Origin: an uncultured Veillonellaceae bacterium
Lineage (GTDB): Bacteria; Bacillota; Negativicutes; Selenomonadales; Selenomonadaceae
Reading direction: 5' to 3'
DNA length: 42,698 nt
NCBI GenBank assembly: GCA_900316275.1
Contig: ONCF01000003.1
Coordinates: forward strand, 1 to 42,698
Shown: positions 1-42,698 of the stretch, one piece after another
Position numbering within the stretch: the stretch's first letter is position 1
How the letters are laid out: each line of letters opens with the position of its first letter
Made by a program: the position numbers and the translations under genes
The notes under the pieces: generated by a model
The model's database searches: none
The model's input: the letters and a program-made list of their open reading frames with translations, nothing else
Told to the model about the DNA's origin: nothing

Positions 1-45
1 CAAGGAACTGCTTGGAGCAACAAGAAAAGGAGATGGCGTGACACG

Positions 46-465
46 ATGTGGCAGGAAAAAGATTGTTTTTGCCTGCGGCTCAAACGAGCTGCGGAAGAAT
101 TGATGAAGACGTATCAAGAGGCATTGGCGCCGAGCGGCGTGACCCCCGTGCAGCACATCATCTTGGGGCGAATCCATGATTGCAAAGGAGCGTCCTTGTG
201 CGAGGTTGCGGAGGCCGTTGGCGTCGAGCGTTCCACGTTGGCTCGGACGATCAAGCCCCTCGTCAAAGAAGGATACGTGGCGGATGTCAAGCCGGCACGA
301 GCCCGCAACAGCAGGCTCGTGCTGACGGAAAAAGGCGAAGAAGTTTTCCAAGAAGCGCATCGGCTGTGGGAGCAGGAGCAGGACAAGGTGGCATCCGGAC
401 TTGGAACGTCAGGAGAAAAAACATTTTCGGATTTTCTGCAGATGGTGGGGCGCGTATCTTCATAA
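46..465 (+). CDS. MarR-family transcriptional regulator
   Basis: A 139-residue winged-helix regulator of the MarR family, which act as dimeric DNA-binding repressors that often respond to small phenolic or oxidant ligands. An N-terminal dimerisation helix with Cys7/Cys9 leads into a helix-turn-helix at about residues 48-75 (LCEVAEAVGVERSTLARTIK) and a wing ending in the RNSRLVLTEKGEEV signature at about 86-100. An AAGGAG lies about 13 bases before the ATG, a rather long spacing. The two N-terminal cysteines could allow redox sensing, but that is inference. It is separated from the second MarR operon by a decayed regulator gene, so its target is not obvious here; it may belong to genes left of the window. 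MarR assignment is confident, its ligand unknown. Confidence 0.9.
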   Translation: MWQEKDCFCLRLKRAAEELMKTYQEALAPSGVTPVQHIILGRIHDCKGASLCEVAEAVGVERSTLARTIKPLVKEGYVADVKPARARNSRLVLTEKGEEVFQEAHRLWEQEQDKVASGLGTSGEKTFSDFLQMVGRVSS

Positions 466-468
466 ATG

Positions 469-846
469 TCAGACTTGGACGACCTCGAGGCCGAGGCGCT
501 GCGCTTTGCGCACGAACTCGGGATCAGCTTCCTTGTCCGTCACGATTTTGTCCATGGTCGTGATGGGGCAGAGCTGGGCGAAGGAGGGGCGGCCGATCTT
601 CGCGTGGTCTGTGACGAGAATTTTCGTGTAGCTGCGTTCGGGGAGCGAGTGCGTCATGACTGCGATGTTCTGGCGGCAGGCGAGCGCTTCCTCATCGTGG
701 CCGACCGCTTCGGCAGCACGGCCTACAATGAAACGGCCCTGCTCCTCGCCTGTGCCGGTCTCACGGAGCGCGCGCACCTCGTGATGGCGGACGCCATGGT
801 GCCGATGCCGGTGGCTGATACGGAATCGCTTGCGTATGCGGCATGA
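469..846 (-). pseudogene. Remnant of a DeoR-family regulator (C-terminal effector domain)
   Basis: Read on the minus strand, the last 70 or so codons give a clear DeoR sensor-domain ending: YTKILVTDHAKIGRPSFAQ followed by LCPITTMDKIVTDKEADPEF, the usual phosphosugar-binding region with the (A/V)D-x-x-K-x-G-x-x-S motif. Upstream in this frame the sequence degenerates into Arg/His-rich residues that do not resemble the family, and the other minus frames hit stops near 735. No N-terminal helix-turn-helix domain is present. I infer a truncated, frameshifted relic of a sugar-operon repressor lying antisense to and directly behind the first MarR gene. The start boundary is approximate. A competing plus-strand frame at 466-846 has no ribosome binding site and no recognisable motif. 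Confidence 0.6.
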
Positions 847-905
847 CCGATGAAAAACGAAATATGGGTGCATCCAAAATTTTCCCGTTGCGTGTCTCAA
901 GGGGA

Positions 906-934
906 TTGACAAGGAGGTGTGTCTATGCTATGAT
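906..934 (+). promoter_or_regulatory. Sigma-A type promoter of the MarR redox operon
   Basis: TTGACA at 906-911, 17-base spacer, TATGAT at 929-934. Transcription should start near 941, inside the palindromic operator candidate at 934-945, which fits autorepression. Confidence 0.8.
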
Positions 935-945
935 GTGCATATACA
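934..945. promoter_or_regulatory. Candidate MarR operator, site 1
   Basis: TGTGCATATACA is close to a perfect palindrome and overlaps the end of the -10 box and the expected transcription start. A near-identical copy, TGTGTATATACA, lies at 1413-1424 before the next gene. The pair suggests binding sites of the MarR protein encoded between them; this is inference. Confidence 0.5.
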
Positions 946-965
946 AATGAGAAGGGAGTGTAGTG

Positions 966-1397
966 ATGGAAGCCAATGAGACGACGCTCCGCAGATGTCT
1001 CTTTTTTACCGCCAACCGCCTGTCGAATGTTCTTCGGCGTATCGTTAACGAGGAATATGCAGACACAGGGATCTCTGCGCCGCATATTTATATTCTGATT
1101 GTGGTGAACCAATATCCGGGCATTACGATTTCGGAACTGAGTGAGAAAATGGATATCGCCCCCTCCACCTGCACCCGTTTTGTGAATGCCTTAGTGAAAC
1201 AGGGCATGGTAAAAAAAGAGCAGGAATGGAAAACCGTTCATGTGAGCCTTACCGACCTGGGCAGGGAAAAGACCAAGAGAATTGACGCGTGCCTCATGCG
1301 ACTCCACGAACGCTGTGCGGCAGTCATCGGCGAGGAAGCGTACCGGCGTTTGGCGGCGGCCATGTGGCAAGCGGCGGATAAGCTCGATGATGCATAA
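966..1397 (+). CDS. MarR-family transcriptional regulator, operon leader
   Basis: A 143-residue MarR winged-helix protein. The recognition region is at about residues 54-75 (ITISELSEKMDIAPSTCTRF), followed by the wing with the SLTDLGREKTKRID signature at about 97-111. A GGGAG ribosome binding site sits just upstream; ATG at 966 is preferred over the in-frame GTG at 963. It is the first gene of a run with a PNPOx-like protein, a cupin and an Old Yellow Enzyme reductase, all on the same strand with short gaps. Two matching palindromes, one on its promoter and one before the next gene, suggest it represses itself and the reductase genes until an electrophile or oxidant releases it. The inducer cannot be read from the sequence. 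Confidence 0.92.
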   Translation: MEANETTLRRCLFFTANRLSNVLRRIVNEEYADTGISAPHIYILIVVNQYPGITISELSEKMDIAPSTCTRFVNALVKQGMVKKEQEWKTVHVSLTDLGREKTKRIDACLMRLHERCAAVIGEEAYRRLAAAMWQAADKLDDA

Positions 1398-1412
1398 GAT
1401 TTTTGATTTTCA

Positions 1413-1424
1413 TGTGTATATACA
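1413..1424. promoter_or_regulatory. Candidate MarR operator, site 2
   Basis: TGTGTATATACA, a near-palindrome differing by one base from the site at 934-945, located between marR and the PNPOx-like gene just ahead of that gene's ribosome binding site. A binding site of the adjacent MarR protein is a reasonable inference. Confidence 0.45.
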
Positions 1425-1440
1425 GGCTAAGGAGGACAAG

Positions 1441-1857
1441 ATGATGACCAAAGAGGAATTTATGAAGCATTTGCCCGTCGACGCTTACGGCATTATGGCG
1501 ACGGTGCGTGATGATGGAATGCCGGAAGCTCGGTGCATCGAATTCCAGTTCGAGGAGAATGGGAAGTTTTATTTCGCCACGGCCAGCGACAAAGAGATCT
1601 ACAGCCAGCTTGTCCATCACCCGCAAACGGCGTACACCTACATGGAGCCAAGCGGTAAGACCACGGCGCGGATCACCGGCATCATGAAGTTTGTAGAGGA
1701 CGAGGCGGAACGAAAACGCATCTGGGACAGGCTCGACAACATCGTCCACAAGATTCATAAGACGGTGGACAGCCCCACCCTCGTGCTGATGTATATGGAC
1801 GAGTGTACCTGCAAGCTGGCCTACGGCCTGGGCAAGCCCCGGCTGGTTGATATGTAA
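1441..1857 (+). CDS. Pyridoxamine 5'-phosphate oxidase-like flavin-binding protein
   Basis: A 138-residue protein of the split-barrel FMN-binding fold. Visible features are the opening strand GIMATVRDDGMPEARCIEF at about residues 17-35, the FYFATASDKEIYSQL segment typical of the family, and a YMDECTCKLAYG strand near the C-terminus. Small stand-alone members usually bind FMN, F420 or heme and reduce or sense small molecules; true PdxH vitamin B6 synthesis is unlikely at this length. The start follows AAGGAGG at a good distance; a second ATG lies one codon later. It is the second gene of the MarR operon and sits with another flavoenzyme (Old Yellow Enzyme type), which suggests a shared role in reducing toxic electrophiles. 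Confidence 0.82.
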   Translation: MMTKEEFMKHLPVDAYGIMATVRDDGMPEARCIEFQFEENGKFYFATASDKEIYSQLVHHPQTAYTYMEPSGKTTARITGIMKFVEDEAERKRIWDRLDNIVHKIHKTVDSPTLVLMYMDECTCKLAYGLGKPRLVDM

Positions 1858-1874
1858 ACAGGAGGAGTTTTATC

Positions 1875-2231
1875 GTGGAGAATTATAGCAAGATGAACGT
1901 CGCCGCAGGCGGGAGCAGGATGGAGCTGCATGATGTTTTGGGGCTTACAGGTGCGGAAATCAGCATCAACACCCTTCCTGCCGGAGAAAAAGTACCGTTT
2001 GTCCACTATCACAAGCAGAACGAGGAAATCTACGCCGTATTGACCGGGAAGGGGACAGCCGTAGTCGATGGAGACGAACTGCCGCTTACAGCCGGAGACT
2101 GGCTTCGCATCGCGCCATCTGCAAAACGACAATTTTTCGCAGCGGCAGACAGTGATTTGACCTATGTCTGCATTCAGGTAAAAGCTGGATCGCTCGAAGG
2201 ATATACGGCGACGGACGGTGTGCCGGCTTAA
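1875..2231 (+). CDS. Cupin-domain protein
   Basis: A 118-residue single-domain cupin beta-barrel. Motif 1 is visible as VHYHKQNEEIYAVLTGKGTA (about residues 43-62), with the two histidines and a glutamate that normally hold a metal ion, and motif 2 as LTAGDWLRIAPSAKRQF (about 71-87), although the usual motif 2 histidine is replaced, since PSAKR stands where P-x-x-x-H is expected. That may weaken metal binding. The start is GTG, preceded by AGGAGG at a normal spacing; no better ATG is in frame. It lies 17 bases after the PNPOx-like gene and 19 before the reductase, so the operon is continuous. Function unknown; cupins in such operons are often small isomerases, dioxygenases or sensors. Confidence 0.85.
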   Translation: MENYSKMNVAAGGSRMELHDVLGLTGAEISINTLPAGEKVPFVHYHKQNEEIYAVLTGKGTAVVDGDELPLTAGDWLRIAPSAKRQFFAAADSDLTYVCIQVKAGSLEGYTATDGVPA

Positions 2232-2250
2232 CATCAGGAAGGAGCAGGAG

Positions 2251-3249
2251 ATGCTAAAAGAAAAGATGGAACTCGGGAGAGTGACCCTGAAAAACCGCTT
2301 GGTTATGGCACCGGTGGATTTGGAGAAATCAGACCACGGCACCGTGACAGACGAGCAGCTTTCCTATTATGAAGAACGTACAAGGGGAGGATGTTTCGGG
2401 CTTGTTGTCATCGAACACAGCTTTGTAAAGCCCAACGGACGCGCCACCGAACATCAGCTTTCCGTCGCCAAAGACGAGAATATTGCAGGACTTGCCAAAT
2501 TGGCCGAGGTCATTCATAAGAGTGGCTCCAAAACGGTCATGCAGCTTTCTCATGCGGGATCGGCAATTAAGAAGGCGCAGGTGGCAGAGGAAGGCATTAG
2601 TCCCAGCGGGCTTGCCAGTCCCGCCTTGGCCTCGGACAGAACGCTTCAACGGACACATGCCATGACGCACGCGGAGATTGGTGATCTGGTGGAGCATTTT
2701 GCCCTTGCGGCTGAACGCGCGAAACGGGCAGGTTTTGACGGCGTGGAAATTCACAGCGCACACGGTTACCTGCTCAATCAGTTTTACTCGCCGCTCACGA
2801 ACAAGCGGACGGACGCTTACGGAGAAACCATCGTAGGACGATTGAAAATCCATCGAGAGATCATCACCGCCGTAAGAGATGCCATCGGCGAGGATATGAT
2901 TTTGGGCCTGCGGCTTGGAGCTGCGGACTACATGGAAGGCGGAAACACCATAGCGGACGGGGGCGCCGCCGCAAAAATTTTCGCCGGAGCGGGGCTGCAA
3001 TACATCAGCATTTCCGGCGGTCTGTGCGGATCAAGGCCAAAGGATAAAACAGGCGCGGGCTATTTCGGCGATGCCTCCGAGGCAATCAAGAAAGCCGTAA
3101 ATATCCCGATCATTCTCACTGGCGGAGTGCAAACGTCAAAAGATGCCGAAATGCTCCTGCGGGAGAAAAAAGCAGATATGATCGGGGTTGCCAGAGCGAT
3201 CGTTGCCGATCCTGATTGGGCAAGGAAAGCATTGGCAGAATTGTGCTGA
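2251..3249 (+). CDS. NADH:flavin oxidoreductase, Old Yellow Enzyme family
   Basis: A 332-residue FMN TIM-barrel ene-reductase. The N-terminal LKNRLVMAPV, the mid-protein signature HSAHGYLLNQFYSPLTNKR (about residues 170-188) with the substrate-binding H-x-x-H, and the FMN-phosphate segments LTGGV and GVARAIVADPDW near the end are all present. It lacks the C-terminal 4Fe-4S/NADH domains of dienoyl-CoA reductases, so it is the short, single-domain class that reduces alpha,beta-unsaturated carbonyls or nitro compounds with NAD(P)H. The ATG at 2251 follows GGAGCAGGAG; an upstream in-frame start would overlap the cupin gene without need. Last gene of the MarR operon, with a strong terminator 65 bases downstream. 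The natural substrate is unknown. Confidence 0.92.
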   Translation: MLKEKMELGRVTLKNRLVMAPVDLEKSDHGTVTDEQLSYYEERTRGGCFGLVVIEHSFVKPNGRATEHQLSVAKDENIAGLAKLAEVIHKSGSKTVMQLSHAGSAIKKAQVAEEGISPSGLASPALASDRTLQRTHAMTHAEIGDLVEHFALAAERAKRAGFDGVEIHSAHGYLLNQFYSPLTNKRTDAYGETIVGRLKIHREIITAVRDAIGEDMILGLRLGAADYMEGGNTIADGGAAAKIFAGAGLQYISISGGLCGSRPKDKTGAGYFGDASEAIKKAVNIPIILTGGVQTSKDAEMLLREKKADMIGVARAIVADPDWARKALAELC

Positions 3250-3313
3250 TTTATTTGAAATATTATGAGGGAAGCCGAACTTGTGAAACACGAGGGGTGC
3301 AAAATCATCGCCA

Positions 3314-3349
3314 GGGGGCTGCCGCAAAACTGCAACAGCCCCCTTTTTT
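3314..3349 (+). terminator. Rho-independent terminator of the MarR operon
   Basis: GGGGGCTG pairs with CAGCCCCC (8 bp, 14-base loop) followed by seven T. It ends the marR to Old Yellow Enzyme operon. Confidence 0.88.
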
Positions 3350-3354
3350 ATATT

Positions 3355-4059
3355 TTAAATGTCCCAGTGCAGTTTATCTGGGTTCGGCGTCGCGCGGTCA
3401 ATCTGGTTGAGGATGAAAGCTGCGTTGTCGTGCGTGGGCGCGAAGGCGACTTCGAGGCCCTCTTTATATTCCTCGGGGATTTCCATTGCGTGCAGCGCCA
3501 TGTGCATGTAGTCCTTGGCTACGAGCGTGACGTGACGCTCGGCCGCGAGCTGCGCCTTGAAGCGGTAACCGTAGTAGAGGTAGCTGTTGTGTGCGATGGG
3601 GATGTCCACGTAGGCCGCGATGCGCTCGTCGACCTCGGACTCGGCGTCTTGCGTGAGGTTCATTTTATGCATGAGATTCCAGCGGTCGCCCCAGAGCTCG
3701 CCGCGCAGGATATATTTATAGAGGAAATCCGTCGACTCGGCGAGCTCAATGGCCATATCGATATGTTTGAGCGCGTCGTCGTCTTTATTAATTTCTTTTT
3801 CCAGCGAACTCAGACGCTGCAGGGCAAAGCACTTCTCCTCGACATCCTCGGGATTGTCCTCATCCACATCCTGCTCGACAATACTATGGAAGAGCTCGAG
3901 CGCCTCCGCCTTTTTGTCGATGCCCTGCATGGCGAGAAAATGCGCGAGGCGCGCGCGGGCGTGCCAGTTGTCCATGCCGCCGACAAAGAGCGTCTCGGGC
4001 GGATGCGCCGGGGAGTCCAGGACGAGATGGACGAGCTGGTGAAATGTTTCCTGTGTCAT
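3355..4059 (-). CDS. Hypothetical helical-repeat (TPR-like) protein
   Basis: A 234-residue soluble, acidic, helix-rich protein that I do not recognise as a named family. Paired helices such as WHARARLAHFLAMQGIDKKA and EEKCFALQRLSSLEKEINKD, each with small-large-aromatic spacing, suggest three or so tetratricopeptide-like repeats between about residues 25 and 190. The ATG at 4059 has AGGAGG ten bases upstream; the longer frame beginning at 4098 would start inside the -10 box and is rejected. It is transcribed alone, away from the phosphoethanolamine transferase. There is no signal peptide or membrane segment, so a cytoplasmic scaffold or partner-binding role is the most that can be inferred. 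Confidence 0.8.
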   Translation of the reverse strand: MTQETFHQLVHLVLDSPAHPPETLFVGGMDNWHARARLAHFLAMQGIDKKAEALELFHSIVEQDVDEDNPEDVEEKCFALQRLSSLEKEINKDDDALKHIDMAIELAESTDFLYKYILRGELWGDRWNLMHKMNLTQDAESEVDERIAAYVDIPIAHNSYLYYGYRFKAQLAAERHVTLVAKDYMHMALHAMEIPEEYKEGLEVAFAPTHDNAAFILNQIDRATPNPDKLHWDI

Positions 4060-4096
4060 ATGATGTAAACCTCCTGATTGACGTTTTATCCTTTTC

Positions 4097-4126
4097 ATTA
4101 TAGCTTTTTTACGGTGGCGGTGGCAA
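4097..4126 (-). promoter_or_regulatory. Promoter of the TPR-like gene
   Basis: On the minus strand TTGCCA (4126-4121), 18-base spacer, TATAAT (4102-4097). A TATAAT facing the other way at 4138-4143 may serve the divergent phosphoethanolamine transferase gene but has no good -35. Confidence 0.6.
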
Positions 4127-4172
4127 GGGGATTGCGTTATAATGGCAATATGTTTGTGATGGAGGTTGCCTG

Positions 4173-5987
4173 ATGTCGATGAAAGCCGTAGCCGATTACC
4201 TGGGCGGCGCGCTGGTGCGCAGCTGGCCCGCGGGGCTGTTGTTGTTCGTTTTGAATTTCTTCCCGCTTGCCTGGCAGAATATCCATATGTATCAGGGCAC
4301 GCAGCTCGCCGTGCTGGGGATGGATGCGGTCTTCCTGCTCGCGGGCTGCCTGCTCTACGCCTGGCTGCTGGTACTCATGCCGTGGCGGCCGCTCAGGCGT
4401 ACACTGCTGGGCGGGTCGCTGGGGCTCTGCCTGCTGCTGGCGGGGCTGGAGCTCTTTACCATCGTGACGTATGAGGCGCTCGTGGGCGCGGGCATCGTCA
4501 CGGCCATTTTGCAGACGAACCCACACGAGACAGGGGAGTTCCTGCGCATGTACATTGGCTGGCGCGGTGCAGCTGCCTTTGTGGTGCTCGTTGCGGCCGG
4601 GCTGGGCCTGTGGCGCTGGCGGAGGAAACGTCGGCAGAGGGCAAACGGGTGGTGGCCCGCCGATATGGGGGAAAGTGTAAATACACAGGCGGAGCATATA
4701 ACGCAGGTAACAGCAATAAATACGGCGATAGCGCATGACAGGTTCTTGACAGCAGGTCAGGCCACCGGGCAGGCGCGCTGGTGTTGGCTGCTCTTACCAC
4801 TGGTGGTTATGTTCGTAGGCGGTGGCTGGGCGTTGTGGACGCAGTGGCATTCCTTTGTCATCAACGACAGCCTCGACATCCCTGTCGTGCGTATCGTACG
4901 GGCGACGGACACGGCCGTGGCGAATATCCGCGCCTTTGAGCAGCTCAAAAGCGCGGCGGCAGCTGACGTGCAGATTACACAGAACAACAGCGACGTGCCG
5001 TATGTGGTCTTTATCCTCGGCGAGTCGACGAGCCGCGCGCGCATGCACCTCTACGGCTATCCGCTGGCGAACACGCCGAACCTCGACGAGCTGGCAGCCA
5101 AAGGTGAGCTCGCCGTGTTCCACGATACGATTGCGCCCGCGACGGCTACGGTGGCCGTGCTGCGGCGCCTGCTGACGTTTGCGGATAACGAGTCACAGAA
5201 GCCGTGGTACGAGCACAATAATGTCATGGATGTCCTGCACGCGGCGGGCTATCGCACGTACTGGCTCTCCAATCAGGAGAGTTCCGGCATCTGGGGCAAC
5301 GTGGCGCAGCTGTTTGCCAGCCGCGCGGACGAAAGCCATTTTACGCAGCTGCGGGAGTCGCACGAGGACAATGGCAGTCTAGATGAGCAGCTGTTCCCGC
5401 TCGTGGACGCGGCGCTCGCGCGACCGGCGGCGAAAAATTTCTACGTCATCCACCTCATGGGCGCACACGGGCTCTACTACCGGCGTTATCCGTACCTCTT
5501 TACGAAATTCACACCCGCCGACGTGCCACCACCGCAGGATACGCTGCCGGACGACGAGCGGCTGGAGGTCGCACAGTACGAGAACGCCATCTACTACAAT
5601 GATTTTGTTGTGAGCTCGCTCATGGGCAAGTTTGCCGATAAAGAAGCGCTCGTCTTTTACTTGCCTGACCACGGTGAGGACCTCTACGACGACGGACGGC
5701 ATTTCTCCGGCCACGTGGAGGAGCACCCGACGAAAGCCACGTGCGAGGTGCCGTTCCTCATCTGGGCCTCGCCCGCGTACCGCGCACATCATGCGGACAA
5801 ATGGCAGGCCATCTGCGCAGCCGTGGACCGCCCCTATATGACGGACGACTTCATCCACACACTTTTGGAGCTGCTCGACATCCAGACCGTGGAGTACGAC
5901 CCGGCGAAAAGTGTCGTCAATCCCGCGTTTGACGCCAGCCGCTGCCGTATCGTCTATGGCCAGAATTATGATACTGCACTCAAATAA
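4173..5987 (+). CDS. Lipid A / LPS phosphoethanolamine transferase (EptA/CptA-type, alkaline phosphatase fold)
   Basis: A 604-residue inner-membrane enzyme that transfers phosphoethanolamine from phosphatidylethanolamine to lipid A or core sugars on the periplasmic face, a change that lowers surface charge and resists cationic peptides. The N-terminal half holds about five hydrophobic segments (residues 10-155 and again 205-225). The sulfatase-type domain starts near residue 275 with VVFILGESTSRARMHLYGYP (metal-binding Glu), then IAPATATVAVLRR with the likely nucleophile Thr near 323, and the metal site LPDHGEDLYD plus GHVEEHPT near 490-520. A hydrophilic stretch of about 50 residues (155-205) separates the membrane helices, longer than I would expect. 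The start follows GGAGG. Lipid target cannot be told from sequence. Confidence 0.88.
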   Translation: MSMKAVADYLGGALVRSWPAGLLLFVLNFFPLAWQNIHMYQGTQLAVLGMDAVFLLAGCLLYAWLLVLMPWRPLRRTLLGGSLGLCLLLAGLELFTIVTYEALVGAGIVTAILQTNPHETGEFLRMYIGWRGAAAFVVLVAAGLGLWRWRRKRRQRANGWWPADMGESVNTQAEHITQVTAINTAIAHDRFLTAGQATGQARWCWLLLPLVVMFVGGGWALWTQWHSFVINDSLDIPVVRIVRATDTAVANIRAFEQLKSAAAADVQITQNNSDVPYVVFILGESTSRARMHLYGYPLANTPNLDELAAKGELAVFHDTIAPATATVAVLRRLLTFADNESQKPWYEHNNVMDVLHAAGYRTYWLSNQESSGIWGNVAQLFASRADESHFTQLRESHEDNGSLDEQLFPLVDAALARPAAKNFYVIHLMGAHGLYYRRYPYLFTKFTPADVPPPQDTLPDDERLEVAQYENAIYYNDFVVSSLMGKFADKEALVFYLPDHGEDLYDDGRHFSGHVEEHPTKATCEVPFLIWASPAYRAHHADKWQAICAAVDRPYMTDDFIHTLLELLDIQTVEYDPAKSVVNPAFDASRCRIVYGQNYDTALK

Positions 5988-6007
5988 CAAATTTTTAAAA
6001 AAAGATG

Positions 6008-6036
6008 TTGACAGATGCGTTAACATGGCCTATAAT
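6008..6036 (+). promoter_or_regulatory. Consensus promoter of tRNA-Ala
   Basis: TTGACA at 6008-6013, exactly 17 bases, TATAAT at 6031-6036: a perfect sigma-A consensus, as expected for a strongly and constitutively expressed stable RNA. The tRNA begins 45 bases further on. Confidence 0.92.
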
Positions 6037-6081
6037 AATATCTGTTGTTGAGAGCGAAAGCCAAATAACAAAAACTGCATC

Positions 6082-6157
<76 letters not shown>

Positions 6158-6166
6158 GGAAATTAC

Positions 6167-6200
6167 AAGGACTAAGGTGTTTCACCTTGGTCCTTTTTCG
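6167..6200 (+). terminator. Terminator of tRNA-Ala
   Basis: AAGGACTAAGGTG pairs with CACCTTGGTCCTT (13 bp, one G-T, loop TTT) followed by a T run, ten bases after the tRNA CCA end. Confidence 0.92.
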
Positions 6201-6291
6201 CATTTGTAGCGTAAGAAAAATTCCACAAAATTGTTTTTGCGGGCAGGAAATGTGTGCTCACTGTAGAAGATAGGAAGTATAAAGGACAAAT

Positions 6292-7344
6292 GTGGAACAG
6301 GGTGAGCAGATGCAGGATGTGTGGCAGAGCTGGTGGCTGCCGCTGGTGCGGGCGGCTATCGGGGTGGAGGCTTCGGATATTCATGTGACGGCAGGACAGG
6401 CGGCGTGGCTGCGGCGCGCGGGGGTGCTGACGCGGCAGGGGAGTGTACAGCCTACGGAGGCTGTGCTCTGGGATGTGCTCGTGCGCCTGCTCACAGATGC
6501 GCAGCGGCAGACTTTGCGCCAGCAGCGCATGCTGGATTTTTCCTGGGCGTATGACGGGCGGCGCTTTCGCGGCAATGCGTATTTCCAGCAGGGCGTGCCC
6601 GCACTGGCGCTGCGTCTGCTGCCGGCACGGATACCGACGCTGGCGGAGATTGGCGCGCCGCCCGCGCTGGTGTCGCTGGTGACGGCGGAGCAGGGCCTGT
6701 TGCTAGTCACTGGCAAAACTGGCGCAGGCAAGACGACAACCCTGGCGGCTTTTCTCGACGCGGTCAATCACAGCCGCGCTGCCCATATCATCACGCTGGA
6801 GGACCCGCTGGAGTATCTTTATCAGCCGGAGCAGTGCTTTATCAGCCAGCGCGAGTACGGGCGGGATTTCCTGTCGTTTGCTGAGGCCTTGCGCAGTGCT
6901 CTGCGCGAGGCGCCGGACATCATCCTGGTCGGCGAAATCCGCGACGCGGAGACGATGCGCATGGCGCTTATGGCGGCAGAGACGGGCGTATTCGTGCTCG
7001 GCACGTTGCATGCGGCGCGGGCCTCGGAGGCGGCGCTGCGCATCGCGGGCTTTTTCCCGCTCGTGGAGCAGGATATGGTGCGCGCGCAGCTGGCGGAGGT
7101 GCTCACGGGCATTTTTGCCCAGCGGCTCGTGCCGGCGGCCGCTGGCGGGCGCGTGGCGACGCTGGAGGTGCTGCTCGCGACACCGGCTGTGCGCAGCCTC
7201 ATCCGCCAGGGCAAATACGCGCAGCTTGACTCGGCCATGCTGGGGCGCGGTGGCATGCAGACGGGCGACATGGACCTCGACCGCCTCTATGCAGCTGGCG
7301 AAATCACGCGTGAGACGCGGGAGAAATATCATTCACATAATTGA
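6292..7344 (+). CDS. pilT: PilT-like type IV pilus retraction ATPase
   Basis: A 350-residue hexameric secretion ATPase of the GspE/PilT superfamily. Present in order are an N-terminal PAS-like domain with the EASDIHV motif, Walker A GKTGAGKTTT (about 141-150), the Asp box LEDPLEYLY, the ISQREYGRDFLSFAEALRSA segment, Walker B IILVGEIRD, the His box LGTLHA, and a C-terminal AVRSLIRQGKYAQLDSAM stretch that is typical of PilT rather than PilB. The tetracysteine zinc motif of PilB is absent. The start is GTG at 6292 after AAAGGA; ATG at 6310 is an alternative. It is directly followed by a pilC homologue, so it probably drives retraction of a type IV pilus whose other genes lie elsewhere. Retraction role is inferred from family. 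Confidence 0.9.
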   Translation: MEQGEQMQDVWQSWWLPLVRAAIGVEASDIHVTAGQAAWLRRAGVLTRQGSVQPTEAVLWDVLVRLLTDAQRQTLRQQRMLDFSWAYDGRRFRGNAYFQQGVPALALRLLPARIPTLAEIGAPPALVSLVTAEQGLLLVTGKTGAGKTTTLAAFLDAVNHSRAAHIITLEDPLEYLYQPEQCFISQREYGRDFLSFAEALRSALREAPDIILVGEIRDAETMRMALMAAETGVFVLGTLHAARASEAALRIAGFFPLVEQDMVRAQLAEVLTGIFAQRLVPAAAGGRVATLEVLLATPAVRSLIRQGKYAQLDSAMLGRGGMQTGDMDLDRLYAAGEITRETREKYHSHN

Positions 7345-7349
7345 GGTAA

Positions 7350-8684
7350 ATGACGATGCCGGAATTTCAGTATAAGGCCTGCAATCGTGCGGGGCAGGTC
7401 ATGCAGGGACATTTGACAGCAGCCAATCGTCAGGCGGCGGCGCATGCGCTGCGCACGCAGGGGCTGTGGGTGACGCAGCTGGAGGAGCAGCGCGCAGCAC
7501 GGCGTTTTTGGCCCTGGCACGGCGAGGGCCAGCAGACGGCGCCCCTGCCTGTGGATAGTGGCATGGCGGGGCAACGACCAGTGCCTCGCGCTGCGCAGGT
7601 GGCGGCGGGCCATACAGGTGACGCTACGGTGTGGTGGCAGCGGCTGACACAGTCGCGCCTGTCGCGGCGCGATACAGTGCTGCTCTGCCGTCAGCTGCAG
7701 GTCATGCTCGCGGGCGGCCTGCCCCTGCACGAGGCCGTGCGTACATTGGCGCAGTCGGGTGCGGGCACCGCGCGGCAGCGCTTCCTGCAGCAGGCACTCA
7801 CGGATTTGCAGGCCGGGCGCAGTTTAGCGGACAGCTGCCGCCGCGAGCCGCAGGCCTTTCCCGCAGCCATGTGTGAACTGATCAGTGTAGGCGAACGCAG
7901 CGGCGGCTTGCAGGAGATTTTGGCGCGGCTGGCCGACTATCTGGCCGTGTCCTATGCGGCGGGGCAGAAAATGCAGTCAGCGCTGCTGTATCCCGTGTTG
8001 CTTGGTGTGTTCTCGCTGCTGGCAATTTTTCTCCTGAGTATTTTCGTGTTGCCCGCTTTTGCTGACCTGCTGACGAGTTTTCACACGGCACTGCCCTGGC
8101 CGACGGTCGTGGTGCTGACGGTCTCCCGCTGGCTGCAGGCCGAGTGGTATGTGGCGCTCGCATGGCTGACCGTGCTGGGGATTGGCGCGGCTGCATTGCT
8201 GCAGGTACCGGCAGTGCGCCTCGTGCTCGACCGCTGGCGGTTGCAGGTGCCACTACTGGGGCGACTGGAACTCTACGGACACTGGCTGCGGCTCTGTGAC
8301 ACGCTGGCCGTACTGCTGGAGAGCGGCATCCGTCTCGACCGCGCACTGCAGATGCTGCCAGCGACGACGGGTAATCGCTATCTGCAACTTTGCCTGCGGC
8401 GTGCGGCCCAACAGGTCGTAGCGGGGCAGTCCTGGCAACGTGCCCTGCAGAGTGCCTGCCCGGCGGCTATTCGCGATATGGCAGCAGCTGGTGAGGCCTC
8501 GGGACACCTGCCGGAGATGCTGCGTCACGCCGCGGATCTCTGCCGCGTCATCACGACGAGCCAGCTGCGCCGCCTCGAGGCTCTCGCTCAGCCCGTGGCC
8601 ATCCTCGTCATGGGCAGCCTCATTGGTTTTATCCTGCTCGCTGTGGCACTGCCGCTCCTCGACGCGATGACGGCTATCTCGTAA
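7350..8684 (+). CDS. pilC: PilC/GspF-type inner-membrane platform protein
   Basis: A 444-residue polytopic protein of the type II secretion F family, the inner-membrane platform on which pilus motor ATPases act. It opens with FQYKACNRAGQVMQGHLTA, the usual N-terminal cytoplasmic domain, and carries two GspF repeats (about 110-235 and 310-430), each ending in hydrophobic helices, with conserved ISVGERSGGLQEIL in the first and AAGEASGHLPEML in the second. A linker at about 45-95 is Gln/Pro/Ala-rich and longer than usual. Its start is five bases after the pilT stop, with GAGG overlapping that stop, so the two are translationally coupled. The last gene of the pair; no pilin, pilB or peptidase is nearby. 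Confidence 0.92.
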   Translation: MTMPEFQYKACNRAGQVMQGHLTAANRQAAAHALRTQGLWVTQLEEQRAARRFWPWHGEGQQTAPLPVDSGMAGQRPVPRAAQVAAGHTGDATVWWQRLTQSRLSRRDTVLLCRQLQVMLAGGLPLHEAVRTLAQSGAGTARQRFLQQALTDLQAGRSLADSCRREPQAFPAAMCELISVGERSGGLQEILARLADYLAVSYAAGQKMQSALLYPVLLGVFSLLAIFLLSIFVLPAFADLLTSFHTALPWPTVVVLTVSRWLQAEWYVALAWLTVLGIGAAALLQVPAVRLVLDRWRLQVPLLGRLELYGHWLRLCDTLAVLLESGIRLDRALQMLPATTGNRYLQLCLRRAAQQVVAGQSWQRALQSACPAAIRDMAAAGEASGHLPEMLRHAADLCRVITTSQLRRLEALAQPVAILVMGSLIGFILLAVALPLLDAMTAIS

Positions 8685-8700
8685 GTTGAACTCCCGTTTA

Positions 8701-8729
8701 TTGCCTTTACTGGTACAAAACGCTATAAT
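8701..8729 (+). promoter_or_regulatory. Promoter of the lipid-linked sugar operon
   Basis: TTGCCT at 8701-8706, 17-base spacer, TATAAT at 8724-8729. It places the transcription start near 8736, so the GtrA start must lie downstream of 8728. Confidence 0.75.
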
Positions 8730-8769
8730 GGATTTTGTTATGGTAAAGGGAATCAAGGGAGTTTTTTCT

Positions 8770-9207
8770 TTGCGGTTTTTAGATATCATGCGCGGCCAGG
8801 GGCGAGGGGCGGAGATTTTGCGCTTTCTGCTCGTGGGTGGCGGCTGTTTTGTCTTTGACTACGGCCTTATGGTGCTGCTCACGGAGGCCGTGGGGCTGTA
8901 CTATCTGTGGTCGTCCGGTTTGTCTTTTACGGCGTCCGTGGTGCTGAACTACTGGCTTTGCGTGCGTTTTGTCTTTACGGAGGTTGGGCACCAGACGCCG
9001 CGGCAAATGGCGATGTTTATTGGCTCGAGTGTGACGGGACTCTTGCTTACGCAGCTTTGCATGTACGTGCAGGTAGATGTGCTCGGCATCTGGTATACGG
9101 TGGCGAAATTTGTCGCGGCAGGTATCGTGGCTGTCTGGAATTACGTGTGGAAACGCAAGGCCGTGCGTAGCGCTGGCCGCACGGCAGGGCAGGGAGGTCG
9201 AGCATGA
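8770..9207 (+). CDS. GtrA-family membrane protein (lipid-linked sugar flippase candidate)
   Basis: A short polytopic protein of about 145 residues with four hydrophobic helices and the family's opening ILRFLLVGGGCFVFDYGLM and NYWLCVRFVF segments. GtrA proteins are thought to flip polyprenyl-phosphate-linked sugars to the periplasmic face. The TTG at 8770 is preferred because AAGGGA lies nine bases upstream; ATG at 8740 is possible but lies almost on the transcription start with no ribosome binding site, and earlier starts fall inside the -10 box. Its last codons overlap the next gene (ATGA), so it is cotranslated with the ArnT-like transferase. This fits a role in delivering the sugar donor to that enzyme. 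Confidence 0.85.
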   Translation: MRFLDIMRGQGRGAEILRFLLVGGGCFVFDYGLMVLLTEAVGLYYLWSSGLSFTASVVLNYWLCVRFVFTEVGHQTPRQMAMFIGSSVTGLLLTQLCMYVQVDVLGIWYTVAKFVAAGIVAVWNYVWKRKAVRSAGRTAGQGGRA

Positions 9208-10712
9208 GCATTAAGGCATGGTGGCAGGTTATGGAGCGCCATCCCTATCGGAGCATCGTCATTTTCTTTGCGGTGCTCTACCTGCTCGGCAATCAGCTGC
9301 TGCCTATGACGGACCCCGTAGAGGCCAACTACACGGAGACGGCGCGCGAGATGCTGGCGGCGGGAGACTGGCTCTCGCCACGCATTTACGGGCATTTCTG
9401 GTACGACAAGCCCCCTCTGTTCTATTGGGAGCTCATGGCGGCGTTCAGCGTGCTGGGCTTTACGGATTTTGCGGCGCGGCTGTTTCCCGTCGTGTTCAGT
9501 ATCGTGAGCCTCTGCCTTACGTATCGCCTCGGCAGCTATATTTACGATAGGCACACGGGCCTACTGGGCGCGTTCATCCTCGGTACGGCGGGCGGCTACT
9601 GGTATTTCTCGAAAGCCGTCATCACGGATATGACGCTGCTCGTGTTTTTCAGCCTCACGCTCATGACGTTCTATGCGGGCTGGCGCACTGGCAACAGGCG
9701 CTGGTATCTGGGTTCCTTTGCCTGCGCGGCGCTCGGCGTGCTTACGAAAGGGCCTATCGCCTTTCTGCTGCCGGGTTTTGTCTATCTCGTGTTCCTCTGT
9801 GTACGACGGCGGCCTGGCGAAATCCTGCGCATCCACTGGCCACTCGGCCTGGTGCTTTTCTGTGCTGTGGCCGGCATCTGGTACTGGCCCATGGCGCAGC
9901 TGCACGGGCAGGCGTTCCTCGATACGTTCCTCGGTACGCACAATTTCCTGCGGGCGGCCGTGCCCGAGCATCCCGAGACAAATGTCTGGTATTATTACGC
10001 GGCAGTTTCCTTGGCCGCTTTCATGCCGTGGTCGCTCCCTGCTCTGTACGCTTTGTGGCAAAAGCGGCGCAGCCTGCAGCCGCGCCAGTGGTCGGACGGT
10101 ACGATTTTTCTCGTCGTCTGGGCCGTGACGGTGACACTGTTTTACCAGTGCATGGCGACGAAATACCCGACGTACACGCTGCCCGCGTTCCTGCCTGCGG
10201 CCATTCTGCTTGCACGGCTGCTCCGGAATTATGGCCGCATCTGCCGCTGGCTGTTGGCCGGGTGGAGCGTCGCGCTCGTCGTGCTGACGTTCACCGTGGC
10301 CGTGCCGCAGGTTGAGCGGGCCTCAGAGCAGGCGGCCGCGCAGGTCGTGCAGCGCGCACTGGCCGAGGAGCCACAGCTGCCCGTTTACTATTTTGGCGAC
10401 TACAAATCCTCGCTCGTCTATTATCTGCAGGCGCGCGAGGTCTACAGTCTGAAACCACGCGCGCGCATCGCCGAGATGCTGCCGGTACCGGGCGAGAGCA
10501 GCTGGCGCGACCGCAATGTCATGCCGTTCGCGGCCGTGGAGGAGCTGCCAACGGATACGCCGCTCGTTATCGTAGCGGCGCGGCGGCCCTCACGGCACAG
10601 TCCCGAGCGGCTGATGGACTGCCTGCCCGCCCAGGCGCAGCTGACGGTGCTGGGCGAGACGCCACAGAGTATTGTATATCGTGTGGTTATACCCCAGGAA
10701 CGCACGGATTAA
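9204..10712 (+). CDS. ArnT-like (GT83/PMT-type) polyprenyl-phosphate-sugar:lipid A glycosyltransferase
   Basis: A 502-residue multi-spanning glycosyltransferase of the ArnT/dolichyl-phosphate-mannose transferase superfamily. The key first periplasmic loop is intact: MTDPVEANYTETAREMLAAG then FWYDKPPLFYWE, including the conserved acidic residue after the first helix and the DKPPL motif. About 11-12 hydrophobic helices follow, then a soluble periplasmic tail of about 130 residues ending in QSIVYRVVIPQ. Family members move a sugar from undecaprenyl phosphate to lipid A phosphate in the periplasm. The gene overlaps gtrA by four bases and precedes a GT2 synthase and an amino-sugar deacetylase, which together suggest the donor is an undecaprenyl-phosphate hexosamine. 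The identity of the sugar is inferred. Confidence 0.88.
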   Translation: MSIKAWWQVMERHPYRSIVIFFAVLYLLGNQLLPMTDPVEANYTETAREMLAAGDWLSPRIYGHFWYDKPPLFYWELMAAFSVLGFTDFAARLFPVVFSIVSLCLTYRLGSYIYDRHTGLLGAFILGTAGGYWYFSKAVITDMTLLVFFSLTLMTFYAGWRTGNRRWYLGSFACAALGVLTKGPIAFLLPGFVYLVFLCVRRRPGEILRIHWPLGLVLFCAVAGIWYWPMAQLHGQAFLDTFLGTHNFLRAAVPEHPETNVWYYYAAVSLAAFMPWSLPALYALWQKRRSLQPRQWSDGTIFLVVWAVTVTLFYQCMATKYPTYTLPAFLPAAILLARLLRNYGRICRWLLAGWSVALVVLTFTVAVPQVERASEQAAAQVVQRALAEEPQLPVYYFGDYKSSLVYYLQAREVYSLKPRARIAEMLPVPGESSWRDRNVMPFAAVEELPTDTPLVIVAARRPSRHSPERLMDCLPAQAQLTVLGETPQSIVYRVVIPQERTD

Positions 10713-10778
10713 AGCGGCGGCTCAGTTTGCTCCAGCCATTAGTCAGCGCTTCTCCAGATAAGGGAGTACTAAAAGATT

Positions 10779-11843
10779 ATGAAAGCCATTTCCCTCGTTG
10801 TGCCTGTGTATAATGAGCAGGACAACATTATGCATTTCTATACGTCCGTGCAGCAGGTCATGGAGACCCTGGCGGGGCGCTATACCTGGGAGCTCATTTT
10901 TGTCGATGATGGCTCCAGTGATGCGAGCCGTGCGCTGCTGCAGACGCTGGCGGACCGGGACCGGCACGTACAGCCGGTGCTGCTCGCACGCAACTACGGG
11001 CATCAGCTCGCGCTGACCTGCGGTCTCGACCGCGCGTTTGGCGACGTCGTAATCACGCTGGATGGCGACATGCAGCATCCGCCGACGATGATTCCTGAGC
11101 TCCTCAGCTACTACGAGCAGGGCTATGACGTCGTGCAGACCATCCGCGAGACGACGCAGGGCGTGTCGCTCGTGAAAAAGGTGACGTCGGCCTTTTACTA
11201 CCGGGCGCTCAATGCCATCTCCGACGTGGAGGTGCGGCCGGGCGGTTCGGATTTCCGTCTGCTCAGCCGTCCGGCCGCCGACGCATTGCGCCGGTTCCGT
11301 GAGCACGACCGCTTCATCCGTGGCATGGTCACGCAGCTGGGCTTCCGGCAGGTCACGGTGCCCTTTGTGGCACCCGCGCGCTATGCGGGACGCTCGAAGT
11401 TTTCCCCGCGCAAGATGTTGCGCCTGGCACTGGCGGGCGTGTTCAGCTGCTCGACCGTGCCGCTGCGTATCGGTCTTTACCTGGGCTTTATCTGCGCTTT
11501 TATCAGCCTGTTCATTTTTGCTGATGTGCTCTATGCGAAATATTTCACCCAGGATGCTGCCCCGGGCTGGGCTACGAGCGTGAGTATCATGCTGTTTTTC
11601 GGCGGCATGCAGCTCATCGTGCTCGGCTGTATCGGTGAGTACATCGCGCGCATCTATCAGGAGGTCAAGGGGCGGCCACTGTATCTCGTGGCTGAGGATA
11701 TGCCGCGCCTGCGCCACCACGAGGCCGGCTCGCGGGTGACGGCCTCGGCGACGGAGGCGGATGTCTGGTCATTGCAAGGCACGCAGTTGTCCTACGACCC
11801 GGGGCAGGCGGACCAGGATGCGGAGAGGGTGGTGCTGCCGTGA
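10779..11843 (+). CDS. GT2 polyprenyl-phosphate glycosyltransferase (ArnC/GtrB/FlmF2-like)
   Basis: A 354-residue enzyme with a GT-A catalytic domain (about residues 1-230), two C-terminal transmembrane helices (about 232-265 and 270-300) and a cytoplasmic tail. Visible motifs are VVPVYNEQDN, VDDGSSDASRALL, the metal-binding LDGDMQHPP, the RPGGSDFRLLSR acceptor segment and FSPRKMLRLA before the first helix. Such enzymes put a nucleotide-activated sugar on undecaprenyl phosphate at the cytoplasmic face. The gap to the ArnT-like gene is 66 bases with AGGGAG just before the ATG, and its stop overlaps the deacetylase start (GTGA). With those neighbours the likely product is undecaprenyl-phosphate N-acetylhexosamine; the Arg/Gln-rich tail after residue 310 is not conserved in the family. 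Confidence 0.9.
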   Translation: MKAISLVVPVYNEQDNIMHFYTSVQQVMETLAGRYTWELIFVDDGSSDASRALLQTLADRDRHVQPVLLARNYGHQLALTCGLDRAFGDVVITLDGDMQHPPTMIPELLSYYEQGYDVVQTIRETTQGVSLVKKVTSAFYYRALNAISDVEVRPGGSDFRLLSRPAADALRRFREHDRFIRGMVTQLGFRQVTVPFVAPARYAGRSKFSPRKMLRLALAGVFSCSTVPLRIGLYLGFICAFISLFIFADVLYAKYFTQDAAPGWATSVSIMLFFGGMQLIVLGCIGEYIARIYQEVKGRPLYLVAEDMPRLRHHEAGSRVTASATEADVWSLQGTQLSYDPGQADQDAERVVLP

Positions 11844-12697
11844 AACGCGTCATCTTTAATGCCGACGATTTCGGCCTGCATCCGGCCGTCAATGCGGGCA
11901 TCATTCGCGCGCACGCGCAGGGCGTGCTCACGAGTACGTCGGTTATGGCCGTGGGTGGGGCACTCAAGCCAGCGGTCAAGCTGTTGCAGGCGCACCAGCA
12001 GCTCGACACGAGCGTGCATATTTGCCTCGTGGCCGAGCGTCCCGTGCTGCCCGCGGCAGAAATCCCGTCCCTCGTCACGCCGGCGGGGCGTTTCTGGCCC
12101 GATTATGGCGCCTTTTTGCAGCGCTATGTCTGCGGCAAAATCCGTCTCGCTGAGGTGCGGGCGGAGTGTGAGGCACAGATAGGGCGCTTGGAGCAGCTTG
12201 GCGTAAAGGTCTCGCATCTCGACAGCCACCAGCACCTGCATGTGCTGCCGGGTATCGTCGATATCTGCCTCGACCTCATGCAGGCACACGGTATCACGCG
12301 CCTGCGCATCCCGGCCGAGCCGTACGGCTTTACGGGCGGCTGGGCGCAGGCCGGCTGGCCACGGCGTATCGCCCGTGACGGTTTGACGTTCTGGGCAGAG
12401 CGGGCACGGCACCGGGCCGTTAAACGTGGCTTCGTGACGACGGACAGCTTTTACGGTATGCTCATGGGCGGGCATACGGACGAGGCGAATCTGTTGCGTA
12501 TCCTGGCGGCGATTGCTCAGGCACCGGGGGAGACGTTTGAAATCATGCAGCACCCCGGTGACACGACCTCAGAACTCGCTCAGCAGTATCAGTGGGGGTA
12601 CCACTGGTCCGAGGAGCGCGACGCCTTGCTTTCGCCGCGTGTACGCGAGTTTATGCAGGAGCATGACCTACAGGCCATTTCCTTCCGCGATTTGTAA
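11840..12697 (+). CDS. ChbG/HpnK (YdjC)-family carbohydrate deacetylase, NaxD-like
   Basis: A 285-residue metal-dependent deacetylase with the family start VIFNADDFGLHPAVNAGI (two catalytic/metal Asp), the SVHICLV motif (metal His) near residue 60 and SHLDSHQHLHVLPG near 125-138 with further metal ligands. The C-terminal EIMQHPG and the substrate-loop residues are also typical. GTG start overlapping the upstream stop by four bases indicates tight coupling. Family members include NaxD, which in Francisella removes the acetyl group from undecaprenyl-phosphate N-acetylgalactosamine so that the amine can be placed on lipid A, and LgmC of Bordetella. The neighbouring GT2, ArnT-like and GtrA genes match that pathway closely; chitooligosaccharide deacetylation is the less likely alternative. 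Confidence 0.88.
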   Translation: MKRVIFNADDFGLHPAVNAGIIRAHAQGVLTSTSVMAVGGALKPAVKLLQAHQQLDTSVHICLVAERPVLPAAEIPSLVTPAGRFWPDYGAFLQRYVCGKIRLAEVRAECEAQIGRLEQLGVKVSHLDSHQHLHVLPGIVDICLDLMQAHGITRLRIPAEPYGFTGGWAQAGWPRRIARDGLTFWAERARHRAVKRGFVTTDSFYGMLMGGHTDEANLLRILAAIAQAPGETFEIMQHPGDTTSELAQQYQWGYHWSEERDALLSPRVREFMQEHDLQAISFRDL

Positions 12698-12770
12698 ATA
12701 TAGTAAGCGTTGTCAACCGCTTAACAAAAATTTAACTACCCTTTATATGTGAAAAAGAAACATTTGTTAC

Positions 12771-12807
12771 ATTAAGGCTGGGAAAACAATCCCAGCCTTA
12801 ATCTTTT
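12771..12807 (+). terminator. Terminator of the lipid-sugar operon
   Basis: ATTAAGGCTGGGA pairs perfectly with TCCCAGCCTTAAT (13 bp) followed by CTTTTG. It ends the GtrA to deacetylase operon; because it sits just before the next gene's ribosome binding site it could also act as an attenuator for that gene. Confidence 0.82.
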
Positions 12808-12825
12808 GTCAAGGAGGTGAGTGAG

Positions 12826-13248
12826 ATGAGCAGTCTCGATAGAATCAGCGCCATTGCGGGCATCAGCGCCGTGAGTCCCTATGCGGATCCGTACCGTACA
12901 GCCAGCAATGCCACTGCGGCGAGTGTCGCCAGCGTGAGTCCGGCGGACTCGTTCAGCAGCGTGCTCGACAGTGTATCGGCGCAGGGCGTGAGTGCGGCGG
13001 ATGCCAGCAGCACAGCGAGTGACAGCAGTACCAGCAGCAACGACGACCAGACGGTCACTATTACGCAGGTGCTGGCCGACGGTTCGCTCCTGATCAAGGA
13101 GATGCGGGGGAACGAAGTCGTCTCGGTGCAGAAAATCACGCTGGCGCAGATGGGGCAGCAGAGCAGCGGGGATGCCGCGATGCGTGCCTACACCATGGCC
13201 GGCTACGCCGGTGCGAGTGCCGGATTGCTGTTCAGCACCTCGGTCTGA
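12826..13248 (+). CDS. Hypothetical Ser/Ala-rich protein
   Basis: A 140-residue protein I do not recognise. The first 75 residues are very rich in Ser, Ala and Asp with repeated S-x-S/SAS spacing, probably disordered. A short ordered-looking core follows (about residues 76-110) with alternating strands VTITQVLADGSLLIKEM and GNEVVSVQKITLAQM, then an Ala/Gly-rich tail AMRAYTMAGYAGASAGLLF. No signal peptide or clear membrane span. The start is set by AAGGAGGTG eight bases before ATG 12826, a near-ideal site, so it is very likely translated. It stands alone between two terminators. Codon use matches the GC-rich neighbours. Function unknown; the low-complexity head recalls surface or phasin-like appendage proteins, but there is no firm link. 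Confidence 0.75.
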   Translation: MSSLDRISAIAGISAVSPYADPYRTASNATAASVASVSPADSFSSVLDSVSAQGVSAADASSTASDSSTSSNDDQTVTITQVLADGSLLIKEMRGNEVVSVQKITLAQMGQQSSGDAAMRAYTMAGYAGASAGLLFSTSV

Positions 13249-13326
13249 GTCCTGATGGAACGCTGATAGTGCATAGGAAGAAAATAGGAGAAAGGAATCC
13301 CACAAAAATGCATACGGACAGCCAGG

Positions 13327-13369
13327 GGCCTGTGGTGTAGCTCATGGGAGAGCTTACCACAGGCCTTTT
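13327..13369 (+). terminator. Terminator of the Ser/Ala-rich gene
   Basis: GGCCTGTGGT pairs with ACCACAGGCC (10 bp) around an inner AGCTC/GAGCT helix, then TTTT. The inner part resembles a tRNA D arm by chance. Confidence 0.8.
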
Positions 13370-13404
13370 AGTGTGCATGGGTTCTGTTGTGGCAGTTTTC
13401 TTTT

Positions 13405-14238
13405 TTATACGGTCGCCAGGTGCAGTTCGGGGACGCGGTCGATGAGGCCGTTGGCGGCGGCGCGGGTGTAGAAGGTGCGCAGGCCCTGAAGGTACTCGGG
13501 TGTGAGTGACCAGTGGATGACGGGGCCGAGGTACTCGTCGAGCTGGGCGTAGGTGAAGGGCTTCTCACCCAGCACGCTCTTGATGGCGCTATCCTTGTGC
13601 GTGAGGCCGTCGCGCAGGCCGCCGCTGATGCACTGCCAGACGCGGCGCAGCTGCTCGGGATGATTTTTAGCAAAGTTGCGGTGTGCGACCCAGAGCGCAT
13701 AGACCATGCGCTCGCCCGTGAGCTCGTGCCAGAGCTGCCCGAGGTCGTAGTAGTAGAGGCCCTCCGTGCGGTGATGGTAGAGCCAGAGCGCATCATCGCC
13801 GATAAAGAGTGAGCCGGTCGCTTTTTCCGGGATGGGGTTCTGCGGTGTGAGGCTGCGTACCTGATAGTCGGGTGCCGCTCCGTAGCCGTCGTGCAGGATG
13901 ATTTTCAGCAGGCAGTGCGACGTGGCCGATTTCGCCGTGAGCAGGATTTTGTCCTGCTTGATGGCGTCGATGGGGCGGCGCGAGACGAGCAGGATGCTCT
14001 GCACGGGGCCGTTCGTTGAGACGCAGATGTCGGGCAGGATGACGAGCTCGTCGCTGTGGCGCGCGTAGAGGATGGAGGAGACGTTGCTCACATCGAGGTC
14101 ACCGCGGCAGATGGCGGCGTTCAGCTCGGCCGGTACGCCGCGCTGCAGCGTACAGCCCTCGGCGGCGCCGTGCGTATAGCTCCAGGCCAGCGGCAGCACG
14201 TTGAGAAAGTTGATGTGTCCGATGCGCGGACAGTACAT
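13405..14238 (-). CDS. mqnA: Chorismate dehydratase, futalosine menaquinone pathway
   Basis: A 277-residue protein of the MqnA/periplasmic-binding-protein fold that dehydrates chorismate to 3-enolpyruvylbenzoate, the first committed step of the futalosine route to menaquinone. Recognisable segments are RIGHINFLNVLPLAWSY at the start, the PAELNAAICRGDLDVSNVSS substrate loop, and the ESxxL-like FIGDDALW segment about two thirds along. The ATG at 14238 has GGAAGG eight bases upstream; the longer frame to 14283 is not needed. No other mqn gene is in the window. A -10-like TATAAT on the minus strand at 14345-14340 could start transcription. It implies a menaquinone-dependent anaerobic respiratory chain, as in other Negativicutes; function is inferred from family. 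Confidence 0.88.
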   Translation of the reverse strand: MYCPRIGHINFLNVLPLAWSYTHGAAEGCTLQRGVPAELNAAICRGDLDVSNVSSILYARHSDELVILPDICVSTNGPVQSILLVSRRPIDAIKQDKILLTAKSATSHCLLKIILHDGYGAAPDYQVRSLTPQNPIPEKATGSLFIGDDALWLYHHRTEGLYYYDLGQLWHELTGERMVYALWVAHRNFAKNHPEQLRRVWQCISGGLRDGLTHKDSAIKSVLGEKPFTYAQLDEYLGPVIHWSLTPEYLQGLRTFYTRAAANGLIDRVPELHLATV

Positions 14239-14339
14239 AGGGATACTTCCTTTCCGTAAAGCGGCGCCACGGGAGACAGTCAAGGCCTGAGCAGGCGGGC
14301 TGAGCCATGGGGGACCGCTTTTTCATTACTCATGTGTCT

Positions 14340-14368
14340 ATTATACATGAGCGGCGTGGCTTTGTGTA
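14340..14368 (-). promoter_or_regulatory. Possible mqnA promoter
   Basis: TATAAT on the minus strand at 14345-14340 with only a weak -35 (TACACA, 17-base spacer). It would give a leader of about 95 bases. The rest of the 264-base gap 14239-14502 shows nothing else I can name. Confidence 0.35.
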
Positions 14369-14502
14369 GAGGTTTGGCCTGGGCAGACAGATAAAGAAAA
14401 TTTTGTGCTTGCAGGCAGGAAAAGCCGGTCGGCGTGGCGAAATGTATCTATCAGAAAAGATAACAAAAATCTTGCGCGGATAGACGAAGGGGGACGTCAT
14501 AG

Positions 14503-15024
14503 ATGGAATATGGCATTACACAAAGCTACGTAGATTTCGTAGGCAACCGCACGCTGGCACCGGCGGCGGAGCAGGAGCTGGCCTATTGCTGGGATATCCA
14601 CTACAAGCGGGCCAAGCTGCATAACATCATCATCGCGGTGAATACGAGCAACCGTTTCAGCTTTATGGTCTATGGCCTGACGAAAAAGCAGCTGTGGGAT
14701 GTGGATGACGTGATGTATCGCGCCATTGCGCGGATGATGCGGCTGACGGGCTACACGGACGCACAGGTCGAGCATTATTTTGATCTAGCTGGCCGCGCGG
14801 CCATCACGACGACGCACGGCGAGCAGGCCGTGCAGCAGCTGCGGGAGGTAGTGGACTACGAGGCACATACGAGCCTGCCGTTCGAGGCCAGCGCGAAACT
14901 CCAGCTCGGCATCTCGGCCCGCCTGAACCAGGTGGCAGGACCAGCCTGCGGCTTCCCGGAGCAGGCGCAGGTACAGCCATTGGAGGCCTTCAAGGCGGAC
15001 ATGCAGCGCCTCGGTGTACTCTGA
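14503..15024 (+). CDS. Hypothetical protein, DUF6933-like
   Basis: A 173-residue soluble protein. The middle part, HNIIIAVNTSNRFSFMVYGL followed by TKKQLWDVDDVMYRAI, resembles the DUF6933-type domain in which a host-encoded helix-strand unit reads as NxxTRYxxxxxG; I am only moderately sure of that family. A conserved-looking WDIHYKRAK precedes it and a Leu-rich helix LREVVDYEAHTSLPFEASAK follows. GGGGGAC sits about ten bases before the ATG. There is no signal peptide. It is a single-gene unit closed by a bidirectional terminator. Such domains also occur in plasmid and phage settings, but no mobile genes are seen here. Function unknown. Confidence 0.75.
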   Translation: MEYGITQSYVDFVGNRTLAPAAEQELAYCWDIHYKRAKLHNIIIAVNTSNRFSFMVYGLTKKQLWDVDDVMYRAIARMMRLTGYTDAQVEHYFDLAGRAAITTTHGEQAVQQLREVVDYEAHTSLPFEASAKLQLGISARLNQVAGPACGFPEQAQVQPLEAFKADMQRLGVL

Positions 15025-15108
15025 GCAGAGGCAAGCTGGTTCACAGTTTAAGGAAAGGCTGATGCAACGGCGTACACTGGTGCGGTTACATCATTAGATT
15101 AAACCAAA

Positions 15109-15157
15109 AGCCCTGTGGGCAACACGCGATGGGCGTGCTGTTCATAGGGCTCTTTTT
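15109..15157. terminator. Bidirectional terminator between convergent genes
   Basis: AGCCCT pairs with AGGGCT around an inner imperfect GGGCAACACGC/GCGTGCTGTTC helix. T runs lie on both sides (CTTTTT on plus, GCTTTTGG on minus), so it can end both the DUF6933-like gene and the diguanylate cyclase gene. Confidence 0.8.
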
Positions 15158-15194
15158 ATCGTTTGGCGTTATCGGGTGCGGGTGGCATTGCTGC

Positions 15195-17387
15195 TCAGTG
15201 TAAGGGCTCGTAAAAGCGGAAGCCGTTGCGGCCACTGTCTTTGACCTGATAGAGTGCAAAGTCGGCGTGCTTGAAGAGTTTGTCGTACGAGGTACCGTCC
15301 TGCGGCGTGCGGGCGATGCCGATGCTGGCCGAGAGCATAGCGGTGAGCTGCGGGTCGCTGAGGCGATGCGCGAGGCCCAGGATGCGCTCGGCGGTGTAGA
15401 GCAGGTAGGCGGGCGGCCTATCAAGCAGCAGCAGCTGGAACTCGTCACCGCCGAAGCGCGCGACGAGTTCGTTGCCGTGGACGATTTCCTTCAGGCCGCG
15501 GGCGAAGTCCTGCAGCACCTTGTCGCCAAAGGCGTGCCCCAATGTATCGTTGGCATCTTTGAAATGGTCGAGGTCCAGCATGAAGAGCGCGTGACAGTGG
15601 CCCGGTGCCGTCGGCATCTGCAGAGCTGCGCGGTAGTGCCGTTCCATGGCGGACTTGTTGAGGCAGCCGGTCAAGAGGTCAGTTTCGGAGCGTTCTTTGT
15701 ACACCTCCATGACCGTGCCCGCGTCGCGCAGGTCGGCCAGCAGGTGGGAGAGGTCGGCGTTGGCATCAGCGAGGTGACGCCGCTGCAAATTCATGGTGTG
15801 ACTGTGGTAGAGGGAAAAGCCGAGCCCTGCGAGCAGGAGCAGCATGGCTCCCAGCCCCAGGCCAAACTCCAGCGGATATTCCTCCTGGACACGGATGAGG
15901 GAGAAGGGCTCAGGCTGGGCGGCATAGCGCCCGATAATCTGGCTGCGCGCATCCGTCGGCAGGCGCAGGATGGCCTTGTTCAGGATGGTCTGCAGCCGCT
16001 GCGTGCGGTGCGGCGAGATAGCGATGCAGACAGGCATACGCAGCGTGGTGTCCGTGAGCGGCACGAGATCGGGATGATTGGTAAAAAGGCGCCCGCGCTG
16101 GATAAAGAAACTGTGCAGCAGCAGGGCATCGGCGTGACCCTGCTCTACAGCGGACAGAGAGTCATCGAGTGAAGGAGCGATGGCGACGTGCCAGCGTGGG
16201 AACTCGGTCGTAATATAATCGATGAGTGAAGGGAAGTTCATCGGCACGAGCAGGGCGCCACCGTCTTTGATGCTTTCACCACGCCGGGTGACGAGCGTGA
16301 GCGGCTCGAACGTGAGTGGCGAGGTATAGTAAAAGCCGTTGTCCTTCATGTTCTCGTTGTAGATGTCGAGCATGATGTCGGCCTCGCCGCGCGCCAGCAG
16401 GTCAGCTGCCTGCTGGTAGGTCTCCACGCGGGTGAACGTGAGCTCCAGCCCGGCCTGTGCGGCGGCCGCTGCCAGGAAGTCCGGCATGATGCCCGCCATC
16501 GTTTGTGTGGGGGCGTTGACGAGGGGCGGTATCTGGCCGTAGATGACGCAGCGCAGGCTGCGGATGCTTTGCAGGTAGGTGGTCTCGTCAGGCGAAAAAT
16601 GCGTGAGCAGCGCGATATTATTCGTATAGAAGTCACCACGCAGCTCGTAGAGGAAGCGCGGGTCGTCAGCGATGAGCTGCGCCGTGGCCTGATCGAGCTC
16701 GTGCAGCAGACGCTGGGAACGCGTATCCGTCTTCAGCCCGGCCACGCGCGTCGGCACGCTGTCGAAGGCCAGCAGGAACGCCTCCTCGCTGGCGAGAACG
16801 TTCGTACTGGCATCGAGTGTGAGGTCGATGTCCCCCTGGGCGAGCGCGGCAACCATGTCGGACTGCTCTTTAAAATAATGGTAGGTAAAATGCAGGCCGT
16901 TGGCCTGCTGAAAGGCCTGTAGCGGCCGTGTAGCATCGGCGCGGTCCGTGAGCAGGCCGATGCGCGCGCCGTCCAGGGTGCGCAGGTCACTGGCGTCGAA
17001 GCGCGTGCTGCCCGGTGCCTGGAACAGACCAATAATATCACCGCTCGTGTCAAACTGGCTGTAGCAGAAGCTCGTGGCCGCCGGGTCTGGATTGACCTCG
17101 ACGGGTACGAGCAGCTGCACGGTGCCGTTTTGCAGGGCCGCCCGGCAGCCCTCCACGCTCAGCGGTACGAGCTCATAGGTCCAGTGCGTGTATTTCGTGA
17201 CCTCATCAAAATACTGCGCGTAAATTTGCCGGTGTGCCAGCAGGGTATCGACATTGATGCCTGGCAGGACGTAGCCGATGCGCACGACGGGGGTCATTGC
17301 CTCCTCAGCGCTGGCCGTAGTCCGCGTGGCCAGAGGTGCCAGCAGCAACAGGCACAGGCCGACCAGCAGCCAGAGTGTTTTACGCAT
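15195..17387 (-). CDS. Membrane diguanylate cyclase with tandem periplasmic solute-binding sensor domains
   Basis: A 730-residue receptor. It has a signal peptide (MRKTLWLLVGLCLLLL...), a first PBP-like domain (about 35-260), a second PBP/SBP_bac_3 domain (about 275-490), a transmembrane helix at about 505-525, a short coiled linker, and a GGDEF domain at about 570-730. The catalytic GGDEF is intact (residues 646-650), with SETDLLTGCLNK and LDLDHFKDANDTLGHAFGD before it, so it should make cyclic di-GMP. The RxxD inhibitory site is missing: NELVAR stands in its place. No EAL domain. ATG start after AGGAGGTGCC. Periplasmic binding of an amino acid or related ligand is inferred to control the cyclase. 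The same two-sensor layout recurs in the hybrid kinase at 30556. Confidence 0.93.
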   Translation of the reverse strand: MRKTLWLLVGLCLLLLAPLATRTTASAEEAMTPVVRIGYVLPGINVDTLLAHRQIYAQYFDEVTKYTHWTYELVPLSVEGCRAALQNGTVQLLVPVEVNPDPAATSFCYSQFDTSGDIIGLFQAPGSTRFDASDLRTLDGARIGLLTDRADATRPLQAFQQANGLHFTYHYFKEQSDMVAALAQGDIDLTLDASTNVLASEEAFLLAFDSVPTRVAGLKTDTRSQRLLHELDQATAQLIADDPRFLYELRGDFYTNNIALLTHFSPDETTYLQSIRSLRCVIYGQIPPLVNAPTQTMAGIMPDFLAAAAAQAGLELTFTRVETYQQAADLLARGEADIMLDIYNENMKDNGFYYTSPLTFEPLTLVTRRGESIKDGGALLVPMNFPSLIDYITTEFPRWHVAIAPSLDDSLSAVEQGHADALLLHSFFIQRGRLFTNHPDLVPLTDTTLRMPVCIAISPHRTQRLQTILNKAILRLPTDARSQIIGRYAAQPEPFSLIRVQEEYPLEFGLGLGAMLLLLAGLGFSLYHSHTMNLQRRHLADANADLSHLLADLRDAGTVMEVYKERSETDLLTGCLNKSAMERHYRAALQMPTAPGHCHALFMLDLDHFKDANDTLGHAFGDKVLQDFARGLKEIVHGNELVARFGGDEFQLLLLDRPPAYLLYTAERILGLAHRLSDPQLTAMLSASIGIARTPQDGTSYDKLFKHADFALYQVKDSGRNGFRFYEPLH

Positions 17388-17434
17388 GCGGGCACCTCCT
17401 TTTTTCTGTATACCATATATCGCATCGTGAGTCC

Positions 17435-17461
17435 ATTATCTGCATAAAGCTTCCACGTCAA
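17435..17461 (-). promoter_or_regulatory. Possible promoter of the diguanylate cyclase gene
   Basis: Minus strand TTGACG (17461-17456), 15-base spacer, GATAAT (17440-17435). The spacing is at the short limit, so this is tentative. Confidence 0.35.
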
Positions 17462-17563
17462 CAGGAAAAATCCTGCCCTATTTACACCAAAAGTCTACCT
17501 TTGTTAAGGCCTGTGGCAGGCCAGCTCAGTTTCCAGCCGTTGTGCTCACGCTGATAGTGAGTT

Positions 17564-18523
17564 TTACCACGGCTGCGGGGTCATGGGCGTGATGACGCCG
17601 AACGTGTAGCCTTTCTCACGCAGGATGCGGATGATTTCCGGCAGGGCTTTCACCGTCTCCTCGTGACCGTCGGAGCAGTGCATGAGGATGATGGCCGTGT
17701 GGGCAGCCACGGGCTGGTCGGTCCCATAGTTGATGTTGTCGATAAAGTTCTGCGCCACGGGATGGTTCGGCGCGGCGTCGGCCGAGCTCACGTTCCAGTC
17801 ATGCTCGACGTAGCCGTACGACGGCAGAGTGGGCCACCAGCTTTGTCCGAAATGGCCGATAATGCCGCCTGGCGCGCGCAGGATGAGCGGCCGCACGCCG
17901 ATAATGCGCTTAATAATATCGTCTGTTTTGGCCATTTCTTGCAAAAAAGCGTCGTGCGAGGCGTAGAGGTGGCCGTAGTCGTGGTCGTAGCTGTGGTTGC
18001 CGATGGCGTGGTGCTCGGCGAACATGCGCTGCACCATGTCGGGGTGGGCGGCCGCGGCCTTGCCTAGTACATAAAACGTAGCCGGTACATGGTTGTCGCG
18101 CAGGATGTTGAGGATGGCGGGCGTGTTTACGCCGTCGGGACCGTCGTCAAACGTCAGATAAACGACCTTGCCCTCATGGTAAGGCTTGAGCTGCGGCAGC
18201 GCCGTGGGCAGGCCCTGCTGCTGGCGCTCGGCACGCGTGTGTGTATCGTAGACGGGGAGGGTGGGGTCAGTCAGCTGTAAATTGCTGAACGTGTCGTCGG
18301 CAAGCACGGCGGCGGTGGCGTTGGATGTACTGGCTTCAGGGGCATCGGGGGCGGGCGTGTCCGCGGCCTCCGTACTGGTGACGGGCTCACTGTCGTTGCT
18401 CACGGTAGCGGCTGGCTGCAGATAGCGCCAGGCGCAAATGCCGATGATGAGCAGCCAGATAATAATGGCGAGGCCATAGAGCAGACGCTTTTGCGGGGTG
18501 AGATGATTCCAGAAATCAAGCAT
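17564..18523 (-). CDS. Membrane-anchored polysaccharide deacetylase (NodB/CE4 domain)
   Basis: A 319-residue protein with an N-terminal membrane anchor (about residues 13-33), a Ser/Thr/Ala/Pro-rich spacer (34-75), and a CE4 NodB domain. The catalytic motif TFDDGPDGV (motif 1, about 124-132), the metal-binding IGNHSYDHDYGH (motif 2), RAPGGIIG (motif 3, catalytic Arg) and the LMHCSDGHEET ending (motif 5) are present. It probably removes acetyl groups from peptidoglycan or exopolysaccharide in the periplasm. The motif 3 to 4 region YVEHDWNVSSADAAPN is typical for peptidoglycan deacetylases of Firmicutes. ATG at 18523 follows AGGAGC. It stands between the diguanylate cyclase and tmcAL on the same strand but with gaps of 176 and 89 bases, so separate transcription is possible. 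Confidence 0.92.
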   Translation of the reverse strand: MLDFWNHLTPQKRLLYGLAIIIWLLIIGICAWRYLQPAATVSNDSEPVTSTEAADTPAPDAPEASTSNATAAVLADDTFSNLQLTDPTLPVYDTHTRAERQQQGLPTALPQLKPYHEGKVVYLTFDDGPDGVNTPAILNILRDNHVPATFYVLGKAAAAHPDMVQRMFAEHHAIGNHSYDHDYGHLYASHDAFLQEMAKTDDIIKRIIGVRPLILRAPGGIIGHFGQSWWPTLPSYGYVEHDWNVSSADAAPNHPVAQNFIDNINYGTDQPVAAHTAIILMHCSDGHEETVKALPEIIRILREKGYTFGVITPMTPQPW

Positions 18524-18612
18524 GCATGAACGCTCCTATCTATTATAAGTTGACAGTTAGCTGGAAAAGATGCGGCAAGATGGGCTGACGATTTAATCAG
18601 CGTTTCCTTAAG

Positions 18613-20010
18613 TTAATCCTGTTTAGGGGCCACCCAGGGGGACGTGTTGAAATCGTTGTGCGGGTCGCGATGCGGCAGCAGCAGGGCGCGCAGCTCCGTG
18701 GCCAGAGAGTCCATGGCGGCCTGCTGACGGGCTCCAGCGATAAAGCCGTCCGCCAGCATATTTAGCGTCAACTGTTCCACAGGTGGCGAGGGCTGCATGA
18801 GGCTGGGCAGCTCGGCGTTGCGTATCCGACTCGTGAGCACATCGCTGAATTTTGTTACGATGGGGTTCAGACTGTGCTTTTTAGCCGCACGCAGCACGGC
18901 CTGTCCGCGGCGGTTCATCGCCAATACATGGATGTAGGCAGGCCCTAAAATGGTTGTGTCGTCGATGGTGTCCTGCCGCAAGCCGAGCAGGAGATAGGGG
19001 ACGAGTCGGCGTAGGCGGGCAACCGGGTAGCGGCGCGTGCTGGCGCGGGCGAGCCATTCTTCCATACTGGTTGCGTCGTGAGTTGTCGTACGCAGGCGGG
19101 GCAGGATGCCTTCGCCGCCTGCGAGGCCGTAGATGCTCTCCAGCTCGGCGTCACTACGGCAGGTCAGGGCCAGCTGCAGCGCGGGATAGAGGCGGTCTGC
19201 GTCGGGCAGGCCTGCGGCAGAGGCTTCCTGCAGGGCGGTGAGTGTCGCAGCGGGCATGACCCGGGCGAGCGTGGCCCAGTCGGGCACTGCAGGTTCACCT
19301 GTTGCTGGAGCGGTTGGCTGGCTCATTGACTTGGTTGCTGTTGATTTTTTTCTGCTGTGGGAGGGCATTGGACTGGTGATACAGTAGAGCGCCTGCCGGA
19401 TGGCCGTGCCGCTGGCGAAAGGCGCTTGTAGCGTGTCGTCGTGGTGGGCTGCCTGCTGACGGGGCAGCAGCAGCGGCTGGAGCCGCTTATAACGCTGCAG
19501 GGCGTGCAGATATTCGAGCGCGAGGATGTTGTTGGGCTGGCGCAGCACGTGCTCAGGGATGCCTGCCATCAGTCCTATGGTAGCCGACACGGCGGCTGCA
19601 TAGGAGGCACCGGCCCGGATGTGCCGATGTATCTCTGCCTGCAAAGAAGGCGTGTCCAGCATTTTGGCGGCCATGGTTAGTGCGCGCAGATTATCCGTTT
19701 CTGCGCCAAAGGCCAGCTGCCCGCCCAGCCTCAGGTCTGCGAGCAACTGTACGCCGCCGAGAGCAAAATTTTGTGCGCTGCGGCAGGCAAAGGGGAACGG
19801 CAGCTCGAGCACGAGGTCGCAGCCCGCGAGCACGGCGAGGCGCGCGCGCGTCCATTTATCGAGAATGGCCGCGCTGCCGCGCTGGCAGAAACTGCCGCTC
19901 ATGATGGCGACGATATGCGTGTCCGGCGTGCGCCGCCGTATCTCCTCGATTTGCCAGACATGGCCGTTGTGCAGGGGATTGTATTCGCAGATGATACCGG
20001 TGATATGCAT
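18613..20010 (-). CDS. tmcAL: tRNA(Met) cytidine acetate ligase
   Basis: A 465-residue nucleotidyltransferase-fold enzyme (formerly YlbM/DUF795) that makes N4-acetylcytidine at the wobble position of elongator tRNA-Met from acetate and ATP. The start motif GIICEYNPLHNGHVWQI (residues 4-20) with HNGH, then IMSGSFCQRG, the KWTRARLAVLAGCDLVLELP segment, FASGTAIRQAL and LILG-like RRLVPYLLLG segments match the family. The start at 20010 has GGAGG directly upstream at seven bases; the frame open to 20412 runs through upstream non-coding sequence. A Ser/Lys/Thr-rich insert (about 230-265) is unusual and probably a surface loop. The length is slightly above the usual 390-420 because of it. Confidence 0.92.
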   Translation of the reverse strand: MHITGIICEYNPLHNGHVWQIEEIRRRTPDTHIVAIMSGSFCQRGSAAILDKWTRARLAVLAGCDLVLELPFPFACRSAQNFALGGVQLLADLRLGGQLAFGAETDNLRALTMAAKMLDTPSLQAEIHRHIRAGASYAAAVSATIGLMAGIPEHVLRQPNNILALEYLHALQRYKRLQPLLLPRQQAAHHDDTLQAPFASGTAIRQALYCITSPMPSHSRKKSTATKSMSQPTAPATGEPAVPDWATLARVMPAATLTALQEASAAGLPDADRLYPALQLALTCRSDAELESIYGLAGGEGILPRLRTTTHDATSMEEWLARASTRRYPVARLRRLVPYLLLGLRQDTIDDTTILGPAYIHVLAMNRRGQAVLRAAKKHSLNPIVTKFSDVLTSRIRNAELPSLMQPSPPVEQLTLNMLADGFIAGARQQAAMDSLATELRALLLPHRDPHNDFNTSPWVAPKQD

Positions 20011-20215
20011 GGCGACCTCCTTTACCTTTACATTGTAGCATACCGGTGCAACAAGCGAGGCATTTTTGTGCAGGCACAGTTGGCAGCAGCTGCGGGGCAG
20101 CTTTGCGCTTGCGCGTGCCAAGGGACATATTTTCGTCAGCGGGCAGGTTTTTGCCTGTCTGCGTAGAATATACAGTATATAAATATTGAACGTGTTCGAA
20201 AGTGAGGTCATAAAA

Positions 20216-21832
20216 ATGGCAGAGGCAAAGACACTGCTGGACCTGGCACGGGAGCAGCAGGATAAATACCGTACACCCATCGTCATGGGCACGCTGGATA
20301 ACAAATGGCATGATTTGCAGACACCCATCGTGGGGCAGCCGGGGCTCATCGAGCTCGACACGCCGGCGGGCTGGCAGACGTACCGCCGCTCGGCGCTGTT
20401 CCTGCTCGTCACGGCGGTCAGCGAGCTCTATCCTGAGGCGGAGGTCGTGGCGCAGTTCACGGCTAACAAGGGCTTGTTCTGCGAAATCAACGCGCCGAGC
20501 TGGCGGCTGAACCTCGAGCGCACGCAGGCCATCGCGGCGCGCATGCAGGCTATCGTGGACGAGGACCGGCCTATCGTGAAGCGCGCCTGCCCGCGCGAGG
20601 AGGCGGTAGAGCTTTTTAAAGCGCATAAGCTGGTGGCGAAAGCAGAGCTCATCGCCGAGCTGACGCAGCCGACAGTGAGCATTTACCAGTGCGGCGAGTG
20701 TCAGGACTATTTCTACGGTCCTATGGTGCCACACACGGGCCTCATAGACCGCTTCGCCCTCGACTACGAGGCACCGGGCGTGCTGCTCAGGACACCGGAC
20801 GCGCACAGCGGCGGTCAGGTACGCGCCTATGTGCCGCAGCCGAAGCTCAGCCACATCCTCAGCGAGGCCGAGGAGTGGGCACGCATTCTCGATTGCCAGT
20901 ACGTGACGGATTTGAACCGCATCAACCGCACGGGTGAGATGGGCGAGGTCATCCGCGTCTCCGAGGCTCTGCAGGAAAAACATATCGCGCAGATTGCCGA
21001 GCACATCGCGGGGCATCATCACGACCTGCGTCTCGTGCTCATCGCGGGGCCGTCGTCCTCGGGCAAGACGTCGTTTGCGCAGCGCCTGCGTATCCAGCTG
21101 CGCACGAACGGCCTGCATCCCGTCTCTATTTCGCTGGACGATTATTTCAAAAACCGCCGCGACACGCCGCGCAATGCGCAGGGTGAGTATGACTACGAGT
21201 GCCTGGAGGCGCTGGACACGGAACTGTTCAATAAAGATATGCTCGCGCTCATGGCGGGGCAGGAGGTCACGCTGCCGCTCTACAATTTCATCTCGGGCGA
21301 GCGCGAGTGGCACCTGGAACGCACCATCTCCGTGGGCGAGGGGCAGCCTATCATCATCGAGGGCATCCACGGCCTGAACGAAAAGCTTTCGGCCGCCGTG
21401 CCGCGTGCGAATAAATTCAAAATCTACGTCAGTGCGCTCACGCAGCTGAACATCGACGCGCACAACCGCATCCCGACGACGAGCGCGCGCCTGCTCCGGC
21501 GCCTCGTGCGTGATTACCAGTCCCGCGGCGCCCATGCGCTGAAGACGCTGCACCAGTGGCCAGCGGTACGTGAGGGCGAGGAGAAATATATCTTCCCCTT
21601 CCAGGAGGAGGCGGACGTCATGTTCAACTCCGCGCTCATCTACGAGCTCGGTATGCTGAAACGCTACGCGCGTCCGCTGCTCGAGCGCGTGCCGCCCGAC
21701 GTGCCCGAGTATACAGAGGCGCAGTTCCTGCTGAACTTCTTCCAGTACGTCGACGACATCAACTGCGAGGATGACGTGCCTAACAACTCCATCCTGCGCG
21801 AGTTCATCGGCAAGTCGGTGTTCTTTAAATAG
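20216..21832 (+). CDS. Nucleoside/uridine kinase-like protein with ThrRS-like N-terminal domain
   Basis: A 538-residue protein joining an N-terminal region related to the threonyl-tRNA synthetase additional domain (about residues 60-260, with Cys in YQCGECQDYFYGP) to a C-terminal P-loop phosphoribulokinase/uridine-kinase domain (about 265-460). Walker A is GPSSSGKTSFAQRL at about 279-292, followed by SLDDYFKNR and the PLYNF plus IIIEGIHGLN segments of uridine kinases. This arrangement is common in Firmicutes and annotated as a nucleoside kinase; its substrate is not established. ATG 20216 with GTGAGG eight bases upstream. A separate short uridine kinase is at 29555, so this one probably has another job. 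Terminator at 21920-21957. Confidence 0.88.
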   Translation: MAEAKTLLDLAREQQDKYRTPIVMGTLDNKWHDLQTPIVGQPGLIELDTPAGWQTYRRSALFLLVTAVSELYPEAEVVAQFTANKGLFCEINAPSWRLNLERTQAIAARMQAIVDEDRPIVKRACPREEAVELFKAHKLVAKAELIAELTQPTVSIYQCGECQDYFYGPMVPHTGLIDRFALDYEAPGVLLRTPDAHSGGQVRAYVPQPKLSHILSEAEEWARILDCQYVTDLNRINRTGEMGEVIRVSEALQEKHIAQIAEHIAGHHHDLRLVLIAGPSSSGKTSFAQRLRIQLRTNGLHPVSISLDDYFKNRRDTPRNAQGEYDYECLEALDTELFNKDMLALMAGQEVTLPLYNFISGEREWHLERTISVGEGQPIIIEGIHGLNEKLSAAVPRANKFKIYVSALTQLNIDAHNRIPTTSARLLRRLVRDYQSRGAHALKTLHQWPAVREGEEKYIFPFQEEADVMFNSALIYELGMLKRYARPLLERVPPDVPEYTEAQFLLNFFQYVDDINCEDDVPNNSILREFIGKSVFFK

Positions 21833-21919
21833 GGACGCATAGCGTTGCCGGGCCGCTGCCAGCCATATGAGCAGCTGACGGTTTCATTGTTACATGATGA
21901 GGCTGATTTTACCAGTCAA

Positions 21920-21957
21920 AAAGCGCCTGCTGGGCGATGAAATCCAGCAGGCGCTTT
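21920..21957. terminator. Terminator between convergent nucleoside kinase and symporter genes
   Basis: AAAGCGCCTGCTGG pairs perfectly with CCAGCAGGCGCTTT (14 bp). The minus-strand reading ends in CTTTTTGAC, so it mainly serves the symporter gene; it may also stop plus-strand transcripts. Confidence 0.82.
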
Positions 21958-21979
21958 GCTATGTGCAGATTTTATGGGC

Positions 21980-23392
21980 TTATTTGTCGACGCCCCAGGC
22001 ATGGATGCCCTCGGTCGTGCCGAGCACGCGCGCGGGGTCAAACGTGGGCTCCTGAATGCCCTGACGCTTCTGGGTCACGTAGTCAGTGAGGGCGTGCAGC
22101 GCATGCGGCGCGAGGCGCGCAACGGCGTAGAGGTTCGTGAGGCAGAGGCCGGCCATGAACAGGTCGGCGAGGTTCCAGACGAGGTTCAGCTCGGCGAGTG
22201 AGCCAAAGATGACCATGAGCACGACGCCCACGCGGAACGCCTGCAGCCACAGATGGCCGTTTTTGCCGAAGAACGGCACGTTGATTTCACCGTAGCAGTA
22301 GTTGCCGACGATGGAGCTGAAGGCAAAGAGGAAAATCATGATGGCAACGGCGGCGGGAGCGAGGCTGCCAAAGATGGAGGCCAGCGACTCCTGCGCGAGT
22401 GCCACGCCCGTGAGCGAGCCGCCGATGGTGTACTGGCCCGTGAGCAGCACGATAAAGGCCGTGGCGGAGCAGACGAGCCAGGTGTCGACGTAGACACCGA
22501 GCGCCTGCACGAGGCCCTGCTGCACCGGGTGACTCACGTCGGCCGTCGCGGCGGCGTTTGGCACGGAGCCCTCGCCGGCCTCGTTGGAGAACAGGCCGCG
22601 TTTGATACCCGTGAGTACAGCTGTGCCGAGACCGCCGCCCACGGCCGCCTGCGGCGAGAACGCGTCGTGCAGGATAAGCGCGAACATGGCGGGCACCTGC
22701 ATGATGTGCAGACAGATGACGATAAAGGCGGCCACGATGTAGAGGCCGGCCATGATGGGCACGAGGTACTCCGTGACCTGTGCGATGCGGCGCACGCCGC
22801 CAAAGATGACGAGGCCTGTGAGCACGGCGAGCAGGCCGGCCGTGATGAAGGCATCGAGGCCGAACGCATGCGTGAGCGACTGGGCAATCGTGTTCGCCTG
22901 CACCGAGACATAGATAAAGCCGAACGTCACGGCGAGCAGCACGGCAAACAGGCGCGCCACGCCGGGCTGGTGCAGCGCGTTCTGGATGTAGTAGGCCGGG
23001 CCGCCGTGGAACAGGCCGAGCGGACGCGGCAGCTTGTAAATCTGCGCGAGCGTGCTCTCGACGAAGCCCGTGGCACAGCCGAAGAACGCGATAACCCACA
23101 TCCAGAACACGGCGCCGGGGCCGCCTGTGACGATGGCGATGGCCACACCGGCGATGTTGCCGACGCCCACGCGCGAGGCCGTGCTCACGCAGAACGCCTG
23201 AAACGAGCTGATGCCCGGTGCTTTCGTGCCGACGCCCGACAACAGCAGGCGAATCATCTCCGGCAGCAGCCGTAGCTGCACGCAACGCGTCGAGAGCGTG
23301 AACCAGAGCCCACAGCCCACGAGCACGATGATGAGCACGTAGGACCACAGCACATTATTGACCGCCGAGACAGCGGCATTGAGCATTTCCAT
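21980..23392 (-). CDS. Sodium:alanine/glycine symporter (AGCS family)
   Basis: A 470-residue polytopic inner-membrane transporter of the alanine or glycine:cation symporter family. The family signatures VSTASRVGVGNIAGVAIAI and GGPGAVFWMWVIAFFGCATG (about residues 75-115) form the substrate and sodium site; later ESTLAQIYK, GIKRGLFSNEAGEGSVPNAA and the closing helices follow. About ten to eleven transmembrane segments are seen. The ATG at 23392 follows AAAGGG; the frame open to 23434 is not needed, and that extension would overlap the promoter. Predicted to import alanine, glycine or a related amino acid with sodium. A strong minus-strand promoter lies just upstream. The exact amino acid is unknown. 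Confidence 0.95.
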   Translation of the reverse strand: MEMLNAAVSAVNNVLWSYVLIIVLVGCGLWFTLSTRCVQLRLLPEMIRLLLSGVGTKAPGISSFQAFCVSTASRVGVGNIAGVAIAIVTGGPGAVFWMWVIAFFGCATGFVESTLAQIYKLPRPLGLFHGGPAYYIQNALHQPGVARLFAVLLAVTFGFIYVSVQANTIAQSLTHAFGLDAFITAGLLAVLTGLVIFGGVRRIAQVTEYLVPIMAGLYIVAAFIVICLHIMQVPAMFALILHDAFSPQAAVGGGLGTAVLTGIKRGLFSNEAGEGSVPNAAATADVSHPVQQGLVQALGVYVDTWLVCSATAFIVLLTGQYTIGGSLTGVALAQESLASIFGSLAPAAVAIMIFLFAFSSIVGNYCYGEINVPFFGKNGHLWLQAFRVGVVLMVIFGSLAELNLVWNLADLFMAGLCLTNLYAVARLAPHALHALTDYVTQKRQGIQEPTFDPARVLGTTEGIHAWGVDK

Positions 23393-23438
23393 AAAGTTTC
23401 CCTTTCTCCCTGTGCATACATAAGATAAATACACTCAC

Positions 23439-23468
23439 ATTATATAGAAAAACATTATTACGTGTCAA
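23439..23468 (-). promoter_or_regulatory. Promoter of the symporter gene
   Basis: Minus strand TTGACA (23468-23463), 18-base spacer, TATAAT (23444-23439). Near-consensus. Confidence 0.82.
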
Positions 23469-23526
23469 TCGTCGTTACTGGTGCTGGTCAAGGCCCCTGT
23501 GTATATGACTTTCTTGCACGGGAAGG

Positions 23527-23555
23527 TGTACAAAGGGGACGCGCTTTGCTATAAT
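23527..23555 (+). promoter_or_regulatory. Promoter of the ACT/UPF0210 genes
   Basis: Extended -10 TGCTATAAT (TATAAT at 23550-23555) with a weak -35 (TGTACA, 17-base spacer). It precedes a leader of about 75 bases. Confidence 0.55.
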
Positions 23556-23637
23556 GAAGTGTGCCACCTGTGGTGGCGTGGGTATCATACTTTACAGAGA
23601 GAGTAACGAGAGCCATGAGAAAGGGTGCAGTGTGTAA

Positions 23638-23910
23638 ATGAAAATCGTAGTTACCATTGTCGGCAAGGATCGCGTGGGCATCATCGCGATGGTCAGCTCG
23701 GTGCTGGCGGAGAATGGCGTCAATATCCTGAACATCAACCAGAACATCATGGATGGCTTCTTTAACATGGTCATGATTGCGGAGATGAGCGACGAGAGCA
23801 AAATCAAGCTCGCCGACCTGCAGCAGACGCTCAAGGCGAAAGGCGAGGCGCTGGGCCTCGACATCAAGGCGCAGCACCAGGCCATTTTCGACGTCACGCA
23901 CAACGTGTAA
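23638..23910 (+). CDS. ACT-domain protein (UPF0237)
   Basis: A 90-residue protein made of one ACT domain plus a C-terminal tail. The start MKIVVTIVGKDRVGIIAMVS and the following NGVNILNINQNIMDGFFNMVM are typical of the UPF0237 group, small amino-acid-binding regulators related to GcvR and phosphoserine phosphatase sensors. ATG 23638 is preceded by AAAGGG at a slightly long spacing. It stands 75 bases before a UPF0210/PFL-family gene; the two are neighbours or fused partners in many bacteria and archaea, so joint function is likely. The ligand and partner are not known. Confidence 0.92.
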   Translation: MKIVVTIVGKDRVGIIAMVSSVLAENGVNILNINQNIMDGFFNMVMIAEMSDESKIKLADLQQTLKAKGEALGLDIKAQHQAIFDVTHNV

Positions 23911-23985
23911 GCGCGGTGCAGCCAGTGCGGCCGTGGCAGGGGATATGTGGCCCGGCCGTGCAACCTAGCAGCAGGAGGGTTTTAG

Positions 23986-25347
23986 TTGATCACTTCAGAT
24001 GATATTTTTGAAACAAACCGCATGATCACGGAGAACAAGCTGGATGTCCGCACCATCACCATGGGCATCTCGCTGCGTGACTGTGCGCACCCGAACGTGG
24101 ACAAATTCTGCCAGAATGTCTACGATAAAATTACGAAATCGGCGGAGTTCCTCGTCAAGACGGGCGAGGATATCGAGGCTGATTTCGGTATTCCCATCGT
24201 GCATAAACGCATCTCGGTGACGCCGATTGCCATTGCGGCCGATGCGTGCAAGACGGATACGTTCGTACCGGTGGCTGAAGCGCTGGACAAGGCGGGCAAG
24301 GCCGTGGGCGTGAACTTTATCGGCGGTTTCTCGGCGCTCGTGGAAAAGGGCATGACGCACGGCGATAAGGTGCTCATCGACTCCATCCCGCAGGCGATGG
24401 CCACGACGGATATCGTGTGCTCGTCCGTGAATGTCGGCTCGACGAAGGCCGGCATCAACATGGACTGCGTGCGCCAGATGGGCGAGGTCGTGAAGCGCAC
24501 GGCGGAGCTCACGCGCGACCAGGAGGCGCTCGGCTGCGCGAAAATCGTCACGTTCTGCAACGCGCCGGGCGACAACCCGTTCATGGCGGGCGCGTTCCAC
24601 GGCGTGGCCGAGGGTGACCGCGTCATCAACGTTGGCGTCAGCGGCCCAGGCGTGGTGAAGCATGCGCTGGAGGAAATGAAGGGCGCGGACTTCACCGAGG
24701 TGGCGGAGGCCATCAAGCGCACGGCGTTCAAAATCACGCGCGTGGGCCAGCTCGTGGCGCGCGAGGCCTCGAAACGGCTCGGCGTGCCGTTTGGCATTAT
24801 TGACCTTTCGCTCGCACCTACGGCCGAGGTCGGCGACAGCGTGGCACGCATCCTCGAGGAAATGGGCCTCGAGGGCTGCGGCGCGCCGGGCACGACGGCG
24901 GCGCTCGCGCTGCTCAATGACGCGGTGAAAAAGGGCGGCCTCATGGCCACGTCGCACGTCGGTGGCCTCTCGGGCGCGTTCATCCCCGTGTCGGAGGACG
25001 AGGGCATGATCAACGCCATCAACCAGGGCAGCCTCTGCATTGAAAAGCTGGAGGCTATGACCTGTGTCTGCTCCGTCGGTCTCGACATGATTGCCATTGA
25101 GGGCGACACGAGTGCCGCGACGATCTCGGGCATCATCGCGGACGAAGCGGCCATTGGTATGATTAACAACAAGACGACGGCTGTGCGCGTCATCCCCGTG
25201 CCGGGCAAAAAGGTCGGCGACACGGTGGAGTTCGGCGGCCTGCTCGGCTACTGCCCCATCGTGCCCGTACGCAACACGTTCAGTTCGGACGCGTTCATCG
25301 CGCGTGGTGGCCGTATCCCGGCACCGGTGAGGAGCCTGACGAACTAA
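23986..25347 (+). CDS. UPF0210 / PFL-family protein
   Basis: A 453-residue conserved protein. Signature stretches include [20 protein letters not shown] near the N-terminus, [20 protein letters not shown] near 145-165, [20 protein letters not shown] near 190-210 and [20 protein letters not shown] near 300-320. The fold is related to glycyl-radical/pyruvate formate-lyase-like barrels (hence PFL family) but a glycyl-radical loop is not seen, and no reaction is established. The start is TTG 23986, with AGGAGG eight bases upstream, and no ATG gives a better match until Met13. It follows the ACT gene in the usual order. Nth follows after one base, so the three are probably cotranscribed. Confidence 0.92.
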
Positions 25348-25348
25348 T

Positions 25349-25996
25349 ATGCGCGTAACAAAGAAAATCAGGCAGGAGCAGCTGCGCATTTTGTCAGAGG
25401 TCTATGCGGGGGCGCGGCCGGAGCTCATCTACCGCAATCCGTTCGAGCTGCTCATCGCGGTCATGCTCTCGGCGCAGTGCACGGATAAGCGCGTGAACGT
25501 CGTGACGGCGCGCCTGTTCGCCGAAGCCCCGGACGCAGCGGCCATGCTCGCGCTCGGCCTGCCGCGCCTCGAGGAGCTCATCCGCGGCTGCGGTCTCTAC
25601 CACAGCAAGGCGCAGCATATCCTCGCGACGTGTCAGATACTTTGTGCGCAGTACGGCGGTGCGGTGCCGGATGACTTCGCGGCGTTGCAAAAGTTGCCCG
25701 GCGTCGGGCGCAAAACCGCCAATGTGGTGACGGCCGTAGCCTTTGGCCGCCCGGCTATCGCGGTGGACACGCACGTGTTCCGCGTGGCCAATCGTCTGCA
25801 ACTCGCCGTGGGCAAAACACCGCTGGAGGTCGAAAAGGGCCTCATGGCGGCCATACCACGCGAGCAGTGGGCGGGCGCGCATCACTGGCTCATCTGGCAC
25901 GGGCGGCGACTCTGCAAGGCCCGCCAGCCGCTCTGCACCGAGTGCCCGCTGCAGGCTGTCTGTCCGAGTGCTGCGCCGCCAGCTACCAAGGCATAG
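25349..25996 (+). CDS. nth: Endonuclease III (DNA glycosylase/AP lyase)
   Basis: A 215-residue base-excision-repair enzyme that removes oxidised pyrimidines. The helix-hairpin-helix LPGVGRKTANVV (about residues 113-124) carries the catalytic Lys, the catalytic Asp lies in VDTHVFRVANRL (about 135-146), and the 4Fe-4S ligands are the C-x6-C-x2-C-x5-C array near 187-203 (CKARQPLCTECPLQAVC). Both catalytic parts and the cluster look intact. ATG starts one base after the UPF0210 stop and the only ribosome binding site, GAGGAG, lies inside the upstream gene, so translation is coupled. Confidence 0.96.
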   Translation: MRVTKKIRQEQLRILSEVYAGARPELIYRNPFELLIAVMLSAQCTDKRVNVVTARLFAEAPDAAAMLALGLPRLEELIRGCGLYHSKAQHILATCQILCAQYGGAVPDDFAALQKLPGVGRKTANVVTAVAFGRPAIAVDTHVFRVANRLQLAVGKTPLEVEKGLMAAIPREQWAGAHHWLIWHGRRLCKARQPLCTECPLQAVCPSAAPPATKA

Positions 25997-26124
25997 TGCC
26001 TAGTGTGCCTGTGCTGCTCATAGCATTGCTGTCAGCGTAGGCAACAGTTTGTTTTACCCTGCCTTGACTGGCAACTTCCTTTACCAACAGTTTTGTCACG
26101 AGAGAAAGACAAGAAGTGATTGCT

Positions 26125-26589
26125 ATGGTTTACCGCAAAGCCAGATTTCAGGATATCGAGGCTATTTTTGACCTCGTAAACAACTATGCGAGCGACGGCA
26201 TCATGCTCGCGCGCTCGCGCAACACGCTCTACGAGACACTCAGGGATATGGTCGTGGCCGAGACGGACGACGGGCGCATCGTGGGCGTCGGCGGTCTGCA
26301 TATCATCTGGGACAAGCTCGCCGAGGTGCGCACGATGGCCGTCGACCCGGCGATGGTGCGCCACGGCATCGGGGCAGAGATTGTGCGTGAACTGCTGGAC
26401 GAGGGGCGCGCGCTGGGCGTGGAGAAATTTTTCACGCTCACATACAAACCGGGCTTTTTCCAAAAGCTGGGCTTCCGTGTCGTCACGAAGGAGCAGCTGC
26501 CGCACAAAGTCTGGAAAGAGTGCATTGACTGCCCTAAGTTCCCGAATTGTGACGAGATTGCGCTCGTAAAGGACGCAGAGGAAAAATAA
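26125..26589 (+). CDS. GNAT N-acetyltransferase, N-acetylglutamate-synthase-like
   Basis: A 154-residue GNAT-fold protein. Acetyl-CoA-binding motif A is VRTMAVDPAMVRHGIGAEIV (about residues 72-91). The ending KPGFFQKLGFRVVTKEQLPH then KECIDCPKFPNCDE (about 131-145) is characteristic of short stand-alone ArgA proteins that acetylate glutamate for arginine synthesis in Clostridia, Deltaproteobacteria and relatives. The amino-acid-kinase domain of classical ArgA is absent, as expected for this class. ATG 26125 with AGAAG upstream; an in-frame GTG at 26116 is less likely. It stands alone before the aroF T-box, and no other arginine gene is near. Assignment to glutamate acetylation is inferred. 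Confidence 0.85.
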   Translation: MVYRKARFQDIEAIFDLVNNYASDGIMLARSRNTLYETLRDMVVAETDDGRIVGVGGLHIIWDKLAEVRTMAVDPAMVRHGIGAEIVRELLDEGRALGVEKFFTLTYKPGFFQKLGFRVVTKEQLPHKVWKECIDCPKFPNCDEIALVKDAEEK

Positions 26590-26602
26590 TTTACAATTAC
26601 AG

Positions 26603-26631
26603 TTGACATTACGCAGATAAGTTGATATAGT
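26603..26631 (+). promoter_or_regulatory. Promoter of the aroF-tyrA T-box transcript
   Basis: TTGACA (26603-26608), 17-base spacer, TATAGT (26626-26631). Start expected near 26638, at the head of the T-box leader. Confidence 0.85.
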
Positions 26632-26637
26632 ATACAC

Positions 26638-26920
26638 ACAAAGACAAAAGCGAAGAACGCGAGAAGTACCTGAGGATACCTTGGCAGAGAGCAGCGGGCT
26701 GGTGCGACGCTGCAGGGAAAATCAGGGAAATACACGCGGGAGCTGCGCACTGAAAGGTTTTTGCCGAGTAGGTAGCGACGGAGTGCCACCGTTAACACAG
26801 GCTAGGATATTTCAATTTATGAGTATCCGAAATGAGAGGCTTGCTATGCAAGCAGGGTGGTACCACGAGTATCGGGATTACGAGCTCGCCCCTGTATTCG
26901 GGGGCGGGCTTTTCTTATTT
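26638..26920 (+). promoter_or_regulatory. T-box riboswitch, apparent tyrosine specifier, controlling aroF-tyrA
   Basis: A full T-box leader. Stem I has the base helix CGCG (26658-26661) with CGCG (26735-26738), the AGTA motif at 26665-26668, the AGAGAG bulge region near 26676 and a distal GGTG. The 3' side of the specifier loop reads GGGAAATACA, placing TAC (26731-26733, Tyr) where the codon is expected. The T-box proper, AGCAGGGTGGTACCACG, is at 26851-26867; its TGGT pairs with an ACCA tRNA end, matching discriminator A of tRNA-Tyr. The terminator AGCTCGCCCC/GGGGCGGGCT with T run is at 26883-26920. Uncharged tRNA-Tyr should favour the antiterminator and read-through into aroF and tyrA. Confidence 0.93.
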
Positions 26921-26950
26921 CGGAGCAGGCAGTGTTTGGAGGTATGTGCT

Positions 26951-27964
26951 ATGATTATTGTTATGAAACCAACCGCTACGGATGAGGAAATCCAGAAGGT
27001 CGTGCAGAAGGTCGAGCAAAACGGCCTGCAGACGAACCTCTCGAAAGGAGCAGAAGTTACGATTGTCGGAGTCATCGGCGACAAGAAGAAAATCGCTAAT
27101 CTTGAAATGAATATGATGCCCGGCGTGGACAAGACGGTGCGCATCACGGAGAAATACAAGCTCGTGAGCCGCAATTTCCACCCGCAGGACACCATCGTGG
27201 ATGTCAAGGGCGTCAAGGTCGGCGGCAAGCAGATCGTCGTCATGGCCGGTCCGTGCTCCGTGGAGAGCGAGGAGCAGCTTGACGAGGCGGCGGCCGCGGT
27301 CAAAGCCTCGGGCGCGACGTTCCTACGCGGCGGTGCGTTCAAGCCGCGCACGTCTCCGTATGATTTCCAGGGCCTCGCGGAAAAGGGCCTGAAGATGATG
27401 CGCCGCGCGGGTGACAAGTACGACCTGCGCGTCGTGACGGAAATCGTCGACAAGGACGATATCGACCTCGTGGGCGAGTATGCGGACGTGTTCCAGGTCG
27501 GCGCGCGCAACATGCAGAATTTTCAGCTGCTCAAGGCCCTGGGCAAACAGCAGAAACCGGTGCTGCTGAAGCGCGGCCTCGCCGCGACCATCAGCGAGTG
27601 GCTGAACGCAGCCGAGTACATCATGGCGGGGGGCAACGAAAATGTCATTCTCTGTGAGCGTGGCATCCGCACGTATGAGACGTTCACGCGCAACACGCTC
27701 GACCTCAGCGCGGTGGCCGCGGTCAAGGAGCTCTCGCATCTGCCCATCATCGTCGATCCGAGTCACGGCACGGGCCGCTGGCAAATGGTGCGCCCGATGG
27801 CACGCGCGGCGGTGGCGGCGGGCTGCGATGGCCTCATCATCGAGGTGCATCCGCATCCGGAGGTCGCGCTCTCGGATGGCGACCAGAGCCTCACGCCAAA
27901 GAATTTCGGCCGTCTCATGGCTGAGCTTGGCAAAATCGCGGCGGTCATGGAGCGCACGTTATGA
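26951..27964 (+). CDS. aroF: 3-deoxy-7-phosphoheptulonate (DAHP) synthase, type I-beta
   Basis: A 337-residue enzyme joining phosphoenolpyruvate and erythrose 4-phosphate, the entry step of the shikimate pathway. An N-terminal ferredoxin-like regulatory domain (about 1-75) is followed by the TIM barrel with [19 protein letters not shown] (about 94-112), [18 protein letters not shown] (about 126-143), the KRGLAAT and [11 protein letters not shown] segments and [11 protein letters not shown] near 270. The N-terminal domain is the usual site of tyrosine or phenylalanine feedback in this subtype. ATG 26951 has GGAGG eight bases before it. It overlaps tyrA by four bases and is the first gene after a tyrosine-type T-box, so both transcript level and activity are probably tuned to tyrosine. 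Confidence 0.95.
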
Positions 27965-28983
27965 GCGAGATGAGCGAAAATAGTCAATTTAACCAGCCGG
28001 GCGTCAAGGGTAGTCAGCCGGAGGCGCCCGGCGTGGATAGGCCAGAGGCAGCTGGCAGTATGGCGGAAGTACTGGCGCAGGCTGGCTGGCAGGGGCAGGT
28101 GAAACTCGCCATCATTGGCGTCGGCCTCATCGGCGGCTCACTCGGTCTCTGCCTGAAACGGCGGCTCGGCGATGGCATCTACATCACGGGCCTCTGTCGC
28201 ACGCAGCGCTCCATGGACAATGCCATGCGCCTTGGCGCCGTGGACTACGCGGGGCCGGATTTGCAACAAGTCGTGGGTGATGCGGATATCGTGTTTCTCA
28301 GCCCGCCCGTGTTGCAGATTGTGCCTATGGTGGAGAAAATCCTGCCGTATCTGAAACGGGGCACTATCCTCACGGATGCGGGCAGCACGAAGCAGTATAT
28401 CTGGGAACACCTGCGGCCTATCCTGCCGCCCGATATCTACTATATCGCGGGGCACCCCATGACGGGACGGGAGAAGAGCGGCGTCGAGGCCGCAACACCC
28501 GACCTGTTTCGCGGCAAGGCCTACGTCATCGTGGAGGACACGGGCGCACCGGCGGACGCGCACAAAAAGCTCATGGCACTGCTGCGGCTCACGGAGGCGG
28601 AGTTCGTGACGCTGGACATCGCGCGCCACGACCGCTGCGCCTCGGTCATCAGCCACGTACCGCATCTCGCGGCCGCGGCGCTCGTGACGCTGCTGAACCG
28701 CTCGGGCGGTGACCTCGAGTCGTGCATAAAGCTCGTGGGCGGCGGCTTCAAAGACACGACGCGCATTGCATCGTCGAACGCCGACATGTGGGCGGACATC
28801 TGCATGACGAACGGCCCGGCCATCGCGCAGAATCTGCAGCAGTTGCAGGATATCCTCGCCGAGGTGCAGCACGCCGTCGAGCGCCACGACCGCCAGTTCA
28901 TTTACGATTACTTCACGGCCTCGAAACGCCGTCGTGACGGCCTGCTCGAGAATGCGAAGGAGCATCGTATCGACCCGAACTAA
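27961..28983 (+). CDS. tyrA: Prephenate dehydrogenase
   Basis: A 340-residue NAD(P)-dependent enzyme converting prephenate to 4-hydroxyphenylpyruvate for tyrosine synthesis. The Rossmann motif VKLAIIGVGLIGGSLGLCLK begins near residue 47; DAGSTKQYIWEHL, IAGHPMTGREKSGVEAA (catalytic His) near 155-171 and the C-terminal helical dimerisation domain with SHVPHLAAAALV follow. No ACT domain or chorismate mutase fusion. The first 45 residues, rich in Ser, Pro and Gly, are an unusual extension; Met34 (28060) is a possible alternative start, but ATG overlapping the aroF stop argues for coupled translation from 27961. Together with aroF it forms a tyrosine-regulated operon. Confidence 0.93.
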   Translation: MSEMSENSQFNQPGVKGSQPEAPGVDRPEAAGSMAEVLAQAGWQGQVKLAIIGVGLIGGSLGLCLKRRLGDGIYITGLCRTQRSMDNAMRLGAVDYAGPDLQQVVGDADIVFLSPPVLQIVPMVEKILPYLKRGTILTDAGSTKQYIWEHLRPILPPDIYYIAGHPMTGREKSGVEAATPDLFRGKAYVIVEDTGAPADAHKKLMALLRLTEAEFVTLDIARHDRCASVISHVPHLAAAALVTLLNRSGGDLESCIKLVGGGFKDTTRIASSNADMWADICMTNGPAIAQNLQQLQDILAEVQHAVERHDRQFIYDYFTASKRRRDGLLENAKEHRIDPN

Positions 28984-29042
28984 AATGAAGCTGGCAACTG
29001 CCGCGGCTGTTGTGCCGGATGGCAAGATATAAAATTTGACTG

Positions 29043-29077
29043 GCAGACTTGTCTTTTTTACGGCAGGTCTGCTTTTT
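29043..29077 (+). terminator. Terminator of aroF-tyrA
   Basis: GCAGACTTGTC pairs with GGCAGGTCTGC (11 bp with two G-T pairs) followed by TTTTT. Confidence 0.8.
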
Positions 29078-29081
29078 GTGT

Positions 29082-29110
29082 TTTACTAATCTGTGTATAC
29101 GCGCTATAAT
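29082..29110 (+). promoter_or_regulatory. Promoter of the UPF0158-udk genes
   Basis: TTTACT (29082-29087), 17-base spacer, TATAAT (29105-29110). Confidence 0.72.
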
Positions 29111-29137
29111 AAAAACAATATGTACGGAGGTGACCCC

Positions 29138-29545
29138 ATGAAAATCAATTTGGACGAGCTTGCGACGGCGCTGGCGCAGTCGGACGTGCGGCAGGGCTAC
29201 GTCGACATCGCAGCGGGTAAAGTTGTACTGCTGGATGAGCTCGGCGACGAGCAGGCGCTCGACCACGTGTTCGACATTGAGGATGATTTCGCGCACTACG
29301 TGCCCCTGCCGAACCTGCGCGACGATGAGGAACGCGACGTTATGCGCGCGTTTGCCCAGTCGCGGCCGCAGGCCACGCAGGAGCGGCTGCTCGCGGCGCT
29401 CGCGGGGGCAGGCGGGGCCGTGCGCTTTCGCCAGCAGGTCAAGCACCTCCTGCTGCTGCCGGCCTGGCAGGCATTTCTCCATCAGCATTTCCGCGAGACG
29501 GCGCGCTGGTGGTGCGAGGAAAATGAACTAGAGTATGAAGAGTGA
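29138..29545 (+). CDS. UPF0158 family protein
   Basis: A 135-residue acidic soluble protein of the uncharacterised UPF0158 group. It starts MKINLDELATAL, has the typical HVFDIEDDFAHYVPLPNL stretch near residues 45-62 and the family-like helix ERDVMRAFAQ, and ends RFRQQVKHLLLLPAWQAFLHQHFRETARWW broken across two helices. The ATG at 29138 follows GGAGG; the longer frame beginning at 29093 lies over the promoter -10 box. It is ten bases before the uridine kinase start, so the two form an operon. No function is known for the family. Confidence 0.85.
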   Translation: MKINLDELATALAQSDVRQGYVDIAAGKVVLLDELGDEQALDHVFDIEDDFAHYVPLPNLRDDEERDVMRAFAQSRPQATQERLLAALAGAGGAVRFRQQVKHLLLLPAWQAFLHQHFRETARWWCEENELEYEE

Positions 29546-29554
29546 GGCAACACA

Positions 29555-30175
29555 GTGAAGACGACCATTATCGGCATCGCCGGCGGCACAGGCTCCGGCA
29601 AATCCACGTTTACGAACCGGCTGAAGCAGTATTTCGGCGATCAGGTTACGGTCATTTACCACGACTATTACTACAAGCCGCACGATGACCTCACGCTCGC
29701 GGAGCGTCAGCACATCAACTACGATCATCCGAACTCGCTGGACACGGATCTGCTCATCGAGCATCTGCAGGCGCTGCGCGCGGGCCGCTCGGTGAATATC
29801 CCCGTCTATGATTTCACGCAGCACACGCGTTCGGAGGAGATTATGCATGTCAAGCCGAGCCGCGTGATTATCGTCGAGGGCATTCTCATCCTGCAGGATG
29901 AGCGCCTGCGCGATTTGTTCGACATCAAAATTTTCGTCAATGCCGACGCCGACGAGCGCATTTTGCGTCGTATCGTGCGCGATATGCAGGAGCGCGGCCG
30001 CGCGCTCGACAACATCATCGAGCAGTACCTCACGACGGTCAAGCCTATGCATTACCTCTACGTCGAGCCGACGCGTAACGTGGCCGATTTCGTGCTGAAC
30101 AGCGGCCTGAATGATGTGGCGTTTGATATGGTGAAGACGAAAATCGAGGCGCTGCTGGCTGCGCCGGAGGCATAA
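29555..30175 (+). CDS. udk: Uridine/cytidine kinase
   Basis: A 206-residue P-loop kinase of the pyrimidine salvage pathway, phosphorylating uridine and cytidine. Walker A is GIAGGTGSGKSTF near residues 7-19, followed by YHDYYYKPHDDL, the NYDHPNSLDTDLL substrate segment, PVYDFTQHTR and VEGILIL, all diagnostic of Udk. The start is GTG with GAGG upstream overlapping the stop of UPF0158. It is the classical short enzyme, in contrast to the long kinase-like protein at 20216. A small membrane protein gene follows 18 bases later and may be in the same operon. Confidence 0.95.
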   Translation: MKTTIIGIAGGTGSGKSTFTNRLKQYFGDQVTVIYHDYYYKPHDDLTLAERQHINYDHPNSLDTDLLIEHLQALRAGRSVNIPVYDFTQHTRSEEIMHVKPSRVIIVEGILILQDERLRDLFDIKIFVNADADERILRRIVRDMQERGRALDNIIEQYLTTVKPMHYLYVEPTRNVADFVLNSGLNDVAFDMVKTKIEALLAAPEA

Positions 30176-30193
30176 AAGAGAGAGGGAAAACTA

Positions 30194-30394
30194 TTGTCAA
30201 GTATTGCCGCTGGCGTCATGAACGTCATCAGCCTCGTGATTTTTTTGTTCACCATCGATATTTCCATCACGAATATCCGTGGCTCCTGGCACGAAAAAGA
30301 CTATAAGAACGTGGCGTTCTGGGTCATCTGCCTCGTCATGGTCACGGCTGTGCTCGTGGGGCTCAACGATGCCGTGCATAACTATTTTGGCTGA
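30194..30394 (+). CDS. Small two-helix membrane protein, unknown
   Basis: A 66-residue protein with two hydrophobic helices (about residues 4-25 and 41-58) joined by a polar loop RGSWHEKDYKN. TTG 30194 is chosen because GAGAGGGA lies eight bases upstream; ATG 30218 would remove part of the first helix. It is 18 bases after udk and probably cotranscribed. I do not recognise a family. Such small proteins often modify a partner complex, but nothing here shows which. Confidence 0.6.
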   Translation: MSSIAAGVMNVISLVIFLFTIDISITNIRGSWHEKDYKNVAFWVICLVMVTAVLVGLNDAVHNYFG

Positions 30395-30428
30395 AGCAGC
30401 CGTCAGTCAGAAGATATCCATAAAGATC

Positions 30429-30465
30429 AGCCGCAGGGAATCACCTGCGGCTTTGGGCATTTTGG
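30429..30465 (+). terminator. Weak terminator after udk and the small membrane protein gene
   Basis: AGCCGCAGG pairs with CCTGCGGCT (9 bp, loop GAATCA) but only a broken T stretch follows (TTGGGCATTTTGG). The rest of the gap to 30555 shows no clear promoter for the histidine kinase. Confidence 0.5.
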
Positions 30466-30555
30466 CAGGATTTTGCGCGCTGGTGTCGAAATAAGCATAA
30501 AACAAGGCATGGCGCGCGCCAGCAGGCAGCACCGGAAAGAACAGGGGCAGAGCTT

Positions 30556-33500
30556 ATGCGACAGGGATGGGAAAAGCGGCAGGCAGTTGCAAAAAGCAGG
30601 TACGGGGCGTGCCTGCTTTTTGTGCTGCTTTTGCTCGTGCAGCTGGCACTGCCAGCGTCGGCGGACGAACTGGGGCATCCAGGGCAGGGCATAGCTGCGG
30701 CCCCACAGCCCTATCAGTCTGAGGCGTGGCCACAGGAGGAACGCAACATGCGGGTGGCGCTCACGATGTTCCCCGGACTGTACGGCTATGACAGCCGGGG
30801 GGACCGCACGGGCTATGTCTACGACTGCCTGCAGTTCGTGCGCGGTTATCTGCCCTGGCATTTTGAGTATCATGATTTCGCCATGACGGACAGCTGGGCG
30901 TCGCACATTGCGGCGCTGCGTCAGGGCGACGTGGATTTGCTGGCGAATATGCATCGCACGCCGGAGCGCGAGCAGGAGTTTATTTTCTCGCGCATACCCA
31001 TGGGCATCGCGCGCTCCGTGCTGCTGTGCCGCAACGATGACGAGCGTTTTTCCAAGGGCGACTATACGGCCTGCCGCGGTCAGCGCATCGGCATGGTGCG
31101 TGAGTACTACCGCGCCGAGGAGCTCATGACGCAGCTGGGCACGCCGGGGACGGACTACACGCCGGTGGAGTATGAGAGCGTGGGCGCGGCCTATGCGGCA
31201 CTACGCGAGGGCGAGGTGGAGCTCATCCTCATGAGCAGCGTGCAGCCGACGCCCACGGATATGCGCATCGTGGAGTCCTCGAATGGCGAACCGGTGTTCT
31301 TTATGATGCGCGCTGACGAGCAGGAGTATATGCACGAACTGGAACGCGCTATGCTGCGCCTTGACCGCACGCAGCCGGAGTGGTCGAGCGAGGCGTACAA
31401 GCGCTATTATGACAGCCGTGACGCGCTGGAGACGACGATTTCTCCCACAGAGCGGGATTTTCTGCAGCAGTTCGCCCAGTCGGGGCAGGTGCTGCGCGTC
31501 GTGGTCATGCCGCAGCAGCCGCCATATGCCTTTTGGCAGGACGGGGCAATGGACGGTATTCTCGTCGACCTGCTGGCGGCGACGATGGAGCGCCTCGAAC
31601 TGCCATATACGCTGTTGCGGGCCGAGACGCCGGAAGCGGCTCTGGGCTATATCGAGTCTGGCGAAGCCGATATCATCCTCGGCAGTACCCTGGACCTCGC
31701 CAGTGCGGAAAGCGCGGGGTTCCGTCTGTCTTCGCCGCTGCTGCATGTGGGCCTCGGCCGTCTGCAGCGGCGCGGCTATGGCAGCGCGGTGGAGCGCGTG
31801 GCTATGACACGGGCTGTGCATACCCAGCTGACGCGCGCAGGCCTGCTGCCACTATGGACGGAGGTGCAGGTCTTCGATGATTTTGAGGCGGCTGTGACTG
31901 CCGTGCGCAGTGGTGCCTGCGATGCACTGGAGGCACCGTTGCTCACGCTGCAGGACTATCTGCACAAGGATTCGCGCAATGATCTGGAACTGCAGGTGCT
32001 GACGGAGCGTGAGCTGAGCATGACCTTTGCCGTGCGCAATGGCATTGACCCGCGTCTCGTGAGCCTCTTGCAGCACGCGGTGCCCACGGTGTCCGACCCC
32101 GCGTATCAGCACGCCTTTGCCGACCATATGCACTACAGCTTGCCGCCCAGCACGTGGGAAAATTTCGTCAGCAGCCATCCGCAGCAGTTCGTCGTCATGG
32201 CTCTGCTCGTCATCATGAGTATCGCCGGTGCGTCGTACAATATCCTGCGCATTCGCAACAACCGCAAGTTCGAGCTGCGGCGGCAGGAGCTCGAGGCGTT
32301 CCTGCGCTATGCCTGCATGACGAACGAGCTCGTGTCGCGTGTCGACCTCGACAGCCGCACGGCCATTTTTTACCGCCTCGGCGAGGATGGGCACGTGGTT
32401 ATCGAGGAGCGGCCCTGGGTCGTGTCGGACTACGTGGGCAAGCTCGTGCCGGAGGAGCAGCCGCGCTGGGAGGATGACGGCGACCTGCATATAGCGATGG
32501 TGCAGGCCATTCGCGAGGGACGGCAGTTCCAGTGCGAGGAGCACATGCCGGGGCCCAATGGTACGCTCAGGTATCTGCACGTCATTTTCCAACCCATTCA
32601 TGACCCGCGCAACCGGCGCACGCAGTATATTTATTTCCGTTACGACAACACGCAGGAGGTGCTGCAGGAGCGTCAGCAAAAGGAGGCACTCATCGCGGCA
32701 CTCGCGAATGCGGAGGAGGCGAGCAAGGCCAAGGAGACGTTCCTCTCCAGCATGAGTCACGAGATCCGCACGCCTCTCAATGCCATTATCGGCTATCTCG
32801 ATCTCGTGGACCGGGCTGACGTACCACTGGGTAAAATCCGTCACGCTATCCACAACGCGCGCGTGGCCGCGAACACGTTGCTCATGCTCATCAACAATGT
32901 GCTGGACATGAACGCCATCGGGCGCGGAAAAATTCAGGTCTCGTTGTCGCCGATGAATCTGCAGGAGCTGCTCACAGAGCTGCAGACGATTTTCCAGGGG
33001 CAGGCGGACGTCAAGCAGATTACGCTGACGCTGGACAGCTCAAGTCTGCTGCGTGCCGAGGTTATGGGCGACCAGCTGCATCTCCGCCAGGTGTGCAGCA
33101 ATATCATCTCGAATGCGCTGAAATTCACGCCCAAGGGTGGTGAAGTGACGGTGCAGGTGGAGCAGGTGCGGCAGGTGAATGACGTGTACCTCACGACGTT
33201 CATTTTCCGCGATACAGGCATCGGCATGAGTCAGGCGGAGCTGGAGAAGCTCTATAAGCCGTTTGAGCAGGCGAATGCGCGCACGCGCCAGCAGTACGGC
33301 GGCAGCGGCCTCGGCATGTCTATCGCCTGGAACCTCGTCAAGCTCATGCATGGTAATATCCAGGTGGAGAGCACTCCAGGCGAGGGCACGACGTATCATG
33401 TGACGTTGCCGCTGCAGGCGGCCAAGGCACCCACAGAGCCGCAGGCCGAGGCCGAGGAGGTGCAGGCGGTGCCGGGCGTGCATCTGCTGGTGGTGGATGA

Positions 33501-33864
33501 CAACGAGATGAACCGCGAGATTACGCAGGCTATTCTCGAGCAGCGCGGCTACACGGTGGACACGGCCGTGAACGGACAGGAGGCCGTGGAGCGGTTCGAG
33601 CAGGCGCCGGAGGGTACGTATCAGGGGGTCCTCATGGATGTGCAGATGCCCATTATGGACGGCTGCGAGGCGACGAAGGCCATCCGCCACAGCGCGCACC
33701 CGCAGGCCGCGAGCATCTGCATTATCGGCCTCAGCGCCGATGTCTTCGCCGACGACGTGGCGAAGGGTATCGCCTGCGGCATGAACGACTACATCAGCAA
33801 ACCCGTCGACGCCCATAAACTCGCCACCATCCTGGCCCGCTGCCTGCGCGGCGCAAAGCATTGA
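30556..33864 (+). CDS. BvgS-like hybrid sensor histidine kinase with tandem periplasmic binding domains
   Basis: A 1102-residue receptor kinase. After a signal/anchor helix (about residues 17-36) come two SBP_bac_3 domains (about 64-300 and 310-525), a transmembrane helix (about 540-562), a PAS-like domain (about 580-700), a HisKA domain with phospho-acceptor His735 in SSMSHEIRTPLNAI, an HATPase with N box NIISNALKF, DTGIGM and GGSGLGMS, and a C-terminal receiver with Asp1028 in VLMDVQMPIMDG and Lys in SKPVD. No Hpt domain, so phosphate must pass to a separate Hpt or the receiver is a brake. The two Venus flytrap domains should bind a small solute. No response regulator is adjacent. Its ligand is unknown; the layout mirrors the diguanylate cyclase at 15195. 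Confidence 0.94.
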   Translation: MRQGWEKRQAVAKSRYGACLLFVLLLLVQLALPASADELGHPGQGIAAAPQPYQSEAWPQEERNMRVALTMFPGLYGYDSRGDRTGYVYDCLQFVRGYLPWHFEYHDFAMTDSWASHIAALRQGDVDLLANMHRTPEREQEFIFSRIPMGIARSVLLCRNDDERFSKGDYTACRGQRIGMVREYYRAEELMTQLGTPGTDYTPVEYESVGAAYAALREGEVELILMSSVQPTPTDMRIVESSNGEPVFFMMRADEQEYMHELERAMLRLDRTQPEWSSEAYKRYYDSRDALETTISPTERDFLQQFAQSGQVLRVVVMPQQPPYAFWQDGAMDGILVDLLAATMERLELPYTLLRAETPEAALGYIESGEADIILGSTLDLASAESAGFRLSSPLLHVGLGRLQRRGYGSAVERVAMTRAVHTQLTRAGLLPLWTEVQVFDDFEAAVTAVRSGACDALEAPLLTLQDYLHKDSRNDLELQVLTERELSMTFAVRNGIDPRLVSLLQHAVPTVSDPAYQHAFADHMHYSLPPSTWENFVSSHPQQFVVMALLVIMSIAGASYNILRIRNNRKFELRRQELEAFLRYACMTNELVSRVDLDSRTAIFYRLGEDGHVVIEERPWVVSDYVGKLVPEEQPRWEDDGDLHIAMVQAIREGRQFQCEEHMPGPNGTLRYLHVIFQPIHDPRNRRTQYIYFRYDNTQEVLQERQQKEALIAALANAEEASKAKETFLSSMSHEIRTPLNAIIGYLDLVDRADVPLGKIRHAIHNARVAANTLLMLINNVLDMNAIGRGKIQVSLSPMNLQELLTELQTIFQGQADVKQITLTLDSSSLLRAEVMGDQLHLRQVCSNIISNALKFTPKGGEVTVQVEQVRQVNDVYLTTFIFRDTGIGMSQAELEKLYKPFEQANARTRQQYGGSGLGMSIAWNLVKLMHGNIQVESTPGEGTTYHVTLPLQAAKAPTEPQAEAEEVQAVPGVHLLVVDDNEMNREITQAILEQRGYTVDTAVNGQEAVERFEQAPEGTYQGVLMDVQMPIMDGCEATKAIRHSAHPQAASICIIGLSADVFADDVAKGIACGMNDYISKPVDAHKLATILARCLRGAKH

Positions 33865-33867
33865 GCA

Positions 33868-33912
33868 CACTAAAAAAGGAGCCGCAAGTAAATGTGGCTC
33901 CTTTTTTAGTTC
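33868..33912. terminator. Bidirectional terminator after the hybrid kinase
   Basis: ACTAAAAAAGGAGCC pairs with GGCTCCTTTTTTAGT (15 bp), with A and T runs on opposite arms, so it can work in both directions, including for the convergent nitrogenase-like operon. Confidence 0.88.
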
Positions 33913-33916
33913 GAGG

Positions 33917-34127
33917 CTACGTCCGCGCGGGCTGGGCATTAGCGTCATTCCGCTAAGTAATTTTGCTAAAATGATTTTTTGCCAGGAATTAATCCTGTAA
34001 ATGGACTTAAACGCGCTTCGCTTGAACGAAAGTCAATTTACGAGGGTTCTGGTAGGCAAAAAAATCATTTCTTAACGCAAAATTCCAACGCTCCATTCGT
34101 GCTAATGCCCCAGCCCACGCTACGTTG
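33917..34127. repeat. Long imperfect palindrome, MITE-like or structured element
   Basis: The arms are complementary over about 100 bases each and centred near 34022. GGGCTGGGCATTAGC (33929-33943) matches the complement of GCTAATGCCCCAGCCC (34101-34116), and AAATGATTTTTTGCC (ending 33983) matches that of GGCAAAAAAATCATTT (34055-34070), with weaker pairing between and toward both the centre and the outer ends. There is no open frame of note. It fills the gap between a terminator and the 3' end of the nitrogenase-like operon. No obvious target-site duplication was found by eye. Transposon-derived MITE or a stable RNA hairpin are both possible. Confidence 0.7.
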
Positions 34128-34133
34128 GTGGCA

Positions 34134-35354
34134 TTATTGAAGCTTTTGGACAAATTTCCGGAATTCTTCTCGTACAATCAAGTTGGGAATCTGCTCGGCA
34201 TATAGCCGTCCGGAGAAAGCCTCGTGCGGCAGGGGAGTGAAGCGGGGGCTGGCGGGGGCGATGGGGGCGTACATGGGGTCGGCGATGATACTGCGCGCCT
34301 GGGCAAATAGGGGCTCGAGGTCGCATTCGTCAGTGGCGCGCAGGGTGTCGGGACGCAGCAGCGAGGCGTCGGTCTCCATGGGCACGATGACGCGGTAGTG
34401 CGTGCCGGTGGCCGCCTCAAGGGCGAGCGCGAGCGACTGCGCATACACATTTTCGCCGATGAGTAAATCCGAGGCTGCATGGCAGCTGGCTTCTATGTCC
34501 GTGATAATGTTGCAGTTTTGTTTATCCTTGGCTGCTTCTTTAATTGCTATTGCCAGTTTTTCTTGCAGTACCCCGATGGGGACACCGATGACATATGGGA
34601 TACCGCACTGCTCGTAGAGCACGCGTGCAGCGCCGAGACCGCCGTAGCTGAGTACGACATTGACGTCGGCGGTTGTGCTGGTCTCGATGTCGGCGAGCGT
34701 GGAGCCCATGGCCCAGCAGCTTTGCACGGTGAAATCATTTGCCGTGGCCCAGCTGTGTATGCTGGTGACGCTGCCGTTCGTGGCGAAGTCCAGCGGGGTG
34801 ACGCCGAGCAGGTTGATACGTATAGTCTTTTGCGTGTCTGGTGTAGCACCAGAATTTTGTGCCGGTACCGTCGTTTTTGCCCAATACGGCTCGCGGCCCT
34901 GGCTGGCGGTGGCGACGTGGTGGGACAGGTACTCAAGTGCGTAGTTGATGCCCTGCGCGTAGTAGTGCATGTTGTTCGTGGGCAGGGTGAACGTGGGCGT
35001 GCCCGTGGCCTGTTCGACAAGGCGCGCGAGCGCGGCCATGTCGGTGCCAATCATAAAGGGAATCTGGCTCGGAATGAGGCAGACAAAGGCGGGCTGCTGC
35101 TGGTGCACGGTCGCGATGGTTTCGTCGAGCAGGTGCTGGTCGTTGCCGAGGATGGCATCCTGCTCGTTGAGCCCGGAGACATAAATCATACTGTCCATGT
35201 CGTACCAGCGCGGTTCATCATGCGTCGTGTAGGTGGAGTTGCAGCCGGAGGGGTCGTGGATGACGACCATGCCGCCGAGCTCGAACAGGGCGGAGCAGAC
35301 GCCGAACGTGTCGGCGGAGTAGGTAGAAATGATGCGCGCGGTCTGTTTCAGCAT
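34134..35354 (-). CDS. Nitrogenase component 1-like protein (second subunit, NifK-like position)
   Basis: A 406-residue protein of the nitrogenase component 1 superfamily (PF00148). The first 110 residues show the fold's cluster-binding region: IHDPSGCNSTYTTHDEPRW with Cys38 and FVCLIPSQIPFMIGTD with Cys92, spaced like NifK/BchB cluster cysteines, plus Cys20. NifK-type length is about 500, so this is a short member. The rest has alternating Rossmann-like units (IRINLLGVTPLDFA; DVNVVLSYGGLGAARVLYEQ). ATG 35354 is chosen because GGAGG lies 12 bases upstream; GTG 35363 is possible. It overlaps the upstream subunit's end. Real nitrogenase is excluded by the lack of FeMo-cofactor ligands and of nifH nearby. 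Substrate unknown. Confidence 0.85.
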   Translation of the reverse strand: MLKQTARIISTYSADTFGVCSALFELGGMVVIHDPSGCNSTYTTHDEPRWYDMDSMIYVSGLNEQDAILGNDQHLLDETIATVHQQQPAFVCLIPSQIPFMIGTDMAALARLVEQATGTPTFTLPTNNMHYYAQGINYALEYLSHHVATASQGREPYWAKTTVPAQNSGATPDTQKTIRINLLGVTPLDFATNGSVTSIHSWATANDFTVQSCWAMGSTLADIETSTTADVNVVLSYGGLGAARVLYEQCGIPYVIGVPIGVLQEKLAIAIKEAAKDKQNCNIITDIEASCHAASDLLIGENVYAQSLALALEAATGTHYRVIVPMETDASLLRPDTLRATDECDLEPLFAQARSIIADPMYAPIAPASPRFTPLPHEAFSGRLYAEQIPNLIVREEFRKFVQKLQ

Positions 35355-36685
35355 AAGCAGCACGGTCCTCCCCAGCCTTTGCGGCGAATGAGCGCCTCGG
35401 TGTCTTTCGGTGTGGCAAAGGCTTCCTGCATGAGTTGGGCGAGCTTGATGATGCCGGTAAAGGCAAAGAGCCCGCCGCCTTCAACGAAGTTGACAAAGTA
35501 TTCTGTGCCCGTGAAGTAGGCGGCCTTCTGGCCGAGTGCGAGCCATTGCTCGCCATCTGTTGTGCGCGGTTGCAGGCGCATGTCGGCGTTTTTCGTGGCC
35601 CAAAGCTGCATATCCGGGCAGTGTGTCTGCAACCAGCGGAAATTAGGCTCGTCCTCGGGCAGAAAGGCGTCGGCGTAAAGGGCGCGTACGTTGAAGCCGT
35701 GCGCGACGAGCAGGCGCGCGAGGCTCGCGGGGTGAAAGACGAAGGTAAAGTCGATGGCAATGGGCATGTCGCCGATGGCTGCGTGCAGGTCGGCGAGGGC
35801 CTGCTCACAGGCGGCACGGCGCGGTGTGTAGTCAGGGCGCGGCACGCCGATGCGGTTGGCGACTGCGTTGAGCCCGGCCTCGATTTCCTCATAGCGCCAA
35901 AGCTGCGGGATGTGCAGGGCGTCCTGTCCCAGGCGTTGCGTACAGTCGGCGGCCGCAGGGCCGGTGAAGGGATTGTACCAGATGTTGAACTGGCAGCGGG
36001 CCATTTGCAGGAATTCGTCATAGGTTTGGCACGTCGTCATATCGCGCACGGTCCAGCCGTTTTGCGTGAGCAGCCGTAGCAGGTCACTTTCCTGGTCCGT
36101 GGGCAGATTGGAACCGAGGATGTTGCAGGCGTGGGCGTCTTTTTGCGCAGGCGGCACAGGGCGCAGCTGACGGTAGATTTCGCGGCGCTCGCGCTGCTCG
36201 GGCGTGATACTGCGCGTCTGGCGGATGGGGTCCATCATACAGGGGATGAAGTCGATGGCGGGATATTTCGCGCGCAGCGTGTCGTAGACGTAGGTGAAGT
36301 TCACGCCGAGGAAGTGGTGCACGCAGGCGGGGAAAACGAGAATGGCGCGCGGCCGCTGCGGCAGGCGGTCGACGATGTCGCTGATGCCGTCGATGAGGAA
36401 ATGCTCGTTGTCGACGTCCGTGAGGTCCTGCTCCTGCACCTCAATGGTGGAGAAGCGGTCCATAGCACCCATCTCGGCGGCCGTGAGCACGACGCCGCGC
36501 AAACAGCCCGAGGCGCAGATGTAGATCTGGTGCGACTCCGGCAACTGCATGCCCGTATGCACGATGTTCCAGGTGCCACGCGCGGCGGGCGAGTATTCGA
36601 GCGTATGTGCAAACGGTGCGGGGAACGCCGCGTCAGCCAGACGCACGCAGGCCCGCGTCGGCCGCCCATTGATTTTCGTCAGCAC
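35348..36685 (-). CDS. Nitrogenase component 1-like protein (first subunit, NifD-like position)
   Basis: A 445-residue partner of the downstream protein, same superfamily. Cluster-type cysteines are Cys57 and Cys61 in HQIYICASGCLRGVV and Cys121 in AILVFPACVHHFLG. The N-terminal HTLEYSPAARGTWNIVHTGM matches a group of uncharacterised nitrogenase-like proteins of Firmicutes. The nitrogenase cofactor-binding Cys and His near the C-terminus are not seen; instead FVNFVEGGGLFAFTGI stands there. The protein ends in GGPCCLC, an odd cysteine-rich tail directly over the next gene's start. GTG start with GAGGTG overlapping the hypE stop, so translation is coupled to hypE. Likely a redox enzyme subunit with a bridging Fe-S cluster; reaction unknown. 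Confidence 0.85.
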   Translation of the reverse strand: MLTKINGRPTRACVRLADAAFPAPFAHTLEYSPAARGTWNIVHTGMQLPESHQIYICASGCLRGVVLTAAEMGAMDRFSTIEVQEQDLTDVDNEHFLIDGISDIVDRLPQRPRAILVFPACVHHFLGVNFTYVYDTLRAKYPAIDFIPCMMDPIRQTRSITPEQRERREIYRQLRPVPPAQKDAHACNILGSNLPTDQESDLLRLLTQNGWTVRDMTTCQTYDEFLQMARCQFNIWYNPFTGPAAADCTQRLGQDALHIPQLWRYEEIEAGLNAVANRIGVPRPDYTPRRAACEQALADLHAAIGDMPIAIDFTFVFHPASLARLLVAHGFNVRALYADAFLPEDEPNFRWLQTHCPDMQLWATKNADMRLQPRTTDGEQWLALGQKAAYFTGTEYFVNFVEGGGLFAFTGIIKLAQLMQEAFATPKDTEALIRRKGWGGPCCLC

Positions 36686-36694
36686 AATATCACC

Positions 36695-37756
36695 TCAGCA
36701 AATGCGTGGCAGCAGCTCGCCGCCCGGCGCGGGCAGCATGGTCTGTGTGCCGATTTCCGTATCGACGATGACTTTGCCCGCATTTTCCGCCGTAACGGTG
36801 CCGATGATGGCGGCCTCCTGCGAGTACTTGCCCTGACGCAGTACCTCGACAAGCTGCGGCGCGATGCTCTGCGGCGCGAAAATAACGAGGCGGCCCTCGC
36901 AGGCGAGGTAAAGCGGGTTGAGGCCGAGCATGCCGCAGACGCCTTTGACGGCCGGGGCGACGGGGATGTCGGCCTCGTGCAGGCGGATACCGACGTGGCT
37001 TTCCTCGGCGATTTCGTAGAGCACGGTGCCCACACCACCGCGCGTGGCGTCGCGGATGACGTGGATGTCACCTTTATCGTCCGCGTCCAGGCTGTTGAAC
37101 AGGCTTTCGACCGTGTGCCATAGCGGCGCGCAGTCGCTCGTGACGTCCGCGTCGATATCAAAGTCGTTGCGCGCGAGCAGAATGGTGCAGCCATGGCGGC
37201 CGATGTCGCCCGTCACGATAACGGCGTCACCTGCCTGGGCGCGTGCGCCTGCGGGATGGGCGCCAGGCAGCACCTCGCCAATCCCCGTGGTTGTGATGAA
37301 GATGTGGTCGACCTGGCCACGGCCCGCGACTTTCGTATCACCAGCTACAATGCGCACGCCGGCCTCAGCGGCCGTCTTTTCCATATAGCTCGCGATGGTC
37401 TCGAGGTCGGCGAGGCGGAACCCCTCCTCAATCTGGAACGCGCAGGCGAGGTAGCGCGGACGTGCGCCCATGCACGCGAGGTCGTTGACGGTGCCGCAGA
37501 TGGCGAGCTTGCCGATGTTGCCGCCGGGGAACTGCCACGGCGAGACAATGAAGCCGTCCGTAGTAAAAGCAGCTTTCGTCCCGCCGAGCGGCAGGATAGC
37601 CGCGTCGTCGGCGGTAAACTCGGGATTGCGGAAATGTGCGGCAAAGACATCGTGGATGAGAGCCGCGGTCTGCCGCCCGCCCGCGCCATGCGCGAGGGTA
37701 ATACGTTTATCATCAATTTTTACGTTCATGGATTTGTTTATGTTACTCTTAAGCAT
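36695..37756 (-). CDS. hypE: HypE-like carbamoyl-dehydratase (hydrogenase maturation family)
   Basis: A 353-residue protein of the PurM/AIR-synthetase-like fold. HGAGGRQ, DDAAILPLGGTKAAFTTDGF, SPWQFPGGNIGKLAICGTVN and DATRGGVGTVLYEIAEES are all HypE hallmarks. It ends LLPRIC, the C-terminal Cys that receives a carbamoyl group from HypF and is dehydrated with ATP to a thiocyanate, the source of the cyanide ligands of [NiFe] hydrogenase. The family PRIC tail is therefore intact and the enzyme should be active. ATG 37756 with AAAGG upstream; Met at 37729 is an alternative. It is the first gene of an operon with two nitrogenase-like proteins, with no hypA, B, C, D or F in the window. Whether it serves a hydrogenase elsewhere or the neighbours is open. 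Confidence 0.9.
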   Translation of the reverse strand: MLKSNINKSMNVKIDDKRITLAHGAGGRQTAALIHDVFAAHFRNPEFTADDAAILPLGGTKAAFTTDGFIVSPWQFPGGNIGKLAICGTVNDLACMGARPRYLACAFQIEEGFRLADLETIASYMEKTAAEAGVRIVAGDTKVAGRGQVDHIFITTTGIGEVLPGAHPAGARAQAGDAVIVTGDIGRHGCTILLARNDFDIDADVTSDCAPLWHTVESLFNSLDADDKGDIHVIRDATRGGVGTVLYEIAEESHVGIRLHEADIPVAPAVKGVCGMLGLNPLYLACEGRLVIFAPQSIAPQLVEVLRQGKYSQEAAIIGTVTAENAGKVIVDTEIGTQTMLPAPGGELLPRIC

Positions 37757-38024
37757 ATGAGGTGTCGCCTTTCTCTGGGAATATTGGTGCTGGTTAAACC
37801 GGCACATACATCATGATACCACAACGTACCCAAATAAGTTAGTCAGTATTCATAGTATTTCCAGCAAAAATTAACATATCCGGCCACAGAATCAGCCACC
37901 AAAAGCAGGAAAACAGCTGCTAAATTGCGAATATACATAGTATATCAAGTCAACTATTGCTGGTGCTGTGTGTTGCACGGTGCCAACAGGTTGTTACGGC
38001 ATAAATTCAGAGGGAGTGATTTTT

Positions 38025-39638
38025 ATGAGACTCGAGTTTGTCGGTGCGGCACATACGGTCACGGGCTCGTGCTATCTGCTGGAGGTCGGCGACCGGCGGT
38101 TTCTTGTGGACTGCGGTATGTTCCAGGGCGCGCGGCGCATCCGCGACCTCAACTACGATGAGTTCCCGTTCCGGCCCGCGGACATTGAGGCTGTGCTGCT
38201 GACACACGCGCATGTTGACCACTGCGGTCTCATCCCGAAACTGGTCAAGGATGGTTTCCAAGGCGTGGTCTACGCGACGAGTGCGACGGCCGATCTCGTG
38301 CGCATTATGCTGCCCGATTCGGCGCACATCCAGCAGTCCGATACCGAGATGCTGAACCGCAAGGGCCGTAGGCGTGGTGACGCCCCGGTGGAGCCCCTGT
38401 ACTCGCTCGACGATGCGGCGGAGGCCATCAAGCGCGTGCAGACTGTGCCCTATGACAAGCCGTTCCAGCTCACGGAGGATATCAGCGTGACGTTCCGCGA
38501 CGCGGGGCACATCCTCGGCTCGGCCATCATCGAGATGTGGGTGACGGAGCAGGGCAAGACATCGAAGCTCGTCTTTTCCGGCGACCTCGGCCAGCCGAAC
38601 CAGCCCATCATCAAGGACCCGACGCTCATCGACGGCGCGGACTTCGTGCTCATGGAGTCGACGTACGGCAATCGCCTGCACGAGGTCTATGACAAGGAAA
38701 CGGCACTCGCGGAAATCATCAACGACACGATGGACCGCGGTGGCAACCTCGTCATCCCGTCGTTTGCGGTCGGGCGCACGCAGACGCTGCTGTACTATCT
38801 CTACCGTCTGTGGAAACAGGAGCGCATCGACGGTGATATCCCCATCATCATCGACAGCCCGCTGGCCATCAACGCCACGCGCGTGTTCCTGCGCCATTTC
38901 GAGGATTTCGACGACGAGACGATCAAGGCCTTTGAAAAGACGGGCAAGGTGCCAGACTTTCCGCAGGTGCAGATTTGCGAGACGGCTGCCGAGTCGCGTG
39001 CGCTGAACTCAGAGGAGGGCTCGGCCATCATCATCTCCGCCTCCGGCATGGCCGATGCCGGCCGCGTGCTGCATCATCTGAAACATAACCTCTGGCGCCC
39101 AGAGTCCACGGTGCTGTTCGTGGGCTATCAGGCCGAGGGGTGCCTGGGCCGTCGCCTGCTCGACGGCATCAAGCGCGTGCGGGTGCTCGGCGAGGAGGTC
39201 GTCGTGCGGGCACAGATCAAGTCGCTCGACGGTTTCTCTGCGCATGCCGACCAGAACCAGCTCATGGACTGGCTCGGCCACATCCAGAACCCGAAGCCGG
39301 CCAAGGTCTTTATCGTACACGGCGAGGCACAGTCACAGGAGGCCATCAAGGCCCGTATCCAGAAAGAGCTCGGCGAGGAGGTTTACGTACCGTTCCGCGG
39401 CGATGCAGTCGAAATCAGCGGGCGTTCCTCCGAGGTGCGCGCGTCGCAGATCCCCGAGGTTTCGGTCGAGGTCGAGATGGAGAATGTGCTGCGGACGTTC
39501 GACGACGATTATCGCAACCTGCGGCATAAGGTGCTCACGCTGGTCATCCGCCAGCCGAAACTCATGGAGCCGGTCATCCGCACGATGACCAAGGGTGTGA
39601 ACTACCTGCGCAAGCTGTTTGCACCGTTTAATATCTAA
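38025..39638 (+). CDS. Metallo-beta-lactamase / beta-CASP fold RNA-processing exonuclease family
   Basis: A 537-residue protein with a zinc metallo-beta-lactamase core and an inserted beta-CASP domain. The metal motif THAHVDHCGL (about residues 60-69) and MFQGARR, then AGHILGSA (about 155-162), the FSGDLG zinc ligand, and beta-CASP motifs ESTYGNR and PSFAVGRTQTLL precede SASGMADAGR and the C-terminal DGFSAHADQNQL. This is the YsH/Ysh1-type group, likely an RNase or a zinc-dependent hydrolase of nucleic acids. ATG 38025 follows AGAGGGAG; the upstream extension to 37968 is Cys-rich noise. It is divergent from hypE with about 268 bases between, where I see only a weak near-palindrome ATATAC/GTATAT at 37931-37945. 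RNA target unknown. Confidence 0.88.
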   Translation: MRLEFVGAAHTVTGSCYLLEVGDRRFLVDCGMFQGARRIRDLNYDEFPFRPADIEAVLLTHAHVDHCGLIPKLVKDGFQGVVYATSATADLVRIMLPDSAHIQQSDTEMLNRKGRRRGDAPVEPLYSLDDAAEAIKRVQTVPYDKPFQLTEDISVTFRDAGHILGSAIIEMWVTEQGKTSKLVFSGDLGQPNQPIIKDPTLIDGADFVLMESTYGNRLHEVYDKETALAEIINDTMDRGGNLVIPSFAVGRTQTLLYYLYRLWKQERIDGDIPIIIDSPLAINATRVFLRHFEDFDDETIKAFEKTGKVPDFPQVQICETAAESRALNSEEGSAIIISASGMADAGRVLHHLKHNLWRPESTVLFVGYQAEGCLGRRLLDGIKRVRVLGEEVVVRAQIKSLDGFSAHADQNQLMDWLGHIQNPKPAKVFIVHGEAQSQEAIKARIQKELGEEVYVPFRGDAVEISGRSSEVRASQIPEVSVEVEMENVLRTFDDDYRNLRHKVLTLVIRQPKLMEPVIRTMTKGVNYLRKLFAPFNI

Positions 39639-39655
39639 TCGTAGCACATTTTTGA

Positions 39656-39684
39656 TTTACGTAGCGCGAGGAAAGCGTTATAAT
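39656..39684 (+). promoter_or_regulatory. Promoter of the small membrane protein gene at 39767
   Basis: TTTACG (39656-39661), 17-base spacer, TATAAT (39679-39684). Confidence 0.7.
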
Positions 39685-39766
39685 AAAGGCAACAATCAAG
39701 AAATTCAGATATCGGCGCGGTCAGGCAGATACAGGTGACCGCGTTGAGAGAAAGAGGATGATTCCC

Positions 39767-40006
39767 ATGCCGCCTATAGACGTAATCGTCGGTTTGCTCG
39801 TTGTATGTGTGTTCGGTTTCCTGCTGGGCATGTACTCGACGATGGGCTACTATGTGAGGCACGACGATTATCCAGTCAAAAAGCTCAGCAATGGGCAGAT
39901 ACTTTCTGGCGGCCTGCTGGCCATGTACATTTTTGGCTGTGCCTTTATCGTGCTCGTAGGTTTTCTGCTCATTTATGGGCTGGATAATACCGGCGCACTG
40001 TTGTAA
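39767..40006 (+). CDS. Small membrane protein, unknown
   Basis: A 79-residue protein with two hydrophobic helices (about 5-25 and 48-73) joined by a polar loop GYYVRHDDYPVKKLSNGQIL. ATG 39767 is chosen because AAAGAGG lies nine bases before it; ATG 39758 sits on top of that ribosome binding site. I do not recognise a family. It has its own promoter and is followed by a secreted protein and a bacteriohemerythrin gene on the same strand, but gaps of about 120 bases make a common operon uncertain. Confidence 0.65.
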   Translation: MPPIDVIVGLLVVCVFGFLLGMYSTMGYYVRHDDYPVKKLSNGQILSGGLLAMYIFGCAFIVLVGFLLIYGLDNTGALL

Positions 40007-40128
40007 AGCGGTTGCTGGTGACTAATTTAAGTGAGAATTGCATACGGAATTGGTAGGGTGCGATGAGAAACATCCAGAGGGGCGTGGCTGGCTGCAGTCG
40101 GCGGCGTCCTCGGGGGAGGGTGATTTTG

Positions 40129-40533
40129 ATGCGTTCAATGCGTTCTGTATTGGCAGGTGCCCTCATGGGCCTGCTTGTCTGTATGCCCGCAGCGGGGGCG
40201 GCCTCCTGGGTGCCGGTGGGTGCCGATGCGGAGGCCAGCTACGAGCTGGATACCGAGGCCACATGGTACAATCCCGCGCGGGAGGAGGGCGGTGCGTTGC
40301 TGCGCGTGACGCTCTATGAGCCGCATTATGGGGTCCGGGCCTATATCACGCCGGTGCGCCTGTTCTACCATCTGGAGCCGTGGACCATGCTGCAGTTCGA
40401 TGCCAAACTGCTCAATGATGACGGTCTCCTGCTGGCCACCTATCCCAAGGTGCGCGCGGTGACTGCCGAGGATGGCTCGCCCGAGCGTGTCATCATGGAA
40501 AGCATCCGTCAGCAGCCCTTGGGGAAGCTGTGA
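40129..40533 (+). CDS. Secreted/periplasmic hypothetical protein
   Basis: A 134-residue protein with a classical signal peptide: MRSMRSVLAGALMGLLVCMP then AAGAA, probably cleaved near residue 25. The mature part is a small beta-rich protein (SYELDTEATWYNPAREEGGA; LLRVTLYEPHYGVRAYITPV) with no catalytic motif I can name. It resembles the many conserved exported proteins of Negativicutes without known function. ATG 40129 follows GGAGGG; the longer frame from 40063 adds an Arg-rich head that would spoil the signal peptide. A bacteriohemerythrin gene starts 36 bases later, so joint transcription is likely. Confidence 0.75.
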   Translation: MRSMRSVLAGALMGLLVCMPAAGAASWVPVGADAEASYELDTEATWYNPAREEGGALLRVTLYEPHYGVRAYITPVRLFYHLEPWTMLQFDAKLLNDDGLLLATYPKVRAVTAEDGSPERVIMESIRQQPLGKL

Positions 40534-40569
40534 CGGGGAAAGTATCTCGGGAGAAAAGAGCATAGGCTT

Positions 40570-40989
40570 ATGAAGTATGAATTTACCAATGATTACCTGA
40601 CCGGCATCGAGGCCATCGACCAGGAGCATGCGCACCTTTTCGAGCTGGCAAACCAGACGTATGATTTGCTGCACGACGAGCTCGTGACGGATAAGTACGA
40701 CAAGATTGTCGACCTCATCAATGAGCTGCGCGAGTATACGAAGACGCATTTTGCGCACGAAGAGGAGTATATGGCGCAGATTGGGTTCCAGCATATCTGG
40801 AGCGAGAAGCGCGCGCATAAAATGTTCGTGGCCAGGCTGGAGAGCGTCGATCTCAAGAAAGTCGACGAAAATCAGGACCAGTACATCGATGATTTGCTGG
40901 ATTTCCTCGCCAAATGGCTCACGGCGCACATCAAATTCGCCGACAAGCGCATCGCCGACCCGGCGAAGGCCGCCAATCCACCGCAGTAA
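40570..40989 (+). CDS. Bacteriohemerythrin
   Basis: A 139-residue single-domain hemerythrin that binds oxygen at a diiron centre. The iron ligands are visible in AIDQEHAHLFEL (first His, residues about 16-27), HFAHEEEYM (His and Glu, about 58-66), RAHKMF (His, about 80) and FLAKWLTAHIKFADKRI (His and Asp near 118-124). Length and order match stand-alone bacterial hemerythrins. In an anaerobe it may scavenge oxygen or sense it. ATG 40570 is preceded by GGGAG. It is closed by a strong terminator and faces a small gene on the opposite strand. Confidence 0.92.
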   Translation: MKYEFTNDYLTGIEAIDQEHAHLFELANQTYDLLHDELVTDKYDKIVDLINELREYTKTHFAHEEEYMAQIGFQHIWSEKRAHKMFVARLESVDLKKVDENQDQYIDDLLDFLAKWLTAHIKFADKRIADPAKAANPPQ

Positions 40990-40993
40990 AACG

Positions 40994-41038
40994 AACGGGC
41001 TGGTGTCCTGCTATACCGCAGGCACCAGCCCGTTTTTT
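40994..41038 (+). terminator. Terminator of the bacteriohemerythrin gene
   Basis: AACGGGCTGGTG pairs with CACCAGCCCGTT (12 bp) around an inner CCTGC/GCAGG helix, then TTTTTT. Confidence 0.93.
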
Positions 41039-41082
41039 GCACAGTGGCACAAAATACTAAATTAACGCACAATACTCCACTG

Positions 41083-41343
41083 TTAGTAGATATGATATTC
41101 CTTCCAGGGTATCTGGTCGAGGCGGATGGTCTTGAGGAAGTCGACGATATCCTTGCGGCCGTAGAAATGCGGCGTGCCGGAGCTGTCCTGGCTCATGAGG
41201 ATGATGGGCATGTTCGGGAAATATACTGAGAGTGCCTGACGCATCTGCGTGATGCGCACGGTGTACTGTGTGACGCTCTGGCGGACGGCCACGATGGCGA
41301 ACGTCACGCCCTGTTCGATGATGACGGCACCGTGAATAGTCAT
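41083..41343 (-). CDS. Hypothetical small protein
   Basis: An 86-residue soluble protein beginning MTIHGAVIIEQGVTFAIVAV and ending DFLKTIRLDQIPWKEYHIY. The alternating hydrophobic strands (VIIEQGVTFAIVAV; MPIILMSQDS) and a closing helix suggest a compact alpha/beta fold. I do not recognise the family. ATG at 41343 has AGGAGG eight bases upstream, and a near-consensus minus-strand promoter lies further upstream, so it is almost certainly expressed. It sits alone between the bacteriohemerythrin and the thrS leader. Confidence 0.75.
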   Translation of the reverse strand: MTIHGAVIIEQGVTFAIVAVRQSVTQYTVRITQMRQALSVYFPNMPIILMSQDSSGTPHFYGRKDIVDFLKTIRLDQIPWKEYHIY

Positions 41344-41382
41344 GCTGGTGCCTCCTTTCTGCTGCTACCTGCTGATGCCTTG

Positions 41383-41412
41383 ATTTTAGCAAAGTTGTCA
41401 GGGGAAAAGCAA
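41383..41412 (-). promoter_or_regulatory. Promoter of the 86-residue protein gene
   Basis: Minus strand TTGCTT (41412-41407), 18-base spacer, extended -10 TGCTAAAAT (TAAAAT at 41388-41383). Confidence 0.65.
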
Positions 41413-41463
41413 GCGCATAAAGTGTGCAGTAAAATACAATGCTGTTTTTTTGTCGTTGCAGGG

Positions 41464-41492
41464 TTGACAGTGGACAGGGTACGGCCTATAAT
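41464..41492 (+). promoter_or_regulatory. Consensus promoter of thrS
   Basis: TTGACA (41464-41469), exactly 17 bases, TATAAT (41487-41492): perfect consensus. Start expected near 41499, at the head of the T-box. Confidence 0.92.
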
Positions 41493-41498
41493 GAGGCC

Positions 41499-41793
41499 AT
41501 AGTTCGATAACAGGAAATGCTTTGACAAAGACATGGCGTCATGGCGACTACCGTCAGAGAGGGCCGCAGAGGTGCTGCGTATATCGGCACCGGTGCTGTG
41601 AGCGGCCTCGGCCTAGCGTGACGTTACCCCTTTCGAGCAGCTGTGACGAAGGCCGCACCCGTGTGGTGCAGGCTGGTAGGCGCAGTCGGAACACACTCCG
41701 TTAACAAGACACAAGCGGTCAGGCGTATGCCTGGCAAGCAGGGTGGAACCACGAAGCAGCAGCCTCGTCCCTATATTGGGACGGGGTTTTTTG
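41499..41793 (+). promoter_or_regulatory. T-box riboswitch controlling thrS
   Basis: AGAGAG with a following GGTG loop marks stem I, the T-box AGCAGGGTGGAACCACG is at 41737-41753, and the terminator CCTCGTCCC/GGGACGGGG with a TTTTTT run is at 41763-41793. The TGGA of the T-box would pair with a UCCA tRNA end, matching a U discriminator as in tRNA-Thr of Firmicutes. The specifier codon is not clear: ACG (41621-41623) and ACC (41626-41628) are candidates in the 3' side of stem I. Uncharged tRNA-Thr should raise thrS expression. Confidence 0.92.
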
Positions 41794-41890
41794 TGTATTA
41801 TCCATGATGGCAGCCGGCAGGCGTTCCCTGCGCGAGTAGCCGGCGGCAAGGGAGTACATCTCCCGTCATACTCTGAGGAGGGTATATACT

Positions 41891-42698
41891 ATGTTGAAAA
41901 TCACGCTCAAAGATGGTGCGGTGCGCGAGGTCGCCGAGGGCACGACGCTGCAGGACTTTGTGAAGTCTGTCAGCAACAGCCTCGCGAAGAAGGTGCTCGT
42001 CGGCAAAATCGACGGTGAGGTGCGTGACCTCATGACGCCGCTGACACAGGATGCCACGGTCGAGTTCCTCACATTCGAGGATGCAGACGGCCGCTGGGCA
42101 CTGCGTCATACGGCGTCGCACGTGCTCGCGCAGGCCATCAAGCGTCTGTACAAGGACCAGAACGTGCAGCTGGCCATCGGCCCGGCCATCGACAACGGTT
42201 TCTACTACGATATCGACATGGACCGTCAGCTCAGTGAGAGCGACCTCGCCGACATCGAGAAGGAAATGAAGAAAATCGTCAAGGAGAACCTGCCGCTCGT
42301 GCGCAAGGAAGTCTCCCGCGACGAGGCGCTGAAAATGTTCCGCGACCTCGGCGAGAACTACAAGGTCGAGCTCATCAACGACCTGCCCGAGGGCGAGCAG
42401 ATTACGCTCTACACGCAGGGCGAGTTCACGGACCTCTGCGCCGGCCCGCACGTGGTCAGCACGGGCAAGGTCAAGGCGCTGAAGCTCATGAGCATCGCGG
42501 GTGCCTACTGGCGTGGCGACGAGCACAACAAGATGCTGCAGCGCATCTACGGCACGGCCTTTGAGAAACAGGCCGACCTCGACGCCTATCTGCATATGCT
42601 GGAGGAGGCGAAGAAGCGCGACCACCGCAAGCTCGGCAAGCAGCTCGACCTGTTCTCTCTGCACGGGGAGGGTCCGGGCTTCCCGTTCTTCCACCCGA
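41891..42698 (+). CDS. thrS: Threonyl-tRNA synthetase, N-terminal part (cut by window end)
   Basis: The first 269 residues of ThrRS; the gene continues past the window. The N-terminal TGS domain (about 1-60, MLKITLKDGAVREVAEGTTL...) is followed by the second additional editing domain with RHTASHVLAQAIKRL (zinc-hydrolase histidines) near 76-90 and FTDLCAGPHV near 178-187, the conserved Cys/His site that clears Ser-tRNA-Thr. The end reads KLGKQLDLFSLHGEGPGFPF, the start of the class II core. ATG 41891 follows AGGAGG; the leader is a T-box. No stop is reached, which is why it is partial. Confidence 0.97.
   Translation, partial: MLKITLKDGAVREVAEGTTLQDFVKSVSNSLAKKVLVGKIDGEVRDLMTPLTQDATVEFLTFEDADGRWALRHTASHVLAQAIKRLYKDQNVQLAIGPAIDNGFYYDIDMDRQLSESDLADIEKEMKKIVKENLPLVRKEVSRDEALKMFRDLGENYKVELINDLPEGEQITLYTQGEFTDLCAGPHVVSTGKVKALKLMSIAGAYWRGDEHNKMLQRIYGTAFEKQADLDAYLHMLEEAKKRDHRKLGKQLDLFSLHGEGPGFPFFHP

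Follow-up and report, generated by a model that had tools for sequence, protein, structure and literature searches.

The genes hypE, D2 and K2 belong to a gene set, split over two loci, that probably takes the place of HydG in the maturation of [FeFe] hydrogenases. They lie in a window of 42,698 nucleotides, the whole stretch of DNA that was analysed, from an uncultured Veillonellaceae bacterium of the Selenomonadaceae (contig ONCF01000003.1); the remainder of the set is found elsewhere in the same genome. The CO and CN ligands of [FeFe] hydrogenases are held to come from HydG, which makes an Fe(CO)2(CN) synthon from tyrosine. The proposed replacement is suggested by co-occurrence, mutual exclusion and gene neighbourhood, by intact motifs and Fe-S cysteines in the encoded proteins, and by the fact that most carriers lack a [NiFe] client. 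It would probably amount to another way of obtaining the CO and CN of the H-cluster, one that needs neither radical SAM chemistry nor tyrosine: HypCDEF would supply cyanide and an iron unit, and NflH, D1K1 and D2K2 would supply CO from CO2 and the Fe(CO)2(CN) synthon for HydE/HydF. In many gut and gas-fermenting bacteria this would be the normal route.

The three genes of the window form a single operon on the minus strand. A gap of 9 bases separates hypE from D2, and D2 overlaps K2 by 16 bases; this arrangement had been read correctly from the sequence in a preliminary description, and profile matches (Table 1) bear out the gene names. The open frame of hypE reaches 37807, the start at 37756 being approximate. 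The C-terminal PRIC of its product is intact, and in a tree this HypE groups in the clade of operon HypE proteins, beside the copy of the same genus and set off from [NiFe]-linked HypE at 100/100.

Table 1. The two parts of the gene set in the genome under study (all genes on contig C61 lie on one strand)
Feature	Locus	Coordinates	Strand	Match
hypE, operon-type paralogue	window	36695..~37756	minus	TIGR02124, 400 bits (cut-off 252)
D2, nitrogenase component-1-like, NifD/E position	window	35348..36685	minus	PF00148, 43 bits (cut-off 28.6)
K2, nitrogenase component-1-like, NifK/N position	window	34134..35363	minus	PF00148, 82 bits (cut-off 28.6)
NifH-like protein	C61 (L016)	8363-9172		1cp2, 235 bits
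D1	C61 (L016)	6865-8229
K1	C61 (L016)	5801-6859
HypF	C61 (L016)	2933-5428
HypC	C61 (L016)	2724-2930
HypD	C61 (L016)	1659-2708

The cysteines of D2 and K2 had been proposed to bridge an Fe-S cluster. Those of D2 are indeed conserved, Cys57 in 15/16 relatives, Cys61 and Cys121 in 16/16 each. The Cys38 reported for K2 had been counted from a later start; it is Cys41, which is invariant among relatives and accompanied by the motif CNSTYxTHxEPR. Cys92 of K2 is not conserved beyond close relatives. The resulting 3+1 pattern of D2 Cys57/61/121 and K2 Cys41 would suit a [4Fe-4S] cluster bound between the two subunits. A true nitrogenase is excluded. Against the equivalog models K2 scores far under the cut-offs (43 bits vs 505 for nifE, 23 vs 654 for nifD), D2 does not match the NifD and NifE models at all, and nitrogenase genes proper lie elsewhere in the genome, on contig C31, where four strong component-1 matches are found together with NifH.

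That no NifH and no other hyp gene is present holds for the window, which is also devoid of other nif and hyd genes. It does not hold for the genome: a NifH-like protein, D1, K1, HypF, HypC and HypD are encoded on contig C61, and contig C114 carries a [NiFe]-hydrogenase operon with hypABCDE, without hypF. In relatives both halves are joined in the order nflH-D1-K1-hypF-hypC-hypD-hypE-(nflH2)-D2-K2, and the operon is unbroken in a sister genome of the same genus (G227, locus L053). The operon part in the window is a rearranged, translocated one, with the break between hypD and hypE; both fragments sit in contig interiors, not at contig ends.

The full operon recurs in other lineages. When 84,980 species genomes were scanned for D1 relatives, 502 stretches were obtained, of which 80 were retained for analysis. 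These comprise loci from Selenomonadaceae (Mitsuokella multacida, Selenomonas montiformis, Schwartzia succinivorans), from Lachnospiraceae (Blautia, Roseburia faecis, Eubacterium ramulus, Anaerobutyricum hallii, Coprococcus comes), from Clostridium luticellarii, Coriobacteriia/Atopobiaceae and Lentisphaeria, and from a Synergistaceae MAG. D1, HypF, HypD, HypE and D2 occur together in 58 of these 80 named loci; within the class of the studied bacterium, the same proteins plus NflH occur together in 26/34 loci. Several of the others are cut by contig ends in either set. The gene order is kept across three phyla, and so is the linkage of hypE with the D2/K2 pair, for which the preliminary description had suggested a search of related genomes; the outcome that it named as fatal to a functional link did not occur.

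A lead to the function of the operon came from a neighbouring gene. In family f4 hydF follows directly after K2, in one genome (G190) with an aspartase-like lyase behind it. AspA is known to accompany hyd operons (PMC11736057). Among the 80 named loci, 24 have hydE and/or hydF, some of them inside the operon and once together with aspA; at L141, L148 and L167 hydE/hydF are placed between D1 and K1.

In a sample of 300 genomes of the class, HydG (TIGR03955 over cut-off) was detected in 0/31 operon carriers vs 169/269 non-carriers (Fisher p = 7e-13, uncorrected for kinship; the genomes are not independent, and the carriers are confined to two families, Selenomonadaceae and f4). Nor did HydG exceed the cut-off in any of 50 named carriers from other groups, and the HydG-less pattern recurs in Lachnospiraceae, Clostridium, Coriobacteriia and Lentisphaeria. 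The hydrogenase itself is retained: HydA (TIGR02512) is present in all 31 carriers of the class and in 41 of 44 named carriers tested, the remaining three having shorter relatives of HydA only and none over cut-off. G226, the single f4 genome in which HydA is missing, has no HydE, no HydF and no operon either. HydG and operon are even exchanged within genera. In g2, the operon without HydG is found in two genomes (G137, G212), and HydG without the operon in the remaining sampled members; in g13, G133 carries the operon, and G203 and G267 carry HydG.

HydF and HydE exceed their cut-offs in 29 and 28 of the 31 class carriers, respectively; where they do not, the genome is incomplete or the frame is split. 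A replacement of HydE, HydF and HydG all together is thereby excluded. HydE is often divergent in these carriers; in most of them it scores just 305-378 bits (cut-off 255), and it might not be a true HydE in every case. The absence of HydG alone does not demand the operon, since about 38 HydA-positive genomes of the class, some incomplete and others not, have neither HydG over cut-off nor operon. A divergent D1 in HydA-positive genomes that lack both HydG and K2 found no support, the matches to the D1 profile being weak and due to other component-1 proteins. In several HydA-positive genomes without HydG and operon, the surroundings of HydF contained no Hyp or Nfl genes.

The Hyp proteins of the operon have intact active-site motifs; the C-terminal motif of HypE is present in 89/92 operon copies, and HypC, of which 6/95 copies matched a strict motif pattern, shows MC(V/L)G in the copies inspected. 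Their client, in most cases, is not a [NiFe] hydrogenase. The [NiFe] large subunit (PF00374) is present in all 15 Selenomonadaceae carriers, in 0/16 carriers of family f4 and in 4/44 other carriers, these four being weak partial matches, so that 56/60 carriers outside Selenomonadaceae lack it and leave HypCDEF without a [NiFe] client. Neither hypA nor hypB was found in the 80 named loci. The alternative considered in the preliminary description, an accessory role for a hydrogenase of the [NiFe] type, is contradicted by these data and is rejected. In Selenomonadaceae HypF may serve both systems, because the [NiFe] operon there has no hypF. The operon copies of HypD and of HypE from Bacillota, Actinomycetota and Lentisphaerota each form a single clade, and these clades split 100/100 from the [NiFe]-linked copies of the same Selenomonadaceae.

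The best PDB match of all four component-1 profiles is NifE or a NifEN fusion, for K2 the NifEN fusion 9i0g. The AlphaFold model of D2 (pLDDT 87.5) aligns with chains of nitrogenase, NifEN and DPOR at Z ~22-24, and across the D1 and D2 models this fold is matched at Z ~20-24. They thus show the component-1 fold, yet such matches do not separate enzyme from scaffold. The NifH-like protein has the P-loop GKGGIGKS and both cluster-binding cysteine motifs in 28/28 sequences.

How these parts may work together can be sketched from known chemistry. HypF and HypE convert carbamoyl phosphate to cyanide, and Fe(CN)2CO is what HypCD produce. For the H-cluster, iron units with one CN, more CO and a low redox state are required. 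The HypCD product has one CN too many per iron, which implies a putative remodelling step. NifH drives cofactor maturation on NifEN. It can also reduce CO2 to CO (PMC9571451). Taken with the NifE/NifEN matches and the component-1 fold, these activities lead us to propose a nitrogenase-like part that forms or adds CO and converts the product of HypCD into a substrate of HydE. From carbamoyl phosphate, HypF and HypE would produce a cyanide donor that stays bound to the enzyme, and HypC-HypD would assemble an Fe-CN-CO unit. The ATP-driven NifH-like reductase would deliver low-potential electrons to D1-K1 and D2-K2. Acting like NifEN or DPOR, these would form CO or add it, with reduction of CO2 as its most likely origin, and/or would remodel and reduce the HypCD-derived iron unit to the Fe(CO)2(CN) synthon. 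Either pair, D1K1 or D2K2, may be the catalyst, with the other as the scaffold. Assembly of the [2Fe] subcluster and its delivery to HydA would be left to the retained HydE and HydF. We infer every one of these chemical steps, as well as the feeding of the product into HydE/HydF. The preliminary description had pointed in the right direction in suggesting HypE-type chemistry that might supply a diatomic ligand to a nitrogenase-like metal centre, in a new kind of enzyme or maturase, and the gene link is kept across three phyla; it had missed the full gene set and the likely target, the H-cluster.

Each component has known relatives. With HydG, a radical-SAM tyrosine lyase, the operon would share the role as source of CO, CN and Fe(CO)2(CN) for HydE/HydF, but its proteins are unrelated in sequence, Hyp and nitrogenase-like proteins taking the place of the lyase, and carbamoyl phosphate and probably CO2 that of tyrosine and SAM. 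Its Hyp proteins are homologous to HypCDEF of [NiFe] maturation and keep their motifs; they differ from the latter in their own HypD and HypE clades, the lack of HypA/HypB, the NifH/D/K-like genes in the operon and, usually, the lack of a [NiFe] hydrogenase in the genome. NifEN, which with NifH serves as the scaffold of the FeMo-cofactor, is the closest relative in the PDB by profile and shares the component-1 fold, the NifH partner and the logic of cofactor maturation. The identity, however, is 10-17% in structure alignments, and the operon has two pairs, whose genes are linked to those for Hyp proteins and to hydE/hydF rather than to nif genes. DPOR, CfbCD and methylthio-alkane reductase likewise combine a NifH-like ATPase with a component-1-like pair and an interfacial Fe-S site (here a predicted one), but their sequences are distinct and the operon is joined to a complete HypFCDE set.

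Other explanations have to be considered. The operon could encode a separate nitrogenase-like redox enzyme with its own CN/CO-bearing cofactor, which shares lifestyle and neighbourhood with [FeFe] hydrogenase and has no role in its maturation. NifH plus component-1 pairs usually are enzymes, as in DPOR, nitrogenase and methylthio-alkane reductase, and the two pairs could be a catalyst and its scaffold, a question on which the structural matches are silent. Such an enzyme, however, predicts neither the mutual exclusion with HydG, nor the swaps within one genus, nor hydE/hydF inside or beside the operon, and we consider it unlikely. Less probable still is that the exclusion of HydG simply reflects common descent, HydG having been lost from the carrier lineages for some other reason and the operon having an unrelated role. 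The restriction of the class carriers to two families and the roughly 38 HydA-positive genomes without either system would fit; the recurrence of the pattern in Lachnospiraceae, Clostridium, Coriobacteriia and Lentisphaeria and the swaps inside g2 and g13 would not.

The least credible reading, largely refuted by now, takes the Hyp genes for a second [NiFe]-hydrogenase maturation set and the nitrogenase-like genes for passengers. It is in line with the [NiFe] hydrogenase of the Selenomonadaceae carriers, the operon of which has no hypF. It is at odds with the missing large subunit in nearly all other carriers, the loci free of hypA/hypB, the separate HypD and HypE clades and a gene order conserved across three phyla. 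The replacement of HydG in [FeFe]-hydrogenase maturation thus remains our preferred reading.

In the open-access literature we found neither a description of the operon nor a paper tying nitrogenase-like proteins to HydG-free maturation, and a second way to build the H-cluster without HydG is probably undescribed. The gap itself has been noticed: several acetogenic clostridia possess HydE, HydF and HypCDEF and lack HydG and HypA/HypB, which the authors left unexplained (PMC9431212). Clostridium luticellarii carries the operon (L157) and has no HydG. If true, the proposal would explain the missing hydG and the orphan hypCDEF of gas-fermenting acetogenic clostridia (PMC9431212), a puzzle that is now testable by knockout, and would account for hydrogenase maturation in the HydG-less Blautia, Roseburia, Anaerobutyricum, Mitsuokella and relatives of acetogenic clostridia. 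It would also provide a new tool for hydrogenase production. It would mean that nature has found a second solution to making the toxic ligands CO and CN, that nitrogenase-like proteins are tied to hydrogenase assembly, and that parts of three metal-cofactor assembly lines, those of nitrogenase, [NiFe] hydrogenase and [FeFe] hydrogenase, have been joined.

The NifH-like gene of C61, the contig of the same genome that holds the other half of the operon, has a divergent neighbour encoding a Flavodoxin_3 protein, a candidate that could donate electrons to the adjoining NifH-like protein; the gene is not kept at the corresponding place in the relatives examined. In the window, the displaced hypE-D2-K2 piece adjoins a gene for a large hybrid sensor kinase.

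Genes flanking the two pieces of the operon
Feature	Position	Strand	Remark
Flavodoxin_3 protein	L016:9406-9981	+	divergent from NifH-like gene
Large hybrid sensor kinase	window:30556-33864	+	extracellular solute-binding domains

In carrier family f4, a second NifH-like gene, nflH2 (L056-L061, L072-L075, L083-L086), is of two different types and lies either upstream of D2 or downstream of K2. Further NifH-D-K-like sets, devoid of hyp genes, occur in other families of the class (L078, L079, L080, L081 and L082), L078 and L079 having a flanking gene set in common.

About 38 genomes of the class (G101, G263, G268, G274, G200, G094, G020 and G134, among others) contain HydA and neither HydG nor the nitrogenase-like operon; HydE and HydF accompany HydA in most of them. 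They may reflect a third maturation route or else assembly gaps.

The [NiFe] hydrogenase operons of Selenomonadaceae (L018, L214-L221) comprise hypABCDE and lack hypF. In this family, both systems may therefore draw on the HypF that the nitrogenase-like operon encodes.
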